Shown here piece by piece: positions 1 through 64,000 of a DNA stretch of 64,000 nt. The notes beneath the pieces are model-generated. The model had not been told where the DNA came from, ran no database searches, and worked only from the letters and a program-made list of their open reading frames with translations. Numbering within the stretch: the first letter of the stretch is position 1; the number at the start of each line of letters is the position of its first letter. The stretch comes from Sphingomonadales bacterium (GTDB lineage: Bacteria; Pseudomonadota; Alphaproteobacteria; Sphingomonadales; Sphingomonadaceae), in contig JAFKLT010000054.1 in the NCBI GenBank assembly GCA_017309275.1, positions 1-64,000 of the forward strand, written 5' to 3'. Made by a program: the position numbers and the translations under genes.

Positions 1-14
1 CGTAAGCGGTGTTC

Positions 15-1538
15 TCAGCCCACGTCGGTCCAGGGCATGAGATTTCCGACGTTGTTTGCAGGGTGACCATTTGCCAGTTTGCTGAGCGTCTGGGTCAGCC
101 AGTCGTGCGGGTTAATGCCGCTGATCTTGCAGTTTTCGATGAGCGTGGCGATCACCGCCCAGTTGTCGCCGCCCTCGTCGGATCCGGCGAACAGAGCGTT
201 CTTCCGGTTCAGTGCGAGTGGCCTGATGCTGCGTTCGACGGTGTTGGAGTCGAGGTCGATGCGGCCGTCGTCGATGAACCGGGACAGTCCATCCCAGCGG
301 GTGAGCGCGTAACGGATCGCCTCGCCGAGCTTGCTCTTGGCGCTGACCTGGCGGCCGCGCGCGGCAAGATATTGGTGAAGCTCCTCGACGATGACGCGGC
401 TGCGTTCGGCCCGAGCGGCACAGCGCTGCTCGGCGGTTGAACCACGGACCTCATCCTCGACACGGTAGAGCAAGGCGATCCGGCGTAGCACTTCAGTCGC
501 GACCGGCGAGCTGTCGGCGAGCTCATAGAACTTGCGGCGCACATGCGCCCAGCAGAAAGCGAGCCGGACCTGCTGGCGCCGCCGGGCGAGCGCGGTGTAA
601 CCGCCATAGCCATCGACCTGCAGGATGCCCGCAAAATCGCCAAGATGGGAATGAGGGCGCTCTGCCTTGCGATCTGGCGCATAGACATAGGCCACGATCG
701 GCGGATCGGAGCTGCCCCATGGCCGATCATCGCGAGCATAGGCCCACAGCTGCCCTGTCTTCGTCCGTCCGCGCCCCGGATCGAGGACCGGGGCGGTTGT
801 CTCGTCGGCAAACAATCGCTCGGATCCTCGCAGCGCGCCGAGAATGTGGTCACGCAAGGGACGCAGATACCAGGCGGCTCGCCCAACCCAATCGGCGAGC
901 GTCGATCGGTCGAGCTCGATGCCCTGCCGGGCGTAGATCTGGGCCTGCCGGTAAAGTGGCAAGTGATCGGCATACTTGGATACCAGAACATGCGCGATCA
1001 GCGCCTCGGTGGGAATACCGCCCTCGATGATCCGTGCCGGCGCGGGGGTCTGCACGATCGCGCTCTCGCACGAACGGCAGCCATAACGCGGTCGCCGGGT
1101 GACCAAGACGCGGAAGGTGGTCGGAACTACGTCGAGGCGCTCGGCCACATCCTCGCCGATCTGGTGAAGCGCGCCGCCGCAACAAGGGCAAGCCTTGCTC
1201 TCGACATCGACGATCTGTTCGACCCGCTCGAGGTGCGCCGGCAGTGAACCGCGGTTGGTCCTGCGCGGGCGATCGGCGGGCGTCCGGCTCGCCTTGTCCC
1301 TGGCGTGCTCCGCCTCAGCCATTGCCGTCTCGACTTCCTCAAGCGCAAGCTGGAGCTGATCGGGGTCTAGCTGTTCGGAACGACGGCCAAAACGGTGACG
1401 CTGCAAGGCGTCGATAATCGCCTTCAGGCGTTCAACCTCAACCTTGAAACCCTTGAGCGCATCGAGCTCGCGGGCCTGTTCGAGAACGAGCGCGCGCAGC
1501 GCGTCAACGTCTTCAGGCAGGTCCGCTTCCATGAGCAT
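15..1538 (-). CDS. tnpC: IS66 transposase TnpC
   Basis: This 507-residue protein is the DDE transposase that cuts and joins the IS66 ends. It has the family layout: an N-terminal leucine-rich coiled-coil stretch (about residues 10-70), a Cys-rich zinc-binding part (CPCCGG near 117-122, later YGCRSCE), then the DDE catalytic domain, including the LFADETTAPV segment and the LDSNTVERSIRPLALNRKN segment near the C-terminus that carries the catalytic glutamate. Length is normal and the frame is open, so it may be active. A second Met lies two codons in (MEADLP). It follows tnpB, as in other IS66 elements. Confidence 0.95.
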   Translation of the reverse strand: MLMEADLPEDVDALRALVLEQARELDALKGFKVEVERLKAIIDALQRHRFGRRSEQLDPDQLQLALEEVETAMAEAEHARDKASRTPADRPRRTNRGSLPAHLERVEQIVDVESKACPCCGGALHQIGEDVAERLDVVPTTFRVLVTRRPRYGCRSCESAIVQTPAPARIIEGGIPTEALIAHVLVSKYADHLPLYRQAQIYARQGIELDRSTLADWVGRAAWYLRPLRDHILGALRGSERLFADETTAPVLDPGRGRTKTGQLWAYARDDRPWGSSDPPIVAYVYAPDRKAERPHSHLGDFAGILQVDGYGGYTALARRRQQVRLAFCWAHVRRKFYELADSSPVATEVLRRIALLYRVEDEVRGSTAEQRCAARAERSRVIVEELHQYLAARGRQVSAKSKLGEAIRYALTRWDGLSRFIDDGRIDLDSNTVERSIRPLALNRKNALFAGSDEGGDNWAVIATLIENCKISGINPHDWLTQTLSKLANGHPANNVGNLMPWTDVG

Positions 1539-1569
1539 GGAAACAGTGAATCAGCAGATGAAAGCCGCG

Positions 1570-1926
1570 TCAACCGGCAATCTGCGGTGCTATCGGGCGG
1601 CGTCCGCCATGCACCCGGCGCCAGTCCAAACCCTCGAGCAAAGCGCCAAGTTGCGCGGCCGTGAGCCGCATCACGCCGTCTTGTATGCCCGGCCACTTGA
1701 ACCCGCCGGACTCCAGCCGCTTGGCCATCAGGCACAGGCCCGTTCCGTCCCACCAGACCAGCTTGATCCGGTCGGCACGCTTGGCGCGGAAGACATAGAT
1801 CACGCCGGAATAGGGATCGCCGCCATACTCGGCACTGACCAATGCTGACAGGGCATCGGGCCCCTTGCGGAAATCCACGGGCCGCGTTGCCACCATCACG
1901 CGCGTGCCTGGACCGAGCCCGATCAA
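1570..1926 (-). CDS. tnpB: IS66 accessory protein TnpB
   Basis: This 118-residue protein is the small IS66 TnpB (ORF2), required for transposition together with TnpA and TnpC but of unclear mechanism. Family-typical strings are visible: MVATRPVDFRKGPDAL near the N-terminus, IYVFRAKRADRIKLVWWDGTG in the middle and KRLESGGFKWP after it. It overlaps the end of tnpA by 4 bases (1923-1926), indicating translational coupling, as is usual in this family. Confidence 0.94.
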   Translation of the reverse strand: MIGLGPGTRVMVATRPVDFRKGPDALSALVSAEYGGDPYSGVIYVFRAKRADRIKLVWWDGTGLCLMAKRLESGGFKWPGIQDGVMRLTAAQLGALLEGLDWRRVHGGRRPIAPQIAG

Positions 1927-2369
1927 GGCGACACCCGCAGAGCCTGGAGCACGGCCGTCGCCAGGTCCGTGCTAGCCGTTCGTCCAATCCGGACCACAGC
2001 ACCGCCAACCTCAACTTCGATCGCCCCATCGTGCGACATCGGCTGGGGGCGGTCAGCTACGACAGGAACAAACATCGCCTGACGCTCACTACCGCCATCG
2101 CTGGCCTGACGCGCAGCCCGTGCATAGCGAAGCTCCCGCCGCCAGGTATAAAGCAAGGATGTCCGAATGTCGTGGCGGCGCGCAAATGCGGCTATGTTGT
2201 CGCAATGCTCCAGCTCGGCGACAATCGCCAGCTTCTGCTCCAGTGTCCAGATCCGGCGGCGACCGGCCATCGCACCGAGCAACTCCGGTCGACAAACAGG
2301 CTCCCGAGCCACTCCAGTGTAGGTGTCCAGTGCGCTCGCAAGGCTGTCGTCATCCATACAGCCCATCAT
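1923..2369 (-). CDS. tnpA: IS66 accessory protein TnpA
   Basis: This 148-residue protein is IS66 TnpA (ORF1), a small helix-turn-helix protein related to the IS3 OrfA group, thought to help recognise the element ends. The HTH is seen in RIWTLEQKLAIVAELEH followed by NIAAFARRHDI and TSLLYTWRREL (about residues 39-80). It is the first gene of the element, about 50 bases inside the right inverted repeat, and overlaps tnpB. Several upstream Met codons (MMGCM) leave the exact start uncertain. Confidence 0.9.
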   Translation of the reverse strand: MMGCMDDDSLASALDTYTGVAREPVCRPELLGAMAGRRRIWTLEQKLAIVAELEHCDNIAAFARRHDIRTSLLYTWRRELRYARAARQASDGGSERQAMFVPVVADRPQPMSHDGAIEVEVGGAVVRIGRTASTDLATAVLQALRVSP

Positions 2370-2417
2370 CTGACGCGATCACCCCACGACGCAAGGTGGC
2401 CCGGAAACAGCGCTTAC

Positions 2418-2539
2418 TTACGCCGCGGGAATTGCTTTGCGCGACGATTGCCGGCGCCGTCGCGATAATCGACCAGCCACACGGTCTTCACCGAACCGTC
2501 CTTTGCGGGCGGGAGAACCCGTTTGCGGATGCTAGCCAA
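2418..2539 (-). pseudogene. tyrosine integrase, N-terminal stub cut by IS66
   Basis: The first 40 or so codons of a phage-type tyrosine integrase remain. From a TTG start at 2539 the frame reads MASIRKRVLPP, then VKTVWLVDYRDGAGNRRAKQF, then PRRK, which is the usual opening of alphaproteobacterial integrases (arm-binding beta strands with W-x-V-D-Y and a K-x-F motif). GGAGAGG lies 8 bases before the TTG. The TTG overlaps the TAG stop of the upstream regulator gene, so the two were translationally coupled. The frame ends on entering the IS66 right end; the rest of the gene should lie left of base 1. It is presumably inactive. Confidence 0.8.
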
Positions 2540-3143
2540 GATCCCGACCTCTCCATACGTCGCCCTCGCCGCCGACCTCTTCTGCCCACGCCGCGAGTCG
2601 AGATTTGAAGTCGGGGAAGCCATCAGGCTTAAGCTTGGACGCGAGCAACTCAGAGAGACGCTCGATCAGACCCGAAAGCGAAAAGACCGACCACCTGATC
2701 GGTCCTTCGACCGCCAACATCAGTTCCAGTCGCTTTCTCGCATAATCTTGATCGATCGCTGTAACACCAAGGTGCTCGGATAAACGATCACCGTGGACGA
2801 GATCTTGGAGGCTTAATGTTGGGGCTTCACAAAAGACCGGCTCCCCACCGGAGATCGCTAACGTTGCACCGCCGGCAAGCTGAGCAAAGCTTGCTTCGAT
2901 GATCTTGATGGCTCGCTCCGGCGAAATGCTGAATTCATTGAGCTGCAAAGCCACGCCTAGAAGAAAAGCATGCTCCGCATAGTAGGTAGCAGCTCGGCCG
3001 CGGCCTGTGTTGACGCCGGGAGGAAAGCCCAATCGCTGCAAATGTTTCAGCCGATTAGAAAACGCCGAACGCTTTTCCTCCGCGATTCCGTGAATCTCTG
3101 CCAGCGCCGCTTCAACCTCTGCGAATCCATAACCCACTGCCAC
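2532..3143 (-). CDS. putative phage-type HTH regulator upstream of integrase
   Basis: This is a protein of about 203 residues with no family I can name. The N-terminal part (about residues 25-65) has a MerR-like look: a helix, then RLGFPPG, a basic GRGRAATYY turn, then a hydrophobic helix, suggesting DNA binding; the C-terminal half is helical. The start is set at GTG 3143 because a clear GGAGG (3148-3152) lies 4 bases upstream; the more distal ATG at 3164 has no ribosome binding site and would place that GGAGG inside the gene. It is divergent from the rightward phage operon and its stop overlaps the integrase start, so a regulator of excision or early expression is a reasonable inference. 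Confidence 0.6.
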   Translation of the reverse strand: MAVGYGFAEVEAALAEIHGIAEEKRSAFSNRLKHLQRLGFPPGVNTGRGRAATYYAEHAFLLGVALQLNEFSISPERAIKIIEASFAQLAGGATLAISGGEPVFCEAPTLSLQDLVHGDRLSEHLGVTAIDQDYARKRLELMLAVEGPIRWSVFSLSGLIERLSELLASKLKPDGFPDFKSRLAAWAEEVGGEGDVWRGRDLG

Positions 3144-3257
3144 GTCACCTCCGGATGAATGCATCGATACGCTATCAATTGACGCATATCAAATCGCATG
3201 ATAGTGGAACGGCACTCTTTCAATTTTATTAACACCGAATGATGAAAGGAGTGACCG
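3144..3257. promoter_or_regulatory. divergent control region of the island
   Basis: This 114-base AT-rich stretch separates the leftward regulator-integrase pair from the rightward early operon. It holds a candidate operator half-site pair, CTATCA at 3172-3177 and TGATAG at 3199-3204 (inverted), and a TTGACG hexamer at 3179-3184 that could be a rightward -35 box. AAAGGAG just before the ATG at 3258 is a ribosome binding site. Which protein binds here is inference. Confidence 0.4.
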
Positions 3258-3437
3258 ATGAACGCATTGAAAGAAGACCTGCTGTCGGGGGTCCAAAGCA
3301 TCGCCGACTACATTGGCGAGGATAAGCAGGTCGCGCAGCGCCTGATCACCAAAGGAGAGATTCCGGCATTCAAGAAAGGACGAAAGGTCTTCGCTCGTAA
3401 GAGCGAAATCGACGCCGCTTTCCGAAACGCCGCCTGA
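3258..3437 (+). CDS. small excisionase-like HTH protein
   Basis: This 59-residue protein opens the rightward operon. The sequence (SIADYIGEDKQVAQRLITKGEIPAFKKGRKVFARKSEIDAAF) has the plan of HTH_17/excisionase-type winged helices: an initial helix, a recognition helix followed by G-x-I-P-A, and a basic wing with R-K-S-E. AAAGGAG lies 7 bases upstream of the ATG. Such proteins act as excisionases or as early-gene repressors or activators. Its place directly after the divergent control region favours a regulatory role. Confidence 0.75.
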   Translation: MNALKEDLLSGVQSIADYIGEDKQVAQRLITKGEIPAFKKGRKVFARKSEIDAAFRNAA

Positions 3438-3513
3438 GGCAAAGCGGCCGACGACCAGGTTGCACCCCGATCGCCGGCCAGATCGAAACCCCGCACTACC
3501 GGAGCAATTCGAC

Positions 3514-3822
3514 ATGACGACTAATACCACATCCGCGACGGCGAGCAAATCGTCCTCGCCCCAGCGCCACATCGACCTCGAACACGTCTACGGCGAGCTG
3601 CAGGTCGCGACCGTATTCATCGACGCGACCGAGCAGTTTCTCTGTGACCTTCGCATGGCGATGCCTGACAGCGACCCGAGCGAAAGAACCGTAGGCATTT
3701 GCCTGCAAATCGACACGATGCTTTGCGAGATCAAACGCGTCACTAAGATGGTCTACACCGACCTGAGCGACTTCATAGACGCTTCGCCAGCCGCCAATCT
3801 CCGCGTCGGAGTACTGTCATGA
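3514..3822 (+). CDS. hypothetical phage-like protein
   Basis: This 102-residue protein is not recognised. The start at 3514 follows GGAG by 8 bases and is preferred to an upstream Met at 3460. The sequence is helical with alternating acidic and hydrophobic residues (HVYGELQVATVFIDATEQF, then ICLQIDTMLCEIKRVTKMVY) and reads like a small four-helix protein. It overlaps the next gene by 4 bases (ATGA), marking a tightly packed translationally coupled operon. Confidence 0.65.
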   Translation: MTTNTTSATASKSSSPQRHIDLEHVYGELQVATVFIDATEQFLCDLRMAMPDSDPSERTVGICLQIDTMLCEIKRVTKMVYTDLSDFIDASPAANLRVGVLS

Positions 3823-4064
3823 GCGCGGCGCTAGACCAGCTCGAACAGACCCTTTGCGCCAATGAGCGCCAAGGGGTCCTTATAGAAACCATCGACGAGA
3901 AGCTGCACTACGCGCTCGACAGCATGCCCGCAGGAAAACGCCGCGACGACGAGATACGCACCTGCTGGCTCCTGCTCTGGACGGCGCGGGAAGCGCATGA
4001 CCGTCTGCACAAACAGTTCGGAGACGCACACGAAGGCATTCTTGCCGAAAGGGGGGCGTCATGA
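3819..4064 (+). CDS. hypothetical phage-like protein
   Basis: This 81-residue, charged, mostly helical protein is unrecognised. It is coupled to both neighbours by 4-base ATGA overlaps (3819-3822 and 4061-4064). The size and helix pattern resemble the preceding gene, so the two may be divergent relatives, but identity is not obvious by eye. There is no signal peptide or membrane segment. Confidence 0.6.
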   Translation: MSAALDQLEQTLCANERQGVLIETIDEKLHYALDSMPAGKRRDDEIRTCWLLLWTAREAHDRLHKQFGDAHEGILAERGAS

Positions 4065-4453
4065 CCGCTTCGGCGAACACATCCGACGTCATGCACGGGG
4101 ATGCAGAACTCCTCGCTGCATGGGGACGTCGCTCCATCGCCAACGCGATCTATGGCACCCTGCCTTTCTCGGATTGCCCCGGCAAAGCCTATACACCGGA
4201 GGAGCAAGAGCAACTCGACATCATCGACGAGGCCGAAGCGCTCATCAAAGACGCTGCAGCTTCAACGCCGCAAGGTATCGCGGTGCAGGTTTGGACCGCA
4301 CTTTCCCACATCGAACAGACCCGCGATGCTGAAGCCGCGATCAACATAATGGACCTGGACTGGTTCCTGATCGACGAGTCCCGGTTTGATTGGTCCGTTC
4401 GGCTGATCATCGCTGCATTGAAATCGCTGCGCGCGATGGGAGGTTCGGCATGA
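4061..4453 (+). CDS. hypothetical phage-like protein
   Basis: This 130-residue protein is unrecognised. It is acidic and helical, with segments EQEQLDIIDEAEALI and DLDWFLIDESRFDWSVRLIIAALKSLRAM and no Cys-based or catalytic motif. It lies in the coupled early operon, overlapping the neighbours on both sides by 4 bases. Confidence 0.6.
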   Translation: MTASANTSDVMHGDAELLAAWGRRSIANAIYGTLPFSDCPGKAYTPEEQEQLDIIDEAEALIKDAAASTPQGIAVQVWTALSHIEQTRDAEAAINIMDLDWFLIDESRFDWSVRLIIAALKSLRAMGGSA

Positions 4454-4731
4454 ACAGCCCGGATCTTTCCTCAATCGCCCGCGGCGTCCCCGACGTCGAT
4501 CTGCTTCGCGCCCTCGCCGCGACCAATCGGACTGCGCTCGAACGTATGATCGAGGTGTCGATCGACATCCTGGACGAAGTTGACGGCGACGCAGATGATC
4601 AGGACGGCTGCGGCGCCGAGGACGAACCTTGCGCGTACTTCGCTCTCGAAGGTCGAGGCGCCGGCTGCCTCGTCAGCGACAATGATTTCGATGAGGTGTG
4701 GAACCGCCCGAATGCGGAGTCGGACGCATGA
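4450..4731 (+). CDS. hypothetical acidic phage-like protein
   Basis: This is a 93-residue, strongly acidic protein, including a run ILDEVDGDADDQDGCGAEDEP. The start at 4450 is chosen because GGGAGG lies 8 bases upstream and it overlaps the previous stop by 4 bases; an earlier Met at 4390 lies inside the upstream gene. The high negative charge is reminiscent of DNA-mimic or inhibitor proteins of phages, but that is speculation. It overlaps the next gene by 4 bases. Confidence 0.6.
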   Translation: MNSPDLSSIARGVPDVDLLRALAATNRTALERMIEVSIDILDEVDGDADDQDGCGAEDEPCAYFALEGRGAGCLVSDNDFDEVWNRPNAESDA

Positions 4732-4922
4732 GCCGCGCCCACATCGAAATCCGGCGCGACGGACCGCTATTCCGCATCGCAGTCAACCCGGAGACCGCTC
4801 TGCCGAAAGGCTGGAACCGGCCCCAGACGTTCAGCTCGCATCCCCTCGCCAGGATGGGCGCCAAACTGATGTCGGATGCGTCCGGCCTACCCGTCGTCGA
4901 CATGGCGAAGGCTGGGAATTGA
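4728..4922 (+). CDS. hypothetical small protein
   Basis: This 64-residue protein is unrecognised: MSRAHIEIRRDGPLFRIAVN then a Pro/Trp-containing stretch. The start at 4728 overlaps the previous stop by 4 bases. It ends 2 bases before the GTG of the TOPRIM gene, so both are probably on one message. No enzymatic motif is visible. Confidence 0.55.
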   Translation: MSRAHIEIRRDGPLFRIAVNPETALPKGWNRPQTFSSHPLARMGAKLMSDASGLPVVDMAKAGN

Positions 4923-4924
4923 TC

Positions 4925-5815
4925 GTGGCAACCGCTTATCAACCTCGGCCCATAAAGCGGTCGCGACGTACTCGCGATCAGGTCGCGCAGCTCGACGATC
5001 AGATTGTCGACGTGCTGCGCGAAGATCATCCGCAGAGCGTCCGTCACGTGTTTTACCGCATGACGGACCCTCGATTGCCCGAACCAGTCGAGAAGACGGA
5101 GCACGGCTACAAGCAAGTGCAGCACCGGATCGCCGAGCTTCGGCGCCGGGGCGGCTTGCCATATTCGTGGATAAGCGATGCGACGCGGCGGGGCTACCAT
5201 GTCGCGACGTTCGATGACGAAGCCGATTTCCTTCGCCGCGTAGCCGGAAGTTACAGGGCCGATGTCTGGCGGGACGCCGCAGTCTACTGCGAAATCTGGT
5301 GCGAAAGCAGATCGATCGCGGGCGTCATCCAAGCCGACTGCCAGCGATTGGCAGTATCGCTCTACCCGGCAGGCGGCTTCACAAGCATGACCTTGGCCTT
5401 CGAGGCGGCCGAACAAATCAAGGTGCTCGCAGCCGGGCGCCCTGCGGTGATCTTCTACGTCGGGGACTACGATCCCGCCGGCGTCCTGATCGACGTGGAT
5501 ATTCGAAACAAACTGCGCGAGCACCTTGGGGGTGAGGTCGAAATCGACTTTCGGCGCATCGGCATCACGCCCGAACAAATCCGGTTGTTCGACCTTCCGA
5601 CCAAGCCTCGCAAGGTCGGCGATCGTCGCGCGCTCCACGTCCAAGAGACCGTCGAAGCCGAGGCGATGCCCGCGCATATCCTGCGCGGCCTGCTCACGGC
5701 AGAGATAGAAGCACTGTTGCCGCCTGATGCCGTCACGGCCGCTCAGATGGAGGAGAAGGCCGCGCGCCAATATTTCGGTGCGATCGCGGACCTCACTGCG
5801 CAGGGGCGGGTCTGA
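4925..5815 (+). CDS. TOPRIM protein resembling Topo VI subunit A / Spo11 (Mini-A-like)
   Basis: This 296-residue protein begins at GTG 4925. Two features point to the Topo VI-A/Spo11 fold. Residues about 20-90 contain SVRHVFYRM (Tyr44), placed like the catalytic tyrosine of the Spo11 5Y-CAP winged helix, followed by a conserved-looking YKQVQHRIAELRRRG and ISDATRRGY. Residues about 119-200 form a TOPRIM domain: WCESRS with Glu127, GGFTSMT, and FYVGDYDPAG with Asp181 and Asp183. No GHKL ATPase partner (B subunit) is present nearby, which fits the stand-alone Mini-A proteins of mobile elements. Activity could be DNA nicking, cleavage or topological relaxation during replication or recombination of the element; this is inference. 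The stop overlaps the next start by one base. Confidence 0.65.
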   Translation: MATAYQPRPIKRSRRTRDQVAQLDDQIVDVLREDHPQSVRHVFYRMTDPRLPEPVEKTEHGYKQVQHRIAELRRRGGLPYSWISDATRRGYHVATFDDEADFLRRVAGSYRADVWRDAAVYCEIWCESRSIAGVIQADCQRLAVSLYPAGGFTSMTLAFEAAEQIKVLAAGRPAVIFYVGDYDPAGVLIDVDIRNKLREHLGGEVEIDFRRIGITPEQIRLFDLPTKPRKVGDRRALHVQETVEAEAMPAHILRGLLTAEIEALLPPDAVTAAQMEEKAARQYFGAIADLTAQGRV

Positions 5816-6630
5816 TGGCCGATAAGCGGCGTCAAAAATACGAGCCGAAGCACATGAGGCTCTACAAGACGATGACCGACTCGTTGGCGTGGCAGCACCT
5901 TAGCGGCAACGCGATGAAAGTCCTTCTAGCGCTCGTGGCGCGCGATGACGGCAAGCGAAACGGTAAGATCGGCTTCAGTTGCCGCGAGGCATCAGGCGTG
6001 ACGGGATTGAGTTCTCGTACCTGTTGGCGATGCTTTGCCGAGCTGCAGGAAAAAGGCTTTATTGTGTGTACGCAAGCAGGCGGATTCTCGCGAAAGGTCT
6101 CCCACGCCGCTCTTTGGCGGTACACATGGGCAGCATGGCCAGAAGGCAGAAAGGGACCGACCCGCGATTTCGAGAAATGGAAGCCCGATGGAAATTCACG
6201 GTTGAAGTTTTTGTCTGTCACGGATGCAAATTTTGCCGGAAACTTGGAAACACCCGGCGAACCGGTAGCAAAAAATTCAACAGGAAACTTGGAAACTCCG
6301 CAGGATTCCGATGTTTCCAATTTTGCAGAAACTACAACACTTATAAGTTACCATGGGGACCCGCACGGGGATCCGGTATCTGACCAACGGAAACGGGCGG
6401 AAACTACATCGCGGCCCGATCGCGAATTTCGGCTCGGCGACGAAGTTGCCGACCTTCGGCTTCTGACAACTGCGCATCTCGACGAGTTCGGGCCAGGCTC
6501 CCAATCGCGCCTCGCCGCTCGGATCGACTGCCCACCCGGGACATTCTCGAAGTTCATCAACGGCCGAAATCTACCGGTCGAATATCGGCGGCCGCTGGCC
6601 GCTGCTCTGATGGAGGCATCACATGCATAA
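5815..6630 (+). CDS. phage replication-type protein with two DNA-binding regions
   Basis: This is a 271-residue protein. The N-terminal 100 residues form a winged-helix region (LSGNAMKVLLALVARDD, then FSCREASGVTGLSSRTCWRCFAELQEKGFI) of the type found in phage O-like and plasmid replication-initiation proteins. A low-complexity linker follows, and the C-terminal part (QSRLAARIDCPPGTFSKFINGRNLP, about residues 227-251) looks like an XRE-type helix-turn-helix. It overlaps the TOPRIM gene by one base (TGATG). Origin recognition or replication control is the likeliest role, by context. Confidence 0.6.
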   Translation: MADKRRQKYEPKHMRLYKTMTDSLAWQHLSGNAMKVLLALVARDDGKRNGKIGFSCREASGVTGLSSRTCWRCFAELQEKGFIVCTQAGGFSRKVSHAALWRYTWAAWPEGRKGPTRDFEKWKPDGNSRLKFLSVTDANFAGNLETPGEPVAKNSTGNLETPQDSDVSNFAETTTLISYHGDPHGDPVSDQRKRAETTSRPDREFRLGDEVADLRLLTTAHLDEFGPGSQSRLAARIDCPPGTFSKFINGRNLPVEYRRPLAAALMEASHA

Positions 6631-6820
6631 CCCCGAACAATTCAACGCCGCCCAATGGCTCGCCCACTGGACCGAGGCGGGTGGAGGCTGGGTCGGACGG
6701 AGTCTGCTCCTGCCGCCGCAACATCGTCGAGCTTTGCGGTGCATGGTCGATGATTTGGCCCCGGACGAGCTTCGCGCCGTGGCCGAGCATATGGGCGTCA
6801 ACGTGGAGCCGGCAGAATGA
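6623..6820 (+). CDS. hypothetical small protein
   Basis: This 65-residue protein is unrecognised: HNPEQFNAAQWLAHWTEAGG, then a basic stretch and DDLAPDELRAVAEHMGVNV. It overlaps the upstream gene by 8 bases and the downstream gene by 4, so expression is coupled. The high Trp content near the N-terminus is notable. Confidence 0.55.
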   Translation: MHNPEQFNAAQWLAHWTEAGGGWVGRSLLLPPQHRRALRCMVDDLAPDELRAVAEHMGVNVEPAE

Positions 6821-7242
6821 CGGTCACCGACATTGCCGAGGCGAGGCGTCGGCGCGATGAGCGTCGGGAGCATATCCGGCAGGCGACGCGCTGGGCATTT
6901 GAAATCATGCCGTGGCGCTGCACCATTACGTCAGATGAATTCGTCAGCCGCTGGCATGACCTCACATCGAGTGAGCGATACGAGGTTGCGCAGACAGTCG
7001 ATCGCATGACGCATGAGTTCCAAGCTGCGGCAGTGGCGCCGGCGCTGGATTACGATGATCTCATGAGCCGCCTCGCCGGGCGCGAGAAATGGTGGAACCA
7101 CGTTGCAAGCTGGTCATATCTTCAAGGGCCTCATCCCGATTATGAATCTGCTGACTTCATCGATCACTTCAGCCAGATTTCGCGCTCGGAGTTGCTTATG
7201 GGGATTATCCATGCCCGCCGTATCCGAAACGTGATGAAATGA
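6817..7242 (+). CDS. hypothetical phage-like protein
   Basis: This 141-residue protein is unrecognised. It starts with a basic helical stretch (IAEARRRRDERREHIRQATRWAF) and continues with aromatic-rich helices (KWWNHVASWSYLQ). There is no signal peptide. It is coupled to both neighbours by 4-base overlaps (6817-6820, 7239-7242). Confidence 0.55.
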   Translation: MTVTDIAEARRRRDERREHIRQATRWAFEIMPWRCTITSDEFVSRWHDLTSSERYEVAQTVDRMTHEFQAAAVAPALDYDDLMSRLAGREKWWNHVASWSYLQGPHPDYESADFIDHFSQISRSELLMGIIHARRIRNVMK

Positions 7243-7979
7243 CCGACGCAGAAATTGTTATTCACGCCATCGAGCGCCTATCGATACCGATTGACCGGCA
7301 TGAAGCGCTAAAGGCTAACCTGGCCGCGGTCATCGACGATCTACTTCAAGCCGGATTATATGCCGGTTTCCGGCCAGCTAGCATGGGTCGCCTCGGTAGC
7401 CCGACAAGCATCGTGAAGGCTATAGACGAGATCGCGGCGGGCCTGTCGCAAATCGAGCGCGGGCTGCAGCAGTTGGACGATGCTCGAAGATCGAACGCTG
7501 CAGGAAACCAGGTTCGCGGGGCCGAACTTGAGCGTTTGCAACACGGCACCTTGAGGGCGATTGTTTGCGGGATCAGTAGTCGCCTTCCCGGTCACAATCT
7601 GTCCGATGATCTGGTTGAAAGCGCCATGCCGCGCTACGGTACTGACTGGTTCGCTGGGTCGTGGAACGGCGTTTTCAGCGGAGCGTCAGACAGTGTAGCC
7701 GGGCTCGGCAGACTCGCTTCAGTCGACCGGCTCCGCGCCAAGAAGACGCCGGACGAATGGCGCGATCGCCTAATAGTCCACCTCGCCGCTGCCTTCGAGG
7801 CATTGACCGATGAGCGGGCTACGGCATTTAGACCTGGGGGGAACCCGAAGCCTGACTATCGCTCGCAGTTCTGCCGATTTGTTGCTGATTTGTGGCCGAT
7901 CTGGTTTCCGGCGCCCGCAGCAGCGCCATCCAATGGAACGATCGAGCGTGCGCTGACGGCATATCGAACGACCAAATAG
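7239..7979 (+). CDS. hypothetical phage-like protein
   Basis: This is a 246-residue protein without a recognised family. The first half is helical with a possible coiled-coil segment (AAGLSQIERGLQQLDDARRS); the second half has a tryptophan-rich end (FCRFVADLWPIWFPAP). It is the last gene of the first tightly coupled block; an 89-base gap with a hairpin follows. Confidence 0.55.
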   Translation: MTDAEIVIHAIERLSIPIDRHEALKANLAAVIDDLLQAGLYAGFRPASMGRLGSPTSIVKAIDEIAAGLSQIERGLQQLDDARRSNAAGNQVRGAELERLQHGTLRAIVCGISSRLPGHNLSDDLVESAMPRYGTDWFAGSWNGVFSGASDSVAGLGRLASVDRLRAKKTPDEWRDRLIVHLAAAFEALTDERATAFRPGGNPKPDYRSQFCRFVADLWPIWFPAPAAAPSNGTIERALTAYRTTK

Positions 7980-8039
7980 CAACCGATCTCCGCGTCGTAA
8001 TTTGGGCGTTATCCACGTCAGCGCGATTGCTTCATCCAT

Positions 8040-8068
8040 GGTGCACATTCTGCTCAAGGAGCTGCACC
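8040..8068 (+). promoter_or_regulatory. hairpin enclosing the ribosome binding site of the 8069 gene
   Basis: GGTGCA (8040-8045) pairs with TGCACC (8063-8068), and inside it GCTC (8052-8055) pairs with GAGC (8059-8062). The AGGAG ribosome binding site (8057-8061) lies in the loop and inner stem, immediately before the ATG at 8069. It could throttle translation; this is inference from base pairing only. Confidence 0.4.
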
Positions 8069-8263
8069 ATGCACATGCCCATCGCAAAACGGGCGCTTTC
8101 AGTCCGAGAAGCCGCCGAAGCTTCGTCGCTCAGCAAATCGCAAATCCACAACCTCATCCGTGACGGCCGCCTTCGCGCCGGTCGTATCGGTAAGCGCGTC
8201 ATCATCCCCAGCCAAGCACTCGACGATCTTCTTGAGAGCGCCGCGGGCATGAAGGTCTCGTGA
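8069..8263 (+). CDS. excisionase/MerR-like HTH protein
   Basis: This 64-residue protein has a clear HTH_17 winged-helix plan: LSVREAAEASSLSKSQIHNLI (helix-turn-helix), DGRLRAGRIGKRVIIP (wing) and SQALDDLLES. Such proteins are excisionases or small activators in phages and integrative elements. The start follows AGGAG by 7 bases. It begins a second coupled block of small genes, overlapping the next start by one base (TGATG). Confidence 0.78.
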   Translation: MHMPIAKRALSVREAAEASSLSKSQIHNLIRDGRLRAGRIGKRVIIPSQALDDLLESAAGMKVS

Positions 8264-8502
8264 TGGGTCGGCCAATCGATCCCCTTGCGGACATGATCCT
8301 TCACGGTGTCGGCCACGATCCGCGCGATTGCACGACAGAGGCCGAAATGAACGAGGCCGTCGTTGACATGATGCAGCGGGCTCGGGAGTTCGATCGCCAC
8401 ACCGAAAGCATGCGTGCTGGCGTTCCCGGCGTCATCGCCCATCTGCGGCGCGATATTGTTCGCGCGCAACTCGCGCACCTACGTCGCTCGATTGGAGGCT
8501 GA
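8263..8502 (+). CDS. hypothetical small protein
   Basis: This protein of about 79 residues is unrecognised and helical: TEAEMNEAVVDMMQRAREFDRH, then basic IAHLRRDIVRAQLAHLRRSIGG. A GTG one codon earlier (8260) is an alternative start; ATG at 8263 is preferred because it overlaps the upstream TGA. The next gene begins 3 bases downstream. Confidence 0.55.
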   Translation: MGRPIDPLADMILHGVGHDPRDCTTEAEMNEAVVDMMQRAREFDRHTESMRAGVPGVIAHLRRDIVRAQLAHLRRSIGG

Positions 8503-8505
8503 GCG

Positions 8506-8697
8506 ATGATCAACATCCTCTCCACCCCCCACCGCCAACAGGCCCTCGTCCGCGCCGAGCTTATGCGCCAGCGCGATCACGCTGGCCGAGCAATCGAGCG
8601 CATTCACGCAGACATGGTCGCGAGTGCCGCAGAGTTCGTCGAGCTGACCGAACGCTGGATGGCGAGCAATCCGCCTGCGCTGAGGGGTGGCAAGTGA
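8506..8697 (+). CDS. hypothetical small helical protein
   Basis: This 63-residue, charged helical protein is unrecognised (QQALVRAELMRQRDHAGRAIE, then ASAAEFVELTERWM). It overlaps the next gene by 4 bases and follows the previous stop by 3 bases. Confidence 0.52.
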   Translation: MINILSTPHRQQALVRAELMRQRDHAGRAIERIHADMVASAAEFVELTERWMASNPPALRGGK

Positions 8698-9080
8698 GCG
8701 CCGTCCTCGCTCCGCATTCGGCGCCATCTCGACCGCCACGAGCATTCGACGGAACGCTCCCCGATCCTGCACTCGCGGGCATCTATCGGTACACCGACGT
8801 ATTCGAGAAGCCTTTCACCGGCCCCCAGCCCCGCCGTCGTGCCGAGCAATTCGCCGATGTCGAGTTTGCCGCGCCGATGGCGCGCTGGCTCACCGAGAAT
8901 GATCACACCCGCCCCTTCTTCCGCGACCGAGATTTCATCGCCGAGTTCGGGCGCCTCGCGAAATCAGAAGCGATCGCTGTCGCGAACGCGATGTGGTCGC
9001 GAGCCGATCGCGCCGCCGCCGCCGCGGGAACGAAAATCACACTGCCGGCTCGGCTGGGCGGCGATCCCGAAAGGAGCTAA
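8694..9080 (+). CDS. hypothetical phage-like protein
   Basis: This 128-residue protein is unrecognised. It carries a Pro-rich N-terminus, then ARWLTENDHTRPFFRDRDFIAEFGRLAK and an Ala-rich helix. No motif is recognised. GGAG ends 3 bases before the stop and serves the gene at 9084. Confidence 0.52.
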   Translation: MSAVLAPHSAPSRPPRAFDGTLPDPALAGIYRYTDVFEKPFTGPQPRRRAEQFADVEFAAPMARWLTENDHTRPFFRDRDFIAEFGRLAKSEAIAVANAMWSRADRAAAAAGTKITLPARLGGDPERS

Positions 9081-9083
9081 TCC

Positions 9084-9962
9084 ATGTCACGCTTTTCAGG
9101 TCTTCCTGACCCTCGGGCAAATACTGCTAACCGCTCAGCGCGCTTCACGAAATTGATGGAGGCACTTCAGAAAGCCCGCATCAGTTCGCATGCATCCTAT
9201 GCACAGGGCAGCGACGCGCGGCTGCGCTCGCTTGCCGTCCGCACCCCCGGAGCGGCGCTGGGCGCGACGAAGGTCGCCACCCCCTCGGTACCCGCCCCCA
9301 CGCCATCGCCTGTGGCCAAGCGTGCGCCGGTTGCCGCTGCGAAGCCCGTAGCGACCACACCTCCGCCCCAGCCGTGGAAGGTGCCTGCCGACATCGCTGC
9401 GAAAGGTGCCAACGCTGAAGCCGGCTATCGGATCCTGTTTGAAGCCGTCTCGGATCAGCTCGCGCGGATGTCCAAAATTCCAGCTGCTCAGGGGCGTATC
9501 GCGTCTCTGATCGAAATGGTCGCATCTGGCAGTTCGGACGCCGACGTTCGCGCCGGATTGGCCAACATGCCTACCGACAAACAAAGGCAAATTTCTGCCT
9601 CATGGGATCAGGCTGTTGCCGCAGTTTATCACACTCGCGGCATAAAGCTCGCAAGCGCTGTCGATGCCAGCGGCCCCACTCCTCGCGACGCGGCACGGAA
9701 GCGAATGCTCTCTGTCGCGAGCAGCAGCTTGTTTGTCGGGAATGAGGTTTCCGCACTCAAGTTCCTGACAATGCGTGGGTGCTTCAGCGCTGATGCCGAC
9801 GACCTGCTGGACACGCTGGCGACAGTCACCGGTTCGGCCAAGAGCTCCGAGGGGGTGTGGGACCGCGCCCTCGCCGCTGTTTTGGGAACGAAGCCCAGCG
9901 CCAAACCGGACCCCTACGGCTGGCAAGCAATCCACGCTGATGTGCGTGAACGCCGCCGCTGA
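9084..9962 (+). CDS. hypothetical protein with Pro/Ala-rich linker
   Basis: This is a 292-residue protein. The N-terminal region (about 1-50) is basic, residues about 55-100 form a Pro/Ala/Thr linker (TPSVPAPTPSPVAKR), and a helical C-terminal domain follows (about 105-290, for example AGYRILFEAVSDQLARMS). The domain content is unrecognised. A modular DNA- or protein-binding protein is plausible from the layout but not shown. Confidence 0.55.
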   Translation: MSRFSGLPDPRANTANRSARFTKLMEALQKARISSHASYAQGSDARLRSLAVRTPGAALGATKVATPSVPAPTPSPVAKRAPVAAAKPVATTPPPQPWKVPADIAAKGANAEAGYRILFEAVSDQLARMSKIPAAQGRIASLIEMVASGSSDADVRAGLANMPTDKQRQISASWDQAVAAVYHTRGIKLASAVDASGPTPRDAARKRMLSVASSSLFVGNEVSALKFLTMRGCFSADADDLLDTLATVTGSAKSSEGVWDRALAAVLGTKPSAKPDPYGWQAIHADVRERRR

Positions 9963-9980
9963 TAACTGAAAGGAAGAACA

Positions 9981-10640
9981 ATGAAAAATGAAGTGTTTCG
10001 CCAGGCGGCGTCCGGATTTGCTGCGGTCGACGTGTCTGAAGAAAGCGCGATGATCGCCGAGATCGACGCGAAGATTGCCGTTGCCCAAAAGGGCATCGAA
10101 ACCGCTGAAGATCGATGCTCGGAAATTGCGCGCCTGAAGCAGGGTCTCAAGGGCCCGCAGGGGGCTGACGTCGCGGCTGCGCTCCTGGATGGGGCATCGG
10201 CAACCGACGCCGCTCGCGCTGGCCCAAGCATCGAATCGCTTGAGGAAGAGCGCCTTTCCCTACGCGCCGGGATCAAGGCATTGGGTCATCAGATCGAAGA
10301 TTTGCGCGCCGAGATCGGGAATATCGAGTCCAGCGCTCGGGCGAAGATCGGCGAGATCGCCAGCAGCTTCCATGAAGCGATAATGGCAGAAGCGCGGGGC
10401 AAGTTTGAAGAGATTGCTGCGCTCTACGCCGCCGCAGCCGCTGTGAGCGCTACCACCAGATATGGCGCTTACGAAACATCGCAGTTCCGCGACGTGATGG
10501 AAGTCGCATCGAGAAGCGGCAGCCTGATTTATGGGCTCAGGCGCGTCGACGTACCGGAGGAGGTCAACGCTGCTTTGCAGAACCTCCAGGGCAAGGGCCG
10601 CGCGCTGCGTATCGGGCTGATCACGCAAGCGACAATCTGA
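9981..10640 (+). CDS. hypothetical coiled-coil protein
   Basis: This is a 219-residue protein dominated by heptad-like helices: MIAEIDAKIAVAQKGIETAED, then SIESLEEERLSLRAGIKALGHQ and IEDLRAEIGNIESSARAK. It resembles phage scaffold-like or accessory coiled-coil proteins but no specific family is recognised. AAAGGAAG lies upstream of the ATG. It is the last intact gene of the rightward block. Confidence 0.6.
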   Translation: MKNEVFRQAASGFAAVDVSEESAMIAEIDAKIAVAQKGIETAEDRCSEIARLKQGLKGPQGADVAAALLDGASATDAARAGPSIESLEEERLSLRAGIKALGHQIEDLRAEIGNIESSARAKIGEIASSFHEAIMAEARGKFEEIAALYAAAAAVSATTRYGAYETSQFRDVMEVASRSGSLIYGLRRVDVPEEVNAALQNLQGKGRALRIGLITQATI

Positions 10641-10704
10641 CGAGATCCGATCGGGCGAGCTTCCGCGCTCGGTCGGCGGGTCATCGGGTCCCTTTCGTCA
10701 CCCG

Positions 10705-11172
10705 GTGGCCATCTTCGGGGCGGCCGATCTCTTCGGCTCGGGGTCGGCCGTCCCTCCCTTCATCGATATTCGAACCCCCGCGTGCTCATGCGGTATTCTA
10801 ACGCGGGCACCCTTGGCCGACCATCGCGTAGGCGAGCGGTCGGCCATTTTCTGTCGGCGCTATACCGAGAACCTTCACAGGCTCGACCTGACCAAAGAGC
10901 AGAGGGACGGGCATATCCGTCGGTATGCCGAATTGCTGGAAGCGAGGGCGGCAATTGTCCCGCAAAATGCGGAACAAATCGAAGTTAAGCGGGGCCGACC
11001 TGTCGGCACTGTCACCAAGATCGCGCAAGCCACCGGGCTGAGCAAGTCCACCGTGCGCCGCGCCCTCAACCCTAAGCCGCACGTCCGCGAGTATCCGCCC
11101 GTCCAGGACCGAAAGGAACACAGCCCATGCCTCGCCCGCTTCCGACAGTCGACCAATTGCGGCGCCTTCTGA
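10705..11172 (+). pseudogene. ParB-like protein, C-terminal fragment
   Basis: The region from about 10860 reads RRYTENLHRLDLTKEQRDGHIRRYAELL, then KRGRPVGTVTKIAQATGLSKSTVRRALN. This matches the stretch after the nuclease core in phage-type ParB/Spo0J-like proteins: an E-N-L-x-R-x-D-L-T segment plus a helix-turn-helix. The upstream half of the frame (Cys/Pro-rich, with palindromes) does not look like a ParB N-terminus and the usual GERR motif is missing. It is therefore probably a remnant. It overlaps the start of the HNH gene, whose own start is well supported. The 10641-10704 gap holds only GC-rich short inverted repeats. Confidence 0.5.
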
Positions 11173-11750
11173 CCTATGATCCCGATACGGGCGTTCTGAC
11201 CTGGCTGCCGCGGACCCCCGACATGTTCGCCGGCGCCACAGAACATCGGCGGCGCTGGACGTGCGCGGCATGGAATACCAAATACGCCGGCAAGCCCGCG
11301 CTGATCGGCATCGACGGCTACGGGTATTACCAAGGGCCGATCAACTACCGCTATGTGAAGGCGCATCGGGTGGCGTGGGCGATGCATTACGGCGAATGGC
11401 CCAGCCAGAAGTGCAGCCACCGGAACGGCGATCACCGTGACAACCGTATATCCAATCTCCGCGATGTCGACCATCAGACTTGCCACCGGAACGTCAAATT
11501 GTCGAAGCGGAACAAGACCGGCGCGCCCGGGGTGAACTGGCACGCGCGGATGCAACGGTGGCAGGCCTTTATCCGCTGCGACGGCAAATCGCGGTACCTT
11601 GGGACGTTTCGAACGGCCGCCGAAGCAACGGCCGCTAGGAGGGCAGCCCAAGTCGAGCTGGGCTATCACCCCGATCACGGGCAACCTCGCAAATTCCCGA
11701 ACCACTTCATTCCGAAGCGGGACAGAATGCCTCTTCAAACTCGTGAATGA
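11127..11750 (+). CDS. HNH endonuclease with AP2 domain
   Basis: This 207-residue protein is a homing-type nuclease. An HNH core occupies about residues 74-120: KAHRVAWAMHYGEWP, then CSHRNGDHRDNRISNLRDV with the His-Asn-Asp residues. A C-terminal AP2 DNA-binding domain follows (about 131-178): GAPGVNWHARMQRWQAFI, then GKSRYLGTFRTAAEA. Such enzymes are common free-standing passengers of phage genomes and often cleave alleles lacking them. AAAGGAA lies about 12 bases before the ATG. The insertion next to a ParB fragment suggests it may have displaced that gene. Confidence 0.85.
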   Translation: MPRPLPTVDQLRRLLTYDPDTGVLTWLPRTPDMFAGATEHRRRWTCAAWNTKYAGKPALIGIDGYGYYQGPINYRYVKAHRVAWAMHYGEWPSQKCSHRNGDHRDNRISNLRDVDHQTCHRNVKLSKRNKTGAPGVNWHARMQRWQAFIRCDGKSRYLGTFRTAAEATAARRAAQVELGYHPDHGQPRKFPNHFIPKRDRMPLQTRE

Positions 11751-11847
11751 CCAAAAATATGGGGCCGGTGTCAAAAAAGCGGTTCATCAGCGCATATCGA
11801 TCCGATTTCGCTAACCTAGGACCCGCAGATTTCTGGGAAATTCAACC

Positions 11848-11894
11848 TTAAATGTAAAGCGTGGGTTGACATATTAAATGTAAAGTGACACTTT
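11848..11894 (+). promoter_or_regulatory. probable promoter-operator of the higBA-ligase operon
   Basis: The direct repeat TTAAATGTAAAG occurs at 11848-11859 and 11874-11885, with a TTGACA hexamer between (11866-11871). A palindrome AAAGTGACACTTT spans 11882-11894, overlapping where the -10 box would lie and 6 bases before the GTG of higB. HigA-type antitoxins repress from such palindromes. The short leader suggests a leaderless or nearly leaderless message. Confidence 0.5.
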
Positions 11895-11900
11895 CCATAG

Positions 11901-12188
11901 GTGGAGATCGAGAGCGTCACCCATAAGCCGCTTCGTCGGTTCATCGAGACAGGCAACCCAAGGGGTCTGCCTGGTGACTTGGTGGACCGGCTCTTCAAGA
12001 TGGTGAACTTCATCATCGCTGCGGAAACAATGGACGAGCTCGGCACGCCCCCGAACTATGGCCTGCACCCCCTTACGGGCGATCGGGCTGGCGTCTGGGC
12101 GATGACCGTGTCCCGCAATTGGCGGATGACATTCTCGATCGACGACGACGGAGCAATCATCGACTTGGATTTGGAGGACTATCACTGA
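11901..12188 (+). CDS. higB: HigB-type toxin (RelE/ParE superfamily)
   Basis: This 95-residue protein is the toxin of a type II toxin-antitoxin pair; HigB enzymes cut mRNA on the ribosome. Family features are clear: VTHKPLRRFIETGNPRGLP at the N-terminus, YGLHPLTGDRAGVWAMTV in the middle and SRNWRMTF before the C-terminal DLEDYH. The start is GTG at 11901, which aligns with the usual family N-terminus. The gene order toxin-then-antitoxin is typical of higBA. The stop overlaps the higA start by one base. Confidence 0.88.
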   Translation: MEIESVTHKPLRRFIETGNPRGLPGDLVDRLFKMVNFIIAAETMDELGTPPNYGLHPLTGDRAGVWAMTVSRNWRMTFSIDDDGAIIDLDLEDYH

Positions 12189-12487
12189 TGGCTATCAAGA
12201 TTCATCCCTCTTTCGCGATCCATGCCGGCGAGTGGCTGAAGAGCGAGATCGTCGAGGCGCATGGCGTGTCTATCAATGAGCTGGCGGAGGCCTTCGGGGT
12301 CAGCCGGCAGACGATCAGCGCCGTGCTCAACGGTCGCGCGGCGCTGACGGCCGACATGGCCATCCGCTTCGAGAACGGCTTCGGCGTGAAGGCTGAGACG
12401 CTCTTACGCATGCATGCGCGCTACGAGCTCGCAAAGGCGCGGGAGCATGAAAGCGATCTCGCTGTGAAGTCGCTGATCGCTGCCTGA
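12188..12487 (+). CDS. higA: HigA-type antitoxin, XRE helix-turn-helix
   Basis: This 99-residue protein is the cognate antitoxin and probable autorepressor. IHPSFAIHAGEWLKSEIVEAHGVS is followed by a canonical XRE HTH, INELAEAFGVSRQTISAVLNG (about residues 30-52), then RAALTADMAIRFENGFG and a C-terminal helix. The start at 12188 overlaps the higB stop (TGATG). It is followed with a one-base overlap by a DNA ligase gene, making an unusual three-gene unit. Confidence 0.9.
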   Translation: MAIKIHPSFAIHAGEWLKSEIVEAHGVSINELAEAFGVSRQTISAVLNGRAALTADMAIRFENGFGVKAETLLRMHARYELAKAREHESDLAVKSLIAA

Positions 12488-13176
12488 TGTCCGTCGCGCT
12501 TGCGCCTCGCTCATTCCCCAAGCCCAGGCCCGCCGAACTGTGCATGCTCGCGGGCCGCTGGGCCGATGTGCTCCCCGAGGGCGGGGCGATGGTCGAGCGC
12601 AAGTTCGATGGCTTCCGCTGCCTATTCTTCCGCGGCCTCGATCGACAGCCGGGCCTATGGACGCGGGGCGGCATGCCCATGCCTGGCGCCGGTCATATTC
12701 TCTCTCGCTTGCTTGAGATCGAAGCCGCAATGGGCGGGCCGCACTTCATCGACGGCGAGTTCGTCGTCGACGGCACCCTCGCGGCGACCAAGGCGCATTA
12801 CGAGCGCGGATGGCGTCTTGGCGATGCCGGCGTGTTCCATGCCTTTGATGCCGTGCCCTTTGCGGACTGGGAGCGAGGTCAGTCCGACATCCCCCTGCAC
12901 GAACGCAAAGCAGCATTGGCCCGCGCTATCGCCGCGACCGCTCCCGATGCGTCGGCGTGGGAGTGGCGGGAGGGAAGCCGCGGTGCCGGGCACGGTGTTG
13001 ATCCCGTCGAGCTGGTTGCGGATACTTGGGCCTTTGATGCTGCAGACGTGGAAGCGGAAGCGCAGTTCGCGTGGGCGGCGGGACACGAAGGCGTGTTAGT
13101 GAAGGATGCCGCCGCAGGTTATGTACGCGCCCGGTCGAATGCCTGGATGAAGCTCAAGCGCGTCGGCGAAGACTGA
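12487..13176 (+). CDS. minimal ATP-dependent DNA ligase (adenylation domain only)
   Basis: This 229-residue protein carries the nucleotidyltransferase motifs of ATP-dependent DNA ligases: motif I ERKFDGFR with catalytic Lys39, motif III GLWTRGG (57-63), motif IIIa FIDGEF (87-92), motif IV EGVLVKD (201-207) and motif V WMKLKR (220-225). It stops right after motif V, so the OB-fold domain (motif VI) of full ligases is missing. It would seal nicks only weakly or with a partner. It begins inside the higA stop (TGATG), so it is translated with the toxin-antitoxin pair. No downstream terminator is obvious. Confidence 0.82.
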   Translation: MSVALAPRSFPKPRPAELCMLAGRWADVLPEGGAMVERKFDGFRCLFFRGLDRQPGLWTRGGMPMPGAGHILSRLLEIEAAMGGPHFIDGEFVVDGTLAATKAHYERGWRLGDAGVFHAFDAVPFADWERGQSDIPLHERKAALARAIAATAPDASAWEWREGSRGAGHGVDPVELVADTWAFDAADVEAEAQFAWAAGHEGVLVKDAAAGYVRARSNAWMKLKRVGED

Positions 13177-13391
13177 CAGACTGACTAGGACTGTTTCACG
13201 ATCCGCGCAGATTGCGTGACGGTGCTTAATAATGAAATGGCGGCTTCTCGTTGATTTTGGTGCGCGCGACGCGCCGACCCTACTTCGCGTCTAAGAGGGA
13301 GGAATCGGCGCGCCACGACGCGACACAAACCCTAAGCAGAATCCATCCAGTTTCAATAACCGCTATCTCCAGCCGTTGCGGCAAGTTCGGC

Positions 13392-13431
13392 AGAATAAAA
13401 AGCGCCCCCGCCCGGTATTGATGGCGGGGGC
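13392..13431 (-). terminator. rho-independent terminator, leftward
   Basis: Read leftwards, GCCCCCGCC (13431-13423 on the minus strand) pairs across a 10-base loop with GGCGGGGGC (13412-13404), followed by GCTTTTTATTCTG. The 9-bp GC stem plus T-run makes a strong terminator for a minus-strand transcript ending near 13443. Confidence 0.8.
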
Positions 13432-13442
13432 AGGCAGGAAGG

Positions 13443-13589
13443 TTAGCGCAGAGCAGCTTGGGTTGCGTAAGCGGCTCGCACGATCACATTAGCGCCATTA
13501 TCCGTCACGGCATTGATTTCCATCAATGAATAACCCCCGCCGCTGCTAACGTAGATCAATGTTTGTGTTGCTGACCGGGCTATGGCCGA
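13443..13589 (-). pseudogene. possible C-terminal remnant of a leftward gene
   Basis: A 48-codon open frame ends at TAA 13443, directly ahead of the leftward terminator at 13392-13431. It reads IYVSSGGGYSLMEINAVTDN then GANVIVRAAYATQAALR and looks like genuine coding sequence rather than a shadow, but it has no good start and is closed upstream by TGA at 13592-13590. It may be the tail end of a gene truncated or frameshifted upstream; a phage minor tail protein is one guess. Not recognised. Confidence 0.3.
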
Positions 13590-13729
13590 TCATCGTAAGT
13601 TGCTTTGATTCGACCCGGAGCAGCAAGCGGAACGTCTCAACGTCGCTGGGACCCCTCCGCGGCGTGGGGTAAGAGGGGCTCTTCCGAGAGGGGGAGCCCT
13701 TTCGCGTATCAGCGCGCGGCACTCTGCTC

Positions 13730-13757
13730 AAAAAAAAGGCGGCCACCAAAGGCCGCC
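13730..13757 (-). terminator. rho-independent terminator, leftward, without an obvious gene
   Basis: On the minus strand GGCGGCC TTTGGT GGCCGCC is a perfect 7-bp stem (13757-13738) followed by eight T residues (13737-13730). It would end a leftward transcript, yet 13758-13994 has no leftward gene. Confidence 0.8.
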
Positions 13758-13994
13758 AGTCCAAGATTGAGTTGCAACCCGAGCATATATCCTAAATTCC
13801 CGCGATGTTAAGCCCTTTGCTTTAGTTCGTTCGATATATGACATCTGCCATGTCAGTATGCTCCCTTCGGTCAGCCACAGCCCTGCGACAGCCATCTTGT
13901 CGCCGGCACCTTATCGACGACAATCCTGCATGGAATTTAGGGCTCGTAAGGAAATCGTACGCATAGCGCCACTTTGCGAAATTGCGGAGGCAGC

Positions 13995-15650
13995 GTGTCG
14001 ACCTTAATTCCTGTAAACCTACCTGGTCCCGCTCTCCGCCGAGCTGCTCAGTATATTCGCATGTCGACCGAGCATCAGCGATACTCCCCCGACAATCAGA
14101 AGTCGGTTATCGACACTTTTGCCGCGGCGCGAGGCTTCGACGTCGTTCGAACTTATCAGGACAATGGAAAGAGCGGCCTAACCTTGAGCAAGCGCCCGGC
14201 GCTACAGCAACTGCTTGCGGACGTATTGTCGGGAACGGCGGACTTCAAAGCCATTCTTGTGTTGGACGTCAGCCGTTGGGGGAGATTTCAAGACACCGAT
14301 CAGGCCGCGCATTATGAATATATCTGCCGCGATGCCGGGGTGGAGGTCCATTATTGTTCCGAGCCGTTCGAGAATGATGGCGGGCCGCTCGCCGCTATTC
14401 TGAAGACGATGAAGCGCGTCATGGCCGCAGAATACAGCCGGGAGCTGTCGACCCGCATCTCGCGAGCCCAGCGCCATCAGGCCGGACTCGGGTTTGCGCA
14501 GGGCGGCGAGACGCCGCTCGGGCTCCGTCGTCAGGTGATCGGCGAGGACGGGAAGCGGCGGAATATCCTTCAGCCGGGGCAGAGCAAGGCATTCCGCACC
14601 GACAAAATCATATTTGCGCCCGGCCCGGCGCGCGAAATCGCGCTCGTCCGCCGAATCTTCGAACTCTACGTCCATGAGGAAATGCGGCTGGGGCAGATCG
14701 AAATCTGGCTCAACCGGAAGAAATATCGGCAGGCCAGTGGCAGGCCGTGGACATCGGCAGCGGTGCGCGGCGTGCTGACCCAGCCATTATATTCCGGGCG
14801 CTATGTGTTCGGGCGGCGCTACAACAACCTCGGGCGCAAATCGATGCTGAGCCCCGACCGCTGGGTGGATGCGGAGGTGATGGAGCCGATCGTGCCCGCC
14901 GCTCTGTTCGAGGCGGCGCAGGCGCGTCGGGCGGCAACGATGCGCACGATCCTCTCGAAGCAGGAACTGCTGTCGAGGCTAGCCCAGCTGCTGGAGGAGG
15001 AAGGCCATCTGTCCGGCCCGCTGGTGGACCGATGCCCCTATCTGCCCAACCGCATGGCGCTCAGGAACAATTTCGGGAGCGTGCGGGCCGCGTTCCGGAT
15101 GGTCGGCTATGAGATTCCGAGTCGCTGCGCCAAGAACCCGGATGGGCATGTCTACAGCAACGAGGATTTGCTCGACGAGCTTCGCCGCATTCATCGCGAG
15201 CGTGGCTATCTGTGCGCGCATGCGATTGTCACCGACAGCCGAACGCCCGGAAAGTCGACCTTCGTCCGGCGCTTTGGCTCGCTGCGCCGCGCCTTCGCTC
15301 TGGCGGGCTTTCCGATGACATGGGGTGAGCGCCAGATCGCTGGGCTGGCGCACAAGGCCTGGGTCGGCGGAGACACTCACGCGCCCCGCAGGCCGATCCG
15401 GCGCAACCCAGACGGATCCCCCTTCACTGACGAGCAACTGATCGAAAATCTGCGAACCTTGCTAAAGAGCCACGGGCATTTGTCGGGGCCAATCATCGAC
15501 TCCGAGCCGAGTTTCCCCGGCAGGAATTTCTACTACAAGCGGTTCGGAAAATTGACCCATGCTTATTTTCTGGCTGGATACTTCGGCACGAAGAGCGAAA
15601 TATCCATCGCAGCGTCTGCGCGAAAGAAGCAAACCGCAGGAATATCCTGA
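13995..15650 (+). CDS. large serine recombinase with three C-terminal repeats
   Basis: This is a site-specific serine recombinase of 551 residues from GTG 13995, chosen because GGAGG (13986-13990) lies 4 bases upstream; a TTG at 13974 has no such site. The N-terminal resolvase domain has AAQYIRMSTEHQ with catalytic Ser24 and ILVLDVSRWGRF. A recombinase domain follows, with ETPLGLRRQV, IFELYVHEEM and RGVLTQPLYSGRYVFGR. The C-terminus carries three related units of about 50 residues near 324-373, 390-441 and 480-530. Each has L-x-E/R-L, a G-H/Y-L-S/C turn and a conserved (F)G(S/K)(V/L)-x-x-A(F/Y) end, resembling HNH-associated repeats. The gene converges on DUF6441, only 14 bases separating the stops. 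Confidence 0.9.
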   Translation: MSTLIPVNLPGPALRRAAQYIRMSTEHQRYSPDNQKSVIDTFAAARGFDVVRTYQDNGKSGLTLSKRPALQQLLADVLSGTADFKAILVLDVSRWGRFQDTDQAAHYEYICRDAGVEVHYCSEPFENDGGPLAAILKTMKRVMAAEYSRELSTRISRAQRHQAGLGFAQGGETPLGLRRQVIGEDGKRRNILQPGQSKAFRTDKIIFAPGPAREIALVRRIFELYVHEEMRLGQIEIWLNRKKYRQASGRPWTSAAVRGVLTQPLYSGRYVFGRRYNNLGRKSMLSPDRWVDAEVMEPIVPAALFEAAQARRAATMRTILSKQELLSRLAQLLEEEGHLSGPLVDRCPYLPNRMALRNNFGSVRAAFRMVGYEIPSRCAKNPDGHVYSNEDLLDELRRIHRERGYLCAHAIVTDSRTPGKSTFVRRFGSLRRAFALAGFPMTWGERQIAGLAHKAWVGGDTHAPRRPIRRNPDGSPFTDEQLIENLRTLLKSHGHLSGPIIDSEPSFPGRNFYYKRFGKLTHAYFLAGYFGTKSEISIAASARKKQTAGIS

Positions 15651-15664
15651 GCCGGGTCCCGGCA

Positions 15665-16375
15665 TTATCGCCGTCGCAATTGCTCAGCGATCAGTCCGGG
15701 CACCATTGCCTGCACCTCCCGCATGATCGCCGGCACGTCGACGCGGGCCTGACGCGATGTTCTGGGAATGCCGACGAACGCCACAACGAAATCTCGGGCG
15801 ACTTGGCCTTTGCGAAGGCCGCCGTCCTTCCGCCGCGACTTTGCCGATCGCGTCTTGCCCGACCCGCTGAGCGTGGCGCCTTGGGCGATCAGGAGCGGCC
15901 TGCCATTGATGCTTTTCACCATGACGAGCGGACCAATCCGCTTGTCGAGCCCAAACTTATCCCAGTTCCTCGGCGTGATCTTCACCTTGCCGGCGCGCGC
16001 CGGGATGTTGTCGGTCGGGATCCAGAGATAGCGACCGCTGCGGGGCGCGATCTGCGCGCCTTGGGTATAGGCTTCGATCGTGCCTAGGGTCCGCTCAGAC
16101 TTGCTGCGGACGTACACCCAGCCCGACGCCGAGAAGCCGACAGGCGAGGTGCGCACCCGGCCGCTCTTCTGCAGGTCACTCCCGCTCTCGATCGCATTGC
16201 CGAGGCGGCCAAGGGCTGCGGCGCTCATCTCGCGCCGGATCATGCTCTTGGCACGTCCGGCAGCGATATGGGTAGCGTTGAGCGCCGCAGCCTCCAGGCG
16301 CGCTCGGGATTCCCGTTCGAAGTTATCGAACCACGAACGGGGCGGCATTCTAAGTTCTACCTTGGGGCGGCTCAT
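15665..16375 (-). CDS. DUF6441 family phage protein
   Basis: This 236-residue protein matches my memory of the DUF6441 phage family, found in alphaproteobacterial prophage structural regions. Typical points are an N-terminal helix with many Ala/Arg, SGWVYVRSKSERTLGTIEAYTQG, then RYLWIPTDNIPARAGKVKITP and PLVMVKSINGRPLLIAQG. A tail-completion or neck role is possible; function is not established. The ATG overlaps the stop of the chaperone's -1 frame by 3 bases (ATGA on the minus strand), so translation is coupled to the frameshifted product. GAGGGGAAAG lies upstream. Confidence 0.65.
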   Translation of the reverse strand: MSRPKVELRMPPRSWFDNFERESRARLEAAALNATHIAAGRAKSMIRREMSAAALGRLGNAIESGSDLQKSGRVRTSPVGFSASGWVYVRSKSERTLGTIEAYTQGAQIAPRSGRYLWIPTDNIPARAGKVKITPRNWDKFGLDKRIGPLVMVKSINGRPLLIAQGATLSGSGKTRSAKSRRKDGGLRKGQVARDFVVAFVGIPRTSRQARVDVPAIMREVQAMVPGLIAEQLRRR

Positions 16376-16662
16376 TGCTCTTTCCCCTCTCGGGCTTTCT
16401 GTAAGGCGTCACCTATGATGTTCCATGCATCGACCAGCAAAGCCGGCTGACCAAGCAATCCACCGCCGTCAGGCCACACGAATCCGGACATGCCGCGGTC
16501 GCATTGGCGATAGAGCGAAATCAAGGTGAAGCTCTGTTCGTCGACTAGCCGGCGTGGGTTTCGCCGGAAGGTTCCGATGCCGGGGATTTCCCATTCGGTG
16601 ACCCCGATCCAGTTTCCTTCATATTGTCCGGGGTCTGTTGCGACACAGGCCCCGATGCGGAG
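16372..16662 (-). CDS. -1 frameshift extension of the tail assembly chaperone (GT-type)
   Basis: This 96-codon frame has no start of its own. It is entered by -1 slippage at A AAA AAC (16668-16662) in the chaperone gene, giving a fusion of about 325 residues. The extension begins LRIGACVATD, contains GNWIGVTEWEIPGIGTFRRN and LISLYRQCDRGMSGFVWPDG, and ends NIIGDALQKAREGKEQ. It looks far more domain-like than the Ser/Pro-rich end of the unshifted frame. It stops exactly at the ATGA that starts the DUF6441 gene. In lambda the GT product links the chaperone to the major tail protein; here the role is inferred by analogy. Confidence 0.75.
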   Translation of the reverse strand, partial: LRIGACVATDPGQYEGNWIGVTEWEIPGIGTFRRNPRRLVDEQSFTLISLYRQCDRGMSGFVWPDGGGLLGQPALLVDAWNIIGDALQKAREGKEQ

Positions 16663-17348
16663 TTTTTTTCCGCATCCTTGCTCAGGAAGAGACGGGATAT
16701 CGACGCTGCGGCCAATTCAGCGATGGCGTCGCGACCGAGATCGCCGAACCTGTTTTCGAATTCCTCCTCCAACTCGAAGACCGACTCCAGCGTCAGCAGC
16801 TCATCTTCGAAGCGCGGGGTTATTTCGAGGCCGGTCCAGCCCACAACGCAATACGCAATGGCGTAGCGCGGCAGTGCCCGAGTGAACTTGATGTTGTCGG
16901 TATCCATCCGGCGCAGGCGCTCCGATCGCCGGTCGAGCCGCTGAAGCAATTCCTCAACAGCAGCAGTGTCGGGATGCTCGAAAGGCGGCATCTCCGGCGG
17001 TGCGTCCTCGCCGGTGGTTTTCGCATTGTCGGCCTCGATCAGCCGATTTGCGGCCTCTTCCGTGTAATCGGCCACCGCCTGCCAATAGGCCCGCACTTTC
17101 TGGACGCCTTCATCCTGGTCATCGCAGGACCACAGACGGCATAGCTCCTCGATCGTAGCCTCCCGCATCACCTCGTCGGTGTGTCGGCGTAGGCCCGCCT
17201 CTCGGAGGGCGTATGCCATATCTTCGCGCTGCTGCCGCGCCGGGGCTCTCAGAGTGAAGGAGGGAATCTCGGGGAGGTCACGAAGGCAATCGGGTTTGAA
17301 CGATTTCACCTCCTTCGCGTGAAGCGGGATGCGCTGCATTAGGGACAT
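16545..17348 (-). CDS. phage tail assembly chaperone (G-type, unshifted product)
   Basis: This 267-residue protein lies 24 bases after the tape measure stop. The first 80 residues have the look of tail assembly chaperones: SFTLRAPARQQREDMAYALREAG, then EVMREATIEELCRLW. A helical middle with DRRSERLRRMDTDN and FEDELLTLESVFELEEEFENR follows. Codons 227-229 (GAA AAA AAC) contain a -1 slippery heptamer; past it the unshifted frame is a disordered Ser/Gly/Pro-rich tail of 38 residues. AAGGAA lies upstream of the ATG. Such chaperones coat the tape measure during tail assembly. Confidence 0.7.
   Translation of the reverse strand: MSLMQRIPLHAKEVKSFKPDCLRDLPEIPSFTLRAPARQQREDMAYALREAGLRRHTDEVMREATIEELCRLWSCDDQDEGVQKVRAYWQAVADYTEEAANRLIEADNAKTTGEDAPPEMPPFEHPDTAAVEELLQRLDRRSERLRRMDTDNIKFTRALPRYAIAYCVVGWTGLEITPRFEDELLTLESVFELEEEFENRFGDLGRDAIAELAAASISRLFLSKDAEKNSASGPVSQQTPDNMKETGSGSPNGKSPASEPSGETHAG
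16662..16668 (-). other. -1 ribosomal slippery heptamer A AAA AAC
   Basis: On the minus strand the bases 16668-16662 read AAAAAAC, in the zero frame as xxA AAA AAC (codons 227-229 of the chaperone). This is one of the canonical X XXY YYZ heptamers for -1 programmed frameshifting. The -1 frame is open from here to 16374-16372. Confidence 0.8.
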
Positions 17349-17372
17349 GGAAATTCCTTTCGGTTGTTGGGG

Positions 17373-20300
17373 TTAGAGCATTCGCTCGGACAGAAAGCCG
17401 TTACCGAGCGAGCCGCCGCCACCGCCTGCGATGAGTGCGAAGCCGCGGAGTAGGTCTTGGGTTTGCTGTTGGATCGCCGAAACCACGGGAGTGTATGATT
17501 GTTCGACTGTACCGCTCGAAGTGAACGGGCTGTCGCGATCCGTTGCCAGGGAGATGATATTCGTCTCCCGGTCGAGCGCGGTTTTGGTCAGACGGGTCAC
17601 CTCGTCGAGCAGATTGAAATATGGGCTCTGGCTGCCACTGAACTCACGCTGGATGCCGAGCAAATCCTGTGCTGCCTTTGCGAAGGCATCGTAGGCGGAA
17701 CGATCTCCCGAGGCCACGCGGGCGGCGAGCGGGTCATAGGCCGCCTGGGCTGCGGACAGGCGATCCCGAAGCGACTTGCCGTTATTGCCCACGGTCAGTT
17801 CGCTGTAGAGGTCCTTCAGGCTGCCAGCTACGCTGTTCGTGGCTTCCTCGATCGCCTTCGCCCTTTCGAGGCCATACAGGCGTTCGAGGTCAGCAAATTC
17901 CGCCGCGCTGGCACCGGCCTCGGTGAAAATCTTCTGTAGCCGGGTGAACTCCTTGTCGAGCCCGTCAAGCGCCGCTCCGACAGGGTCCTCGTATTCCTTC
18001 AGCCGACTGAAGACGCTCTCGAAGTCCAGAGCCTTCTTAAGGCCCGCGTCGAGGTCCTTCGCCTGCTGCAAAAGGCGCTGCGTCGATGCTTTCAAGCCCT
18101 CAAGAACGCCGTCCTTGATGAGGTCCATTGTCGCATAGCGGATCGCGGCTTCGCTATCGTCGCCGAAGTCGACCGCGCCCTTTTTGACCTTGGTGATACC
18201 CTTGCCGGATGTGTCGACCCGGATTTTGCCGTCACGAACCCCGATGCTGACCGACCCGCGACCCGCATTGACGGATGCGCCAAGCTGCTCGGCGATGCTC
18301 TCGATGGTCGAGATGACGCTATCGCCGCCTTTTCCGGCCTGGTCTTTGAACTTCTGGGAATTGCCGCCGTAGCTGGCGATGGCCAACTGGCCATCCGCTC
18401 CGACACCGATCGTGGCGGAGCCAACCTTGGTCTTCTTGAGAAGTCCCCCCACAACGCTGCCAAGAAGTCCACCAGCGATACTTCCCAATGGGCCGGCGAA
18501 CTTGCCAGCCAGCCCGCCAAGCGTTTTACCGATCGCTTCACCGGCAACCTGACCCAAGGCCCCGCCGATTGCTGATCCGGTCGCGCTTCCCTTTTTGCCG
18601 AAGATCAAGCTGGAAGCGGTCTGCCCAGTGAACGCCCCGGTGGCCAGGTTCTTGAGCAGGCTGTCCATGTTCTTGTTCAGCCGCTTCGTTTCGTCAGCCT
18701 GCTCCTGCTGGCGGGTGCGTGCAATCGACGAGCGGGTGCCAGAGACGACGATTTCCGCGAGGCTCGTCATACTACCGCCGTCAATGCCCAATTGCCCGGC
18801 AAGTCGATTGTCGTTCGCAGCGTTGAATTTGGTCGACGCCCTGGTGAAACTGTCGGTCAGTTGCTGCAGGGCAACGGTCGCCTGCGCGGTGCTTTCGACA
18901 TATCCTTCGGTCGCTACGTCGATCGGCCGCGACCCGCGGATCTGGTCTTCTAGGCGGGTGAAGAGATTGCCGAACAGGCTATCGGTGATCCGGCGAGCGA
19001 CGATTTCGTAAACCTGCTGTTTCAGGCTGCTAACGACGTCTTCCAGTGCGCCAACGGCGTCCTTTGGCAGGCCCGCAACGCCTTGAATGATCGTGTCATA
19101 TGCCCGGTCGAGTTCGCTCAACTTAGAGCCGGTGGACTTTACCGCGCGGTCGAGGCGTTCTTGGGCCTTCTCCATCGCGATCATCTGTTCGCGCTGCTGC
19201 ACGAGGAGCTGGTAGCGATCGTACGAGATGCCGCGGCCTTTGAGCTCCCTGCGAAGCTGCTCCTCGGTCTCAACGCCCAACTGGCGCATGATGTCGTACT
19301 GGAGAGAGAGAATATCGGCTTCGTCCTCGCGGCCACTGAGCACGAGGCGCTGCAGTTCAAGTTCGCGTTCGCTGGCCTTGATCCGATCCTCGATCGGCCG
19401 CTTGAGATATTCAGCCTTCAGGCGCTCAAAGTCTTCAATCTGCCTCTTCGTCTCCTCGTCTTTTGTCGTTTCGCCCTTCGTCCGCTTGCCGTCCGTCTCC
19501 CGCCGCTCGATCTGCTTCATGATCTTATCGAGATCTTCGGAAGCCTTCGTCGCCTTGTCGATGTCACTCGGAGCTTGATCGAATTGGCTGCGAAGGTTCG
19601 CGACAGCCGCGGCGGCGCTGTCGACGGCATCTTCTATGGCGCGCGCGGCGCGAAGTTCACGATCCGCGCCACCCCTGGTCGAACGAGCACGCGGTGCCTT
19701 TTTCCCCTTCATCAGCTCCTTCGCGAGTTTGCCGCTGGCGAGGGACTCTTCTTCGAGGGACAGTTCCCGAACATCGGCGTTGGCGGAAAACGCCTCGCCG
19801 CGAAGATCGAGAATGCGGCGGGCCTTGGCTGCATTGTCGCCACCCCCGCGGGCGATGGTCAGCAACGCGTCGCTGATCGCCTTCTGGTCTCCCTTATTCC
19901 TGTTGATGGCGTCGATGATCGTCGTGTCGCGGCCGATCGAGCGGATGAGCGGATCGGCAATGCTGCCGGCATTCTCGAAGCGCTCTTCGCCGCTGGAGGT
20001 AACCAGCCGCTTGATTTCGGTGCTGCGGTCCTTCTGTGTCCCCTTGAGAGCATCAATCTCATCGAGGCGCTTCAGGCGAGCATTGGCGATCAGGGCTTCA
20101 TTCTGCCGGTTGATCGCCCCCGTCGCGAGGTCGAAGAACGTTTCCATATCGGCCAAGCGCTTTTCCAGGGCCTTGTGCGCGTCCTCCGCAACGTCAGCCG
20201 CATCGGCATTTTCGAATAGCCGCGCGGTAAGCGTCGCGAGGACACCGACGCCGAGCCCGACCGCAAGGCCCCAGGGACCCGAGAGGAATGTCGCAAACCT

Positions 20301-20954
20301 GCCGACGCTGGCGGCGGTTTTGTTCGATGAGCCTTCCAAGGCGGTCAGAGCGAATGCAAGTTGCGGTAATTGCTGGGCAAAAACGACGCCGGCCTTTTGG
20401 CCGCCGTAGAGGCTGATCGCGATGTCCTGAAGCTGCTGGCCCGCCCCGACCGACGCTTGCTGCACCGCGCGCTGCGATTCTGCCAAGCGGCGATTGGCGC
20501 CGGTGTAGCCAGCGATCTGCGTTCCCGATCGATTGATCTGGTCTTGCAGGCGCTCATACATCGCGGCCTTTGCATTCAACGCCCGGGCTTCCTCCTCTTG
20601 GGCGGCGGCCGCGGCCTGCGTCGTCTGAATGTGCCGGCGAGTTGCGGCCGTCATGTCGCCGGTCTCGCGGGCAACTTCTTCGGCCGCCTTCGCTACGAGC
20701 CGAAGCGCTTGAGCGCTGCGCTCCGCTTCTACGGCCGACTGGCGGATAGACTTGGTGTCGAACTGGAAGGCGTCCCCGGCGCCTCGCGGCAAGGTGAGCG
20801 CCTTCGCAACCGTGGCCTGAACATCGGCCATATCGCGTTCGAACTGTCGTTTCACGTAGTTGCCCGTCTCCGCTGCCTCAACGCGAAAGTCGCGGAAGCC
20901 CCGGTTGTCGAAATCGACCGAGCCGAAAACTGGAAATGTGCTGGCCTGGGCCAT
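17373..20954 (-). CDS. phage tail tape measure protein
   Basis: This is a protein of 1193 residues from ATG 20954, where GGGGA precedes the start; an in-frame ATG at 20981 has no site. It has the tape-measure plan: long helical heptad regions (for example AAEEVARETGDMTAATRRHI), a hydrophobic segment GPWGLAVGLGVGVLATLTA near residue 230, a long Lys/Glu-rich middle, and a Gly-rich membrane-active region GSAIGGALGQVAGEAIGKTLG, later GGLLGSVVGGLL (about residues 790-850). Tape measure length sets tail length. It is the first gene of the leftward tail group and is followed by the chaperone, opposite to the usual chaperone-then-tape-measure order. Confidence 0.88.
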   Translation of the reverse strand: MAQASTFPVFGSVDFDNRGFRDFRVEAAETGNYVKRQFERDMADVQATVAKALTLPRGAGDAFQFDTKSIRQSAVEAERSAQALRLVAKAAEEVARETGDMTAATRRHIQTTQAAAAAQEEEARALNAKAAMYERLQDQINRSGTQIAGYTGANRRLAESQRAVQQASVGAGQQLQDIAISLYGGQKAGVVFAQQLPQLAFALTALEGSSNKTAASVGRFATFLSGPWGLAVGLGVGVLATLTARLFENADAADVAEDAHKALEKRLADMETFFDLATGAINRQNEALIANARLKRLDEIDALKGTQKDRSTEIKRLVTSSGEERFENAGSIADPLIRSIGRDTTIIDAINRNKGDQKAISDALLTIARGGGDNAAKARRILDLRGEAFSANADVRELSLEEESLASGKLAKELMKGKKAPRARSTRGGADRELRAARAIEDAVDSAAAAVANLRSQFDQAPSDIDKATKASEDLDKIMKQIERRETDGKRTKGETTKDEETKRQIEDFERLKAEYLKRPIEDRIKASERELELQRLVLSGREDEADILSLQYDIMRQLGVETEEQLRRELKGRGISYDRYQLLVQQREQMIAMEKAQERLDRAVKSTGSKLSELDRAYDTIIQGVAGLPKDAVGALEDVVSSLKQQVYEIVARRITDSLFGNLFTRLEDQIRGSRPIDVATEGYVESTAQATVALQQLTDSFTRASTKFNAANDNRLAGQLGIDGGSMTSLAEIVVSGTRSSIARTRQQEQADETKRLNKNMDSLLKNLATGAFTGQTASSLIFGKKGSATGSAIGGALGQVAGEAIGKTLGGLAGKFAGPLGSIAGGLLGSVVGGLLKKTKVGSATIGVGADGQLAIASYGGNSQKFKDQAGKGGDSVISTIESIAEQLGASVNAGRGSVSIGVRDGKIRVDTSGKGITKVKKGAVDFGDDSEAAIRYATMDLIKDGVLEGLKASTQRLLQQAKDLDAGLKKALDFESVFSRLKEYEDPVGAALDGLDKEFTRLQKIFTEAGASAAEFADLERLYGLERAKAIEEATNSVAGSLKDLYSELTVGNNGKSLRDRLSAAQAAYDPLAARVASGDRSAYDAFAKAAQDLLGIQREFSGSQSPYFNLLDEVTRLTKTALDRETNIISLATDRDSPFTSSGTVEQSYTPVVSAIQQQTQDLLRGFALIAGGGGGSLGNGFLSERML

Positions 20955-21095
20955 TGAAGCGTCCCCATGTCGGGGCGGCATTCTGAGGATTATATTTTTG
21001 CCGCCTCTGGGGGACGGTGATTATGTGCATCCATTATAGCGAATGGCGAGTCGGGGGCCAAGCGAAACCGCACAAAGCCAGAGGGGGAATTAGAG

Positions 21096-21527
21096 ATGAA
21101 ACTAGCGCCGCTTGCTTTGATTGGAATATCGCTGGCCCCCACGAGCGCCATGGCGGCCGATTGGCGGTATCTTGCGACATCCACGACTGAGACGGTTATC
21201 TACGTCGACGTCTCATCGGTTCGCGATCTTCCCGCCATTCCAATCGCGCGTCCATTTCCCGTCCGCCAGATTTGGTCGAAGAGCGACCACACTAATGACG
21301 CCACTGAACCCGACCGAGAGACGAAGTCGCTGCACCGGTTTAATTGCTCCGCGGAGACGATGTTGATCGCGAGCACATCCGGATATCGGCCGAATGGTAC
21401 GGTTTCTCAGAGCCGATCCAATGAGGATTACGATTTCCGTTATGAGCCTGTCACGCCCGACAGCATAGGTTACGCGCTCATGGAATTCGCCTGCGGCCGT
21501 AGAGCTCTCGATCCTAATGCGCGCTAG
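21096..21527 (+). CDS. exported protein resembling surface-adhesin E family
   Basis: This 143-residue protein has a signal peptide (MKLAPLALIGISLAPTSAMA). The mature part starts ADWRYLATSTTETVIYVDVSSV, with VRQIWSKSD later; a W/Y start, a Y-x-D-x-x-S and a (V/I)-W core are typical of small exported proteins annotated as surface-adhesin E-like. Two Cys residues (NCSAET and FACGRR) could form a disulphide. As an island passenger it may be a lysogenic-conversion gene. GAGGGGGAATTAG precedes the ATG. Confidence 0.6.
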   Translation: MKLAPLALIGISLAPTSAMAADWRYLATSTTETVIYVDVSSVRDLPAIPIARPFPVRQIWSKSDHTNDATEPDRETKSLHRFNCSAETMLIASTSGYRPNGTVSQSRSNEDYDFRYEPVTPDSIGYALMEFACGRRALDPNAR

Positions 21528-21536
21528 CTTCAGGCG

Positions 21537-21803
21537 ATGACCAAACGACAAGACCGCATACCCTACTGGCCGGCGATGATGGCGCGGCAGATGGCGGCCG
21601 ACTACTGCGGGCTCAGCGTCGCCGAGTTCGAACGCGAGATAGTCGCCGGCCGCCTGCCTCTTCCGGTAAAGTTCGGTAGCCGGGAACGCTGGCATCGACA
21701 GTCGATCGACGAGCATCTTGATCGCATCGTGAATGGACCTGGCTACGATTGGCACGCCGAAAGCCCAATCTATGCCGGTGATCTAAGGTACCAGCGCAAA
21801 TGA
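21537..21803 (+). CDS. AlpA-like HTH protein
   Basis: This 88-residue protein has MMARQMAADYCGLSVAEFEREIVAGRLPLPVKF, then RERWHRQSIDEHLDRI, the layout of AlpA/excisionase-type HTH proteins that bind short sites near att or promoter regions. It starts 9 bases after the previous stop and overlaps the next gene by 4 bases. Confidence 0.65.
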   Translation: MTKRQDRIPYWPAMMARQMAADYCGLSVAEFEREIVAGRLPLPVKFGSRERWHRQSIDEHLDRIVNGPGYDWHAESPIYAGDLRYQRK

Positions 21804-21979
21804 GCAAGCGAGCGGCGGTCGGCCACGACGACATTCTCCGCGTGCTGAAGGCTTGCAAGCGCGCGGGCTATGAGAAGGCGCGCGTCCACATCAGCCTGCG
21901 CGAGCAGACGATCGACATTATGATCGGCGAGGGAGCACCCGAACAACCGCCCTTCCACAACCCTTGGGATGATGAGTAA
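21800..21979 (+). CDS. hypothetical small protein
   Basis: This 59-residue protein is unrecognised. It begins MSKRAAVGHDDILRVLKACK, with a helix and a beta strand (RVHISLREQTIDIMIGEG) and a Pro-rich acidic end (FHNPWDDE). It is coupled to the AlpA-like gene by a 4-base overlap. This small partner is often seen beside AlpA-like genes in alphaproteobacterial islands, in my recollection. Confidence 0.55.
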   Translation: MSKRAAVGHDDILRVLKACKRAGYEKARVHISLREQTIDIMIGEGAPEQPPFHNPWDDE

Positions 21980-21984
21980 CCGAC

Positions 21985-22302
21985 ATGCCAATTACCCCTA
22001 TAGAACTATACCGCCGAATTTCTGACCGGGTTGAACGTCAGAAGTCGATCACGCTTTCGGCCGAAGAGCTGGATATGTTCGTCGTCATGGGCGGATACGA
22101 TGCCCTGTCCAAATACACGAATGAATGGTTGCGCCAGCTTTCTGAAGACCGAATCGCCGTCACCACGACAGAGCATCGGGAGGCAATGGACGCGGCCTAT
22201 AACAAGCGATACCCGCATCCCCATTTAGATCCCTACATCGAAGCAGCCCGGCGCCGTTCATGGGAACTTACGCAACCTCGATCAGGACCTCGGGTCAAAT
22301 GA
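21985..22302 (+). CDS. hypothetical protein
   Basis: This 105-residue protein is unrecognised and helical: TPIELYRRISDRVERQKSIT, LSAEELDMFVVMGGYDAL and HREAMDAAYNKRYPHPHLDPY. It lies 5 bases after the previous stop and overlaps the next gene by 4 bases. Confidence 0.5.
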   Translation: MPITPIELYRRISDRVERQKSITLSAEELDMFVVMGGYDALSKYTNEWLRQLSEDRIAVTTTEHREAMDAAYNKRYPHPHLDPYIEAARRRSWELTQPRSGPRVK

Positions 22303-22658
22303 ACGAGCGCAGCCATATCCTGCCTGAGCACGACGTTCGGCCATACTCGATCGCCCAGTTGGCCGACCGCTGGGGCTGCAGCGGCAGCTTGGTCCGCAAA
22401 CTCATCAACCAAGGGGAATTGCAATGCTTCCGGATTGGCAACCTGATTCGAGTGCCGGCCGTAGAAGTCGCCCGATACGAGGCTCGCGTCGCCTTGCCGG
22501 TTCCCGTTCCGACCGTATCGGAGAACGGGGAAATCCAACACCCGCGGTCAGACAACCGACGATCAAAGGTTATGGTCCATTCGAGTCCTCGGAACATTCC
22601 GCGCGCACCTAGGCGCAAGCCTCCGATCCAATTGCTGAAAAGTCGTAACGACAAGTGA
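22299..22658 (+). CDS. excisionase-like HTH protein next to tRNA-Arg
   Basis: This 119-residue protein has the HTH_17 plan in YSIAQLADRWGCSGSLVRKLI, NQGELQCFRIGNLIRVP and AVEVARYEA, followed by a disordered basic tail. The start at 22299 overlaps the previous stop by 4 bases. It is the last island gene, 137 bases from the tRNA-Arg 3' end that marks the likely attachment site, so a recombination directionality role is plausible. The gap 22659-22795 shows no gene. Confidence 0.7.
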   Translation: MNERSHILPEHDVRPYSIAQLADRWGCSGSLVRKLINQGELQCFRIGNLIRVPAVEVARYEARVALPVPVPTVSENGEIQHPRSDNRRSKVMVHSSPRNIPRAPRRKPPIQLLKSRNDK

Positions 22659-22795
22659 TTGCCTGCCGCATTCGTGTTGCAATTCTGTTGCATCGACTCA
22701 CCGAAGCGCAGCGATTTTCCGCGATTTTCGTTGAAACTCCGCGACACAATCTGCGGCACACTGCAACACGACTTTGACACTAAGTCATTGAAAAA

Positions 22796-22872
22796 TGGTG
22801 CACCCGCCGCGATTCGAACGCGGGGCCCCCAGATTAGGAATCTGATGCTCTATCCTGCTGAGCTACGGGTGC
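22796..22872 (-). tRNA. tRNA-Arg (anticodon CCU)
   Basis: On the minus strand a 77-base cloverleaf runs from GCACCCG (5' acceptor) to CGGGTGC-A-CCA. The anticodon arm is TCAGA-TTCCTAA-TCTGG with anticodon CCT, and the T arm is CCGCG-TTCGAAT-CGCGG. CCA is encoded. Its 3' end faces the island, consistent with use as an integration site. A short open frame through this region (AAIRTRGPQIRN) is the familiar translation artefact of a tRNA. Confidence 0.95.
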
Positions 22873-22917
22873 ACGCGTGGTCCGTGTAGCGGCGGGGGGC
22901 GCGGTCGGTCAATTGGA

Positions 22918-23412
22918 TCAGTTCGCCGTTTCCGGCGGAACGATCGGTACGAGCAACGGCATCGCGGCGATGCCTTCGTCGCGCAGCGCCTGGGCTTCCT
23001 CGGGCGAGGTCTGGCCGTGGATCAGGTCCTCCGGCGCGCGGCCTTCGTGCATCGCGCGCGCCGCATCGGCAAACTCGCGGCCGACCCAGCGCGACTGCGG
23101 CAGCATCTCGGCCTGCTTCGCCGCAATGTCGGCCAGCAACTTGCGGACCAGTTCGGGGGCGGGACCTTCCGATGCATCGGCTGCCGGCGGCGGCGCGAAG
23201 TTTGGCACGGGCGTTGGCACGGGCGCGGTCGACATCTGGTTCGACTTCGCGCCGACGCGCGGCGCCATCACGGCCTTCTTGACGTCGCTGTCGCCGCAGA
23301 TCGGGCAGGCGATCAGCCCGCGCGCCTGTTGATCGGCGAAGCTGTCGCTGCTCGCGAACCATGCCTCGAACCGGTGGTCGCCGGCGGCGCAACAGAGGTC
23401 GAAAACGATCAA
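22918..23412 (-). CDS. DUF1178 family protein
   Basis: This 164-residue protein is typical of DUF1178: MIVFDLCCAAGDHRFEAWFASSD, a QQARGLIACPICGDSDVKKAVMAP zinc-ribbon-like segment, and a helical C-terminus (LLADIAAKQAEMLPQSRWVG). Function is unknown. It lies 3 bases after the glutaredoxin gene on the same strand; the comF-grxC-DUF1178 order is common in Sphingomonadaceae. Confidence 0.88.
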   Translation of the reverse strand: MIVFDLCCAAGDHRFEAWFASSDSFADQQARGLIACPICGDSDVKKAVMAPRVGAKSNQMSTAPVPTPVPNFAPPPAADASEGPAPELVRKLLADIAAKQAEMLPQSRWVGREFADAARAMHEGRAPEDLIHGQTSPEEAQALRDEGIAAMPLLVPIVPPETAN

Positions 23413-23415
23413 GGG

Positions 23416-23676
23416 TCAGGCCGTCCCCAACAGGGCATCAAGCTCGCCCTTCGCCTCCAGCGCGGCCAGGTCGTCGCTGCCGCCGACGTGCCGGCCGTCG
23501 ATGAATATCTGGGGCACGGTGCGTCCGCCGTTCGCGCGCGTGACCATTGCCTCGAACCCGGCGCGATCCATCGTCACGTCGGTTTCCTGATAATCGGCTC
23601 CCTTGCGATCAAGCAGCGCCTTGGCGCGCGCGCAATATCCGCAAAAGGCCTTCGTATAGATTTCTATCTTCGCCAT
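23416..23676 (-). CDS. grxC: glutaredoxin 3
   Basis: This 86-residue, cytosolic dithiol glutaredoxin reduces protein and glutathione mixed disulphides. The active site is CGYC (AFCGYCARAKALL) instead of the more usual CPYC; the cis-Pro segment TVPQIFIDG and the GGSDDLAALE glutathione-binding segment are present. It sits between comF and DUF1178, only 4 bases after the comF stop. Confidence 0.93.
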   Translation of the reverse strand: MAKIEIYTKAFCGYCARAKALLDRKGADYQETDVTMDRAGFEAMVTRANGGRTVPQIFIDGRHVGGSDDLAALEAKGELDALLGTA

Positions 23677-23680
23677 ACGG

Positions 23681-24550
23681 CTATCCTGTCATCCTTTCGC
23701 CACTGATATCGGAATCAACGTCCGCAAAGTCAAATATGTTGCCCGGCATCAGCGCGTCGGGGACCACGCGTGCCCAGGTCAGCGCCGATACGCGCGCCGC
23801 GCCGCTGCGTTTCAATGCTCGTGCGGCCGCGCGGAGTGTCGCGCCGCTGGCGTGGACATCGTCGACGAGCACCAGATGCCGGCCCGCCACGCGCGCCTTT
23901 GCGTCGGGGGCGAGGGCGAAGGCGCCGGCGACGATCCGTTCGCGGTCGCGCCGTCCCTTGCCGCGCAGCGCCGCCGTCGCCCTGGCCCGGACCAGCAGGT
24001 GATGGTCGTGCGGCGTCCCCGTCAGCCGCGTCAGCGCATCGGCGACGAGCGCCGCCTGGTTGAAGCCGCGCGACCAGAGCCGCCAGCGGTGGAGCGGGAC
24101 CGGCACGATCAGCATCGCATCGCCCTGTTCCAGCATGGTCAGCCGCCGCGCCATCAATTGCGCCATCAGCGCCGCGTTGCCGGTCCGGCGTCCATATTTC
24201 AGCCGCAGCGCGACCGTGCGCGCCACCGCACCATAGGCGACCGCCGACGGCGCGCCCTCGAACGGCGGCGGGTCGGCCAGGCACGCGCCGCAACGGACCG
24301 CCCCGCCCGGCAAAGCGGTCGGCAGCGGGATCGAGCATTGCGCGCACCCCGGCCCGTCGAGGAAATGGAGCGACGACCAGCACTCCAGGCAGAATTGCCG
24401 ATCCTCGCCGACGATCACCCCGCATCCCGGGCACCGCGGCGGCAGCGCATAGTCGACGACCGCGCGTCCCAATTGGCGGACGGCGCGAAGCAAGGCGCGG
24501 TCACCCGCGACCGATGCTGCGATTTCGGCGTCCCCCGCTGCGGCGCTCAT
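23681..24550 (-). CDS. comF: ComF family phosphoribosyltransferase-like protein
   Basis: This 289-residue protein is ComF-like, linked to DNA uptake in competent species but of uncertain role here. There is an N-terminal zinc-ribbon pair (CPGCGVIVG, CLECW, then CAQC and CGAC). The PRT core has PVPLHRWRLWSRGFNQAALVA and the PRPP-binding LVLVDDVHASGATL. The start at 24550 (MSAAAGD) is preferred; a longer frame upstream would overlap the divergent methyltransferase gene at 24595. Confidence 0.88.
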   Translation of the reverse strand: MSAAAGDAEIAASVAGDRALLRAVRQLGRAVVDYALPPRCPGCGVIVGEDRQFCLECWSSLHFLDGPGCAQCSIPLPTALPGGAVRCGACLADPPPFEGAPSAVAYGAVARTVALRLKYGRRTGNAALMAQLMARRLTMLEQGDAMLIVPVPLHRWRLWSRGFNQAALVADALTRLTGTPHDHHLLVRARATAALRGKGRRDRERIVAGAFALAPDAKARVAGRHLVLVDDVHASGATLRAAARALKRSGAARVSALTWARVVPDALMPGNIFDFADVDSDISGERMTG

Positions 24551-24594
24551 GCACGGACTTGTGAAGCATCGCGCGGGACGGCACAAGCGCGCGC

Positions 24595-25443
24595 ATGTCG
24601 TCACCCACCCCGCTCTTTTCCTCCGCGCGCCACGCCGCGCAGCGCGACCGCATGGCGCGCCTGCCCGAAGACGCCAATTTCCTGGCGCCGATCATCGCCG
24701 AAACGCTGCTCGACCGCCTGTCGATGGTCACGCGCGCGTTTCCCCGCACGCTGCTGGTGGGCGCGGCGGACAGCGCGCTGACCCAGCATCTGCGCGCGAC
24801 CGGAACCGATCTCACCATTTTCGAGGCCGGACCCCGCCTCGCCGCCACCGTCGGCGCGCTGGTCGGCGAAGCCGATGCGATCGACCTGCCGCTGGGAAGC
24901 TTCGACCTGATCGCCTGGCCGGGCGGCCTCGACAGCGTCAACGACGTACCGGGCGCGCTCGTGCGGATGCGCGCGCTGCTCGCCCCCGATGGACTGCTGC
25001 TCGGCGCCTTCGTCGGCGACGGCAGCCTGGCGCGCCAGCGCCGCGCGGTGATGACCGACGGGGTTCGCCAGATCGCGCGGCTGCATCCGCAGATCGATCT
25101 CGCCGCGATGGGCAATCTGCTCCAGCGCACCGGTTTCGCCCTGCCCGTGGTCGACATCGACGCACTGACCGTGCGCTATGGCGACTGGTTCGCGCTCGTC
25201 CGCGACCTTCGCGCCGCGGGGCTGTCGTCGCGGCTGTCCCCGGCGCCACCGCCGCTGACCCGCGAGGAGGCCGCCCGGATCGCCGCAGCCTTCGCCGCGC
25301 AGGCCGATCCCGACGGGCGCGTCGCCGAAGTCTTTCGCCTGATCCATTTCAGCGGCTGGGCGCCGCATCCCGACCAGCCCAAACCCGCCCGCCGCGGCAG
25401 CGGCAGCGCCTCGCTGGCCGAGGCGCTGAAACCAAGGGACTAG
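24595..25443 (+). CDS. SAM-dependent methyltransferase (BioC/NDUFAF5-like)
   Basis: This 282-residue protein resembles the alphaproteobacterial relatives of NDUFAF5 and BioC. The N-terminus FSSARHAAQRDRMA is the family signature, followed by a Rossmann methyltransferase core with LVGAADSALTQHLRATG, the acidic IFEAG, DAIDLPLGSFDLIAWPGGL and VPGALVRMRALLAPDGLLLG. The canonical G-x-G-x-G is weakened (LLVGAADS). It diverges from comF with 44 bases between and overlaps the convergent mutT gene by 4 bases. Confidence 0.78.
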   Translation: MSSPTPLFSSARHAAQRDRMARLPEDANFLAPIIAETLLDRLSMVTRAFPRTLLVGAADSALTQHLRATGTDLTIFEAGPRLAATVGALVGEADAIDLPLGSFDLIAWPGGLDSVNDVPGALVRMRALLAPDGLLLGAFVGDGSLARQRRAVMTDGVRQIARLHPQIDLAAMGNLLQRTGFALPVVDIDALTVRYGDWFALVRDLRAAGLSSRLSPAPPPLTREEAARIAAAFAAQADPDGRVAEVFRLIHFSGWAPHPDQPKPARRGSGSASLAEALKPRD

Positions 25444-25832
25444 ATCAGGGCCTCGAGCAGGCCGATCAGCGGCGTATCGGCGGGCGGCATGTCCAGCGCG
25501 TGCAGTTCGACCGGCCGCACCCAGCGCAGCGCCGTCGCATGCTGCGCGACCGGCGTGCCCCGCCACTTGCGGCATACATAGAGCAGCAGCAACAGATGCT
25601 TGTCGCCCAGCGTGTCGCTCGCGAAACAGGCGGGGGCGAGGCAGGCATGGTCGACGTCGATCGCCAACTCTTCCGAAAGCTCGCGGATCAGCGCCGCTTC
25701 GGGCGTTTCGCCGGGCTCCAGCTTGCCGCCGGGAAACTCCCACAGCCCCGCCATCGGCTTGCCCTCCGGGCGCTGCTGGACGAGCAGCCGCCCGTCGCGA
25801 TCGACCAGCGCCGCAGCGACGACGGTAAGCAT
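25440..25832 (-). CDS. mutT: MutT-type NUDIX hydrolase
   Basis: This 130-residue protein is probably an 8-oxo-dGTP diphosphatase that cleans the nucleotide pool. The NUDIX box GxxxxxExxxxREUxEE is read in GGKLEPGETPEAALIRELSEEL, preceded by PMAGLWEFPGG, as in MutT. The start at 25832 (MLTVVAAALVDRDGRLLVQQ) fits the family; an upstream Met at 25883 adds 17 unrelated residues. Confidence 0.9.
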   Translation of the reverse strand: MLTVVAAALVDRDGRLLVQQRPEGKPMAGLWEFPGGKLEPGETPEAALIRELSEELAIDVDHACLAPACFASDTLGDKHLLLLLYVCRKWRGTPVAQHATALRWVRPVELHALDMPPADTPLIGLLEALI

Positions 25833-25934
25833 TTTTCTGGCGGTATTACCGCCCTCCGACACGGACAAATTGTTAACTTTCATGTGCGACGCTCGGAACC
25901 CTCGGGAACTATAACTTCAGTTAGGGGCGGAACA

Positions 25935-26114
25935 ATGAACAAGTTTCAGAGGCTGCTGCGGTCGACCAGGGCCGCCACAGCCGTCGAGTATGGGCTGATC
26001 CTAGCCCTGATTTTTGTCGCCGCGCTCATTGCCATGACCGCCGTCGGCAAATCGGCCAGCGCGATGTGGAACACCGTGTCCAGCACGTCGGTCGACGCGA
26101 TGAGCGGCAATTAA
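25935..26114 (+). CDS. Flp family type IVb pilin
   Basis: This 59-residue prepilin has a basic leader (MNKFQRLLRSTRAA), then TAVEYGLILALIFVAALIAM, with the Flp signature of Glu at position +5 next to Tyr and one membrane helix. It would be the subunit of Tad-type pili after prepilin peptidase cleavage, but no tad assembly genes are in the window. It lies 138 bases before a second pilin. Confidence 0.92.
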   Translation: MNKFQRLLRSTRAATAVEYGLILALIFVAALIAMTAVGKSASAMWNTVSSTSVDAMSGN

Positions 26115-26252
26115 GGCGTCCTGAAACGGGACTCGAAATTGCCGCAAACACGAACCGGGCCATTAAGATTTTCAAAACCAATTGGCCCTAACCTGCAGTT
26201 GTTGACCACGACCAGACCGTCAACAGGGTAAGTGAATGTCAGGAGACCAGAC

Positions 26253-26426
26253 ATGAAGTTCATCAAGAAGTTCGTTCGCGACACGAAGGCCGCGACCGCC
26301 ATCGAATACGGCCTGATCGCCGCTCTCATCGCCGTTGCCGGCATCTCGGCCATGACCGCCGTCGGCAAGAGCGTCAAGACGACTTTCAACGAAGTCGACA
26401 AGGGTCTGACGACCGCCACTCCGTAA
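26253..26426 (+). CDS. Flp family type IVb pilin, second copy
   Basis: This 57-residue prepilin reads MKFIKKFVRDTKAATAIEYG then LIAALIAVAGISAMTAVGKS. It is clearly related to the upstream pilin (both have A-T-A-x-E-Y-G-L-I and AMTAVGKS), so the pair is a tandem duplication that has diverged. A strong terminator follows 50 bases downstream. Confidence 0.93.
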   Translation: MKFIKKFVRDTKAATAIEYGLIAALIAVAGISAMTAVGKSVKTTFNEVDKGLTTATP

Positions 26427-26475
26427 TAGAGTGCGGCTTCTCCCGCGCCCTTCGGGGCCGGGGACCAAACAGAAA

Positions 26476-26505
26476 AGGGCGGTGGAATTTCCACCGCCCT
26501 TTTTC
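26476..26505. terminator. bidirectional rho-independent terminator
   Basis: AGGGCGGTGG (26476-26485) pairs with CCACCGCCCT (26491-26500) over a 5-base loop. TTTTTC follows on the plus strand and TTTCTG on the minus strand. It serves the pilin pair and the convergent M48 protease gene. Confidence 0.88.
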
Positions 26506-26533
26506 TTTGCCTGCGGATCAGGCCGCCGCGCGC

Positions 26534-28030
26534 TTATCGCGCGGCATAGACGACGATCTTCACCTTCTGCCCCGGGGTCAGCCGGCTCGTCGCGGTCAGG
26601 CGGTTGAGCACCTGAAAGCGTTCGGTCTGGTAATTGCTGTACGCCATGCGCCGGGCCAGCGTCGCGACCGTATCGCCGCGCCCGACCGTCACCACATCGA
26701 CCCGCCGCGGCTTGATCGCCGCCGCTTCGGCCGCGCTCAGCCGCCGGACGCTGTTGAACATCGGATTGAACACGCTGGCTCCGCCCGCTTGCGTCAGCGC
26801 GACGAAGTGAAAGGCGCTGCTCTTCGAAAATTCATAGGCAAAGACGGTGACGTCGACCTGCCCCGACTGGGTGTTCGCGCGCGCGACCGAATAATAGGCC
26901 GGAATGCCGTTCACCGTCGTGCGCTGAATGCTGCTCGGCGTCAGCTGGGCCTTGCCGGCAACCGCCTGGAAAGCCGCGGAAATATACGCGTTCATGTCGC
27001 CGTTATAGGCCGCGGTCGTGAACTGCGCCTGCCCGCCGTTGCCGCTGACCGTCACCGCGCTGGTGCCGTTCTGCATGCCATAGCCGTTGGGCACGGCGAA
27101 TTTCAGGCGCAGGTCGGGATGCAGGAACTCCTGCCCCTCGACCACGCCCTGCGCCGGATCGTCGCCATAGAGAACCCCGTCGACCGAGGCGAGGAAGGCA
27201 TCGGCGTTGCGCACGCCGCCGGCGCCGCCGATCTTGGCCGCGAGCTGCTGCGCATTGCGCACGCGCGAGGCCGGATCGGGGTGCGTGCTCGCCCATTCGG
27301 GAAGCGCGCGCGCGTCGCCGCCCGACAGCCGCGCCTCGAGGCTCGTCTGGTTCGCCAGGCTGGCGAGCATCGTCGACAGCGCCAGCGGATCATAGCCCGC
27401 GCTCTTCAGATATTGGACGCCTAGCTGATCGGCCTCCAGTTCCTGGGTGCGCGAGAATCCCAGCGTGGCAAGCTGCGCGACCTGCATCGCATTGTTCTGG
27501 AGCAGCCCGCCAAGGCCGCCCAACAGCCCGCCATTGTCGCCGATCGCGCCGCCAAGCACAGCGCCGAGCACGCCCAGGATCGTGTTGCGCGTCGCCGCCG
27601 ACTGGCGCTTCTTGCTGTGCTGTGCGGCGACATGCCCGACCTCGTGCCCCAGCACGCCGGCCAGTTCGGCCTCGTCGTTCATCAGCGCCATCAACTGGCG
27701 CGTGACATAGACATAGCCGCCGGGGATGGCGAAGGCGTTGTTCACCGGCGAGTTGAGCAGCGTCACCGTGAAATCCTTGGGCGACCGCGACAGGCCCGAC
27801 TGGACCGCGATATTCTGCCCGATGCGGTTCACATAGGCGGCCTGCGGCCCATCATAAGTACCGCCGAATTCCTGAACGAGCTGCGGATGCGCCTCGTCGC
27901 CCTGCTTGCGCTCGGCGGCGGTGATGTTGGTCTGGGTCTTGATCGCCTTCAGCTGCGCGCCCGCCGCGCCGGTCAATGCCACGCTCGCGGCCAGCATGAT
28001 CGCCAGCCTGGTCCCCGTCTTCTGCGTCAT
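26534..28030 (-). CDS. M48 family metalloprotease with LysM-like C-terminus
   Basis: This is a 498-residue exported zinc protease, related to YfgC/BepA and Oma1-type proteins. It has a signal peptide (MTQKTGTRLAIMLAASVALTG to GAGA), the catalytic HEVGH in LAGVLGHEVGHVAAQH and a downstream ELEADQLGVQYL with the third zinc ligand. The C-terminal 60 residues (VGRGDTVATLARRM, FQVLNRL, LTPGQKVKIVVY) read as a LysM-like peptidoglycan-binding repeat. The start at 28030 gives a proper signal peptide; an upstream in-frame extension does not. The likely role is outer-membrane or periplasmic protein quality control. Confidence 0.88.
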   Translation of the reverse strand: MTQKTGTRLAIMLAASVALTGAAGAQLKAIKTQTNITAAERKQGDEAHPQLVQEFGGTYDGPQAAYVNRIGQNIAVQSGLSRSPKDFTVTLLNSPVNNAFAIPGGYVYVTRQLMALMNDEAELAGVLGHEVGHVAAQHSKKRQSAATRNTILGVLGAVLGGAIGDNGGLLGGLGGLLQNNAMQVAQLATLGFSRTQELEADQLGVQYLKSAGYDPLALSTMLASLANQTSLEARLSGGDARALPEWASTHPDPASRVRNAQQLAAKIGGAGGVRNADAFLASVDGVLYGDDPAQGVVEGQEFLHPDLRLKFAVPNGYGMQNGTSAVTVSGNGGQAQFTTAAYNGDMNAYISAAFQAVAGKAQLTPSSIQRTTVNGIPAYYSVARANTQSGQVDVTVFAYEFSKSSAFHFVALTQAGGASVFNPMFNSVRRLSAAEAAAIKPRRVDVVTVGRGDTVATLARRMAYSNYQTERFQVLNRLTATSRLTPGQKVKIVVYAAR

Positions 28031-28157
28031 CTCTTGCGCCTCCCACATTGTCGGTCTCAGGGTTATCCCGGAAACGGTACAAGGCAAGCCGCGCCTGAAC
28101 AACGGCTTGTCATGCTTTGGGATTTGAACGCGAAGATCGCGCCTTGGGTTCCGGCGG

Positions 28158-29105
28158 TCAGGCGCGGCCCATCGCGAGAAACTTTTCCTCACGCGACGTG
28201 AGCAGCACATCGCGCGACAGGCCGGTCAGCGAATCGAGCTCCTGCGCGATCGCATCGCCCAGCGACTGGATCGCGAGTTCGGGCGCCCGGTGCGCACCGC
28301 CGACGGGTTCGGGGACGATGCGGTCGATGACCTTCAGGCCGAGCAGATCCTGCGCCGACATCTTCATCGCGGTCGCGGCATCGGCGGCCTTGTCGGACGT
28401 GCGCCACAGGATCGACGCGCAACCTTCGGGCGAGATGACCGAATAGACGGCATGTTCGAACATCAGCACGCGGTTCGCGGCTGCCAGCGCGATCGCGCCG
28501 CCCGATCCACCCTCGCCGACGACCGCGGCGACCATCGGCACGCCCAGCGCCAGGCACTGTTCGGTCGAACGCGCGATCGCTTCGGCCTGTCCCCGCTCTT
28601 CGGCCTGGATGCCCGGAAAGGCGCCCGACGTGTCGACCAGCGTCACGACGGGCAACCCGAAGCGGTCGGCAAGCTGCATCAGGCGGATCGCCTTGCGATA
28701 GCCCTCCGGCTTCGCCATCCCGAAATTATGCTTCATGCGCGACGGAATATCGTCGCCCTTTTCATGGCCGATCACCATCACGCGGCGGCCGCGAAAGCGC
28801 GCGAGGCCGCCGAGGATCGCCTGGTCGTCGCCGAAATTGCGGTCGCCGGCCAGCGGCATCCAGTCGTCGAACAGTCCCGCGACATAATGTTTGAAATGCG
28901 GCCGATCGGGGTGGCGCGCGACCTGCGTCTTTTGCCACGGCGTCAGCTTGCCGTAAATTTCACGCAGCAACTTCGAGGACTTATCCTCCAGCCGCGCAAT
29001 GTCGTTGTCGATGTTGAGCGACGGATCGTCACCCATTTCGCGCAGTTCGGCAATCTGTCGATCGAGCGCCGCGACCTGTTTTTCGAAGTCCAGAAAGGCT
29101 GTCAT
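28158..29105 (-). CDS. accA: acetyl-CoA carboxylase carboxyltransferase subunit alpha
   Basis: This 315-residue protein is the alpha half of the carboxyltransferase that passes CO2 from biotin to acetyl-CoA, the first step of fatty acid synthesis. Family strings are clear: [18 protein letters not shown] at the N-terminus, [39 protein letters not shown]-type core and [16 protein letters not shown] for the oxyanion hole. The start at 29105 fits the family N-terminus. It is downstream of xerD on the same strand, a common alphaproteobacterial order. Confidence 0.97.
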
Positions 29106-29115
29106 GCGGGAGTCG

Positions 29116-30027
29116 CTAGGACGATGATGCCCCAACGTCAACGCCATCCATCCGCGCGAGGGGGTGGCGGCGGTTGACCAGCTCGACGAGGCGGCGGCTA
29201 TCGACATGCGTGTAGATTTCGGTCGTCGCGATATCGGCATGGCCCAGCATCAGCTGCAACGCGCGCAGGTCGGCCCCACCCTCCAGCAAATGGGTCGCAA
29301 AGGCGTGGCGCAGGACGTGCGGGCTGATCGCCGCCGGATCGATCCCGGTGCGCGCCGCCAGTTCCCGCAACAATTGGAACAATCGCACGCGCGACAGGTG
29401 CGCCTTCGCCGACGGAAACAGCCACGGCGATCCGTCGGTCGTCAGCGGCAACCAGCGATCGAGCGCGTCGCGCGTGCGTTCGGACAAGGGCACCAGCCGT
29501 TCCTTGTCGCCCTTGCCCCGGATGATCAGGAATTCGCGCCCGCCCGCGACGGCGCGGCGCGGCAGCGAGACCAGTTCGCTCGCGCGCAGCCCCGATCCAT
29601 AGAGCAGCTCGAGCAGCAGCAGCATCCGCACCGCGTGCGCGGGCGGCGCCTCGCCCTCGGCCTCCTCGCTCGCCTGCGCGAACAGCCGTTCGACGTCGTC
29701 ATGCGTCAGGATGCGCGGCAGCGGCCGCCGCGTCGCCGGGCGCGCGATGTCCAGCGCCGGATTGTCCGTCCGCTCGCCCTCGTCGAGGAGAAAGGCAAAG
29801 AACTGGCGCAACGCCGACAGCTTGCGCGCCGCGCTGCTTGCCGCGAGCGTGCGATAATCGGCCATCAATTTCCGAAGGTCGTCGGCATCGGCTTCGCCCA
29901 GCGATCCGCGCACCAGCTCGGCTGCCTGCTCCAGGTCGCGGCGATACGCCGCCAGCGTGTTCCGCGACGCGCCGCGCTCGGCGGCCATCATCTCGAGGAA
30001 GCGGTCGATCAGTGCGCCGTCAGACAT
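29116..30027 (-). CDS. xerD: tyrosine recombinase XerD
   Basis: This 303-residue protein is the chromosome-dimer-resolution recombinase, acting at dif with XerC and FtsK. It has an N-terminal SAM-like DNA-binding domain ([34 protein letters not shown]) and a catalytic domain with [15 protein letters not shown] (Arg), [28 protein letters not shown] (His-x-x-Arg), [16 protein letters not shown] (His and nucleophile Tyr). Length is normal. It is core, not an island integrase: it lies between accA and a conserved secreted-protein gene. Confidence 0.93.
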
Positions 30028-30050
30028 GGTCCGACAGCAATATCAGGCGC

Positions 30051-31868
30051 TCAGACACGCACCAGCGCTTCGGCCGCGATCATCCGGGCTTCGGATTCCA
30101 GCCCGACCTGACGCAGCGCGCGGACGATATGATACAGGTGATAGGGCGGCAGCTTCGACCAGTCGCCCTGCATGCCCGCCGCCGCGAGCAAGGCCACCAT
30201 TCCGGGCTCGCCGCGCGTCGCCGCATCCTGGATCGCGCGCGTCCAGCGGGTCTGCTTGCCCAGATTGAGGTCCAGGTCGTTCGCGGCCGAACTGGTCTGG
30301 TTGGCGTCGAGCCGGCCAAGACCCGCCAGCCCCGCGACAAGGAATTTCGAGCGAAGATTATTCTCGCTGTCGTCGCTGTTCGAAAAACTGCCGACATTGC
30401 CTGCGGTCGCCGCGCTCAGCGGACGCGGCGACCCCACCGCGAGCACGCCCCAGGCGCGGCTACCCACCGTGATCTTCGGCGCCCACGCCATCGCGTTACT
30501 GTCGTAACCGCCCGCCATCATCGATCCCAGAAGCTGCCAGGGATCGTCGCCCACGTCGGTGCTGGTCGGCAGGCCGGCGGCGGCGCGCGCGGTCGCGACC
30601 ATCGCGGCATAATGCTGCACCGGCTCCGATCCCGCGGTCCACAGGCTCTGCATCGCGGTATAGCGGTTGCCGCCGTTCGCCGCGCTGAAGGCGCTGCGAA
30701 GCTGGTCGATCTGGCCGGCCAGCGCCTCGGGCGGCTCTTCCTCGCTCGACGCCGCGCTCAGCAGCGAGACATAGGCTTCGCTCGACAGCACGCCGCGCGC
30801 CGCCGCATAGGGCGCGGCCGCGACGCGGTCGGTCATCTCGCTCATCGGCGCCAGCACGGTCCAGCCGCGCATATAGGCGGGCTCGGTCTTGCGCAGATCG
30901 GCGGGAATGCCGATCGCCGTTGCCGTCGCCATGCCGAAACGCCAGCTCGTCAAACTGTCGACCTTGCCCCATTCGATCGTCGTCGAACGGCGCCCCGCGC
31001 CCGTCGCGCCAAGCACGCGCTCGGCAAGAAGGATGTCGAAATTGCTGATCTTGCCGCTCGACCGTACCCGCGCGATCGCCCAGCCGGCGGGGCCGGCGTC
31101 GCCCGACAGGCCCGAACATATGCCGGCGGCGAGCCGCCACGACTGTTCCTCGCCATGCGCCAGGCCGGCGTTCACATAGGGGCAAAGGCCCGCCGGATCG
31201 GCGTTGGCCAGAAAGGTCTGCTGCGCCACCTGGACGAGCCGCGGGCTCGCGCGGTCATAGTCGACCGACTGGACGATCCAGCGCGCCGCGGTCGATTCCC
31301 CCATGCGCAGCAACAGCCCCGCGCGGTCGGCGGCCAGGTCGGCGCCGTTGATCGTGTCGGGCGTGTCGATCGCCGACGACAGCGCCCGGCGAAGCAGGAT
31401 CTGGCCCCAGCGCGACGCAAGATTGCCGTTCGTCTTGCGCATGATCGTCGCGGCATATTGGCCGCGCACCCCAAAAGCATCGGGCGCCAGTCCGCCGGTT
31501 TCGGGCGTCAGCGGCCCGACCCGCGTCAACAGCCGGCGCGCGCCGGGCGGCAGGTCGTATTTCAGCTGGCCGGACGTGCCCTCCAGCTCTTCGGTTCCGT
31601 CGTCGCCGCCTTCCTCGGTCGCGCTCGTCGTCGCGACCACCGCGGGCGGCGCCACGCTCGTCGATCCGGAAGAAGAGGTCGGCGCCGGGGTCGGCGTGGG
31701 AGCGGGCGTCGGCGACGGCGTGGGCGAGGATTTCGGCGCCGGCGTATCGGCGGGTTTTCCGAATCCTTCGGGAAGCAGCGACTCCTGCGCGATCGCGGGA
31801 AGGACCAGCGCGGCGGCAAGGGCGGCGCCCGACAGGCCCAGGGTCAACGTCAGCAATTTCTTCGTCAT
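30051..31868 (-). CDS. conserved secreted protein, unknown function
   Basis: This is a 605-residue protein with a signal peptide ([22 protein letters not shown] to AIAQE), a Pro/Thr/Ser linker ([18 protein letters not shown]-like, about residues 40-70) and a long helical region of repeat-like pairs (for example [55 protein letters not shown]) that suggests tetratricopeptide-like or alpha-solenoid structure. I know it only as a hypothetical protein in the xerD-aroK interval of Sphingomonadaceae. The start at 31868 gives the signal peptide. Confidence 0.7.
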
Positions 31869-31996
31869 CGCGCGCCGCTTTCGGCGATCTTGTCGCTCAC
31901 GTCCACACCAATCCTCTTCGCATCGCGGCAAAAGCCCTGCGGCGCAGCAGCAAAACCATTGTCCCGCGCGCTTTGGCCGGTATAGCCGCGCGCACC

Positions 31997-32560
31997 ATGT
32001 CACGAAACCCGAAAAGCCCCTTGCCGGCCATATCGGCGTCGATCCGCGATCGGTCGATCGTGCTCGTCGGGTTGATGGGTTCGGGCAAGTCGACGATCGG
32101 GCGCCGTCTGGCGCAGCGGTTGAGCATGCCCTTCGCCGACGCGGATGACGAGATCGAGCGCGCGGCGGGCATGACGATCACCGACATTTTCGCCAAGTTC
32201 GGCGAGGCGCATTTTCGCGACGGCGAACGCCGCGTGATCGCGCGCCTGCTCGCGGGCCGGCCGCTCGTCCTCGCGACCGGCGGCGGCGCGTTCATCAACG
32301 ACGAGACGCGCGCGTTGATTTTGCAGGATAGTTTGTGCATCTGGCTGGACGCCGACATCCCGACGCTCGTCGAAAGAACCGCGCGGCGCAGCCACCGCCC
32401 GCTGCTGAAGGGCCGCGACGCTGGACAGGTCCTTCGCGAATTAGCCACCCAAAGAAACCCCACCTACGCCGAGGCGCACGTCCGCGTCAGTTCGGCGTCG
32501 AGTCCGCACGAACATACGGTGCGCGCGATCCTGGAGGAATTGTCGAAATGGAATGCCTGA
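31997..32560 (+). CDS. aroK: shikimate kinase
   Basis: This 187-residue protein phosphorylates shikimate at the 3-hydroxyl in aromatic amino acid synthesis. Walker A is GLMGSGKST, the shikimate site [12 protein letters not shown] and FRDGERRVI, and the Walker B-like ATGGGAF follows; RPLLKGRD is the lid. The start at 31997 (MSRNPKSPL) is preferred over an upstream Met. It overlaps aroB by 13 bases, a typical aroKB operon, and is divergent from the secreted-protein gene. Confidence 0.96.
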
Positions 32561-33651
32561 CCGTCGATTTGGGCGCCCGCAGCTATCCGATCCTGATCGG
32601 TGACGGGCTGATCCGCGACATCGGCCGCCATGTCGCGCCGCTGCTTAAACGCCCGCGCACGATGATCGTCACCGACGCCAACGTGGCACCGCATTATCTG
32701 GTCGCGCTCGGCGCGTCGCTTGGCGCCGAAGGCATCTCCTTCTCTTCGCTCGTCCTGCCGGCGGGCGAAGGCACGAAAAGCTGGGCAGGCCTCGGCCGCC
32801 TGACCGAATGGCTGATCGGCGAAGGCGTAGAGCGCAGCGACCATGTCATCGCGCTCGGCGGCGGCGTGATCGGCGACCTCGTCGGATTCGCGTGCAGCAT
32901 CGTCAAGCGCGGCTGCAACTTCATCCAGGTGCCGACAACCCTGCTCGCGCAGGTCGACAGCAGCGTCGGCGGCAAGACGGCGATCAATGTCGAGGCGGGC
33001 AAGAATCTGGTCGGGGCATTTCATCAGCCCTCGCTCGTCGTGATCGATCCGACCAGCCTTGCCACCCTGCCACGCCGCGAGCTTGGCGCGGGATATGCCG
33101 AGGTCGTCAAATATGGCCTGATCAACGATCCCGCCTTTTTCGCCTGGTGCGAGGAAAATGGCGCAGCGCTGCTCGCTGGCGACAGCGAAGCCCGGCACCG
33201 CGCGATCGCCCACAGCGTATCGGCCAAGGCGCGCATCGTCGCCGCCGACGAGCGCGAGACGCAGGACGTGCGCGCGCTCCTCAACCTCGGCCACAGCTTC
33301 GGCCACGCGCTGGAGGCGGAGACCGGATATTCGGAGCGGTTGCTGCATGGCGAGGCGGTCGCCGCAGGCATGGTGCTCGCGCATCAATTCTCGGCCGCGA
33401 ACGGTCTTTGCGACGCCGCAGACGCCATGCGCGTGCGCGACCATCTCGCCAGCGTCGACCTGCCGCACAGTCTCGCCAGCGCGGGGATCAATACCGGCGG
33501 TGCCGCCCTCGCCGCGCATATGGCGCATGACAAGAAGGTACGCGGCGGCAAGCTGCCCCTGATCCTGACGCGCGGTATCGGGCAGAGCTTCGTTACCGAT
33601 GAATATGGCCTCGATACCGTGGCGGCCTTTCTGGATGGACAGCGCGACTAG
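32548..33651 (+). CDS. aroB: 3-dehydroquinate synthase
   Basis: This 367-residue enzyme converts DAHP to 3-dehydroquinate using NAD and zinc. The NAD site [19 protein letters not shown] and [20 protein letters not shown] are plain, as are the zinc ligands in the [15 protein letters not shown] and [16 protein letters not shown] segments. GGAGG lies 10 bases upstream of the ATG, inside aroK. Its 3' end overlaps the convergent antiporter gene by 4 bases. Confidence 0.97.
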
Positions 33652-35549
33652 GCCGCTTCGCCGGCCCCCGCCCCCGCTTCGGCTTCGGCTTCGGCTTCTT
33701 CCTTGGCCTTCTTCGCCGCCTGACGCCGCTCGCGCAGCGCCTCCAGCACGCTCGACGCCTGGCGCCCGCCGCCCGCAACGAAGCGGTGATCGCGGCCCGC
33801 AGAAAGGTCGCCCTCGCTGATCTGCATATCCAGCCGTTCGGCATCGAGCTGGCGCAGCGCGGTTTCGACATCCTCGATCTCGCGCGGTTCGACCTCAAGC
33901 TGCCGCAGCGCCATCAGTCCCAGCGCGATCGAGCTTTCGAACACTTCGCGCACCGCGCCGACCGTTCCCGCGCCGTCGATCGCCAGAAGCTGGCGGCGGT
34001 CGAACACGCGAGCCAGGACACGAGCCTCGGGAAAAGCGTCGACAATCGGCCTCAACGCCGCCGCATCGATGCTGCGATCGTCGGTGCAAAAGATGATCAG
34101 CCGCGCCTCCTCGGCCCCCGCGCGGCGCAGCACGTCGATGCGAAGGCCGTCGCCGAAATAGACCTTGGTATCGAAGCGACCCGACAGTTCGATCTGGCTG
34201 GGCTTCTTGTCGATCAGCGTCACCGAGCAATCGACCGCGTGCAGCATCTGCGCCACAATCTGTCCGAAGCGGCCATAACCGATCACCAGCGCCGATCCGC
34301 GCGGCGCATTCTCCGGATCGTCGAGGTCGGCGTCGCTTCCCGGCGCAAATTCCAGGTTGCGCGCGAACAGCATCAGGAACGGCGTCGTCATCATCGACAA
34401 GGTGACCACCGCGCTGAACAGACTTGCCGCCTGCGGCGCGATCAACAGCGCGTCGGCCGCCTGCGTGAAGAGCAAAAAGCCGAACTCGCCGCCCTGGCTC
34501 AGCAGCAGGCCAAGGCCCAGTGCCGTACTCCACGGCTTGCCGAACAGGCGGACGAGCACGGTCAAAACCCCGACCTTCACCGCGACCAGCATCGCAGCGA
34601 GCGAGACGACCAGCAGCGGCTTCTGCGCGACGACGCTGACGTCCAGCACCATGCCGACGGCCAGGAAGAACAGGCCCAGCAGCACCAGGCGAAACGGCTC
34701 GATGTCGGCCTCGATCTCGTGTCGGTACGGCGAATCGGCCAGCATCATCCCCGCGACGAAGGCGCCGAGCGCGGTCGACAGGTGCAGGCTATGCATGAAG
34801 GCCGCGCTCGCCAGTACCGCGAGCAGCCCGACGACGACGAACAATTCGCGCTCGCCATAGCGGCCGATCAGGCGCAGCAGCGGGTTCACGACGAACCGGC
34901 CTGCCAGTACCAGCACGACGATCGCGCCGACGGTATAGAGCGCCATCTGCCACCCCGGAGGCGCCGACGGGTCCGCCGGTGCCCGCGACAGCGCGGCGAT
35001 GATGGTGATCATCGGGACGATCGCCAGGTCCTGGAACAGCAGGATGGAAAAGGCTTTTTCGCCGAAGGGCGAGTTGATCCGGCCCGAACTCTTGAGGCTG
35101 GGCAGCACCTGCGCGGTCGAGGAGAGCGCGAGCGGCAGGCCAAGCGCAAGCGCGGCCTGCCAGCTGAAACCGAGCGTCGCAAAGATCAGCGCCGCCAGGA
35201 TCAACCCCGATATTACCACCTGGGCCAGGCCAAGGCCAAAGATCGCGCGGCGAAGATCCCACAGTCGCCGCGGATGGAGTTCGAGCCCGACGAGGAACAG
35301 CAGGAAGGCGATGCCGATCTCGGCAAAGGCCAGCTTCGATTCGCCGCCACCGACCAGCCCAAGCCCATATGGACCAACGAGTGCGCCCGCGATCAGATAG
35401 CCGAGCACCGCCCCCAGTCCCAGGCGGCGAAAGATCAGGACGAACAGCGTCGCGACGCCAAGCAGGATCGCCCCCTCGAGCAGCGCCGCATCGGTCGCGG
35501 TTTCCGCCACCACCTCGGTTGTCGCCGCGGCGAGAGCGGCAAGGCTCAC
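33648..35549 (-). CDS. Kef-type monovalent cation:proton antiporter-2 protein
   Basis: This is a 633-residue CPA2 transporter. About 12 membrane segments cover residues 20-400 (for example FVLIFRRLGLGAVLGYLIAG, IGIAFLLFLVGLELHP, FLAVGMVLDVSVV), followed by a TrkA-N NAD-binding domain, GSALVIGYGRFGQIVAQML and VTLIDKKPSQIELSG, and a Lys/Glu/Ala-rich tail. This is the KefB/KefC layout for K+ efflux. The start is GTG 35549, overlapping the upstream NifU-like stop by 3 bases. There is a 4-base overlap with convergent aroB. Confidence 0.9.
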   Translation of the reverse strand: MSLAALAAATTEVVAETATDAALLEGAILLGVATLFVLIFRRLGLGAVLGYLIAGALVGPYGLGLVGGGESKLAFAEIGIAFLLFLVGLELHPRRLWDLRRAIFGLGLAQVVISGLILAALIFATLGFSWQAALALGLPLALSSTAQVLPSLKSSGRINSPFGEKAFSILLFQDLAIVPMITIIAALSRAPADPSAPPGWQMALYTVGAIVVLVLAGRFVVNPLLRLIGRYGERELFVVVGLLAVLASAAFMHSLHLSTALGAFVAGMMLADSPYRHEIEADIEPFRLVLLGLFFLAVGMVLDVSVVAQKPLLVVSLAAMLVAVKVGVLTVLVRLFGKPWSTALGLGLLLSQGGEFGFLLFTQAADALLIAPQAASLFSAVVTLSMMTTPFLMLFARNLEFAPGSDADLDDPENAPRGSALVIGYGRFGQIVAQMLHAVDCSVTLIDKKPSQIELSGRFDTKVYFGDGLRIDVLRRAGAEEARLIIFCTDDRSIDAAALRPIVDAFPEARVLARVFDRRQLLAIDGAGTVGAVREVFESSIALGLMALRQLEVEPREIEDVETALRQLDAERLDMQISEGDLSAGRDHRFVAGGGRQASSVLEALRERRQAAKKAKEEAEAEAEAGAGAGEAA

Positions 35550-35974
35550 GCCGCGTCCGCCTGCTCTTCGAGCGCGGCGATCGCGGCGTCGAAGGGAAGC
35601 AATATTGCGCCATGTCGCGCCGGATAGTCGCGCGCGGGGGCGAGCAGGTCGAAGCCCGGCCAGTCCGGCGCGGCGCCCTCGCCCTTGAACCAGGCTGCGA
35701 TCGCGTCGCGCGCGGCCCGGATTTCGCCGACACCCTGTCCCGGTGCATGGCGCGCCAGCAGCGCGGCCGAGGCCTGGCCCAATGCGCACGCCTCGACATG
35801 CATGCCGACGCCGGTCACCCGCCCCGCCTCGTCGGCATTCAGGTCGAGGATGATAGCGCTGCCGCAAAGCGGCGCGCGCGCCGACACGCGATGCCGCGGC
35901 TGTTCGAGCGGCGGGAAGTCGGCGGTCGCCACCGCCAGCCCCAATATGTCGCGATTATAGAGCGGCGCGCTCAT
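35546..35974 (-). CDS. NifU-like iron-sulfur scaffold homologue, third Cys missing
   Basis: This 142-residue protein has the U-type scaffold fold (MSAPLYNRDILGLAVATADFPP at the N-terminus, then APLCGSAIILDL and VEACALGQASAALL with two of the three cluster Cys). At the place of the third Cys (usually R-x-x-C near the C-terminus) it reads YPARHGAILLPFDAA, with no Cys. It may not build clusters by itself. It lies between cvpA (4-base overlap) and the antiporter gene. Confidence 0.8.
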   Translation of the reverse strand: MSAPLYNRDILGLAVATADFPPLEQPRHRVSARAPLCGSAIILDLNADEAGRVTGVGMHVEACALGQASAALLARHAPGQGVGEIRAARDAIAAWFKGEGAAPDWPGFDLLAPARDYPARHGAILLPFDAAIAALEEQADAA

Positions 35975-36537
35975 TTCGACGCCGTATCCGATGCGGCATC
36001 GCCGCCGGCTCCGCCATTGTCGTGCGCCGCGCGCGCCTCGGCGCGGCGGTCGGCGATCACCTTGCTCAGCGCCGCGCTCGTCGCGTTCAGCGCGGGATAG
36101 GTCCGGCTGTCGGTCATCCACGCCGGTCGCTGCGCATTGCCATAGCCGATGTCATAGAGGAGCGTGATCGCCATGAAGCCGATCGTCGCGATCATCAGCC
36201 CCTTGATGGCACCGAACCCGGCCCCCAGCCCCCGGTCGACACCGCCGACGATCGACGCCCGGCTCCGCTGCCCCATGGCGCGCGATCCCCATTTGGTGAG
36301 CGCAAAGACGCCGCCGAACAGGATCACGAAGGCGAGCATGGCCGCACCCCCGGCAGCCTCGACCCAACGCGACAGCAACTCGGTCGTCATGCCGTGCAGG
36401 AAACGCACCGCCGCGATCGCGAGAACCCAGGCGAGAAGGCTCGTCACCTCCTGTACCAGTCCCCGCGCGAACCCGAGTATCGCGCTGCCGCCGATCAGCG
36501 TCAGCACGAGAATATCCATTGCCGTCAGACTTCCCAT
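35971..36537 (-). CDS. cvpA: CvpA family membrane protein
   Basis: This 188-residue inner-membrane protein of the colicin V production family has about four membrane helices (MDILVLTLIGGSAILGFARG, LLAWVLAIAAVRFL, AMLAFVILFGGVFALT, IKGLMIATIGFMAITLLY) and the family GGVDRGLGAGFGAIKG loop. The C-terminal tail is Ala/Gly rich. The start at 36537 (MGSLTAMD) matches the usual L-T-A-x-D N-terminus. Between radA and the NifU-like gene. Confidence 0.9.
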   Translation of the reverse strand: MGSLTAMDILVLTLIGGSAILGFARGLVQEVTSLLAWVLAIAAVRFLHGMTTELLSRWVEAAGGAAMLAFVILFGGVFALTKWGSRAMGQRSRASIVGGVDRGLGAGFGAIKGLMIATIGFMAITLLYDIGYGNAQRPAWMTDSRTYPALNATSAALSKVIADRRAEARAAHDNGGAGGDAASDTASK

Positions 36538-36547
36538 AATCGGGGAG

Positions 36548-37909
36548 CTAGTCGCGCCCGAGCATCAGGTCAACGAGTTCGCCGAGCCGCCCGAAGCCGG
36601 TGACGCCGATGCCGCTCACAGGCTTCATTCCCTTTGGCCCCCACCCCGTTGAAAATCCAAGCTTTGCCGCCTCGCGAAGCCGCAGCGCATCGTGCGAGAC
36701 CGGGCGCACTTCGCCCGACAGCGACAGCTCGCCGAAAACAATCGCGTCGGCCGGCACCGGCCGCTCGCTGAAGGCGGAGATCAGCGCCGCCGCGACGGCA
36801 AGGTCGGCCGCCGGATCGGTGAGGCGATAACCGCCGGCGATGTTGAGATAGACTTCGGCGCCGCCCATCTGCAGCCCGCACCGCGCCTCCAGAACCGCGA
36901 GCACCATCGCCAGCCGTCCGCTGTCCCAGCCGACGACCGCGCGGCGCGGCGTCGCCCCGCTTGCCAGGCGCACGGTCAGCGCCTGTACCTCGACCAGGAC
37001 CGGCCGCGTTCCCTCCAGTGCGGGAAAGACCACCGACCCCGGCACGTCGCGGCTACGATCGGTCAGGAACAGGCTCGACGGGTTCGACACCTCGCCCAGC
37101 CCCTCTTCGCCCATTGCGAAGACCCCGATCTCGTCGGTGCCGCCGAAGCGATTCTTGACCGCGCGGAGGATACGATACTGGTGGCTGCGCTCGCCCTCGA
37201 ACGCCAGCACGGTGTCGACCATATGTTCCAGCACGCGTGGCCCCGCGATCGTCCCGTCCTTCGTCACATGCCCGACCAGCACGATCGCCGCGCCGCTGTC
37301 CTTGGCATAGCGGATCAGTTCCTGCGCGCTCGCGCGGACCTGGCTGACCGTGCCCGGGGCGCTGTCGATCAGGTCGCTGTGCATTGTCTGGATCGAATCG
37401 ATCACGACGAAATCGGCCGCCTGCCCATCCAGCGTGGCGAGTATGTCGCGCACCGAGGTCGCGCTGGCGAGCGCCACCGGTGCATCGCCAAGCCCCAGCC
37501 GCTGCGCGCGTAGCCGCACCTGACCCGCCGCCTCCTCGCCGCTGATATAGACGACCGACTTGCCGCTCTTCGCCAGGCGGCCTGCCGCTTGCAGAAGCAG
37601 CGTCGACTTGCCGATTCCCGGGTCGCCGCCGATCAGCGTCGCCGATCCCGCGACGAATCCGCCGCCCAGCGCGCGGTCGAATTCTGCGATGCCGCACAGC
37701 ATGCGCGCGGGCATCGGGCTGTGTACGTCCAGCGTCTCGAGCACCAGCGACCGACCGCCCTTGCTCAGGTCGTGCTTTGCCGAAAAGGCGGTTTCGCCCG
37801 CTTCCTCGACCAGCGTGTTCCATTCGTTGCAATCGCCGCATTGCCCCTGCCAGCGATAGGTGACAGACCCGCAATTCTGGCAGACATATTGACGTTTCGC
37901 TTTGGCCAT
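36548..37909 (-). CDS. radA: DNA repair protein RadA
   Basis: This 453-residue DnaB-like helicase extends recombination intermediates. It has an N-terminal zinc finger (CQNCG and CGDCNEWN), a RecA-like core with Walker A GGDPGIGKSTLLLQ, the RadA KNRFG motif in VKNRFGGTDEIGVF, and a C-terminal Lon-like domain (SGATPRRAVVGWDSGRLAM, GLQMGGAEVYLNIAGGYRL). The start at 37909 (MAKAKRQYVC) fits the family. Confidence 0.96.
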   Translation of the reverse strand: MAKAKRQYVCQNCGSVTYRWQGQCGDCNEWNTLVEEAGETAFSAKHDLSKGGRSLVLETLDVHSPMPARMLCGIAEFDRALGGGFVAGSATLIGGDPGIGKSTLLLQAAGRLAKSGKSVVYISGEEAAGQVRLRAQRLGLGDAPVALASATSVRDILATLDGQAADFVVIDSIQTMHSDLIDSAPGTVSQVRASAQELIRYAKDSGAAIVLVGHVTKDGTIAGPRVLEHMVDTVLAFEGERSHQYRILRAVKNRFGGTDEIGVFAMGEEGLGEVSNPSSLFLTDRSRDVPGSVVFPALEGTRPVLVEVQALTVRLASGATPRRAVVGWDSGRLAMVLAVLEARCGLQMGGAEVYLNIAGGYRLTDPAADLAVAAALISAFSERPVPADAIVFGELSLSGEVRPVSHDALRLREAAKLGFSTGWGPKGMKPVSGIGVTGFGRLGELVDLMLGRD

Positions 37910-37965
37910 GCGCCCGCATAATCGGAACAAAGGCGGAACGCCAGCAGGATTTACGGGAGATTTGA

Positions 37966-38646
37966 ATGACCGCCCTCACCCATCGCCGCACGCTGCTCGC
38001 TACGCTTGCCGCCGCGCCGCTGCTGACGCTGCCGGGGTGCGCCAACCTTCCCGGTTTCAGCCTAACCGACGCGATCCGCGAGTTGCTGACGCTTTCGTCG
38101 CAACGCGCCTTCGCGATGCTGATGGAGGCGAACGGATTCTACGACAGCCAGGTCGCGCGTATCGACCTGCCGCCCCAGCTTGGCGGCACGGGGGCGTCGA
38201 CGATCGTCGCGAAGATATTGATGACCGGCGCCTTCAAGGATCGGCTGACGCGGCAGGTGAACCGGTCGGCCGAGAAGGGAGCCGAACGCGCAGCGCCGCT
38301 GGTAGCCGACGCGATCCGGTCGATCAGCATCGCCGACGCAGCAGCGATCGTTCACGGCGGGCCGACCGCGGCGACCGACCTGCTCGAACGGTCGATGGGC
38401 CGCAGCTTGGTCGGCGCGATGTTTCCCGACATCGACCAGGCGCTGCGGCTCGCCGATAGCGACGTCGTCACGCAGGCGCTGCGCGCAACGACGGGCATCG
38501 ACTTTCGCGGCCTGGTGCAGGATGTCTCGAACCGCACGCACGACGCCATCTATCGGGCGATCGGGCATGAAGAGACCGCGATCCGCGCCAACCCGCGCGA
38601 GACGGGCAGCCCGCTGTTGACCGCGGTCTTTGGCCTCGCGCGCTAG
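37966..38646 (+). CDS. DUF4197 lipoprotein
   Basis: This 226-residue protein has a signal sequence ending in a lipobox (LLTLPGCANL), so it is probably a lipoprotein. The rest matches DUF4197: LTDAIRELLTLSSQRAFAML, IDLPPQLGGTGASTIVAKIL, AIVHGGPTAATDLLERSM and DSDVVTQALRATTGIDF. Function is unknown. It starts 56 bases from the divergent radA start. Confidence 0.85.
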   Translation: MTALTHRRTLLATLAAAPLLTLPGCANLPGFSLTDAIRELLTLSSQRAFAMLMEANGFYDSQVARIDLPPQLGGTGASTIVAKILMTGAFKDRLTRQVNRSAEKGAERAAPLVADAIRSISIADAAAIVHGGPTAATDLLERSMGRSLVGAMFPDIDQALRLADSDVVTQALRATTGIDFRGLVQDVSNRTHDAIYRAIGHEETAIRANPRETGSPLLTAVFGLAR

Positions 38647-38695
38647 GCCGCTATAGGCGGCTGACGAATCGCCCTCCACAAGGAAGCTCCGCGCC

Positions 38696-39346
38696 ATGAA
38701 ATTCTTCGCCGACACCGCCGAAATCGCCGATATCCAGGAACTCGCCGCGACCGGCCTGCTCGATGGCGTCACCACCAACCCGTCGCTGATCGCCAAATCG
38801 GGCCGCGACTTCAAAGAGGTGACGAAGGAAATCTGCGCCCTTGTCGACGGCCCCGTATCGGCCGAGGTCGTCGCGCTCGACCATGCGACGATGATGCAGG
38901 AGGCCGAAATCCTCCGCAAGATCGCCGACAATGTCTGCATCAAGGTGCCGCTGACGATCGACGGCCTCAAGACTTGCAAGGCGCTGACCAGCGACGGCAC
39001 GATGGTCAACGTCACGCTCTGCTTCTCGGCCGCGCAGGCGCTGCTCGCGGCAAAGGCGGGCGCGACCTTCGTCTCGCCCTTCGTCGGCCGCCACGACGAC
39101 AATGGCTTCGACGGCATGCAGCTGATCGCCGACATCCGGCTGATCTATGACAATTATGCCTATGAGACCGAAATCCTGGTCGCCAGCGTCCGTCACGGCA
39201 TCCATGTGCTGGAGGCTGCAAAGATCGGTGCCGACGTGATGACCGCGCCGCCGTCGGTCATCAAGGGGCTGTTCAAGCATATCCTGACCGAAAAGGGTAT
39301 CGAGGGCTTCCTGGCCGACTGGGCGAAAACGGGCCAGTCGATCTGA
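38696..39346 (+). CDS. transaldolase / fructose-6-phosphate aldolase family protein
   Basis: This 216-residue protein is of the short (TalC/FSA) transaldolase type: [42 protein letters not shown] with the Schiff-base Lys, [20 protein letters not shown] and [14 protein letters not shown]. Either transaldolase activity in the pentose phosphate pathway or aldolase activity is possible; sequence alone does not settle which. GAAGCTC precedes the ATG. Confidence 0.93.
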
Positions 39347-39358
39347 CCGTCTTAGCAG

Positions 39359-39374
39359 TTGACGTAAACGTTAA
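39359..39374 (+). promoter_or_regulatory. candidate operator upstream of the crotonase operon
   Basis: TTGACG-TAAA-CGTTAA is an inverted repeat (5 of 6 positions) 68 bases before the enoyl-CoA hydratase ATG. It resembles the ACGT-containing palindromes bound by regulators of acyl-CoA breakdown in proteobacteria, and is closely similar to the perfect palindrome at 57334-57351. Confidence 0.45.
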
Positions 39375-39442
39375 CTTCGGTCGATAGTTTTCCTGACCGC
39401 CGGGATTCGCGCGCACGCGCGTCCCGGCCAATAGGGAGAGAC

Positions 39443-40249
39443 ATGATGACCGACGCCGCGCAGCCCGCCGTCCTGACGACCCGTCAGGGCCATATCCTGA
39501 TCGTCACGATCAACCGGCCGGAGGCGCGCAACGCGGTCAACGCCGCGGTCCATGTGGGCATCGGAACCGCACTGGAAACGGCCGAGGCTGACCCTGAAAT
39601 CCGCGCCGTGATCATCACCGGGGCGGGCGACAAGAGCTTTTGCGCGGGTGCCGACCTGGTCGCGCTGTCGCGCGGCGAAAATCTGGCGCCCGACGACAAG
39701 GCGCAACAGGCGTGGGGCTTCGGCGGCTTTGCCGCGCATCCGATTTCAAAGCCGGTGATCGGCGCGGTGAACGGCTTTGCCTTTGGTGGCGGCTGCGAAC
39801 TCGCGCTGATGTGCGACATCGTCGTCGCCGCCGAGAATGCGCAGTTCGGCCTGCCCGAGGTCAAGGTCGGCCTTTTCGCGGCAGCTGGCGGCGCCTTCCG
39901 GATCGTCGAGCAATTGCCGCGAAAGATCGCGATGGAACATCTGCTGACCGGTGATCCGTTCGATGCCGCGACCGCGCTTCGCTATGGCTTTGCCAACCGC
40001 GTCGTTCCGCTTGCCGAGCTGATGCCGACGGCGATCGCGCTGGCGGAAAAGATCGCGGGCAATGCGCCGCTGTCGGTGCAGGCGTCAAAGCGCGTCGCGC
40101 TTCGCATGATCGACGGACAGATCGCGGGCGACGACGCGCATTGGGACGACAACAGGCGCGAGCGCAAGGCACTGATGGCCAGCGAAGACGCCCGCGAAGG
40201 GCCCCGCGCCTTCGCCGAAAAGCGCAAGCCCGAGTGGAAGGCACGCTGA
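39443..40249 (+). CDS. enoyl-CoA hydratase/isomerase (crotonase family)
   Basis: This 268-residue crotonase-fold enzyme acts on a CoA thioester, probably hydrating a 2-enoyl-CoA. The oxyanion-hole segments are ITGAGDKSFCAGADLVAL and GAVNGFAFGGGCELALMCD; the catalytic Glu is in LPEVKVGLFAAAGG. The substrate cannot be read from sequence. The next gene (thiolase family) starts 1 base downstream, forming a lipid-breakdown operon. Confidence 0.92.
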   Translation: MMTDAAQPAVLTTRQGHILIVTINRPEARNAVNAAVHVGIGTALETAEADPEIRAVIITGAGDKSFCAGADLVALSRGENLAPDDKAQQAWGFGGFAAHPISKPVIGAVNGFAFGGGCELALMCDIVVAAENAQFGLPEVKVGLFAAAGGAFRIVEQLPRKIAMEHLLTGDPFDAATALRYGFANRVVPLAELMPTAIALAEKIAGNAPLSVQASKRVALRMIDGQIAGDDAHWDDNRRERKALMASEDAREGPRAFAEKRKPEWKAR

Positions 40250-40250
40250 C

Positions 40251-41753
40251 ATGGTCATGACCGATCCCGAGCGTATCCCCGTCATCATCGGCGTCGGGCA
40301 GGTCAACGACCGGCCCGAGGATCCCGACCAGGGGCTCGACTCGCTGGGACTGATGGTCGCGGCGCTGCAAGTCGCGGCGGAAGATGCGGGCGTGCCGCTC
40401 GCCGAGATCGACAGCCTCGCGATCGTTGACCAGATCAGCTTCCACAGTCTCGGCAAGCTGCCCGAACCGCTCGCCGCCGCGATCGGCGCCAGCCCGGCGA
40501 TAAACTATCAATCGGCCGCGCCGCACGGCGACACGCCCGTGCGCTTGCTCAACGAAGCCGCAAATCGCATCGGCGCGGGCGAGGTCAAGCTGGCCGCCGT
40601 CGTGGGCGCGGAGGCACTGCGTACCGCGGCCGGTCGCGCGGCAAAGGCGGCGAAGGGCGAGGACAAGAGCTACAATGCCGTGCGGCAGGTCGCGACGCGG
40701 CGCGAGCCCAATTATTCGCAGGTTCACGGCCTGTCGGCACCGGTGGACGTCTATCCGCTCTACGAAAATGCAACGCGCGCCAAATGGGGCCAGAGCCTCG
40801 GCGACGCGCAGGCCGAGAGTGCCGAAATCTGGTCACGCTTTTCCGAAGTCGCGGCCGCGAACGAGGGTGCGTGGATCCGCAAGCCCGCGACGCCCGGCGA
40901 CATCCTCCGCGTCGACGAGCGCAACCGGCCGATCGCCTTTCCCTACTCGAAGCTGATGGTCGCCAATTCGTCGGTAAATCAGGGCGCGGGCTTTCTCGTC
41001 GCAAGCCTTGCCGAGGCGCGCCGCCGCGGTATCGCCGAGGATCGCCTGATCTACGTCGGCATGGGCGCCGCGGCGAAGGAGCCCGCGAACATCCTGCACC
41101 GGGACCGGTACGACGGCAGCGTCAGCATGGAAACCTCGATCAACCGCACGCTCGCCTTGAACGCTATGACCGTCGCGGATTTCGACTGCGTCGAACTCTA
41201 CAGCTGCTTTCCCTGCGTGCCGAAGATGGCGCGGCGCACGCTCGGCTGGCCGGTCGACAAGCCGGCAACGGTGTTCGGCGGGCTGACCTTCGGTGGCGGC
41301 CCGATCGCCAATTACATGAGCCATGCGATCGTCTCGATGGTGGAAAAGCTGCGCAGGGAGGGCCGTTATGGCTTCCTCTTCGCCAACGGCGGCTTCGCGA
41401 CCGACAATCATTGCATCATACTCGGCAGCGAACCGATTCCCGCGGCGAGCTTTCCGCAGGACTTCGATTATCAGGCCGAAGCCGAGGAGAAGCGCGGCCC
41501 CGTGCCCGAGCTGGTCAAAGACTATGCAGGGCCGGCTACGATCGAAAGCTATACGGTCTTCTATGGCCGCGACGGCGCCCCCAAAGCAGGCGTCGTCGTC
41601 GCGCGCACGCCGACGGGCGAGCGGACGCTGGCGCATGTCGACGTCGGCGACGCGGCGATGCTGGCTTTCCTGACCGACGGCACGCAAGAGCCGGTCGGCA
41701 CCGCCGGCCGGATCGAGCCGATCGAGGACGGCTTCGGCTGGCGCGCCGCCTGA
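40251..41753 (+). CDS. thiolase-family acetyl-CoA acetyltransferase with C-terminal domain
   Basis: This is a 500-residue protein of the SCP2/thiolase-like group. The N-terminus has RIPVIIGVGQVNDRPEDP, a core with DVYPLYENATRAKWG, VANSSVNQGAGFLV and FDCVELYSCFPCVPKMA, and a NGGFATDNHCIILGSEP segment. The last 90 residues (TIESYTVFYGRDGAPKAGVV, then TPTGERTLAHVD) form an OB-like domain similar to DUF35. The likely role is chain-shortening thiolysis in fatty acid or sterol-type side-chain breakdown together with the crotonase. Confidence 0.85.
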   Translation: MVMTDPERIPVIIGVGQVNDRPEDPDQGLDSLGLMVAALQVAAEDAGVPLAEIDSLAIVDQISFHSLGKLPEPLAAAIGASPAINYQSAAPHGDTPVRLLNEAANRIGAGEVKLAAVVGAEALRTAAGRAAKAAKGEDKSYNAVRQVATRREPNYSQVHGLSAPVDVYPLYENATRAKWGQSLGDAQAESAEIWSRFSEVAAANEGAWIRKPATPGDILRVDERNRPIAFPYSKLMVANSSVNQGAGFLVASLAEARRRGIAEDRLIYVGMGAAAKEPANILHRDRYDGSVSMETSINRTLALNAMTVADFDCVELYSCFPCVPKMARRTLGWPVDKPATVFGGLTFGGGPIANYMSHAIVSMVEKLRREGRYGFLFANGGFATDNHCIILGSEPIPAASFPQDFDYQAEAEEKRGPVPELVKDYAGPATIESYTVFYGRDGAPKAGVVVARTPTGERTLAHVDVGDAAMLAFLTDGTQEPVGTAGRIEPIEDGFGWRAA

Positions 41754-41823
41754 ACGGTCGATTCTGCTAAACCACCGCACGCGTTGATGATAATCTTCCC
41801 CGTATAGATGGGGGAGTGAGTCG

Positions 41824-43947
41824 ATGCGGGGACTCTTGCTGGCCGGAGCGGCATTGTTGCTGGCGGGGTGCGCGACCGTCCCCGGGGAGGTCGCCCGCGG
41901 CACCTCCTCCGTGTCGCCGGTCGACGATCCCCGGCTGGACCGCGTCACCGAGACCGAGCTCGTGCGCTTCACCGGCGACGGCGAATTTCGCCGCTATCTG
42001 GACCGGCTGGGACGCATCAAGGATCAGCGTGACGGCTATGCCCTTGCCAACAGGGAGATCGTCGTCGCGGCCGCAACGCAGGACAGCGACCCGCCGGTCT
42101 GCGAAGACCCCGAAAACTGCCCGATGGAGGAAAGCGCCGACAGCGTCGTCGTCACCGGATCGAAGGCGGCGGCGCCGACATCGATCACCAATGTCCAGAC
42201 CGCGGGCGTGGACGAGGGCGACATCGTCAAGCAGATCGGCGATTATCTGCTGGTACTGCAGGATGGCCGCATCTTTGCGATCAACGTCAAGACGATGCAG
42301 TTGACCGACCGCGCCGACGTCTATCGCCGCCTGCCCGCCGACCGGGTCAAGAAAAACCGGTGGGAGGATAATTTCGAGGGCGCCGACTGGTATGACGAGA
42401 TGTTGGTCCAGGACGACCATATCATCATCACCGCCTACAGCTATGAGGACAGCGCGACCGAAATGTCGGTCTTCAAGCTCGACCAGGCCAGCGGCCGGGT
42501 GAAGAGCGAAGGCGTCTTCCTGATCACCTCAGACGATTATTACGACGTCGACAATTACGCCACGCGGATCGTCGGCGACAAGCTGGTCGTCTATACGCCC
42601 TATTCGGTCGACCAGTTCGAAGAGCTGGAAGCGCGCCCGGTCCTGCGCCGCTGGTTGCCGCAGGCGGAGCGGGAAAAGCGGAAGAACGAGGGCGTGCCCT
42701 TGCTCGATGCAAAATCGATCTACAAGCCCGTCCTGCGCACCGCGGACCCCAGGGTGCACGCAATATCGGTCTGCCCGCTCGGCGATTTCGATCGCAGCCG
42801 GAACCTCGACTGCCGCACCACGGCCTTTCTCGGTCCGCGCGCCGCCGAAATGTTCGTGTCACCGGAAACCATCTATCTGTGGACCAGCACGATCTATGAA
42901 AACGAGGATGGCGACCGCGACGAATGCGTCAAGGACTGGAACTACGACACGCCCTATCCCGTGCTTCCCCGCGCGGCGCGGCGCGACGTACCGGCGGGCG
43001 CGCTCTATCGCATGCCGATCGGCGCGCGCGACGCGACCGTCGCGGGCGTCTCGGGCAACCCCTATGATCATCTGTCGATGGACGAACGCGACGGCGAGTT
43101 TCGCGCGCTGGTCGACTGGCGCACGATCCGCTGCGAGGGCGCCTATTATGCACCCGCCGAATCCTCGCTGCTGAAAATCCGTACGAACAGCTTCTCGACC
43201 TTGTTCGAACCCGTGGCCGATCAGGCGTTCACCCCGCTGCCGTCGGCCGGCAAGCGTATCGTCGAAAACCGCTTCGCCGACGATTGGCTGCTGTTCGGCG
43301 GACGCGACAATTGGGGCGGCTATCCCCCGGGCGACGCCAGCACGCCGCAATCGGCAAAGGCCGTTGCCGTACCGGTCAAGCGTCCCCGCGATGCGACAGT
43401 CATCGACCTGCCGCACAATATCGTGCGCGTCGAACGCGTCGGCAACGATGTGATCGTGAACGGCTATCGCGACGACAAGGGGCTGAACCTGACGCTGATC
43501 GGCCTGGGCAAGGAGGCGCGCATCGCATCGACCACCTTCCTCGCGCGCCGCTATGAAAGCGAGGGGCGCAGCCACGCCTTCAACAGCGTGGTCGATGAAG
43601 GCGGCAACGGCCTGATCGGCGTACCAACCGTTCGCTCCGAGGAAGGGTCAGGTCGCTGGTGGTGGAATTCGAACAGCAGCGACCTCAGCTTCCTGACCAA
43701 ATCGCCGGCGGGCCAGCTCGGCGATGCGGGTTCGCTGATCGCGGTCCCCGCCGACGATGTCGAGACGCACCCCGACTATGTGTGCGAGGTGTCGTGCATC
43801 GATTGGTACGGCAATTCGCGTGCCGTGTTTCTTGCCGGGCGCGTCTTCGGCCTGATGGGAACCCACCTGGTCGAGGCAAGGGTCGAAAACGGCAAGATCC
43901 GGGAAATCGCGCGGATCGACCTCACGACCCCGCTTCCTCCGCGCTAG
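41824..43947 (+). CDS. beta-propeller domain lipoprotein
   Basis: This 707-residue protein has a lipoprotein signal (LLLAGAALLLAGC). The family-defining stretch is near residue 120: ITNVQTAGVDEGDIVKQIGD, then YLLVLQDGRIFAINV, the signature of the secreted beta-propeller proteins of Pfam PF09826. Blades such as YDEMLVQDDHIIITAYSYED follow. Function is unknown; related proteins are cell-surface anchored. It stands alone, convergent with the aldehyde dehydrogenase gene. Confidence 0.85.
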   Translation: MRGLLLAGAALLLAGCATVPGEVARGTSSVSPVDDPRLDRVTETELVRFTGDGEFRRYLDRLGRIKDQRDGYALANREIVVAAATQDSDPPVCEDPENCPMEESADSVVVTGSKAAAPTSITNVQTAGVDEGDIVKQIGDYLLVLQDGRIFAINVKTMQLTDRADVYRRLPADRVKKNRWEDNFEGADWYDEMLVQDDHIIITAYSYEDSATEMSVFKLDQASGRVKSEGVFLITSDDYYDVDNYATRIVGDKLVVYTPYSVDQFEELEARPVLRRWLPQAEREKRKNEGVPLLDAKSIYKPVLRTADPRVHAISVCPLGDFDRSRNLDCRTTAFLGPRAAEMFVSPETIYLWTSTIYENEDGDRDECVKDWNYDTPYPVLPRAARRDVPAGALYRMPIGARDATVAGVSGNPYDHLSMDERDGEFRALVDWRTIRCEGAYYAPAESSLLKIRTNSFSTLFEPVADQAFTPLPSAGKRIVENRFADDWLLFGGRDNWGGYPPGDASTPQSAKAVAVPVKRPRDATVIDLPHNIVRVERVGNDVIVNGYRDDKGLNLTLIGLGKEARIASTTFLARRYESEGRSHAFNSVVDEGGNGLIGVPTVRSEEGSGRWWWNSNSSDLSFLTKSPAGQLGDAGSLIAVPADDVETHPDYVCEVSCIDWYGNSRAVFLAGRVFGLMGTHLVEARVENGKIREIARIDLTTPLPPR

Positions 43948-43956
43948 CACTCCGCA

Positions 43957-45465
43957 CTAGGAAACGTCGAAGCTGACCCCCTGCGCCAGCGGCAGCGCGT
44001 CCGAATAATTCACCGTGTTCGTCGCGCGCCGCATATATTGGCGCCATGCGTCCGATCCGGACTCGCGGCCGCCGCCGGTTTCCTTCTCGCCCCCGAACGC
44101 GCCGCCGATCTCGGCGCCCGACGTGCCCAGATTGACGTTGGCGATGCCGCAATCCGATCCGCTCGCAGCCAGAAAGCGCTCCGCCTCGCGCATGTCCGTC
44201 GTGAAGATAGCCGACGACAGGCCGGCCGCGACATCGTTGTGCAGATCGATCACCGCGTCGAGGTCGTAATAGCGCATGACGTACAGGATCGGCGCAAAGG
44301 TTTCCTCCAGCACCGGCCCCACCTGCCCCGGCATTTCGACGAGCGCAGGCCGCACATAGAAGCTCGCACCCTCGCCGACGCGTTCGCCGCCGTGCACGAC
44401 GCCGCCCGCGGTGACCGCGGCCTGCAGCGCCTGCTGCATCGCCTCATGGGCCGCGCGGTCGATCAGTGGCCCGACGAGCACATCGCCCTCCAGCGGATTG
44501 CCGATGCCTACGCTCGTATAGGCGGCCTTCAGCCGCGCGACGAAGCCGTCATAGATGCTGTCGTGCAGGAACAGGCGCCGGGTCGTGGTGCAGCGCTGCC
44601 CCGCGGTTCCCATCGCGCCGAACGCGACGCCGCGCAGCGCCAGGTCGAGGTCGGCCGAAGGCGCAACGATCGCGCCGTTGTTACCGCCCAGCTCCAGGAT
44701 CGCGCGCGCGAACCGCTGCGCCAGGCGGGGCGCGACCGCGCGGCCCATGCGCGTCGATCCGGTCGCCGACACCAGCGCCACGCGTCGGTCGTCGACCAGC
44801 GCCTCGCCCGCGTCGCGCCCGCCGATCAGCACTTGCGACAGCCCCTCGGGCGCGTCGCCGAAGCGCGCCGCCGCCCGCCGAAAGATCGCCTGCGTCGCAA
44901 GCGCGGTCAGCGGCGTCTTTTCCGACGGCTTCCACACCACGCTGTTGCCGCAGACCAGCGCGAGCGCGGCGTTCCAGGCCCACACCGCGACGGGAAAGTT
45001 GAACGCCGAAATCACCCCGACGACTCCCAGCGGATGCCAGACCTCCATCATCCGGTGCCCCGGCCGCTCGGTCGCGATGGTCAGGCCGTATAGCTGGCGC
45101 GACAGGCCCACCGCGAAATCGCAGATGTCGATCATCTCCTGCACCTCGCCCGCGCCCTCAGACGGGACCTTGCCCGCCTCGATCGTGACGAGCTTCGCCA
45201 GATCGTCCTTCGCCGCGCGCAATTCCTCACCGAGCAGGCGGACCAACTCGCCGCGGCGCGGCGCGGGGACGGTGCGCCATACGCGAAACGCCGCACCCGC
45301 CTGCCCGATCGCCCAGTCCACATCGGCGGCGTCTGCGACGCGCACCGCCGCGACCTGCTCGCCGGTCAGCGGCGACAGCGCAGGCATCGACCCGTCGGTC
45401 CAGGCCGCGCGGTCGACCCCCAATGTGTCGAGCAGGCGCCCGACCTCTTCGCCGATCCCGGCCAT
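43957..45465 (-). CDS. aldehyde dehydrogenase, ALDH7-like (piperideine-6-carboxylate dehydrogenase type)
   Basis: This 502-residue NAD-dependent enzyme has the ALDH fold with the ALDH7 look: [36 protein letters not shown], the catalytic Glu in [15 protein letters not shown] and Cys in [18 protein letters not shown]7 members oxidise 2-aminoadipate semialdehyde in lysine breakdown; that substrate is inferred from family resemblance. It is divergent from acetyl-CoA synthetase with 100 bases between. Confidence 0.88.
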
Positions 45466-45565
45466 CGTCTATCCTTTCGTACAGGGCTGCACCGCCCTTG
45501 CAGTTTATGGCTCGCGGGTTATCGCAGCCATCAGCCGAGTCAAATCGAAAGCGGGAGAATCAGCC

Positions 45566-47530
<1,965 letters not shown>

Positions 47531-47550
47531 GCCGGACCGACAAGCTCTCT

Positions 47551-47582
47551 TTCGTCATCCCGGACCGGTCCGGGGTGACGAA
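47551..47582. repeat. palindromic intergenic repeat between acs and anbu
   Basis: TTCGTCATCCCGGAC (47551-47565) pairs with GTCCGGGGTGACGAA (47568-47582), allowing G-T pairs. The CGTCATCCCGG / CCGGG-TGACG unit is a widely scattered proteobacterial intergenic palindrome. It lies between two convergent genes and may also help end transcription. Confidence 0.7.
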
Positions 47583-47603
47583 GATAAACAGGCTATCGTC
47601 GGA

Positions 47604-48335
47604 TCAGAAATGAAAGTCCGGCAATTCCGCCAGCGCAATCCCCAGCGCCTCGGCCCAGCCGTCGGCGACGCTTTCGAAATAGGGGTCGTTGCGTTCGAAC
47701 CGGCGTTCGCGCACGCCGTCGAAATCGTCGCGCTCATGCACCTTCAGGTCGATCGGCAGGTCGACGCCGGCATTGGCGCGGATCGTCGAATCGAACGAGA
47801 CGCACAGCAGTTTCACCGCATCTTCGAACGACATGGCGGGGTCATAGGACCGCACGATGATCGGCCGGCCGTATTTCGTCTCGCCGATCTGAAAGAAGGG
47901 GTTATCCTCGCCCGCCTCGATGAAATTGCCCTCGGGATAGATCAGGAACAGGCGCGGTTCGGCGCCCTTGATCTGGCCGCCGACGATCAGCGAGGCGCGG
48001 AACAGCGACTCCGCCGCCGGCCCCTCGTCATTATGGCGCATCACGATACCGCGCAGCATTTCGCCGATGATCGTCGCGACCTGGAACATCGACGGCGCCT
48101 GCAGGATCGACGGCTGCCGGTCCTCGGGCGCTTTCGTCCGCTCGTCGAGAAGGCTGACCACCGCCTGCGTCGTCGCCAGATTGCCGGCTGACATCAGCGT
48201 GATGACGCGCTCGCCGGGCACGTGCCAGCTCCGCATCTTGCGCACCTGAGAAATGTCGTCGACGCCCGCGTTGGTGCGGGTGTCCGACATGAACACCAGC
48301 CCCTTGTTCAACCGCATCCCAACGCAATAAGTCAT
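47604..48335 (-). CDS. Anbu, proteasome/HslV-related hydrolase
   Basis: This 243-residue protein is of the Ntn-hydrolase Anbu family (ancestral beta subunit). The N-terminus is MTYCVGMRLNKGLVFMSDTR with Thr2 positioned as nucleophile after Met removal, followed by TNAGVDDISQVRKM, GNLATTQAVVSLL and SFDSTIRANAGVDLPID. It is the last gene of a run with transglutaminase-like, alpha-E and ATP-grasp proteins, the association known from comparative genomics. The peptide substrate is unknown; the partners suggest a modification-and-cleavage system. Confidence 0.92.
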   Translation of the reverse strand: MTYCVGMRLNKGLVFMSDTRTNAGVDDISQVRKMRSWHVPGERVITLMSAGNLATTQAVVSLLDERTKAPEDRQPSILQAPSMFQVATIIGEMLRGIVMRHNDEGPAAESLFRASLIVGGQIKGAEPRLFLIYPEGNFIEAGEDNPFFQIGETKYGRPIIVRSYDPAMSFEDAVKLLCVSFDSTIRANAGVDLPIDLKVHERDDFDGVRERRFERNDPYFESVADGWAEALGIALAELPDFHF

Positions 48336-48369
48336 CGAATCCCGTTTCCCCGCCCCGGTTCACATCCGC

Positions 48370-49173
48370 TTATTGCTGGACCTGCAATTGGACAACCAGA
48401 TTTTCTTGCGCTGCACCATAGCGCATCCCGCGAACGGGGGCGGCGTCGCGATAATCGAGGCCGGTCGCGACACGAATATAGCGCTGGTCGGGTGAGTGGC
48501 CGTTGCTCACGTCGAAGCCGATCCAGCCGATATGCTCGAAATACGCCTCGGCCCAGGCGTGAGTTGCATCCTGTTGCGTCCGGTCGTTCATCATCAGATA
48601 GCCGGAGACATAGCGCGCCGGGTGCCCCAGGTGTCGCATCGCGGCGATGAAGATATGCGTATGGTCCTGACAGACGCCGCCCTCCCCGGCCAGCGCATGC
48701 TCCGCCGTCGTCTCCGCATCGGTCATGCCGATCCGATAGGGCAGCCGGTCGATGATCAGCGCCGATAGCGCATGCGCGCGTTCGATGTCGGACCCATGGT
48801 CGCGCCCCAGCTGCGCCGCCAGCGCCCGCACCCCGCGTCCCGCGCGCGTCAGCGGGGTCGGGCGCAGAAAGGTCCACAGCGGCATTGCACCGCGGTGCGC
48901 CCCGATCACCCCGTCCCAGGTCACCAGTTCGACTTCGCCGGCGCAGCGTATGACGAGTTCGGATGCACCGCCGTGCACCACGATCAGGTCGACGCCATTG
49001 CCGTGATGGTCGGTGTAATGAAGCTGCTGCTCGCCGCCTTCGACCTCAATCGTCCAATTGTGGATGAGTTGCTGCCCCGGTCGCTCCTTTGGCGTCAGCT
49101 TGAGCTGCTGCAGCGCATAGGCGACCGGACCATCATAGTCATAGCGGGTGGTATGTTCGACGCGTAACCGCAT
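48370..49173 (-). CDS. transglutaminase-like protein (Anbu operon)
   Basis: This 267-residue protein has an N-terminal beta region (MRLRVEHTTRYDYDGPVAYA) and a papain-like transglutaminase core: catalytic Cys in GEGGVCQDHTHIFIAAMRHLG, His in DATHAWAEAYFEHIGWIGFD and the Asp after it. It may act as a protease or amide-forming enzyme on the peptide made by the neighbouring ATP-grasp protein. ATG 49173 lies 2 bases after the alpha-E stop. Confidence 0.9.
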   Translation of the reverse strand: MRLRVEHTTRYDYDGPVAYALQQLKLTPKERPGQQLIHNWTIEVEGGEQQLHYTDHHGNGVDLIVVHGGASELVIRCAGEVELVTWDGVIGAHRGAMPLWTFLRPTPLTRAGRGVRALAAQLGRDHGSDIERAHALSALIIDRLPYRIGMTDAETTAEHALAGEGGVCQDHTHIFIAAMRHLGHPARYVSGYLMMNDRTQQDATHAWAEAYFEHIGWIGFDVSNGHSPDQRYIRVATGLDYRDAAPVRGMRYGAAQENLVVQLQVQQ

Positions 49174-49175
49174 GC

Positions 49176-50117
49176 TTACTCCACGAACCGGTAATCGCGC
49201 TCGACCTGCTGCGCGAGCGCAGCATTGGCGCGAAGGAAATCGGTGATGAACTCGTGCAATCCACCGTCGAAGATCGACTGGATCGGGCGCGACAGCCGGT
49301 CGCGGCAGATCGAGCTGCCCATGCGAACGGCGTCTGTCTCCTCGCCATAGGTGCGCTGCAACAGGTCCAGATTGTCGTTCATCTGCTCGCAGCAAAAGGC
49401 CAGGCTGCGCGGCATCTGTTTGTACAGGATCAGGAATTCGGCGATCTTCAGCGCGCTGATCTCGGTTCCGTAAAGCCAGTGATACGCACGGTGCGCCGAC
49501 ACCGACCGCAGGATCGTCTCCCACTGCACATTGTCGATCGAGCTGCCGATATGCGCGACCGACGGCAGCAGCAGATAATATTTGACGTCTAGGATACGCG
49601 CCGTGTTGTCGGCGCGCTCGAGAAAGGTCCCGATGCGCGCGAAATTATAACCGTCGTTGCGCAGCATCGTCCCCGAAAAGGCGCCGCGTACCAGCGCGCT
49701 CTGCTGGCGGATCGCGGCGAGCACGTCGGGCAGGTCGTCTTCGCGCACCTGACGCTTCAGCAACGCGCCCAGCGTCATCCAGCTCGTATTGACCGCTTCC
49801 CACACCTCGCGCGTCAGATAGGTGCGCGCCGTGCGGGCATTGTCGCGCGCCTGCTTCACCACCGACAATATGCTCGACGGGTTGGCGGGGTCGCGCAGCA
49901 TGAAGTCGACGACGCGCTGCGAACTGTAGTCCTGATGCGTCTGCTGGAACGCGTAATTCTGACCCGCGGTCACCAGGACCGAACGCCACTCGGCCTCGGC
50001 GGTGCTCGACCGCGTCAGCGCGATGCGAAAGCCCGCGTCGATCAGCCGCGCGTTATTCTCGCTACGCTCCAGATAGCGCGCCATCCAATAGAGCGACCCC
50101 GCCGTTTTACCCAGCAT
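49176..50117 (-). CDS. alpha-E domain protein (DUF403)
   Basis: This 313-residue, all-helical protein is of the alpha-E family: MLGKTAGSLYWMARYLERSE, then NNARLIDAGFRIAL, FLERADNTARILDVKYY and LYGTEISALKIAEFLI. It is always found near ATP-grasp and transglutaminase-like genes and is thought to help synthesise or handle a peptide tag, but its reaction is unknown. It is the second gene of the operon. Confidence 0.9.
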   Translation of the reverse strand: MLGKTAGSLYWMARYLERSENNARLIDAGFRIALTRSSTAEAEWRSVLVTAGQNYAFQQTHQDYSSQRVVDFMLRDPANPSSILSVVKQARDNARTARTYLTREVWEAVNTSWMTLGALLKRQVREDDLPDVLAAIRQQSALVRGAFSGTMLRNDGYNFARIGTFLERADNTARILDVKYYLLLPSVAHIGSSIDNVQWETILRSVSAHRAYHWLYGTEISALKIAEFLILYKQMPRSLAFCCEQMNDNLDLLQRTYGEETDAVRMGSSICRDRLSRPIQSIFDGGLHEFITDFLRANAALAQQVERDYRFVE

Positions 50118-50162
50118 GGGACGGCTCCTCGCGGCGGCGGCGAAGGATTGAATACACGCCCA

Positions 50163-51602
50163 TCAATCCTCCAATACCCATGTGTCTTTGGTGCCGCCGC
50201 CCTGGCTGCTGTTCACGACCAGCGATCCCTTCGTCATGGCGACGCGCGTCAGCCCGCCCGGCGTTATCGTGATCCCCTGCGGCGACATCAGCACGAACGG
50301 CCGCAAATCGACATGACGCGGCGCGAGGCCGGATTTGGTAAAGATCGGTACGGTCGACAGCGAAAGCGTCGGCTGCGCGATATAGCCTCGCGGATTGGCT
50401 TCCAGCTTCCTGCGAAACGCCGCGATCTCTTTCTTGCTCGCGGCCGGGCCGACCAGCATCCCGTATCCGCCCGACCCGTGCACTTCCTTCACCACCAGTT
50501 CGGGCAGCCGGTCGAGCACTTCCTTCAGATGGTCGGGCTCCGAGCAGCGCCACGTCGGTACGTTCGGCAGCAACGCCTTTTCGCCCGTATAGAATTCGAT
50601 GATGTCGGGCATATAGCTGTACAGCGCCTTGTCGTCGGCGATGCCCGTCCCCGGCGCATTGGCGATCGTGATCCCGCCCGCGCGATAGACGTCCCAGATG
50701 CCCGGCACGCCCAGCATCGAATCCGGTCGAAAGTTCAGCGGATCGAGGAAATCGTCGTCGACCCGGCGATAGATGACATCGATCGGCGTATAGCCCTGCG
50801 TCGTGCGCATCGCGACGCGTCCCTCGACGACGCGCAGATCGTGCCCCTCGACCAGTTCGGCGCCCATCTGGTCGGCCAGGAAACTATGTTCGAAATAGGC
50901 GCTGTTGTGGATGCCCGGCGTCAGCACCGCGACGGTGGGCGTGCCGTTGCACTTGGGCGGCGCGCAGGCCGCCAGCGATTTCAGCAGGTTCAGCGGATAG
51001 TCGCTGACCTCGCGCACCGATATCTTCGCGAACAGCTCGGGAAACATCTGGAGCATCGTCTCGCGGTTTTCGAGCATGTAGGACACCCCCGACGGGGTCC
51101 GCGCATTGTCCTCCAACACATAGAATTCATTCGGGCCGGTGCGGACGATGTCGATGCCGCTGATATGCGTATAGACCCCGCCCGGCGGGTCCATTCCCAT
51201 CATCATCGGCAGAAAGGCCTCGTTGCGCGAGATCAGCTCGGTCGGCACGCGCCCGGCGCGCAGGATTTCCTGCCGGTGATAGATGTCGTGCAGAAACGCA
51301 TTGAGCGCACGCACGCGCTGCTCGATGCCCCGCGACAGCCGCCGCCATTCGCTGGCCGAGATGATCCGCGGGACGACGTCGAAGGGGATCAGTCGCTCAT
51401 CGGCCTCATCCTGACCATAGACGTTGAAGGTGATGCCGGTGGTTCGGAAAAAGGCTTCGGCCTGCTGCGTCTTGCGCTGGATGCGCGCCGCATCCTCGCG
51501 GTCGAACCATTCGGAATATTCGCGATAGGGCGAGCGGACTTCGCTTCCCTGCCCCGTCATTTCATCGAAAAAGGAAATGCCCCAGCCCTTTCCACGCAAC
51601 AT
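50163..51602 (-). CDS. circularly permuted ATP-grasp protein (Anbu operon)
   Basis: This 479-residue protein belongs to the circularly permuted ATP-grasp type-2 family (DUF404/DUF407 in older naming). Signature strings are ALNAFLHDIYHRQEIL, NEFYVLEDNARTPSGVSYMLEN, TPTVAVLTPGIHNSAYFEHSFLA and KEVHGSGGYGMLVGP. Such enzymes form carboxylate-amine bonds, here presumably a peptide or amide ligation. It is the first gene of the operon; a GC-rich hairpin lies just upstream. Confidence 0.92.
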   Translation of the reverse strand: MLRGKGWGISFFDEMTGQGSEVRSPYREYSEWFDREDAARIQRKTQQAEAFFRTTGITFNVYGQDEADERLIPFDVVPRIISASEWRRLSRGIEQRVRALNAFLHDIYHRQEILRAGRVPTELISRNEAFLPMMMGMDPPGGVYTHISGIDIVRTGPNEFYVLEDNARTPSGVSYMLENRETMLQMFPELFAKISVREVSDYPLNLLKSLAACAPPKCNGTPTVAVLTPGIHNSAYFEHSFLADQMGAELVEGHDLRVVEGRVAMRTTQGYTPIDVIYRRVDDDFLDPLNFRPDSMLGVPGIWDVYRAGGITIANAPGTGIADDKALYSYMPDIIEFYTGEKALLPNVPTWRCSEPDHLKEVLDRLPELVVKEVHGSGGYGMLVGPAASKKEIAAFRRKLEANPRGYIAQPTLSLSTVPIFTKSGLAPRHVDLRPFVLMSPQGITITPGGLTRVAMTKGSLVVNSSQGGGTKDTWVLED

Positions 51603-51613
51603 GCCAACGGTCC

Positions 51614-51644
51614 GGCCGCGCCCGATGGTTGGGCGTGCGCGGCC
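51614..51644 (-). promoter_or_regulatory. hairpin upstream of the Anbu operon
   Basis: GGCCGCGC (51614-51621) and GCGCGGCC (51637-51644) form a perfect 8-bp stem over a 15-base loop, starting 12 bases before the ATP-grasp start codon. It may be a leader hairpin; the surrounding 51603-51782 gap has no gene. Confidence 0.4.
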
Positions 51645-51782
51645 CCAGTAATTCCTGCCTGCTGCGTCGCTTGTCTGGCTACGCGGCCGCCAAGCTTATG
51701 GACAGGATGCTAGCACCGCCGCGCGGGAAGGCAAGATGGGTCATTTCAAGATCTTCCTTGCCGCAAAGCGCCCGGAGGGATC

Positions 51783-52517
51783 TCAAAAGCCGAACAGCAA
51801 CCGCACCGCGACGAAGCCGACGAGCAGCGCCGTCAGCCGACGGATCAGCGTCGCGGGACCCGTTTTCACCGCAAGCTGGGTTCCGATAGCGCCGCCGATC
51901 AGCACCGCGATCAACAGCGGCCAATGCCCCGCGATCGCGTGGATCATCTCGCTGCCCTTGCCCTTGATCAGCTGGCCGGTCAGCCCGAACAGGCTGTTGA
52001 CGAGGATGAACAGGCTGGCGGTCGCGGCGACCGAGCGTGCCTCGGCCCAACGGATCAGGTGCAGGATCGGCGCCAGAAAGATACCGCCGCCGATACCGAC
52101 GACGCCAGCCAGATAACCCAGCGCCGCGGCGATCGGCAGCAGCAGCTTCGGCGACAGGTTCACCGGCTTCGCCGCCTGCGGCTGGAACAGCAACGCCAGC
52201 GCAGAGGCGAGCAGCGACAGGCCGAGCAGGATGACGAGCACGCCCTGCTTCACCGGGGTCAGCCCGCCGAGGAAGGCCAGCGGCGCGGCGACGACGATCA
52301 GCGGCAGCGCCTTGGCCCAGGGCATCACCCCGGCGCGCGCGAAGCGGATCGTCCCGCCGGTCACGACGATGACGTTGCACGCCAGGCTAATCGCGGGAAC
52401 AAGCCCCACCGCGACGCCACCGAGCAGCAACAGGGCGGTATAGGTCGACCCGCCGCCGAAACCGACCGCGGCATAGAGCAGCGCGGTCAGTCCGAAAAGT
52501 GCGGCGAGCCCCGTCAT
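51783..52517 (-). CDS. TauE/SafE family membrane exporter
   Basis: This 244-residue membrane protein has about eight hydrophobic segments. The typical LTALLYAAVGFGGGSTYTALLL opening and the repeat AALGYLAGVVGIGGGIFLAPIL are present; the two G-x-G-G-G motifs are the mark of TauE/SafE. Family members export sulfite or other organosulfur anions; the substrate here is unknown. It lies 15 bases after the secA stop on the same strand. Confidence 0.88.
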   Translation of the reverse strand: MTGLAALFGLTALLYAAVGFGGGSTYTALLLLGGVAVGLVPAISLACNVIVVTGGTIRFARAGVMPWAKALPLIVVAAPLAFLGGLTPVKQGVLVILLGLSLLASALALLFQPQAAKPVNLSPKLLLPIAAALGYLAGVVGIGGGIFLAPILHLIRWAEARSVAATASLFILVNSLFGLTGQLIKGKGSEMIHAIAGHWPLLIAVLIGGAIGTQLAVKTGPATLIRRLTALLVGFVAVRLLFGF

Positions 52518-52532
52518 CGCCTCAGCCTAGCG

Positions 52533-55268
<2,736 letters not shown>

Positions 55269-55382
55269 GGCGGATTTCCTTGATTTTCTGATGCTGTGGT
55301 CGCGGCGTGGCGCCGCGCGGAATATGTGGAAAAGCCCCCGGAAACGGGGGCGGGCCCGCGAACGGGGCGTCAGCAATCGATG

Positions 55383-55652
55383 CTATTCGAGGGCGCGGTC
55401 GCTGCCGTTGAGCAGGCCGGGCAGGTGCGGCGGGCCCGCCTTGCGCGGCTTGCCGCTGCCGCCGCTGGTCGTGCGGCGTGTCGGTGTACTTGTCGTCGGG
55501 CGGCGTTCGCTATCGGCGGCTTCGACCTTGCCCGCGCTTTCGGCGAGCATGACGAGCGACCCCATCGCCACCGGAACGGCGGGCGCAGCCATGGCCCGGT
55601 CGGCAGTCGCCAGACCGGTCAACAGCGCCAAAAGGGTCAAAAGTAACCGCAA
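55383..55652 (-). CDS. small secreted protein, TTG start
   Basis: This 89-residue protein begins at TTG 55652, chosen because GAGGGG lies 6 bases upstream. The first 22 residues (LRLLLTLLALLTGLATADR) make a signal peptide with cleavage near AMAA. The mature part is Ser/Thr/Lys/Arg/Pro-rich and disordered (RPTTSTPTRRTTSGGSGKPR). Not recognised. A longer upstream frame lacks a start site. Confidence 0.6.
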   Translation of the reverse strand: MRLLLTLLALLTGLATADRAMAAPAVPVAMGSLVMLAESAGKVEAADSERRPTTSTPTRRTTSGGSGKPRKAGPPHLPGLLNGSDRALE

Positions 55653-55740
55653 GAATCGCCCCTCTATACGTCCGGAGCCCTGATTATTGCGCCCCGTTCC
55701 CTGAACATAGGGTGAAAGCGGCCCCGCGTCTAGGGGCGGC

Positions 55741-56757
55741 TTATTTGGCGGGGGCGGCCCCTGGCGCCGGATCGTCCTCGATACGCACCTCGGTACGGAA
55801 GGTGACGCGCTTGGCCACCGGCCGGCCGTTGGCGTCGCTGAAGGGTATATAGCGCGCCCTGCCCCCGATCGCGTCGCATGGGTTCGGCGCCTCATCCACC
55901 GCCCCCTCATTCCGGTATCGGCAATCGGTCGCCTCGCCATCGGTTCCGATACGGACCGAGGCCTCCATCAACCCCGATCGATTCATCGGAAACTCCCGAA
56001 CCGCGGGGGGCAGGCTCGTCGGCGCCGCATCGGCGCTCGCCGGGCGCGGCAGCACCCAGTTGAATGTCGCCGGGACGGTCGATTTCACCGGCTTGCCGTC
56101 GCTGTCGAGCGCCGGATCGAACGCGCCGTTCGTCCGCATCAAGGCGCATGCCGCGTCGTCGAGTTCCTTGTTCATGCTTCCATCGACGACCGTGCAGCCG
56201 CTCACCTTGCCTAGCGCATCGACCGCCAGCATCATGCGGACATCGCCTTCCTGCCGCGCGGCCAGCGCCTTGGCGGGATAATGGGCCGCGGCATCCAGCG
56301 TTACCATGGCGGGATCGGGAACCGGTCCGCGCGGCAACGCCGGACGGCTGGTATCGAGCTGGAATCCCGACGCCGCCAGACGATCGAGATAGTCGTCCGG
56401 AATCTGCCAGCGGATCCGATTGCTGTATGTGCCGCCCAAGCGCACGCCCTTTTCATCGCGCTGTATCTGAAAGCGCGCGCGCTCCATGATCAGGCGGCAG
56501 GTTGCGGCATCCAGTTCCTCCGACCCGCTCGACGCCGTCACCTCGCACCGCCGGGGCAGGCCGTCGGGCCCGACGGTCAGGCGAAATCCGGTTGTTCCTT
56601 CCATCTCGTCGCGCATCGCCGCCGCCGGATAATCGGCGTTCGTGACCCAGGTTCCGGGGTTCGTTACCGGCCTCATCGGTTCGCTCGACTGCGGCGCACT
56701 GGCCGGACCCTGCGCATTGTCCTGTGCCGCGACCAGCAGCAGCATCGCGATAATCAT
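55741..56757 (-). CDS. TonB C-terminal-like domain protein
   Basis: This 338-residue protein has a short hydrophobic leader (MIIAMLLLVAAQ). Two or three beta-alpha-beta units resemble the TonB C-terminal domain: TWVTNADYPAAAMRDEMEG with TVGPDGLPRRCEV, then AAHYPAKALAARQEGDVRMM with VDALGKVSGCTVVDGS, then a weaker ASVRIGTDGEATDCRY. It probably acts in the periplasm but lacks a clear TonB membrane anchor and Pro-rich linker. Confidence 0.7.
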   Translation of the reverse strand: MIIAMLLLVAAQDNAQGPASAPQSSEPMRPVTNPGTWVTNADYPAAAMRDEMEGTTGFRLTVGPDGLPRRCEVTASSGSEELDAATCRLIMERARFQIQRDEKGVRLGGTYSNRIRWQIPDDYLDRLAASGFQLDTSRPALPRGPVPDPAMVTLDAAAHYPAKALAARQEGDVRMMLAVDALGKVSGCTVVDGSMNKELDDAACALMRTNGAFDPALDSDGKPVKSTVPATFNWVLPRPASADAAPTSLPPAVREFPMNRSGLMEASVRIGTDGEATDCRYRNEGAVDEAPNPCDAIGGRARYIPFSDANGRPVAKRVTFRTEVRIEDDPAPGAAPAK

Positions 56758-56770
56758 CCCCCATCTCCCC

Positions 56771-57283
56771 CTAAGCCAGCTTCGGATTCAGCTCCTTGAC
56801 CTCGAGCAGGAACGTCTTCGGCTTCTTGAAAAATTTGCTCTTGCGATTGACCTTCAGCCCGACGACCTCGGCCAACTCCATTACGAAATGGACGCAATTC
56901 GCCTTGTTCAGGCTGTAACTCGGCTGTTTGCGGTCCTGCCACTCGCGCACCTTGGCGATCAGCCGGGCATAGGTGGCGTCGTCGACGACGACGCTGAACT
57001 GGCGGTCGCTCTTGGCGATATAATCGGCCTCGGACGTCTGGACGTAGCCCTTGACCGATCCCAGCAGGATCGCGGGGCTGACATTCTTCGCGGTAAAGCC
57101 GAAATTATTGTCGACCGCCTGCCCGCTGCCGTCCAGCTTGCCCTTCACGGTGATGAAGGCATGCGGAAAGCGGTCCCCGAAATCATGGCTGTAGAAAGTG
57201 ACCGTGACCGCGGCGTTCGCGGGAAACGCGACGCCCAGACAAAAGGCCAGCAAGGTCAGGAGCATCAGGCGCAAGCGAAACAT
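56771..57283 (-). CDS. exported protein with possible Cys-His hydrolase motif
   Basis: This 170-residue protein has a signal peptide (LRLMLLTLLAFCLGVAFPANA). The mature part shows FYSHDFGDRFPHAFITVKG near the start and SLNKANCVHFVMELAEVVGL near the end; an early His and a late N-C-x-x-F recall permuted papain-like hydrolases (DUF4105/Lnb-like). This is inference; no specific family is recognised. It lies 13 bases from the TonB-domain gene on the same strand. Confidence 0.55.
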   Translation of the reverse strand: MFRLRLMLLTLLAFCLGVAFPANAAVTVTFYSHDFGDRFPHAFITVKGKLDGSGQAVDNNFGFTAKNVSPAILLGSVKGYVQTSEADYIAKSDRQFSVVVDDATYARLIAKVREWQDRKQPSYSLNKANCVHFVMELAEVVGLKVNRKSKFFKKPKTFLLEVKELNPKLA

Positions 57284-57333
57284 CGGCGCTCTGATAGCGA
57301 TGCCGCCCGCGCCTTGCCAAGCTGCGATTGCTC

Positions 57334-57351
57334 CTTGACGTGGACGTCAAG
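57334..57351. promoter_or_regulatory. perfect palindrome upstream of the SDR gene
   Basis: CTTGACGT-GG-ACGTCAAG is an 18-base perfect palindrome, 43 bases before the GTG of the SDR gene. It closely resembles the inverted repeat at 39359-39374 upstream of the crotonase operon (TTGACG-N4-CGTyAA), suggesting one regulator. Confidence 0.55.
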
Positions 57352-57394
57352 CTGGCCTTTTCTCCAACTGACAAGAATGTAAGGGAGAAGCAGG

Positions 57395-58198
57395 GTGGCA
57401 CGAAAGGCGATTTTCATCACCGGCGGCGGATCGGGCATCGGCCGCGCGACCGCCCGTCACTTTGCCGGCCAGGGCTGGTTCGTCGGCATCGCCGATGTCA
57501 ACGCACAGGGGATCGACGAAACCGCCGCGCTTCTGCCCGAGGGCGCGTCGTCGCGCCACGTCATGGACGTCCGCGACCGCGACCAGTGGAAGGCCGCGCT
57601 CGACGCCTTTGCCACCGCCAGCGGCGGCCGGCTCGACGTGCTCTTCAACAATGCGGGCATCGGATCGGGCGGCCAGTTCATCGACATGGCGCCGGAAGAG
57701 GCCGACCGCCTGATCGCGATAAATTTCGGCGGGGTCGTGAACGGCATCTATGCCGCGCTGCCGCTGCTGCGCGCGACGCCGGGCTCGACGATCCTCAACA
57801 CCGGTTCGGCCTCGGGCTTCTATGGCGTCGCGGGGCTCGCGGTCTACTCGGCGACCAAGTTCGCGGTCCGCGGCCTGACCGAAGCGCTCGAGATCGAATT
57901 TGCGAAGCACGGGATAAAGGTCCGCTCGCTGATGCCGGGCTTCATCGACACGCCCCTGCTCGATCAGGTCAGCGCCGACAGCAACGAACCCGCGCGCAAC
58001 CGTCTGTCGGCCAGCGGTTTCGAAATCGTCCCGGTCGAACAGGTCGGCGCGGCGGCGTGGGAAGCGGTGCACGGCAGCAGGGTGCACGTCACGGTGGGCA
58101 AGATGGCCAAGCGCCTGTCGCGCCTCGCCCGCTTCTTTCCCGGTCTCATCGCGAAACAGTCGAAAAAGATCGACGGCCTGGGCACCCCGGCCCACTGA
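57395..58198 (+). CDS. short-chain dehydrogenase/reductase
   Basis: This 267-residue SDR begins at GTG 57395 after GGGAGAAG. It has the cofactor loop GGGSGIGRATARHFAG, LFNNAGIG, the active site Tyr and Lys in AVYSATKFAVRGL (with Ser in NTGSASGFYG), and PGFIDTPLLD. The residue after the second strand is Asp (GIADVN), which favours NAD(H). The substrate is unknown; the upstream palindrome links it to a possible lipid-related regulon. Confidence 0.92.
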   Translation: MARKAIFITGGGSGIGRATARHFAGQGWFVGIADVNAQGIDETAALLPEGASSRHVMDVRDRDQWKAALDAFATASGGRLDVLFNNAGIGSGGQFIDMAPEEADRLIAINFGGVVNGIYAALPLLRATPGSTILNTGSASGFYGVAGLAVYSATKFAVRGLTEALEIEFAKHGIKVRSLMPGFIDTPLLDQVSADSNEPARNRLSASGFEIVPVEQVGAAAWEAVHGSRVHVTVGKMAKRLSRLARFFPGLIAKQSKKIDGLGTPAH

Positions 58199-58256
58199 TC
58201 CGATCCCGGTCGTCGGCGACCGGCGCCACCTCATCCGCGCGCCGCGGGCACCATCC

Positions 58257-58967
58257 CTATTTCGTCGGCCCGCAGCTCACCGATCCGCTGCCGATGTTGC
58301 GCACCGTGCACACCGGGCGGCCCAGCACGACGGTCTTGCCGATGCCGCGCGTCGTCACCGCCGCGCTTTTTACCGCGTTGAAGACATGATCGCCCGCGCC
58401 CTCGCTGTCGCTCGTCAATTCGTCGATCAGCAGCTTGCCCGCGTCGACCATGTTCGCGCCCGACAGCGACCACTGCCCCTGCTTCGCCTTGCCCGCCAGC
58501 GTCATCGTGCCGTTGCCCACCAGAGCGACCGCCAGCCGGTCGGCAGTGATCGCCCCGACGGTCAGCTTGCCGGGTCCGCGCAGCCCGATCGCGACGCGCT
58601 GCCCCGCCAGCTTGTCGATCGACAGCGAGCCCGCGCCCGCGAGCATCGCTGACCGCAGGTTGGCGGCGTTGACGCGGATCGTCACCGCGCCCGGCGGCGT
58701 GCGGCGCTTGTCGTCGCCGGCATATTTCCTTTCGCTGATCACCAGCTTGCCGTCGCGCGTTTCCAGGACGAGCCGGTCCAGCGCATCCTGCGGCCCGCTG
58801 GCGATCGCGCTGACCGGCGACCGCGTCACGACCTCGACCGCGACGTCGGCGCTGACCTCGATCGTCTCGAAACTGGTGAGGCCAAAACGCTTTTCGGCGG
58901 CCGATACCGGGCCGACGGAAAGCAGGACGGCGGCCGCGATGACGGCCAGGCGCGTGTAGCTGGTCAT
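58257..58967 (-). CDS. GIN-domain exported protein (DUF2807)
   Basis: This 236-residue protein has a signal peptide (LAVIAAAVLLSVGPVSAA) followed by a beta-helix-like GIN domain: SFETIEVSADVAVEVVTRSP, then TIRVNAANLRSAMLAGAGS and LSIDKLAGQRVAIGLRGPGKL. Repeated turn strings (GAGSL, GPGKL, GNGTM) are typical. A likely periplasmic or surface protein of unknown role. It precedes a second GIN gene on the same strand. Confidence 0.85.
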   Translation of the reverse strand: MTSYTRLAVIAAAVLLSVGPVSAAEKRFGLTSFETIEVSADVAVEVVTRSPVSAIASGPQDALDRLVLETRDGKLVISERKYAGDDKRRTPPGAVTIRVNAANLRSAMLAGAGSLSIDKLAGQRVAIGLRGPGKLTVGAITADRLAVALVGNGTMTLAGKAKQGQWSLSGANMVDAGKLLIDELTSDSEGAGDHVFNAVKSAAVTTRGIGKTVVLGRPVCTVRNIGSGSVSCGPTK

Positions 58968-59010
58968 GGTGCCGCCTTAGCCGCTCCGCCGCCGCGGCAC
59001 CATAGGCCGC

Positions 59011-59763
59011 TCACTTGCAGTTCGCGGTGCCCGATCCCAGCGCCTTGGTCGTGCATTTGCCGCCGCCGCTGATGGTCGCGTCGCCCGACCCCAGGATGCT
59101 GACGTCCGCGGCGCCGGTCGCCTGCGCCTCGACGTCGCCCGAACCGGTGATCGACACGTCGAGCGTGTCGGCGACCAGCCCGTCGGCGTCGATGTTGCCC
59201 GACCCGGTAACGCTATAATCGCCGGTGCCGATCGTACCGCCGCCGATCTCGATATCGCCCGATCCCGAGATGGTCAGGTCGGCGCGCTTTCCGGTCAGCT
59301 TCGCGACCTTCAGATCGCCCGAACCGGTGACCACCGCCTCGACCGTGTCGCCGTCGACCGTGTCGGCGTCGATCGACCCCGATCCGGTCAGCCGCAGCTT
59401 GCTGAGCTTGGGCATGGTGATCTCGACCTGCAGGCCCTTGCCGTCATGGTTGCTGAAGGTGAAGCCCGACCGCTTGCGGCCGATCGACAGCGTGTCGCCG
59501 TCCAGCTTGATTTCCAACTCGTCGATTTCGTTCTTCGGGCCCTTCGCGGTGATCGCGAAGGCGTCGCCCTGGCGGATGACGACATCGTCGGGGCCCGTGA
59601 CCTTCACGCCCGTAAAGCCCTTGAGGTCATAGCTTTGCGTCGTCGTCGGACCGGCCTCGACCGTCCGCTTGCCGTCCTTGCCGTCGCTCGTAATCTCGGC
59701 GCTGCAGGCCGTGACCGTCATTGCCAGGGCCAGCGGCAGAACCGCCATCGTCCAGTTGCGCAT
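59011..59763 (-). CDS. GIN-domain lipoprotein (DUF2807)
   Basis: This 250-residue protein begins at 59763 (MRNWTMAVLPLALAMTVTAC), with a lipobox Cys. The GIN domain has FTGVKVTGPDDVVIRQGDAF and a run of repeated S-G-S-G-D/N turns (LTGSGSIDADTV, VVTGSGDLKVAKL, ISGSGDIEIGGG), a beta-solenoid pattern. The pair of GIN genes probably arose by duplication. TTAGATCGATAA AT-rich sequence lies upstream. Confidence 0.87.
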   Translation of the reverse strand: MRNWTMAVLPLALAMTVTACSAEITSDGKDGKRTVEAGPTTTQSYDLKGFTGVKVTGPDDVVIRQGDAFAITAKGPKNEIDELEIKLDGDTLSIGRKRSGFTFSNHDGKGLQVEITMPKLSKLRLTGSGSIDADTVDGDTVEAVVTGSGDLKVAKLTGKRADLTISGSGDIEIGGGTIGTGDYSVTGSGNIDADGLVADTLDVSITGSGDVEAQATGAADVSILGSGDATISGGGKCTTKALGSGTANCK

Positions 59764-59926
59764 CCTCAATCTCCTTCGTGTATTAGATCGATAACACACA
59801 GTCGAACCACTGTCCAGCGGCGCCTGACCACCCGAAGGCCGCCGTTTTGGGAATTGTCGCGCGCGCGGCGCCATCTTGTCGCCACCTTCCTGGGTCAGGG
59901 GGCGTGCCTTCTTCAGGAAAGAGACG

Positions 59927-60403
59927 ATGAGCGTAGCCTTCCGTCGTGAGAGTGACGACGAGCATAAAGAACCCGAATATGAGCTGCCGATCCCGGTCGG
60001 CGCGAACCTTGTGACGCCGCGCGGGCTCCGCCTGCTGGTCGAAGAGGTCGCGCGTCTGGAAGTCGCGGTGGCCGCCGAAACCGACGAGGAAGCGCGCAAG
60101 AAGCTGCAGCGCCATCTTCGCTATTTCGGGACGCGCAAGGCGACGGCAGAGGTTCAGGCCCCCACCGCCGATGGCCGCGTCGGGATCGGCAGCCGCGTCC
60201 GCTATGCGCTGAACGGGTCGGAGCGCACGATGACCATCGTCGGGCATGACGAGGCCGATCCTGCCACCGGGCGCATCGCCTTCGCCGCGCCGCTCGGCCG
60301 TGCCTTGATGGATGCGGAGGTCGGTGACATGGTCGCTTTTCAGGGGCGGGAGGATGCGATCGAAATCCTCGCCGCCGCCGCCGATCCGGAGGTCCAGGCA
60401 TGA
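59927..60403 (+). CDS. transcription elongation factor GreA/GreB family protein
   Basis: This 158-residue protein has the Gre layout: an N-terminal coiled coil (NLVTPRGLRLLVEEVARLEV, TDEEARKKLQRHLRYFG) and a C-terminal FKBP-like domain (VGIGSRVRYALNGSERTMTIVG, then FAAPLGRALMDAEVGDMVAF). In form it is nearer the GreB-like proteins that restart backtracked RNA polymerase. The start at 59927 follows GAAAGAG. The next gene starts 4 bases before its stop. Confidence 0.87.
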   Translation: MSVAFRRESDDEHKEPEYELPIPVGANLVTPRGLRLLVEEVARLEVAVAAETDEEARKKLQRHLRYFGTRKATAEVQAPTADGRVGIGSRVRYALNGSERTMTIVGHDEADPATGRIAFAAPLGRALMDAEVGDMVAFQGREDAIEILAAAADPEVQA

Positions 60404-60579
60404 AGGACAAGTTCGAACGCCACAAACAGCCGTGGACCGCGGCGGAGATCGACAAGCTCCACACGCTCGCCAAAAAGGGCATGGCGCTGAAGGCGATTGC
60501 AAAGGCGCTTACGCGGAGCGAGGAATCGGTAAAGATCCGCGCAAAGGCCGACGGTCTTTCGATCGCAAAGCTGCGCTGA
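60400..60579 (+). CDS. small basic protein, possible Myb/SANT-like HTH
   Basis: This 59-residue protein begins MKDKFERHKQPWTAAEIDKL then HTLAKKGMALKAIAKALTRS, with a W-T-x-x-E-x-x-x-L start and a second helix-turn-helix-like stretch, reminiscent of Myb/SANT or GcrA-like DNA-binding modules. It is coupled to the Gre gene (4-base overlap) and ends 7 bases before the flavoprotein gene. Confidence 0.65.
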   Translation: MKDKFERHKQPWTAAEIDKLHTLAKKGMALKAIAKALTRSEESVKIRAKADGLSIAKLR

Positions 60580-60586
60580 CCGGCCC

Positions 60587-61765
60587 ATGACACTTTCCGA
60601 TTATGACGCCATCGTGCTGGGTGCCGGCGCGGCCGGGCTGATGTGCGCCGCGGTCGCGGGGCAGCGCGGGCGACGCGTCCTGCTGCTCGACCATGCCGAT
60701 CAGGTGGGGAAGAAGATCCTCATCTCGGGCGGCGGCCGCTGCAACTTCACCAATGTGAACACGGCGCCCGACCGCTTCCTGTCCGCGAATCCGCATTTCG
60801 CGAAATCCGCGCTCGCACGCTACACGCCCGCCGATTTCATCGCGCTCGTGAACGCCTATGGCATCGCATACCACGAAAAGACGCTCGGCCAGCTCTTCTG
60901 CGACGGATCGGCGAAACAGATCGTCGCGATGCTGCTCGATGAATGCGCGAAGGGCGGCGTCGACATCCGCGTCGGCCAACCGGTCAGCGAAGTAACCCAT
61001 GCCGACGGCACGTTCGGCGTCCGCTTCGGCGACCAGCAGTTCGGTGCCGCCAGCCTCGTCATCGCAACCGGCGGCCCGTCGATCCCGAAAATGGGCGCGA
61101 CCGGCTTCGCCTACGACCTCGCACGCCAGTTCGGACTGAAAGTCGTCGAGCCGCGCCCCGCGCTCGTCCCGCTGACGCTCGGCGGCGACGATGTTCTGTT
61201 CCGCGAGCTGTCGGGCGTCGCGACGCCGGTCGAGGCCCGCGCCGGCAAGGCCGCCTTCCGCGAAGCCGCGCTGTTCACCCACAAAGGCCTCTCGGGTCCG
61301 GCGATCCTGCAAGTCAGCAGCTATTGGCGCCACGGCGAGCCGGTCGCGATCGACTTCCTGCCCGACGCGCCTTCGGGCTGGCTGCTCGACGCCAAGCGCG
61401 CGCGCCCGCGCACCACTGTCCGGGCCGCGCTCGGCGCAGCTCTGCCCGATCGCCTCGCCGAAACCCTCGCCGAACGCCTCGCGCTTCCCGGCGAGCTCGC
61501 CGCGCAAACCGACCGCAAACTCGCCGATGCCGAGGCTCGGCTCGCGCGTTGGCCCTTCCACCCCAACGGCACCGAAGGCTTCGCGAAAGCCGAGGTCACC
61601 GTGGGCGGAATCTCGACTGCAAACCTATCCTCGCAAACAATGATGGCCAAAACCGTCGCAAACCTCTATGCGATCGGCGAAGCCGTAGATGTCACAGGGT
61701 GGTTAGGCGGCTATAATTTTCAATGGGCCTGGGCTAGCGGACACGCTGCCGGACAGGTGATTTAA
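60587..61765 (+). CDS. HI0933/BaiN-family FAD-dependent oxidoreductase
   Basis: This 392-residue flavoprotein has YDAIVLGAGAAGLMCAAVAG (dinucleotide fold), then VGKKILISGGGRCNFTN, the HI0933 signature, and VIATGGPSIPKMGATGFAYDLA. The C-terminus has ETLGGDDVLFRELSG-like and GEAVDVTGWLGGYNFQWAWASG segments for FAD binding. Substrate unknown; the family is often annotated as an NAD(P)/FAD-dependent oxidoreductase. Confidence 0.92.
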   Translation: MTLSDYDAIVLGAGAAGLMCAAVAGQRGRRVLLLDHADQVGKKILISGGGRCNFTNVNTAPDRFLSANPHFAKSALARYTPADFIALVNAYGIAYHEKTLGQLFCDGSAKQIVAMLLDECAKGGVDIRVGQPVSEVTHADGTFGVRFGDQQFGAASLVIATGGPSIPKMGATGFAYDLARQFGLKVVEPRPALVPLTLGGDDVLFRELSGVATPVEARAGKAAFREAALFTHKGLSGPAILQVSSYWRHGEPVAIDFLPDAPSGWLLDAKRARPRTTVRAALGAALPDRLAETLAERLALPGELAAQTDRKLADAEARLARWPFHPNGTEGFAKAEVTVGGISTANLSSQTMMAKTVANLYAIGEAVDVTGWLGGYNFQWAWASGHAAGQVI

Positions 61766-61832
61766 GCCCATTGAGCCCCTTTTCCGTCGGCCCGTCACCG
61801 CACCGGTGACTGCCCATATTATTGAGATATAA

Positions 61833-63665
61833 ATGCCTTTCGAGAATCTTTCCCCCGTCCTTTCGGACGCCCTTGTTGCGCGCGGCTATGAAGCGCTGAC
61901 CCCCGTCCAGACCCAGGTCACCGAAGCCGAGGCAAAGGGCCGCGACCTGCTCGTCTCGGCGCAGACCGGCTCTGGCAAGACCGTCGCCTTCGGCCTCGCG
62001 ATGGCCGACGAGCTGATCGAGGGCGACCGCCTGCCCTTCGCGACCTCGCCGCTCGCCCTGATCGTCGCGCCGACGCGCGAACTCGCGCTGCAGGTCAGCC
62101 GCGAACTCGGCTGGCTCTATGCAAAGGCCGGCGCGCGCATCGCGACCTGCGTCGGCGGCATGGACGCCAGCAAGGAACGCCGCGCCCTCGGACAAGGTGT
62201 GCAGATCGTGGTCGGCACTCCCGGGCGCCTGCGCGATCACCTCGAACGCGGCGCACTCGACCTGACCGCGCTGCGCGTCGCGATCCTCGACGAGGCCGAC
62301 GAAATGCTCGACATGGGCTTCCGCGACGACCTCGAGGAAATCCTCGACGGCACCCCCGCGACCCGCCGCACGCTTCTGTTTTCGGCGACGCTCCCCAAAC
62401 CGATCGTCCAGCTCGCCAAGCGGTATCAGCAGGATGCCCTCCGCATCTCGACCGTCGGCGAAGATCGCGGTCATGGCGACATCGCCTACCAGGCGGTGAC
62501 CGTCGCCCCCGCCGACATCGAGGGTGCGGTCGTCAACCTGCTCCGCCTCCACGATGCCGAGACTGCGATGCTGTTCTGCGCGACCCGCGACAACGTCCGC
62601 CGCCTCCATGCCAGCCTCGTCGAGCGCGGCTTCTCGGCCGTTGCCCTCTCCGGCGAGCATAGCCAGAACGAGCGCAACCAGGCGCTGCAGGCACTGCGCG
62701 ATCGCCGCGCCAAGGTCTGCGTCGCAACCGACGTCGCGGCGCGCGGCATCGATCTGCCGACGCTTAGCCTCGTCATCCACGTCGAAATCCCGCGCGACGC
62801 CGAAGCGCTCCAGCACCGTTCGGGCCGCACCGGCCGCGCGGGCAAAAAGGGCACGGCGGTCATCATCGTTCCCTATCCGCGCCGCCGCCGCGTCGACGGC
62901 ATGCTGCGCGGTGCGCGGATCAACGCCGAATGGATGGACGCGCCGACCGCCGCCGACGTGCGCAAGCGCGATCAGGAGCGGTTGATGGAGAAACTGCTCA
63001 CCCCCGTCGAGCATGAGCCCGAGGATATCGAGCTCGCGCAGCGCCTGATGGCCGAGCGTACTCCCGAAGACATCGCCGCGTCGCTCGTCCAGGCGCACCG
63101 CGCGCTGATGCCGCCGCCCGAGGATCTGATCGACAACAGCGCCCGCGGCCGCGACGCCGCCGGTCGTCCCGAGCGCGGCGATCGTTTCGAACGCCCCGAA
63201 CGCGGCAGCGCCGACCGCCGCGAAGGCTTCGAGGACAGCGTCTGGTTCCGCCTCAACATCGGCCGCCACCAGAATGCCGATCCGCGCTGGATCCTGCCTC
63301 TGCTTTGCCGCCGCGGCCATGTGAGCAAGAACGAGATCGGCGCGATCCGCATCGGTCCCAAGGAAACGATGTTCAACATCCCGCGCGCGATCGCCGACCG
63401 CTTCGCCGAAGCCGTGCAGCGCAGCGCCAACGCCGATGGCGAGGACGACAGCGGCGTCGCGATCACCCCGGCGCCCGACGGCCCGACCTATCCGCCGCGC
63501 CGCGACAAATCGCCGCGCGAAGGCGCGCCCCGCAGCACGCTCGGCCGGTCGCCCGGCGGTGACCGTTCAGGCCCGCGCGGTCCGCGTGGCCCCGGCGGTC
63601 CAGGCGGCAACGAACGCTACAAGCCCAAGCCCTACGGCCAGCGCAGCCCGCGTCGCGCGAAATAG
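61833..63665 (+). CDS. DEAD-box RNA helicase
   Basis: This 610-residue helicase has the Q-motif region (TPVQTQVTEAEAKG), AQTGSGKTVAFGLA, PTRELALQ, DEADEMLDMGF, SAT, and HRSGRTGRAGKKG. After the helicase core a charged linker (ERGDRFERPERGSADRRE) precedes a DbpA-like RNA-binding domain (WFRLNIGRHQNADPRWILPLL, then NEIGAIRIGPKETMFNIP) and an Arg/Gly/Pro-rich tail. It resembles DeaD/CsdA, used in ribosome assembly and cold adaptation. Confidence 0.94.
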   Translation: MPFENLSPVLSDALVARGYEALTPVQTQVTEAEAKGRDLLVSAQTGSGKTVAFGLAMADELIEGDRLPFATSPLALIVAPTRELALQVSRELGWLYAKAGARIATCVGGMDASKERRALGQGVQIVVGTPGRLRDHLERGALDLTALRVAILDEADEMLDMGFRDDLEEILDGTPATRRTLLFSATLPKPIVQLAKRYQQDALRISTVGEDRGHGDIAYQAVTVAPADIEGAVVNLLRLHDAETAMLFCATRDNVRRLHASLVERGFSAVALSGEHSQNERNQALQALRDRRAKVCVATDVAARGIDLPTLSLVIHVEIPRDAEALQHRSGRTGRAGKKGTAVIIVPYPRRRRVDGMLRGARINAEWMDAPTAADVRKRDQERLMEKLLTPVEHEPEDIELAQRLMAERTPEDIAASLVQAHRALMPPPEDLIDNSARGRDAAGRPERGDRFERPERGSADRREGFEDSVWFRLNIGRHQNADPRWILPLLCRRGHVSKNEIGAIRIGPKETMFNIPRAIADRFAEAVQRSANADGEDDSGVAITPAPDGPTYPPRRDKSPREGAPRSTLGRSPGGDRSGPRGPRGPGGPGGNERYKPKPYGQRSPRRAK

Positions 63666-63690
63666 GCCGACAGGCCGTCATCTAAAACCT

Positions 63691-63775
63691 CGTCATTGCG
63701 AGCATGGCGAAGCAATCCAGAGCGGCCTTGCGCAACTCTGGATTGCTGCGCTGCCTTCGGCTCCTCGCAATGGCG
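63691..63775. repeat. nested palindromic intergenic repeat
   Basis: CGTCATTGCGAG (63691-63702) pairs with CTCGCAATGGCG (63764-63775) and, inside, GCAATCCAGAG (63712-63722) pairs with CTCTGGATTGC (63737-63747). The CGTCATTGCGAG..GCAATCCAG unit is a common scattered intergenic repeat of proteobacterial genomes. It lies between the helicase and quinone oxidoreductase genes. Confidence 0.75.
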
Positions 63776-63849
63776 ATGCTGAAGAACGACTTGCCCTTGC
63801 GCCCCGTCCACAGGCCCACCAAATGGGCTGAACAGCAGGAGACGGCGGC

Positions 63850-64000
63850 ATGCAAGCGATCGAAGCCTTCATCGAAAGCCAGGGCGGACCAGAGGTCATC
63901 GACTGGCGCGAGGTCACGCTCGGCGATCCGGGGCCGGGCCAGGTGCTCGTTCGCCAGACCGCCGTTGGGCTCAACTATATCGACACCTATCACCGCGACG
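63850..64000 (+). CDS. quinone oxidoreductase (N-terminal part, runs off the window)
   Basis: From ATG 63850, after GGAGACGGC, 50 codons are visible: MQAIEAFIESQGGPEVIDWR, then GPGQVLVRQTAVGLNYIDTYH. This is the usual N-terminus of zinc-free medium-chain quinone oxidoreductases (QOR), with the N-Y-I-D-T motif. The remainder lies beyond base 64000. Confidence 0.85.
   Translation, partial: MQAIEAFIESQGGPEVIDWREVTLGDPGPGQVLVRQTAVGLNYIDTYHRD

Follow-up and report, generated by a model that had tools for sequence, protein, structure and literature searches.

A Mini-A gene, encoding a putative B-less relative of Topo VI-A/Spo11, in the apparent replication slot of satellite-like islands

The window analysed here, a stretch of 64,000 nucleotides from a Sphingomonadales bacterium (contig JAFKLT010000054.1), carries close to its left end an intact reading frame with a GTG start, which we assign to the Mini-A family (Table 1). 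Gene 4728-4922 ends just upstream of this start; an alternative TTG start at 4919, preferred by the gene caller, overlaps the stop of the upstream gene. The Mini-A stop shares one base with the start of the O-like gene that follows. The protein contains R40-H-V-F-Y44, E127 and G180-D181-Y182-D183-P184-A185-G186, and the TOPRIM signature that a preliminary description of this DNA had read from the letters (Glu127 and GDYDPAG at 180-186) is found at these very positions. Among the 34 aligned relatives of profile A1, Y44, R40, E127 and D183 never vary, and D181 is conserved to at least 90%. In profile A2, which gathers 19 diverse Mini-A proteins of phage, plasmid and archaeal origin, E127 and D183 are again invariant, R40, Y44 and D181 are at least 90% conserved, and this conservation extends down to 21% identity. 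E244 is conserved in both alignments. The gene is under strong purifying selection, with a dN/dS of 0.09 against the 81%-identical copy in locus L032 and of 0.16-0.19 against three others (dS in the four comparisons is 1.6-1.8, near saturation). Its prevalence is low: the window copy is the sole match to itself in its own genome at E 0.001, and Mini-A was found in 3 of 398 Pseudomonadota genomes and 2 of 148 genomes of relatives, the own genome being counted in both.

Table 1. Features of the Mini-A locus and of the surrounding element in the window.
Feature	Position	Strand	Remarks
Insertion sequence with transposase ORFs	15..2369	-	ORFs 15-1538, 1570-1926, 1923-2369; separates the integrase pieces; end of contig C19 = window start
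Tyrosine integrase, 5' piece	2414..2539	-	remainder at G000:C19:9418-10437
Protein adjoining integrase	2532..3137	-	counterparts in sister elements
HTH_17 excisionase-like protein, 59 aa	3258..3437	+	Pfam HTH_17 E 5.8e-8; 50-68% identity to gene of L097, L032, L074
Small gene, 93 aa	4450..4731	+	counterparts 5' of Mini-A in two sister elements
Mini-A gene, Topo VI-A/Spo11-like, 296 aa	4925..5815	+	winged-helix part Arg40/Tyr44; TOPRIM part Glu127, Asp181, Asp183
Tyr44 codon, candidate catalytic tyrosine	5054..5056	+	invariant in 34 relatives; hhalign without realignment
O-like winged-helix replication initiator gene, 271 aa	5815..6630	+	PHROG 678 'replication initiation O-like' E 4.6e-4 (weak)
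Iteron-like repeats in O-like gene, candidate origin	6229..6343	+	starts 6229, 6274, 6319; 45-bp phase
Small gene, 65 aa	6623..6820	+	counterparts 3' of initiator slot in two sister elements
tRNA-Arg(CCT), probable right attachment site	22796..22872	-	partly matching copy at G000:C19 near 9107

On sequence grounds, the protein is a Mini-A, a homologue of the DNA-cleaving subunit Topo VI-A/Spo11 that stands without a B subunit. PHROG 6247, labelled 'DNA topoisomerase', matches residues 12-289 with E 9.5e-43, the Mini-A of phage NP1 aligns at 25.7% identity over 93% (E 4e-22), and two archaeal plasmid genes annotated as Topo Mini-A match at E 3e-16, so that the family proposed in the preliminary description is upheld. 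With tblastn, 70 phage records (of 50,697 searched) and 36 plasmid records (of 72,556) gave matches, none of which reaches 60% identity. The family is reportedly that of Takahashi et al. 2020. A figure legend of PMC7614492 names phage NP1 to exemplify Mini-A, and the accessible parts of PMC7614492, PMC8185306 and PMC11302465 treat Mini-A as a known stand-alone, Topo VI-A-like family of mobile elements. Given the PHROG match, the dN/dS values and 50 loci at 54-81% identity, the motifs are not a chance pattern.

The link to Topo VI-A itself rests on several lines. At E up to 10, the only PDB sequence matched by profile A1 is Topo VI-A 1d3y (E 0.007); it is again the only PDB match of profile A2 at E up to 1 (E 0.093), and the window sequence alone finds Topo VI-A first (E 0.21), ahead of four chance matches. 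Aligned by hhalign to a profile of three Topo VI-A proteins (A3), A2 gives E 5.1e-4 across the TOPRIM half with a probability of only 31%; without realignment, E is 1.9e-4 at a probability of 23% and the tyrosine motif is covered, Y44 being paired with the latter of the two Tyr residues in the R-E-L-Y-Y motif of Topo VI-A. In this alignment, the tyrosine earlier likened to the catalytic one of Spo11 falls where it was expected. A comparison of profile A1 with a single Topo VI-A sequence yielded nothing usable (E 0.35). Each of these lines is weak alone, and the assignment is made because motif order, residues and best match agree. Shared features are the Arg-x3-Tyr motif, the TOPRIM Glu with Asp-x-Asp and an L-P-T-x-P segment; in contrast to the three aligned Topo VI-A proteins of 363-377 residues, the window protein has only 296. 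No Pfam or NCBIfam model matches it above cut-off, and Pfam TP6A_N (PF04406) has no match over cut-off in the protein or anywhere in the genome. The missing B subunit is likewise borne out: the best genome match to the Topo VI-B transducer PF09239 (E 0.34) stays under the cut-off, which the archaeal controls (4 of 14 genomes) exceed. An OLD- or DnaG-type TOPRIM identity was rejected: Pfam, NCBIfam and PADLOC show no such family for the protein, and A1 finds no PDB sequence other than Topo VI-A. The same applies to identity with JetD, for which two of five proteins tried gave weak matches only (L074, E 0.016; phage NP1 Mini-A, E 0.0014).

The AlphaFold2 model of the protein has a mean pLDDT of 84.1 and a pTM of 0.75. 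Foldseek ranks the A subunit of Methanosarcina mazei Topo VI (9o7o_A; prob 1.00) first for this model, but the alignment is weak and partial (E 4.2e-3, TM 0.32, 187 columns). No structure reaches E 0.001, and the other 49 listed are other folds of lower probability. The active site of M. mazei Topo VI comprises Y106 with R102, E202, D254, D256 and E342 according to the accessible part of PMC13040014. By motif order, Y44, R40, E127, D181 and D183 would correspond to Y106, R102, E202, D254 and D256, and E244 is a candidate counterpart of E342.

The gene lies in what is probably an integrated element, which the preliminary description had called a phage-like operon. The mobile-element setting holds, but the features point to a satellite-like island in a tRNA-Arg gene, with an integrase split by an insertion sequence, rather than to a plain phage operon. 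The insertion sequence is presumably of the IS66 type. Only the first 41 integrase residues are encoded in the window and the rest lies on contig C19, the end of which is identical to window positions 1-148 (148 bases). On C19, the 3' half of the tRNA-Arg gene is duplicated next to the integrase; the duplicate has an exact core of 17 nt, and its T-stem differences preserve pairing. A second tRNA-Arg copy was found neither in the window (up to 3 mismatches over 25 nt) nor in the genome (up to 2); the left copy on C19 is more diverged. From this partial copy, the element probably runs from C19 to the tRNA gene of the window, roughly 24 kb including the insertion sequence. Its left arm, made up of the integrase piece, the adjoining protein, the HTH_17 protein (which we take to be AlpA-like), small genes, Mini-A, the O-like gene and a further small gene, matches L097, L032 and L074 gene by gene, each of which lacks some genes. 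L097 belongs to the same genus as the window, and its Mini-A is 31% identical to that of the window. Of the genes called in positions 1-24000, none belongs to the capsid, portal or terminase clusters. Tail-like genes are present at 15665-20954, among them a tape-measure-like gene (17373-20954), together with DUF6441 and a serine recombinase. The recombinase and the tail-like genes suggest that the element may be composite, and the split integrase and absence of recognised capsid and terminase genes suggest that it may no longer move. The element is atypical among its relatives.

These relatives comprise 50 Mini-A loci at 54-81% identity, 29 from genomes and 21 from viral contigs; a profile search of viral contigs gave 29 loci, mostly on the same contigs as the 21. 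The recurring gene order around Mini-A consists of integrase, HTH proteins, Mini-A, O-like, capsid, protease, portal, HNH, TerS and TerL. Pfam backs these genes in representatives, TerS at E 0.004 being under cut-off, and PHROGs recognise head-tail connectors. In 9 of 21 chromosomal loci, exact 45-59-nt repeats overlapping a tRNA bound the element, while no such repeat was found within the stretch examined in the other 12. Two of the nine, L085 and L087, are not independent, since their Mini-A proteins are 99% identical. The flanking repeats are 9,117-11,027 bp apart in eight loci, which is satellite size, and 16,826 bp apart in one. Between their att repeats, L084 and L086 hold an integrase, Mini-A, a replication gene and head and packaging genes, and among the genes scanned (part of the small genes) no tail gene was recognised. 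This layout appears to be that of capsid-forming satellites. Tape-measure genes were found in L080 and L097, and a tail-fibre-like gene in L091.

Set against the cf-PICI gene list that we used for comparison, the relatives share with these satellites the integrase, HTH_17 (AlpA-type), replication gene, HNH, TerS, TerL, portal, protease, capsid and connectors, as well as, in L084 and L086, the lack of a recognised tail gene among those scanned. They differ from cf-PICIs in holding Mini-A in the replication slot, and the element of the window differs in having no recognised capsid genes. The Mini-A islands, putative satellites, are mostly 9-11 kb long compared to a cf-PICI mean of 14 kb given in the accessible text of PMC10803314.

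The O-like gene that overlaps Mini-A likely encodes an origin-specific initiator. The window copy has no NCBIfam match; its 43% identical homologue in L074 (the L002 gene), the only one detectable among L097, L032 and L074, matches PHROG 270 'replication initiation protein' at E 1.3e-10 and PHROG 345 at E 7.1e-8, and L002 stays under the cut-off of NCBIfam phage_O_Nterm. The repeats inside the window gene score 56, within the range of the shuffled sequences (mean 39.4, maximum 58). An initial iteron scan (nine-mers occurring four times in 350 bp) had flagged part of the loci; the systematic scan covered 46 of 94. In 18 of these 46, repeats are densest between +1290 and +1500, counted from the Mini-A start, mostly inside or just past the O-like gene; the nominal p of 3e-15 is a guide only, given the kinship among the loci and an interval that was set once the first cases had been seen. 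The densest repeats lie elsewhere in the other 28 (e.g. L007, L010, L012 and L030). In L043 and L045, the O-like gene is upstream and the strongest repeats fall outside the interval, and L053 and L016, both among the 18, have a primase gene in the interval and repeat scores below their own shuffle maximum. Thirty loci score above all 20 shuffles, 13 of them within the interval. Within the interval, 19 of 46 loci have direct repeats 10 nt or longer, with a lag of 33 common to 12 loci and a lag of 45 to six, versus 1/44, 7/46, 2/46, 6/42, 3/42, 3/45 and 2/44 in seven control regions, where no lag is common to more than three loci. The iteron sequences differ among lineages. For most relatives, we rejected the idea that these are peptide repeats rather than DNA iterons, since copies extend beyond the O-like stop codon in 10 of 17 loci and several sit in a different reading frame or on the opposite strand (counted without a shuffle control). 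In the other seven, the window included, no copy lies past the stop and the copies may be peptide repeats; the 45-bp spacing in the window keeps the frame.

The origin of phage lambda lies within gene O and contains four 18-bp iterons and an AT-rich stretch, as described in the accessible part of PMC3349717. The Mini-A islands resemble it in their putative winged-helix initiator and in iterons inside the gene, strong in many relatives and no more than a weak candidate in the window. In contrast to lambda, the iterons of the relatives are lineage-specific and lie at the 3' end of the gene, often past the stop and often 33 and 44-45 bp apart; no P-like gene was recognised, and Mini-A lies upstream in most.

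Mini-A lies in a replication slot that is equivalent to the place of ordinary replication genes in related islands. We counted neighbours in the same 46 dereplicated loci of the 94, taking three genes upstream and four downstream of Mini-A. An O-like gene is nearby in 23 of them, 21 by HMM and two (L015 and L025) by alignment, their O-like genes having been missed by the small purpose-made caller; the 20 sequences behind the HMM include many from counted loci, which therefore match by construction. Another 12 loci have a primase or helicase gene and one, L017, a primosomal gene 92% identical to the scanned L087 gene. The link to a neighbouring replication-type protein suspected in the preliminary description is supported. 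Pfam names among the neighbours are Prim-Pol with D5_N, DUF927 with Toprim, AAA_25, and Prim-Pol alone. Ten loci have neighbours without a label.

When capsid genes instead of Mini-A were used for sampling, 28 contigs were obtained; the slot is seen in 20 of them, and six of these 20 hold Mini-A (L061, L067, L068, L126, L129 and L130). The Mini-A frame of L126 contains one stop. No Mini-A was found in the other 14 in six frames at E 0.01, and 13 of their slots hold a replication-type protein, L138 being the remaining one. Pfam, run on eight of the 14, supports replication proteins in six, namely DUF3987 (two), AAA_25, D5_N with DUF5906, Prim-Pol with AAA_25 and a plasmid Replicase, and gives no match in L136 and L138. 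By blastp, the slot proteins of L133 and L135 share more than 92% identity with the L128 protein that carries DUF3987, that of L136 is 62% identical to an L129 protein called primase by PHROGs, and an AAA_25 protein is matched by those of L140, L141 and L144 (E between about 1e-7 and 3e-8). L142 has an O-like gene and 33/33/45 repeats and lacks Mini-A. A scan with one O-like protein gave eight contigs, all of them already known Mini-A contigs. Beyond these islands, Mini-A lies near annotated replication genes in five of seven phage regions: Sak4-like, ligase, helicase and primase genes in NP1, a helicase gene in FPSV-S8, polymerase III alpha and SSB genes in TCUEAP2, a helicase and polymerases in Lumi, and a polymerase gene in RDJL Phi 2; none is annotated near Mini-A in Smarc5 and BirdInFrench. 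One of six plasmid regions has toprim and helicase genes; the other five have no annotated replication gene near Mini-A, many genes there being hypothetical or unlisted. The Mini-A region of a Vibrio plasmid contains translesion-polymerase genes only.

Based on this arrangement, we consider it reasonably likely that Mini-A acts in the early replication module of a satellite-like element, on the replicating circle and beside an iteron-binding initiator. The preliminary description had suggested that it may cut DNA to initiate replication; its place in the replication module is retained, but the O-like neighbour with its iterons is the likelier origin-specific initiator. Since Mini-A stands beside several unrelated initiators, it is likelier to act on the replicating circle in a generic way than to recognise the origin, and since L142 has an O-like gene and iterons in the absence of Mini-A, Mini-A would not be required for such an origin. 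For both reasons it looks accessory to replication, and the best reading is that of an optional DNA-cleaving or topology factor of the module rather than its origin-specific initiator. We propose a hypothetical sequence of events in which (i) a satellite island of this class would excise from the tRNA gene; (ii) the initiator adjoining Mini-A, here the O-like protein, would bind phased iterons within its own gene and start replication of the circle; (iii) Mini-A would then work on the replicating circle, its most likely chemistry being a transient or permanent tyrosyl-linked cleavage, for which conservation points to Tyr44; and (iv) this cleavage would relieve topology or yield free 3'-OH ends for more replication. 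A bolder version, which we regard as doubtful, casts Mini-A as an enzyme dedicated to the replication of phage satellites: a B-less cleaver of the Spo11 type that works alongside exchangeable initiators and leaves protein-capped breaks with a free 3'-OH on the replicating circle.

Four other explanations have to be weighed against an accessory role. The strongest of them, although unlikely, is that Mini-A is itself an initiating, Rep-like nuclease, making a tyrosyl-linked break at or near the origin from which the 3'-OH primes rolling-circle or recombination-type replication, the O-like protein only positioning it. Mini-A is indeed carried by two plasmids, one archaeal (8.8 kb) and one from Paenibacillus (15 kb), neither of which has an annotated Rep, and the att-bounded element of L084 has no replication protein beyond Mini-A and O-like among its called genes; however, the genes of the two plasmids are mostly hypothetical and annotation may miss a Rep, and both the several unrelated initiators that accompany Mini-A and the Mini-A-less module of L142 speak against this role. 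Less probable still is a role in turning replicated circles into concatemers for the terminase of the element, with cutting leading to sigma or recombination-dependent replication. The HNH, TerS and TerL genes of capsid-bearing relatives, with no strand-annealing or recombination protein among the proteins scanned, would suit such a role, but 13 of the 14 Mini-A-less capsid-sampled satellites have HNH, TerS and TerL as well and the last has TerS and TerL, and Mini-A also occurs where no terminase was recognised (in the window and on the archaeal and Paenibacillus plasmids).

That Mini-A is a defence nuclease directed against helpers or competitors, comparable to the TOPRIM nuclease JetD of Wadjet, is very unlikely. 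TOPRIM-dimer endonucleases operate in Wadjet and Gabija according to the accessible part of PMC13040014, and the weak JetD matches of L074 and NP1 point the same way; yet the window protein matches no PADLOC model, Mini-A sits in the replication slot with its gene overlapping that of the initiator, and polymerase, primase or helicase genes are annotated nearby in the five phage regions named above. That it is a passenger or a degenerate TOPRIM protein devoid of catalysis, as its occurrence in only 3 of 398 genomes and its absence from 14 of 20 related satellites might suggest, is hardly credible in view of active-site residues kept down to 21% identity and strong purifying selection.

The Mini-A family itself is already known; the satellite and replication-module context is new. 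We know of no role assigned to Mini-A, and support of replication by protein-capped breaks with a free 3'-OH is, to our knowledge, not a mode known for satellites. Topo VIII contains B-type ATPase functions, which are absent from the system of the window. Otherwise the two are alike as relatives of type IIB topoisomerases on mobile elements, as Topo VIII is described in the accessible part of PMC7614492. A 2021 review, in the part available (PMC8185306), calls archaeal Topo VIII and Mini-A all uncharacterised. In the literature on Mini-A, Topo VI and VIII, phage satellites and cf-PICIs, none of the matches listed, in the text they display, places Mini-A in satellites or in a replication module. 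The clade of the window resembles known Mini-A in being stand-alone, encoded by mobile elements and homologous to the proteins of phage NP1 and archaeal plasmids. It is divergent, with V-R-H-V-F-Y in place of L-R-Q-L-Y-Y, and it resides in tRNA-integrated satellites beside an O-like initiator, a setting of which the available text on known Mini-A holds no description. If the reading as a dedicated replication enzyme were true, the family would gain its first function. A role in the replication module would also mean that a Spo11-type enzyme serves DNA replication instead of meiosis or strand passage. The compact module of Mini-A, a likely initiator and a candidate origin offers a small system in which the function of Mini-A is directly testable. 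Its context points to capsid-carrying, tRNA-integrated satellites across many Proteobacteria; judging by record titles, the hosts of the Mini-A islands are presumably Alpha-, Beta- and Gammaproteobacteria.

A same-genus locus (L097) carries an element in which Mini-A is accompanied by genes for a prohead-protease-like protein, a tail chaperone, a tape-measure protein and neck proteins; no capsid or terminase gene was recognised among the genes scanned there, and the element is possibly a satellite of a tail-carrying type.

The domain TP6A_N had a single match among 398 Pseudomonadota genomes, at L098, a locus in a genome from the window's class. The gene that follows Topo VI-A there presumably encodes a Topo VI-B subunit. 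At L142, where an O-like (replication-initiator-type) gene is followed by phased repeats, a six-frame search found no Mini-A. Upstream of Mini-A on the chromosome of an uncultured Pseudomonadales bacterium (L030), by about 600 bp, lies a long inverted repeat with arms of ~40–50 nt, which differs from the iterons at other Mini-A loci. On a 15-kb plasmid of Paenibacillus durus, Mini-A occurs alongside a Zot-domain gene, and the plasmid's annotation contains no Rep.

Features in the window and in compared loci
Locus	Position	Strand	Feature
Window	12544-13176		Short protein (210 aa) resembling an ATP-dependent DNA ligase; matches Pfam DNA_ligase_A_M at E 5.8e-8
Window	14061-15650		Large serine recombinase with a Resolvase and a Recombinase domain
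Window	15665-20954	-	Tail-like remnant (1193-aa tape-measure-like protein, DUF6441 protein)
L097	5875-18623		Mini-A with tail-related genes
L098	790-3134		Topo VI-A gene and downstream gene
L142	3819-4330		O-like gene, then repeats phased at 33/33/45 bp
L030	5349-5536		Long inverted repeat

Within the window, the large serine recombinase bears two HNH_repeat stretches (homing-endonuclease-associated) in its C-terminal part, and it is adjoined by the tail-like remnant on the opposite strand. A ligase gene is also present in phage NP1, close to the Mini-A of that phage.
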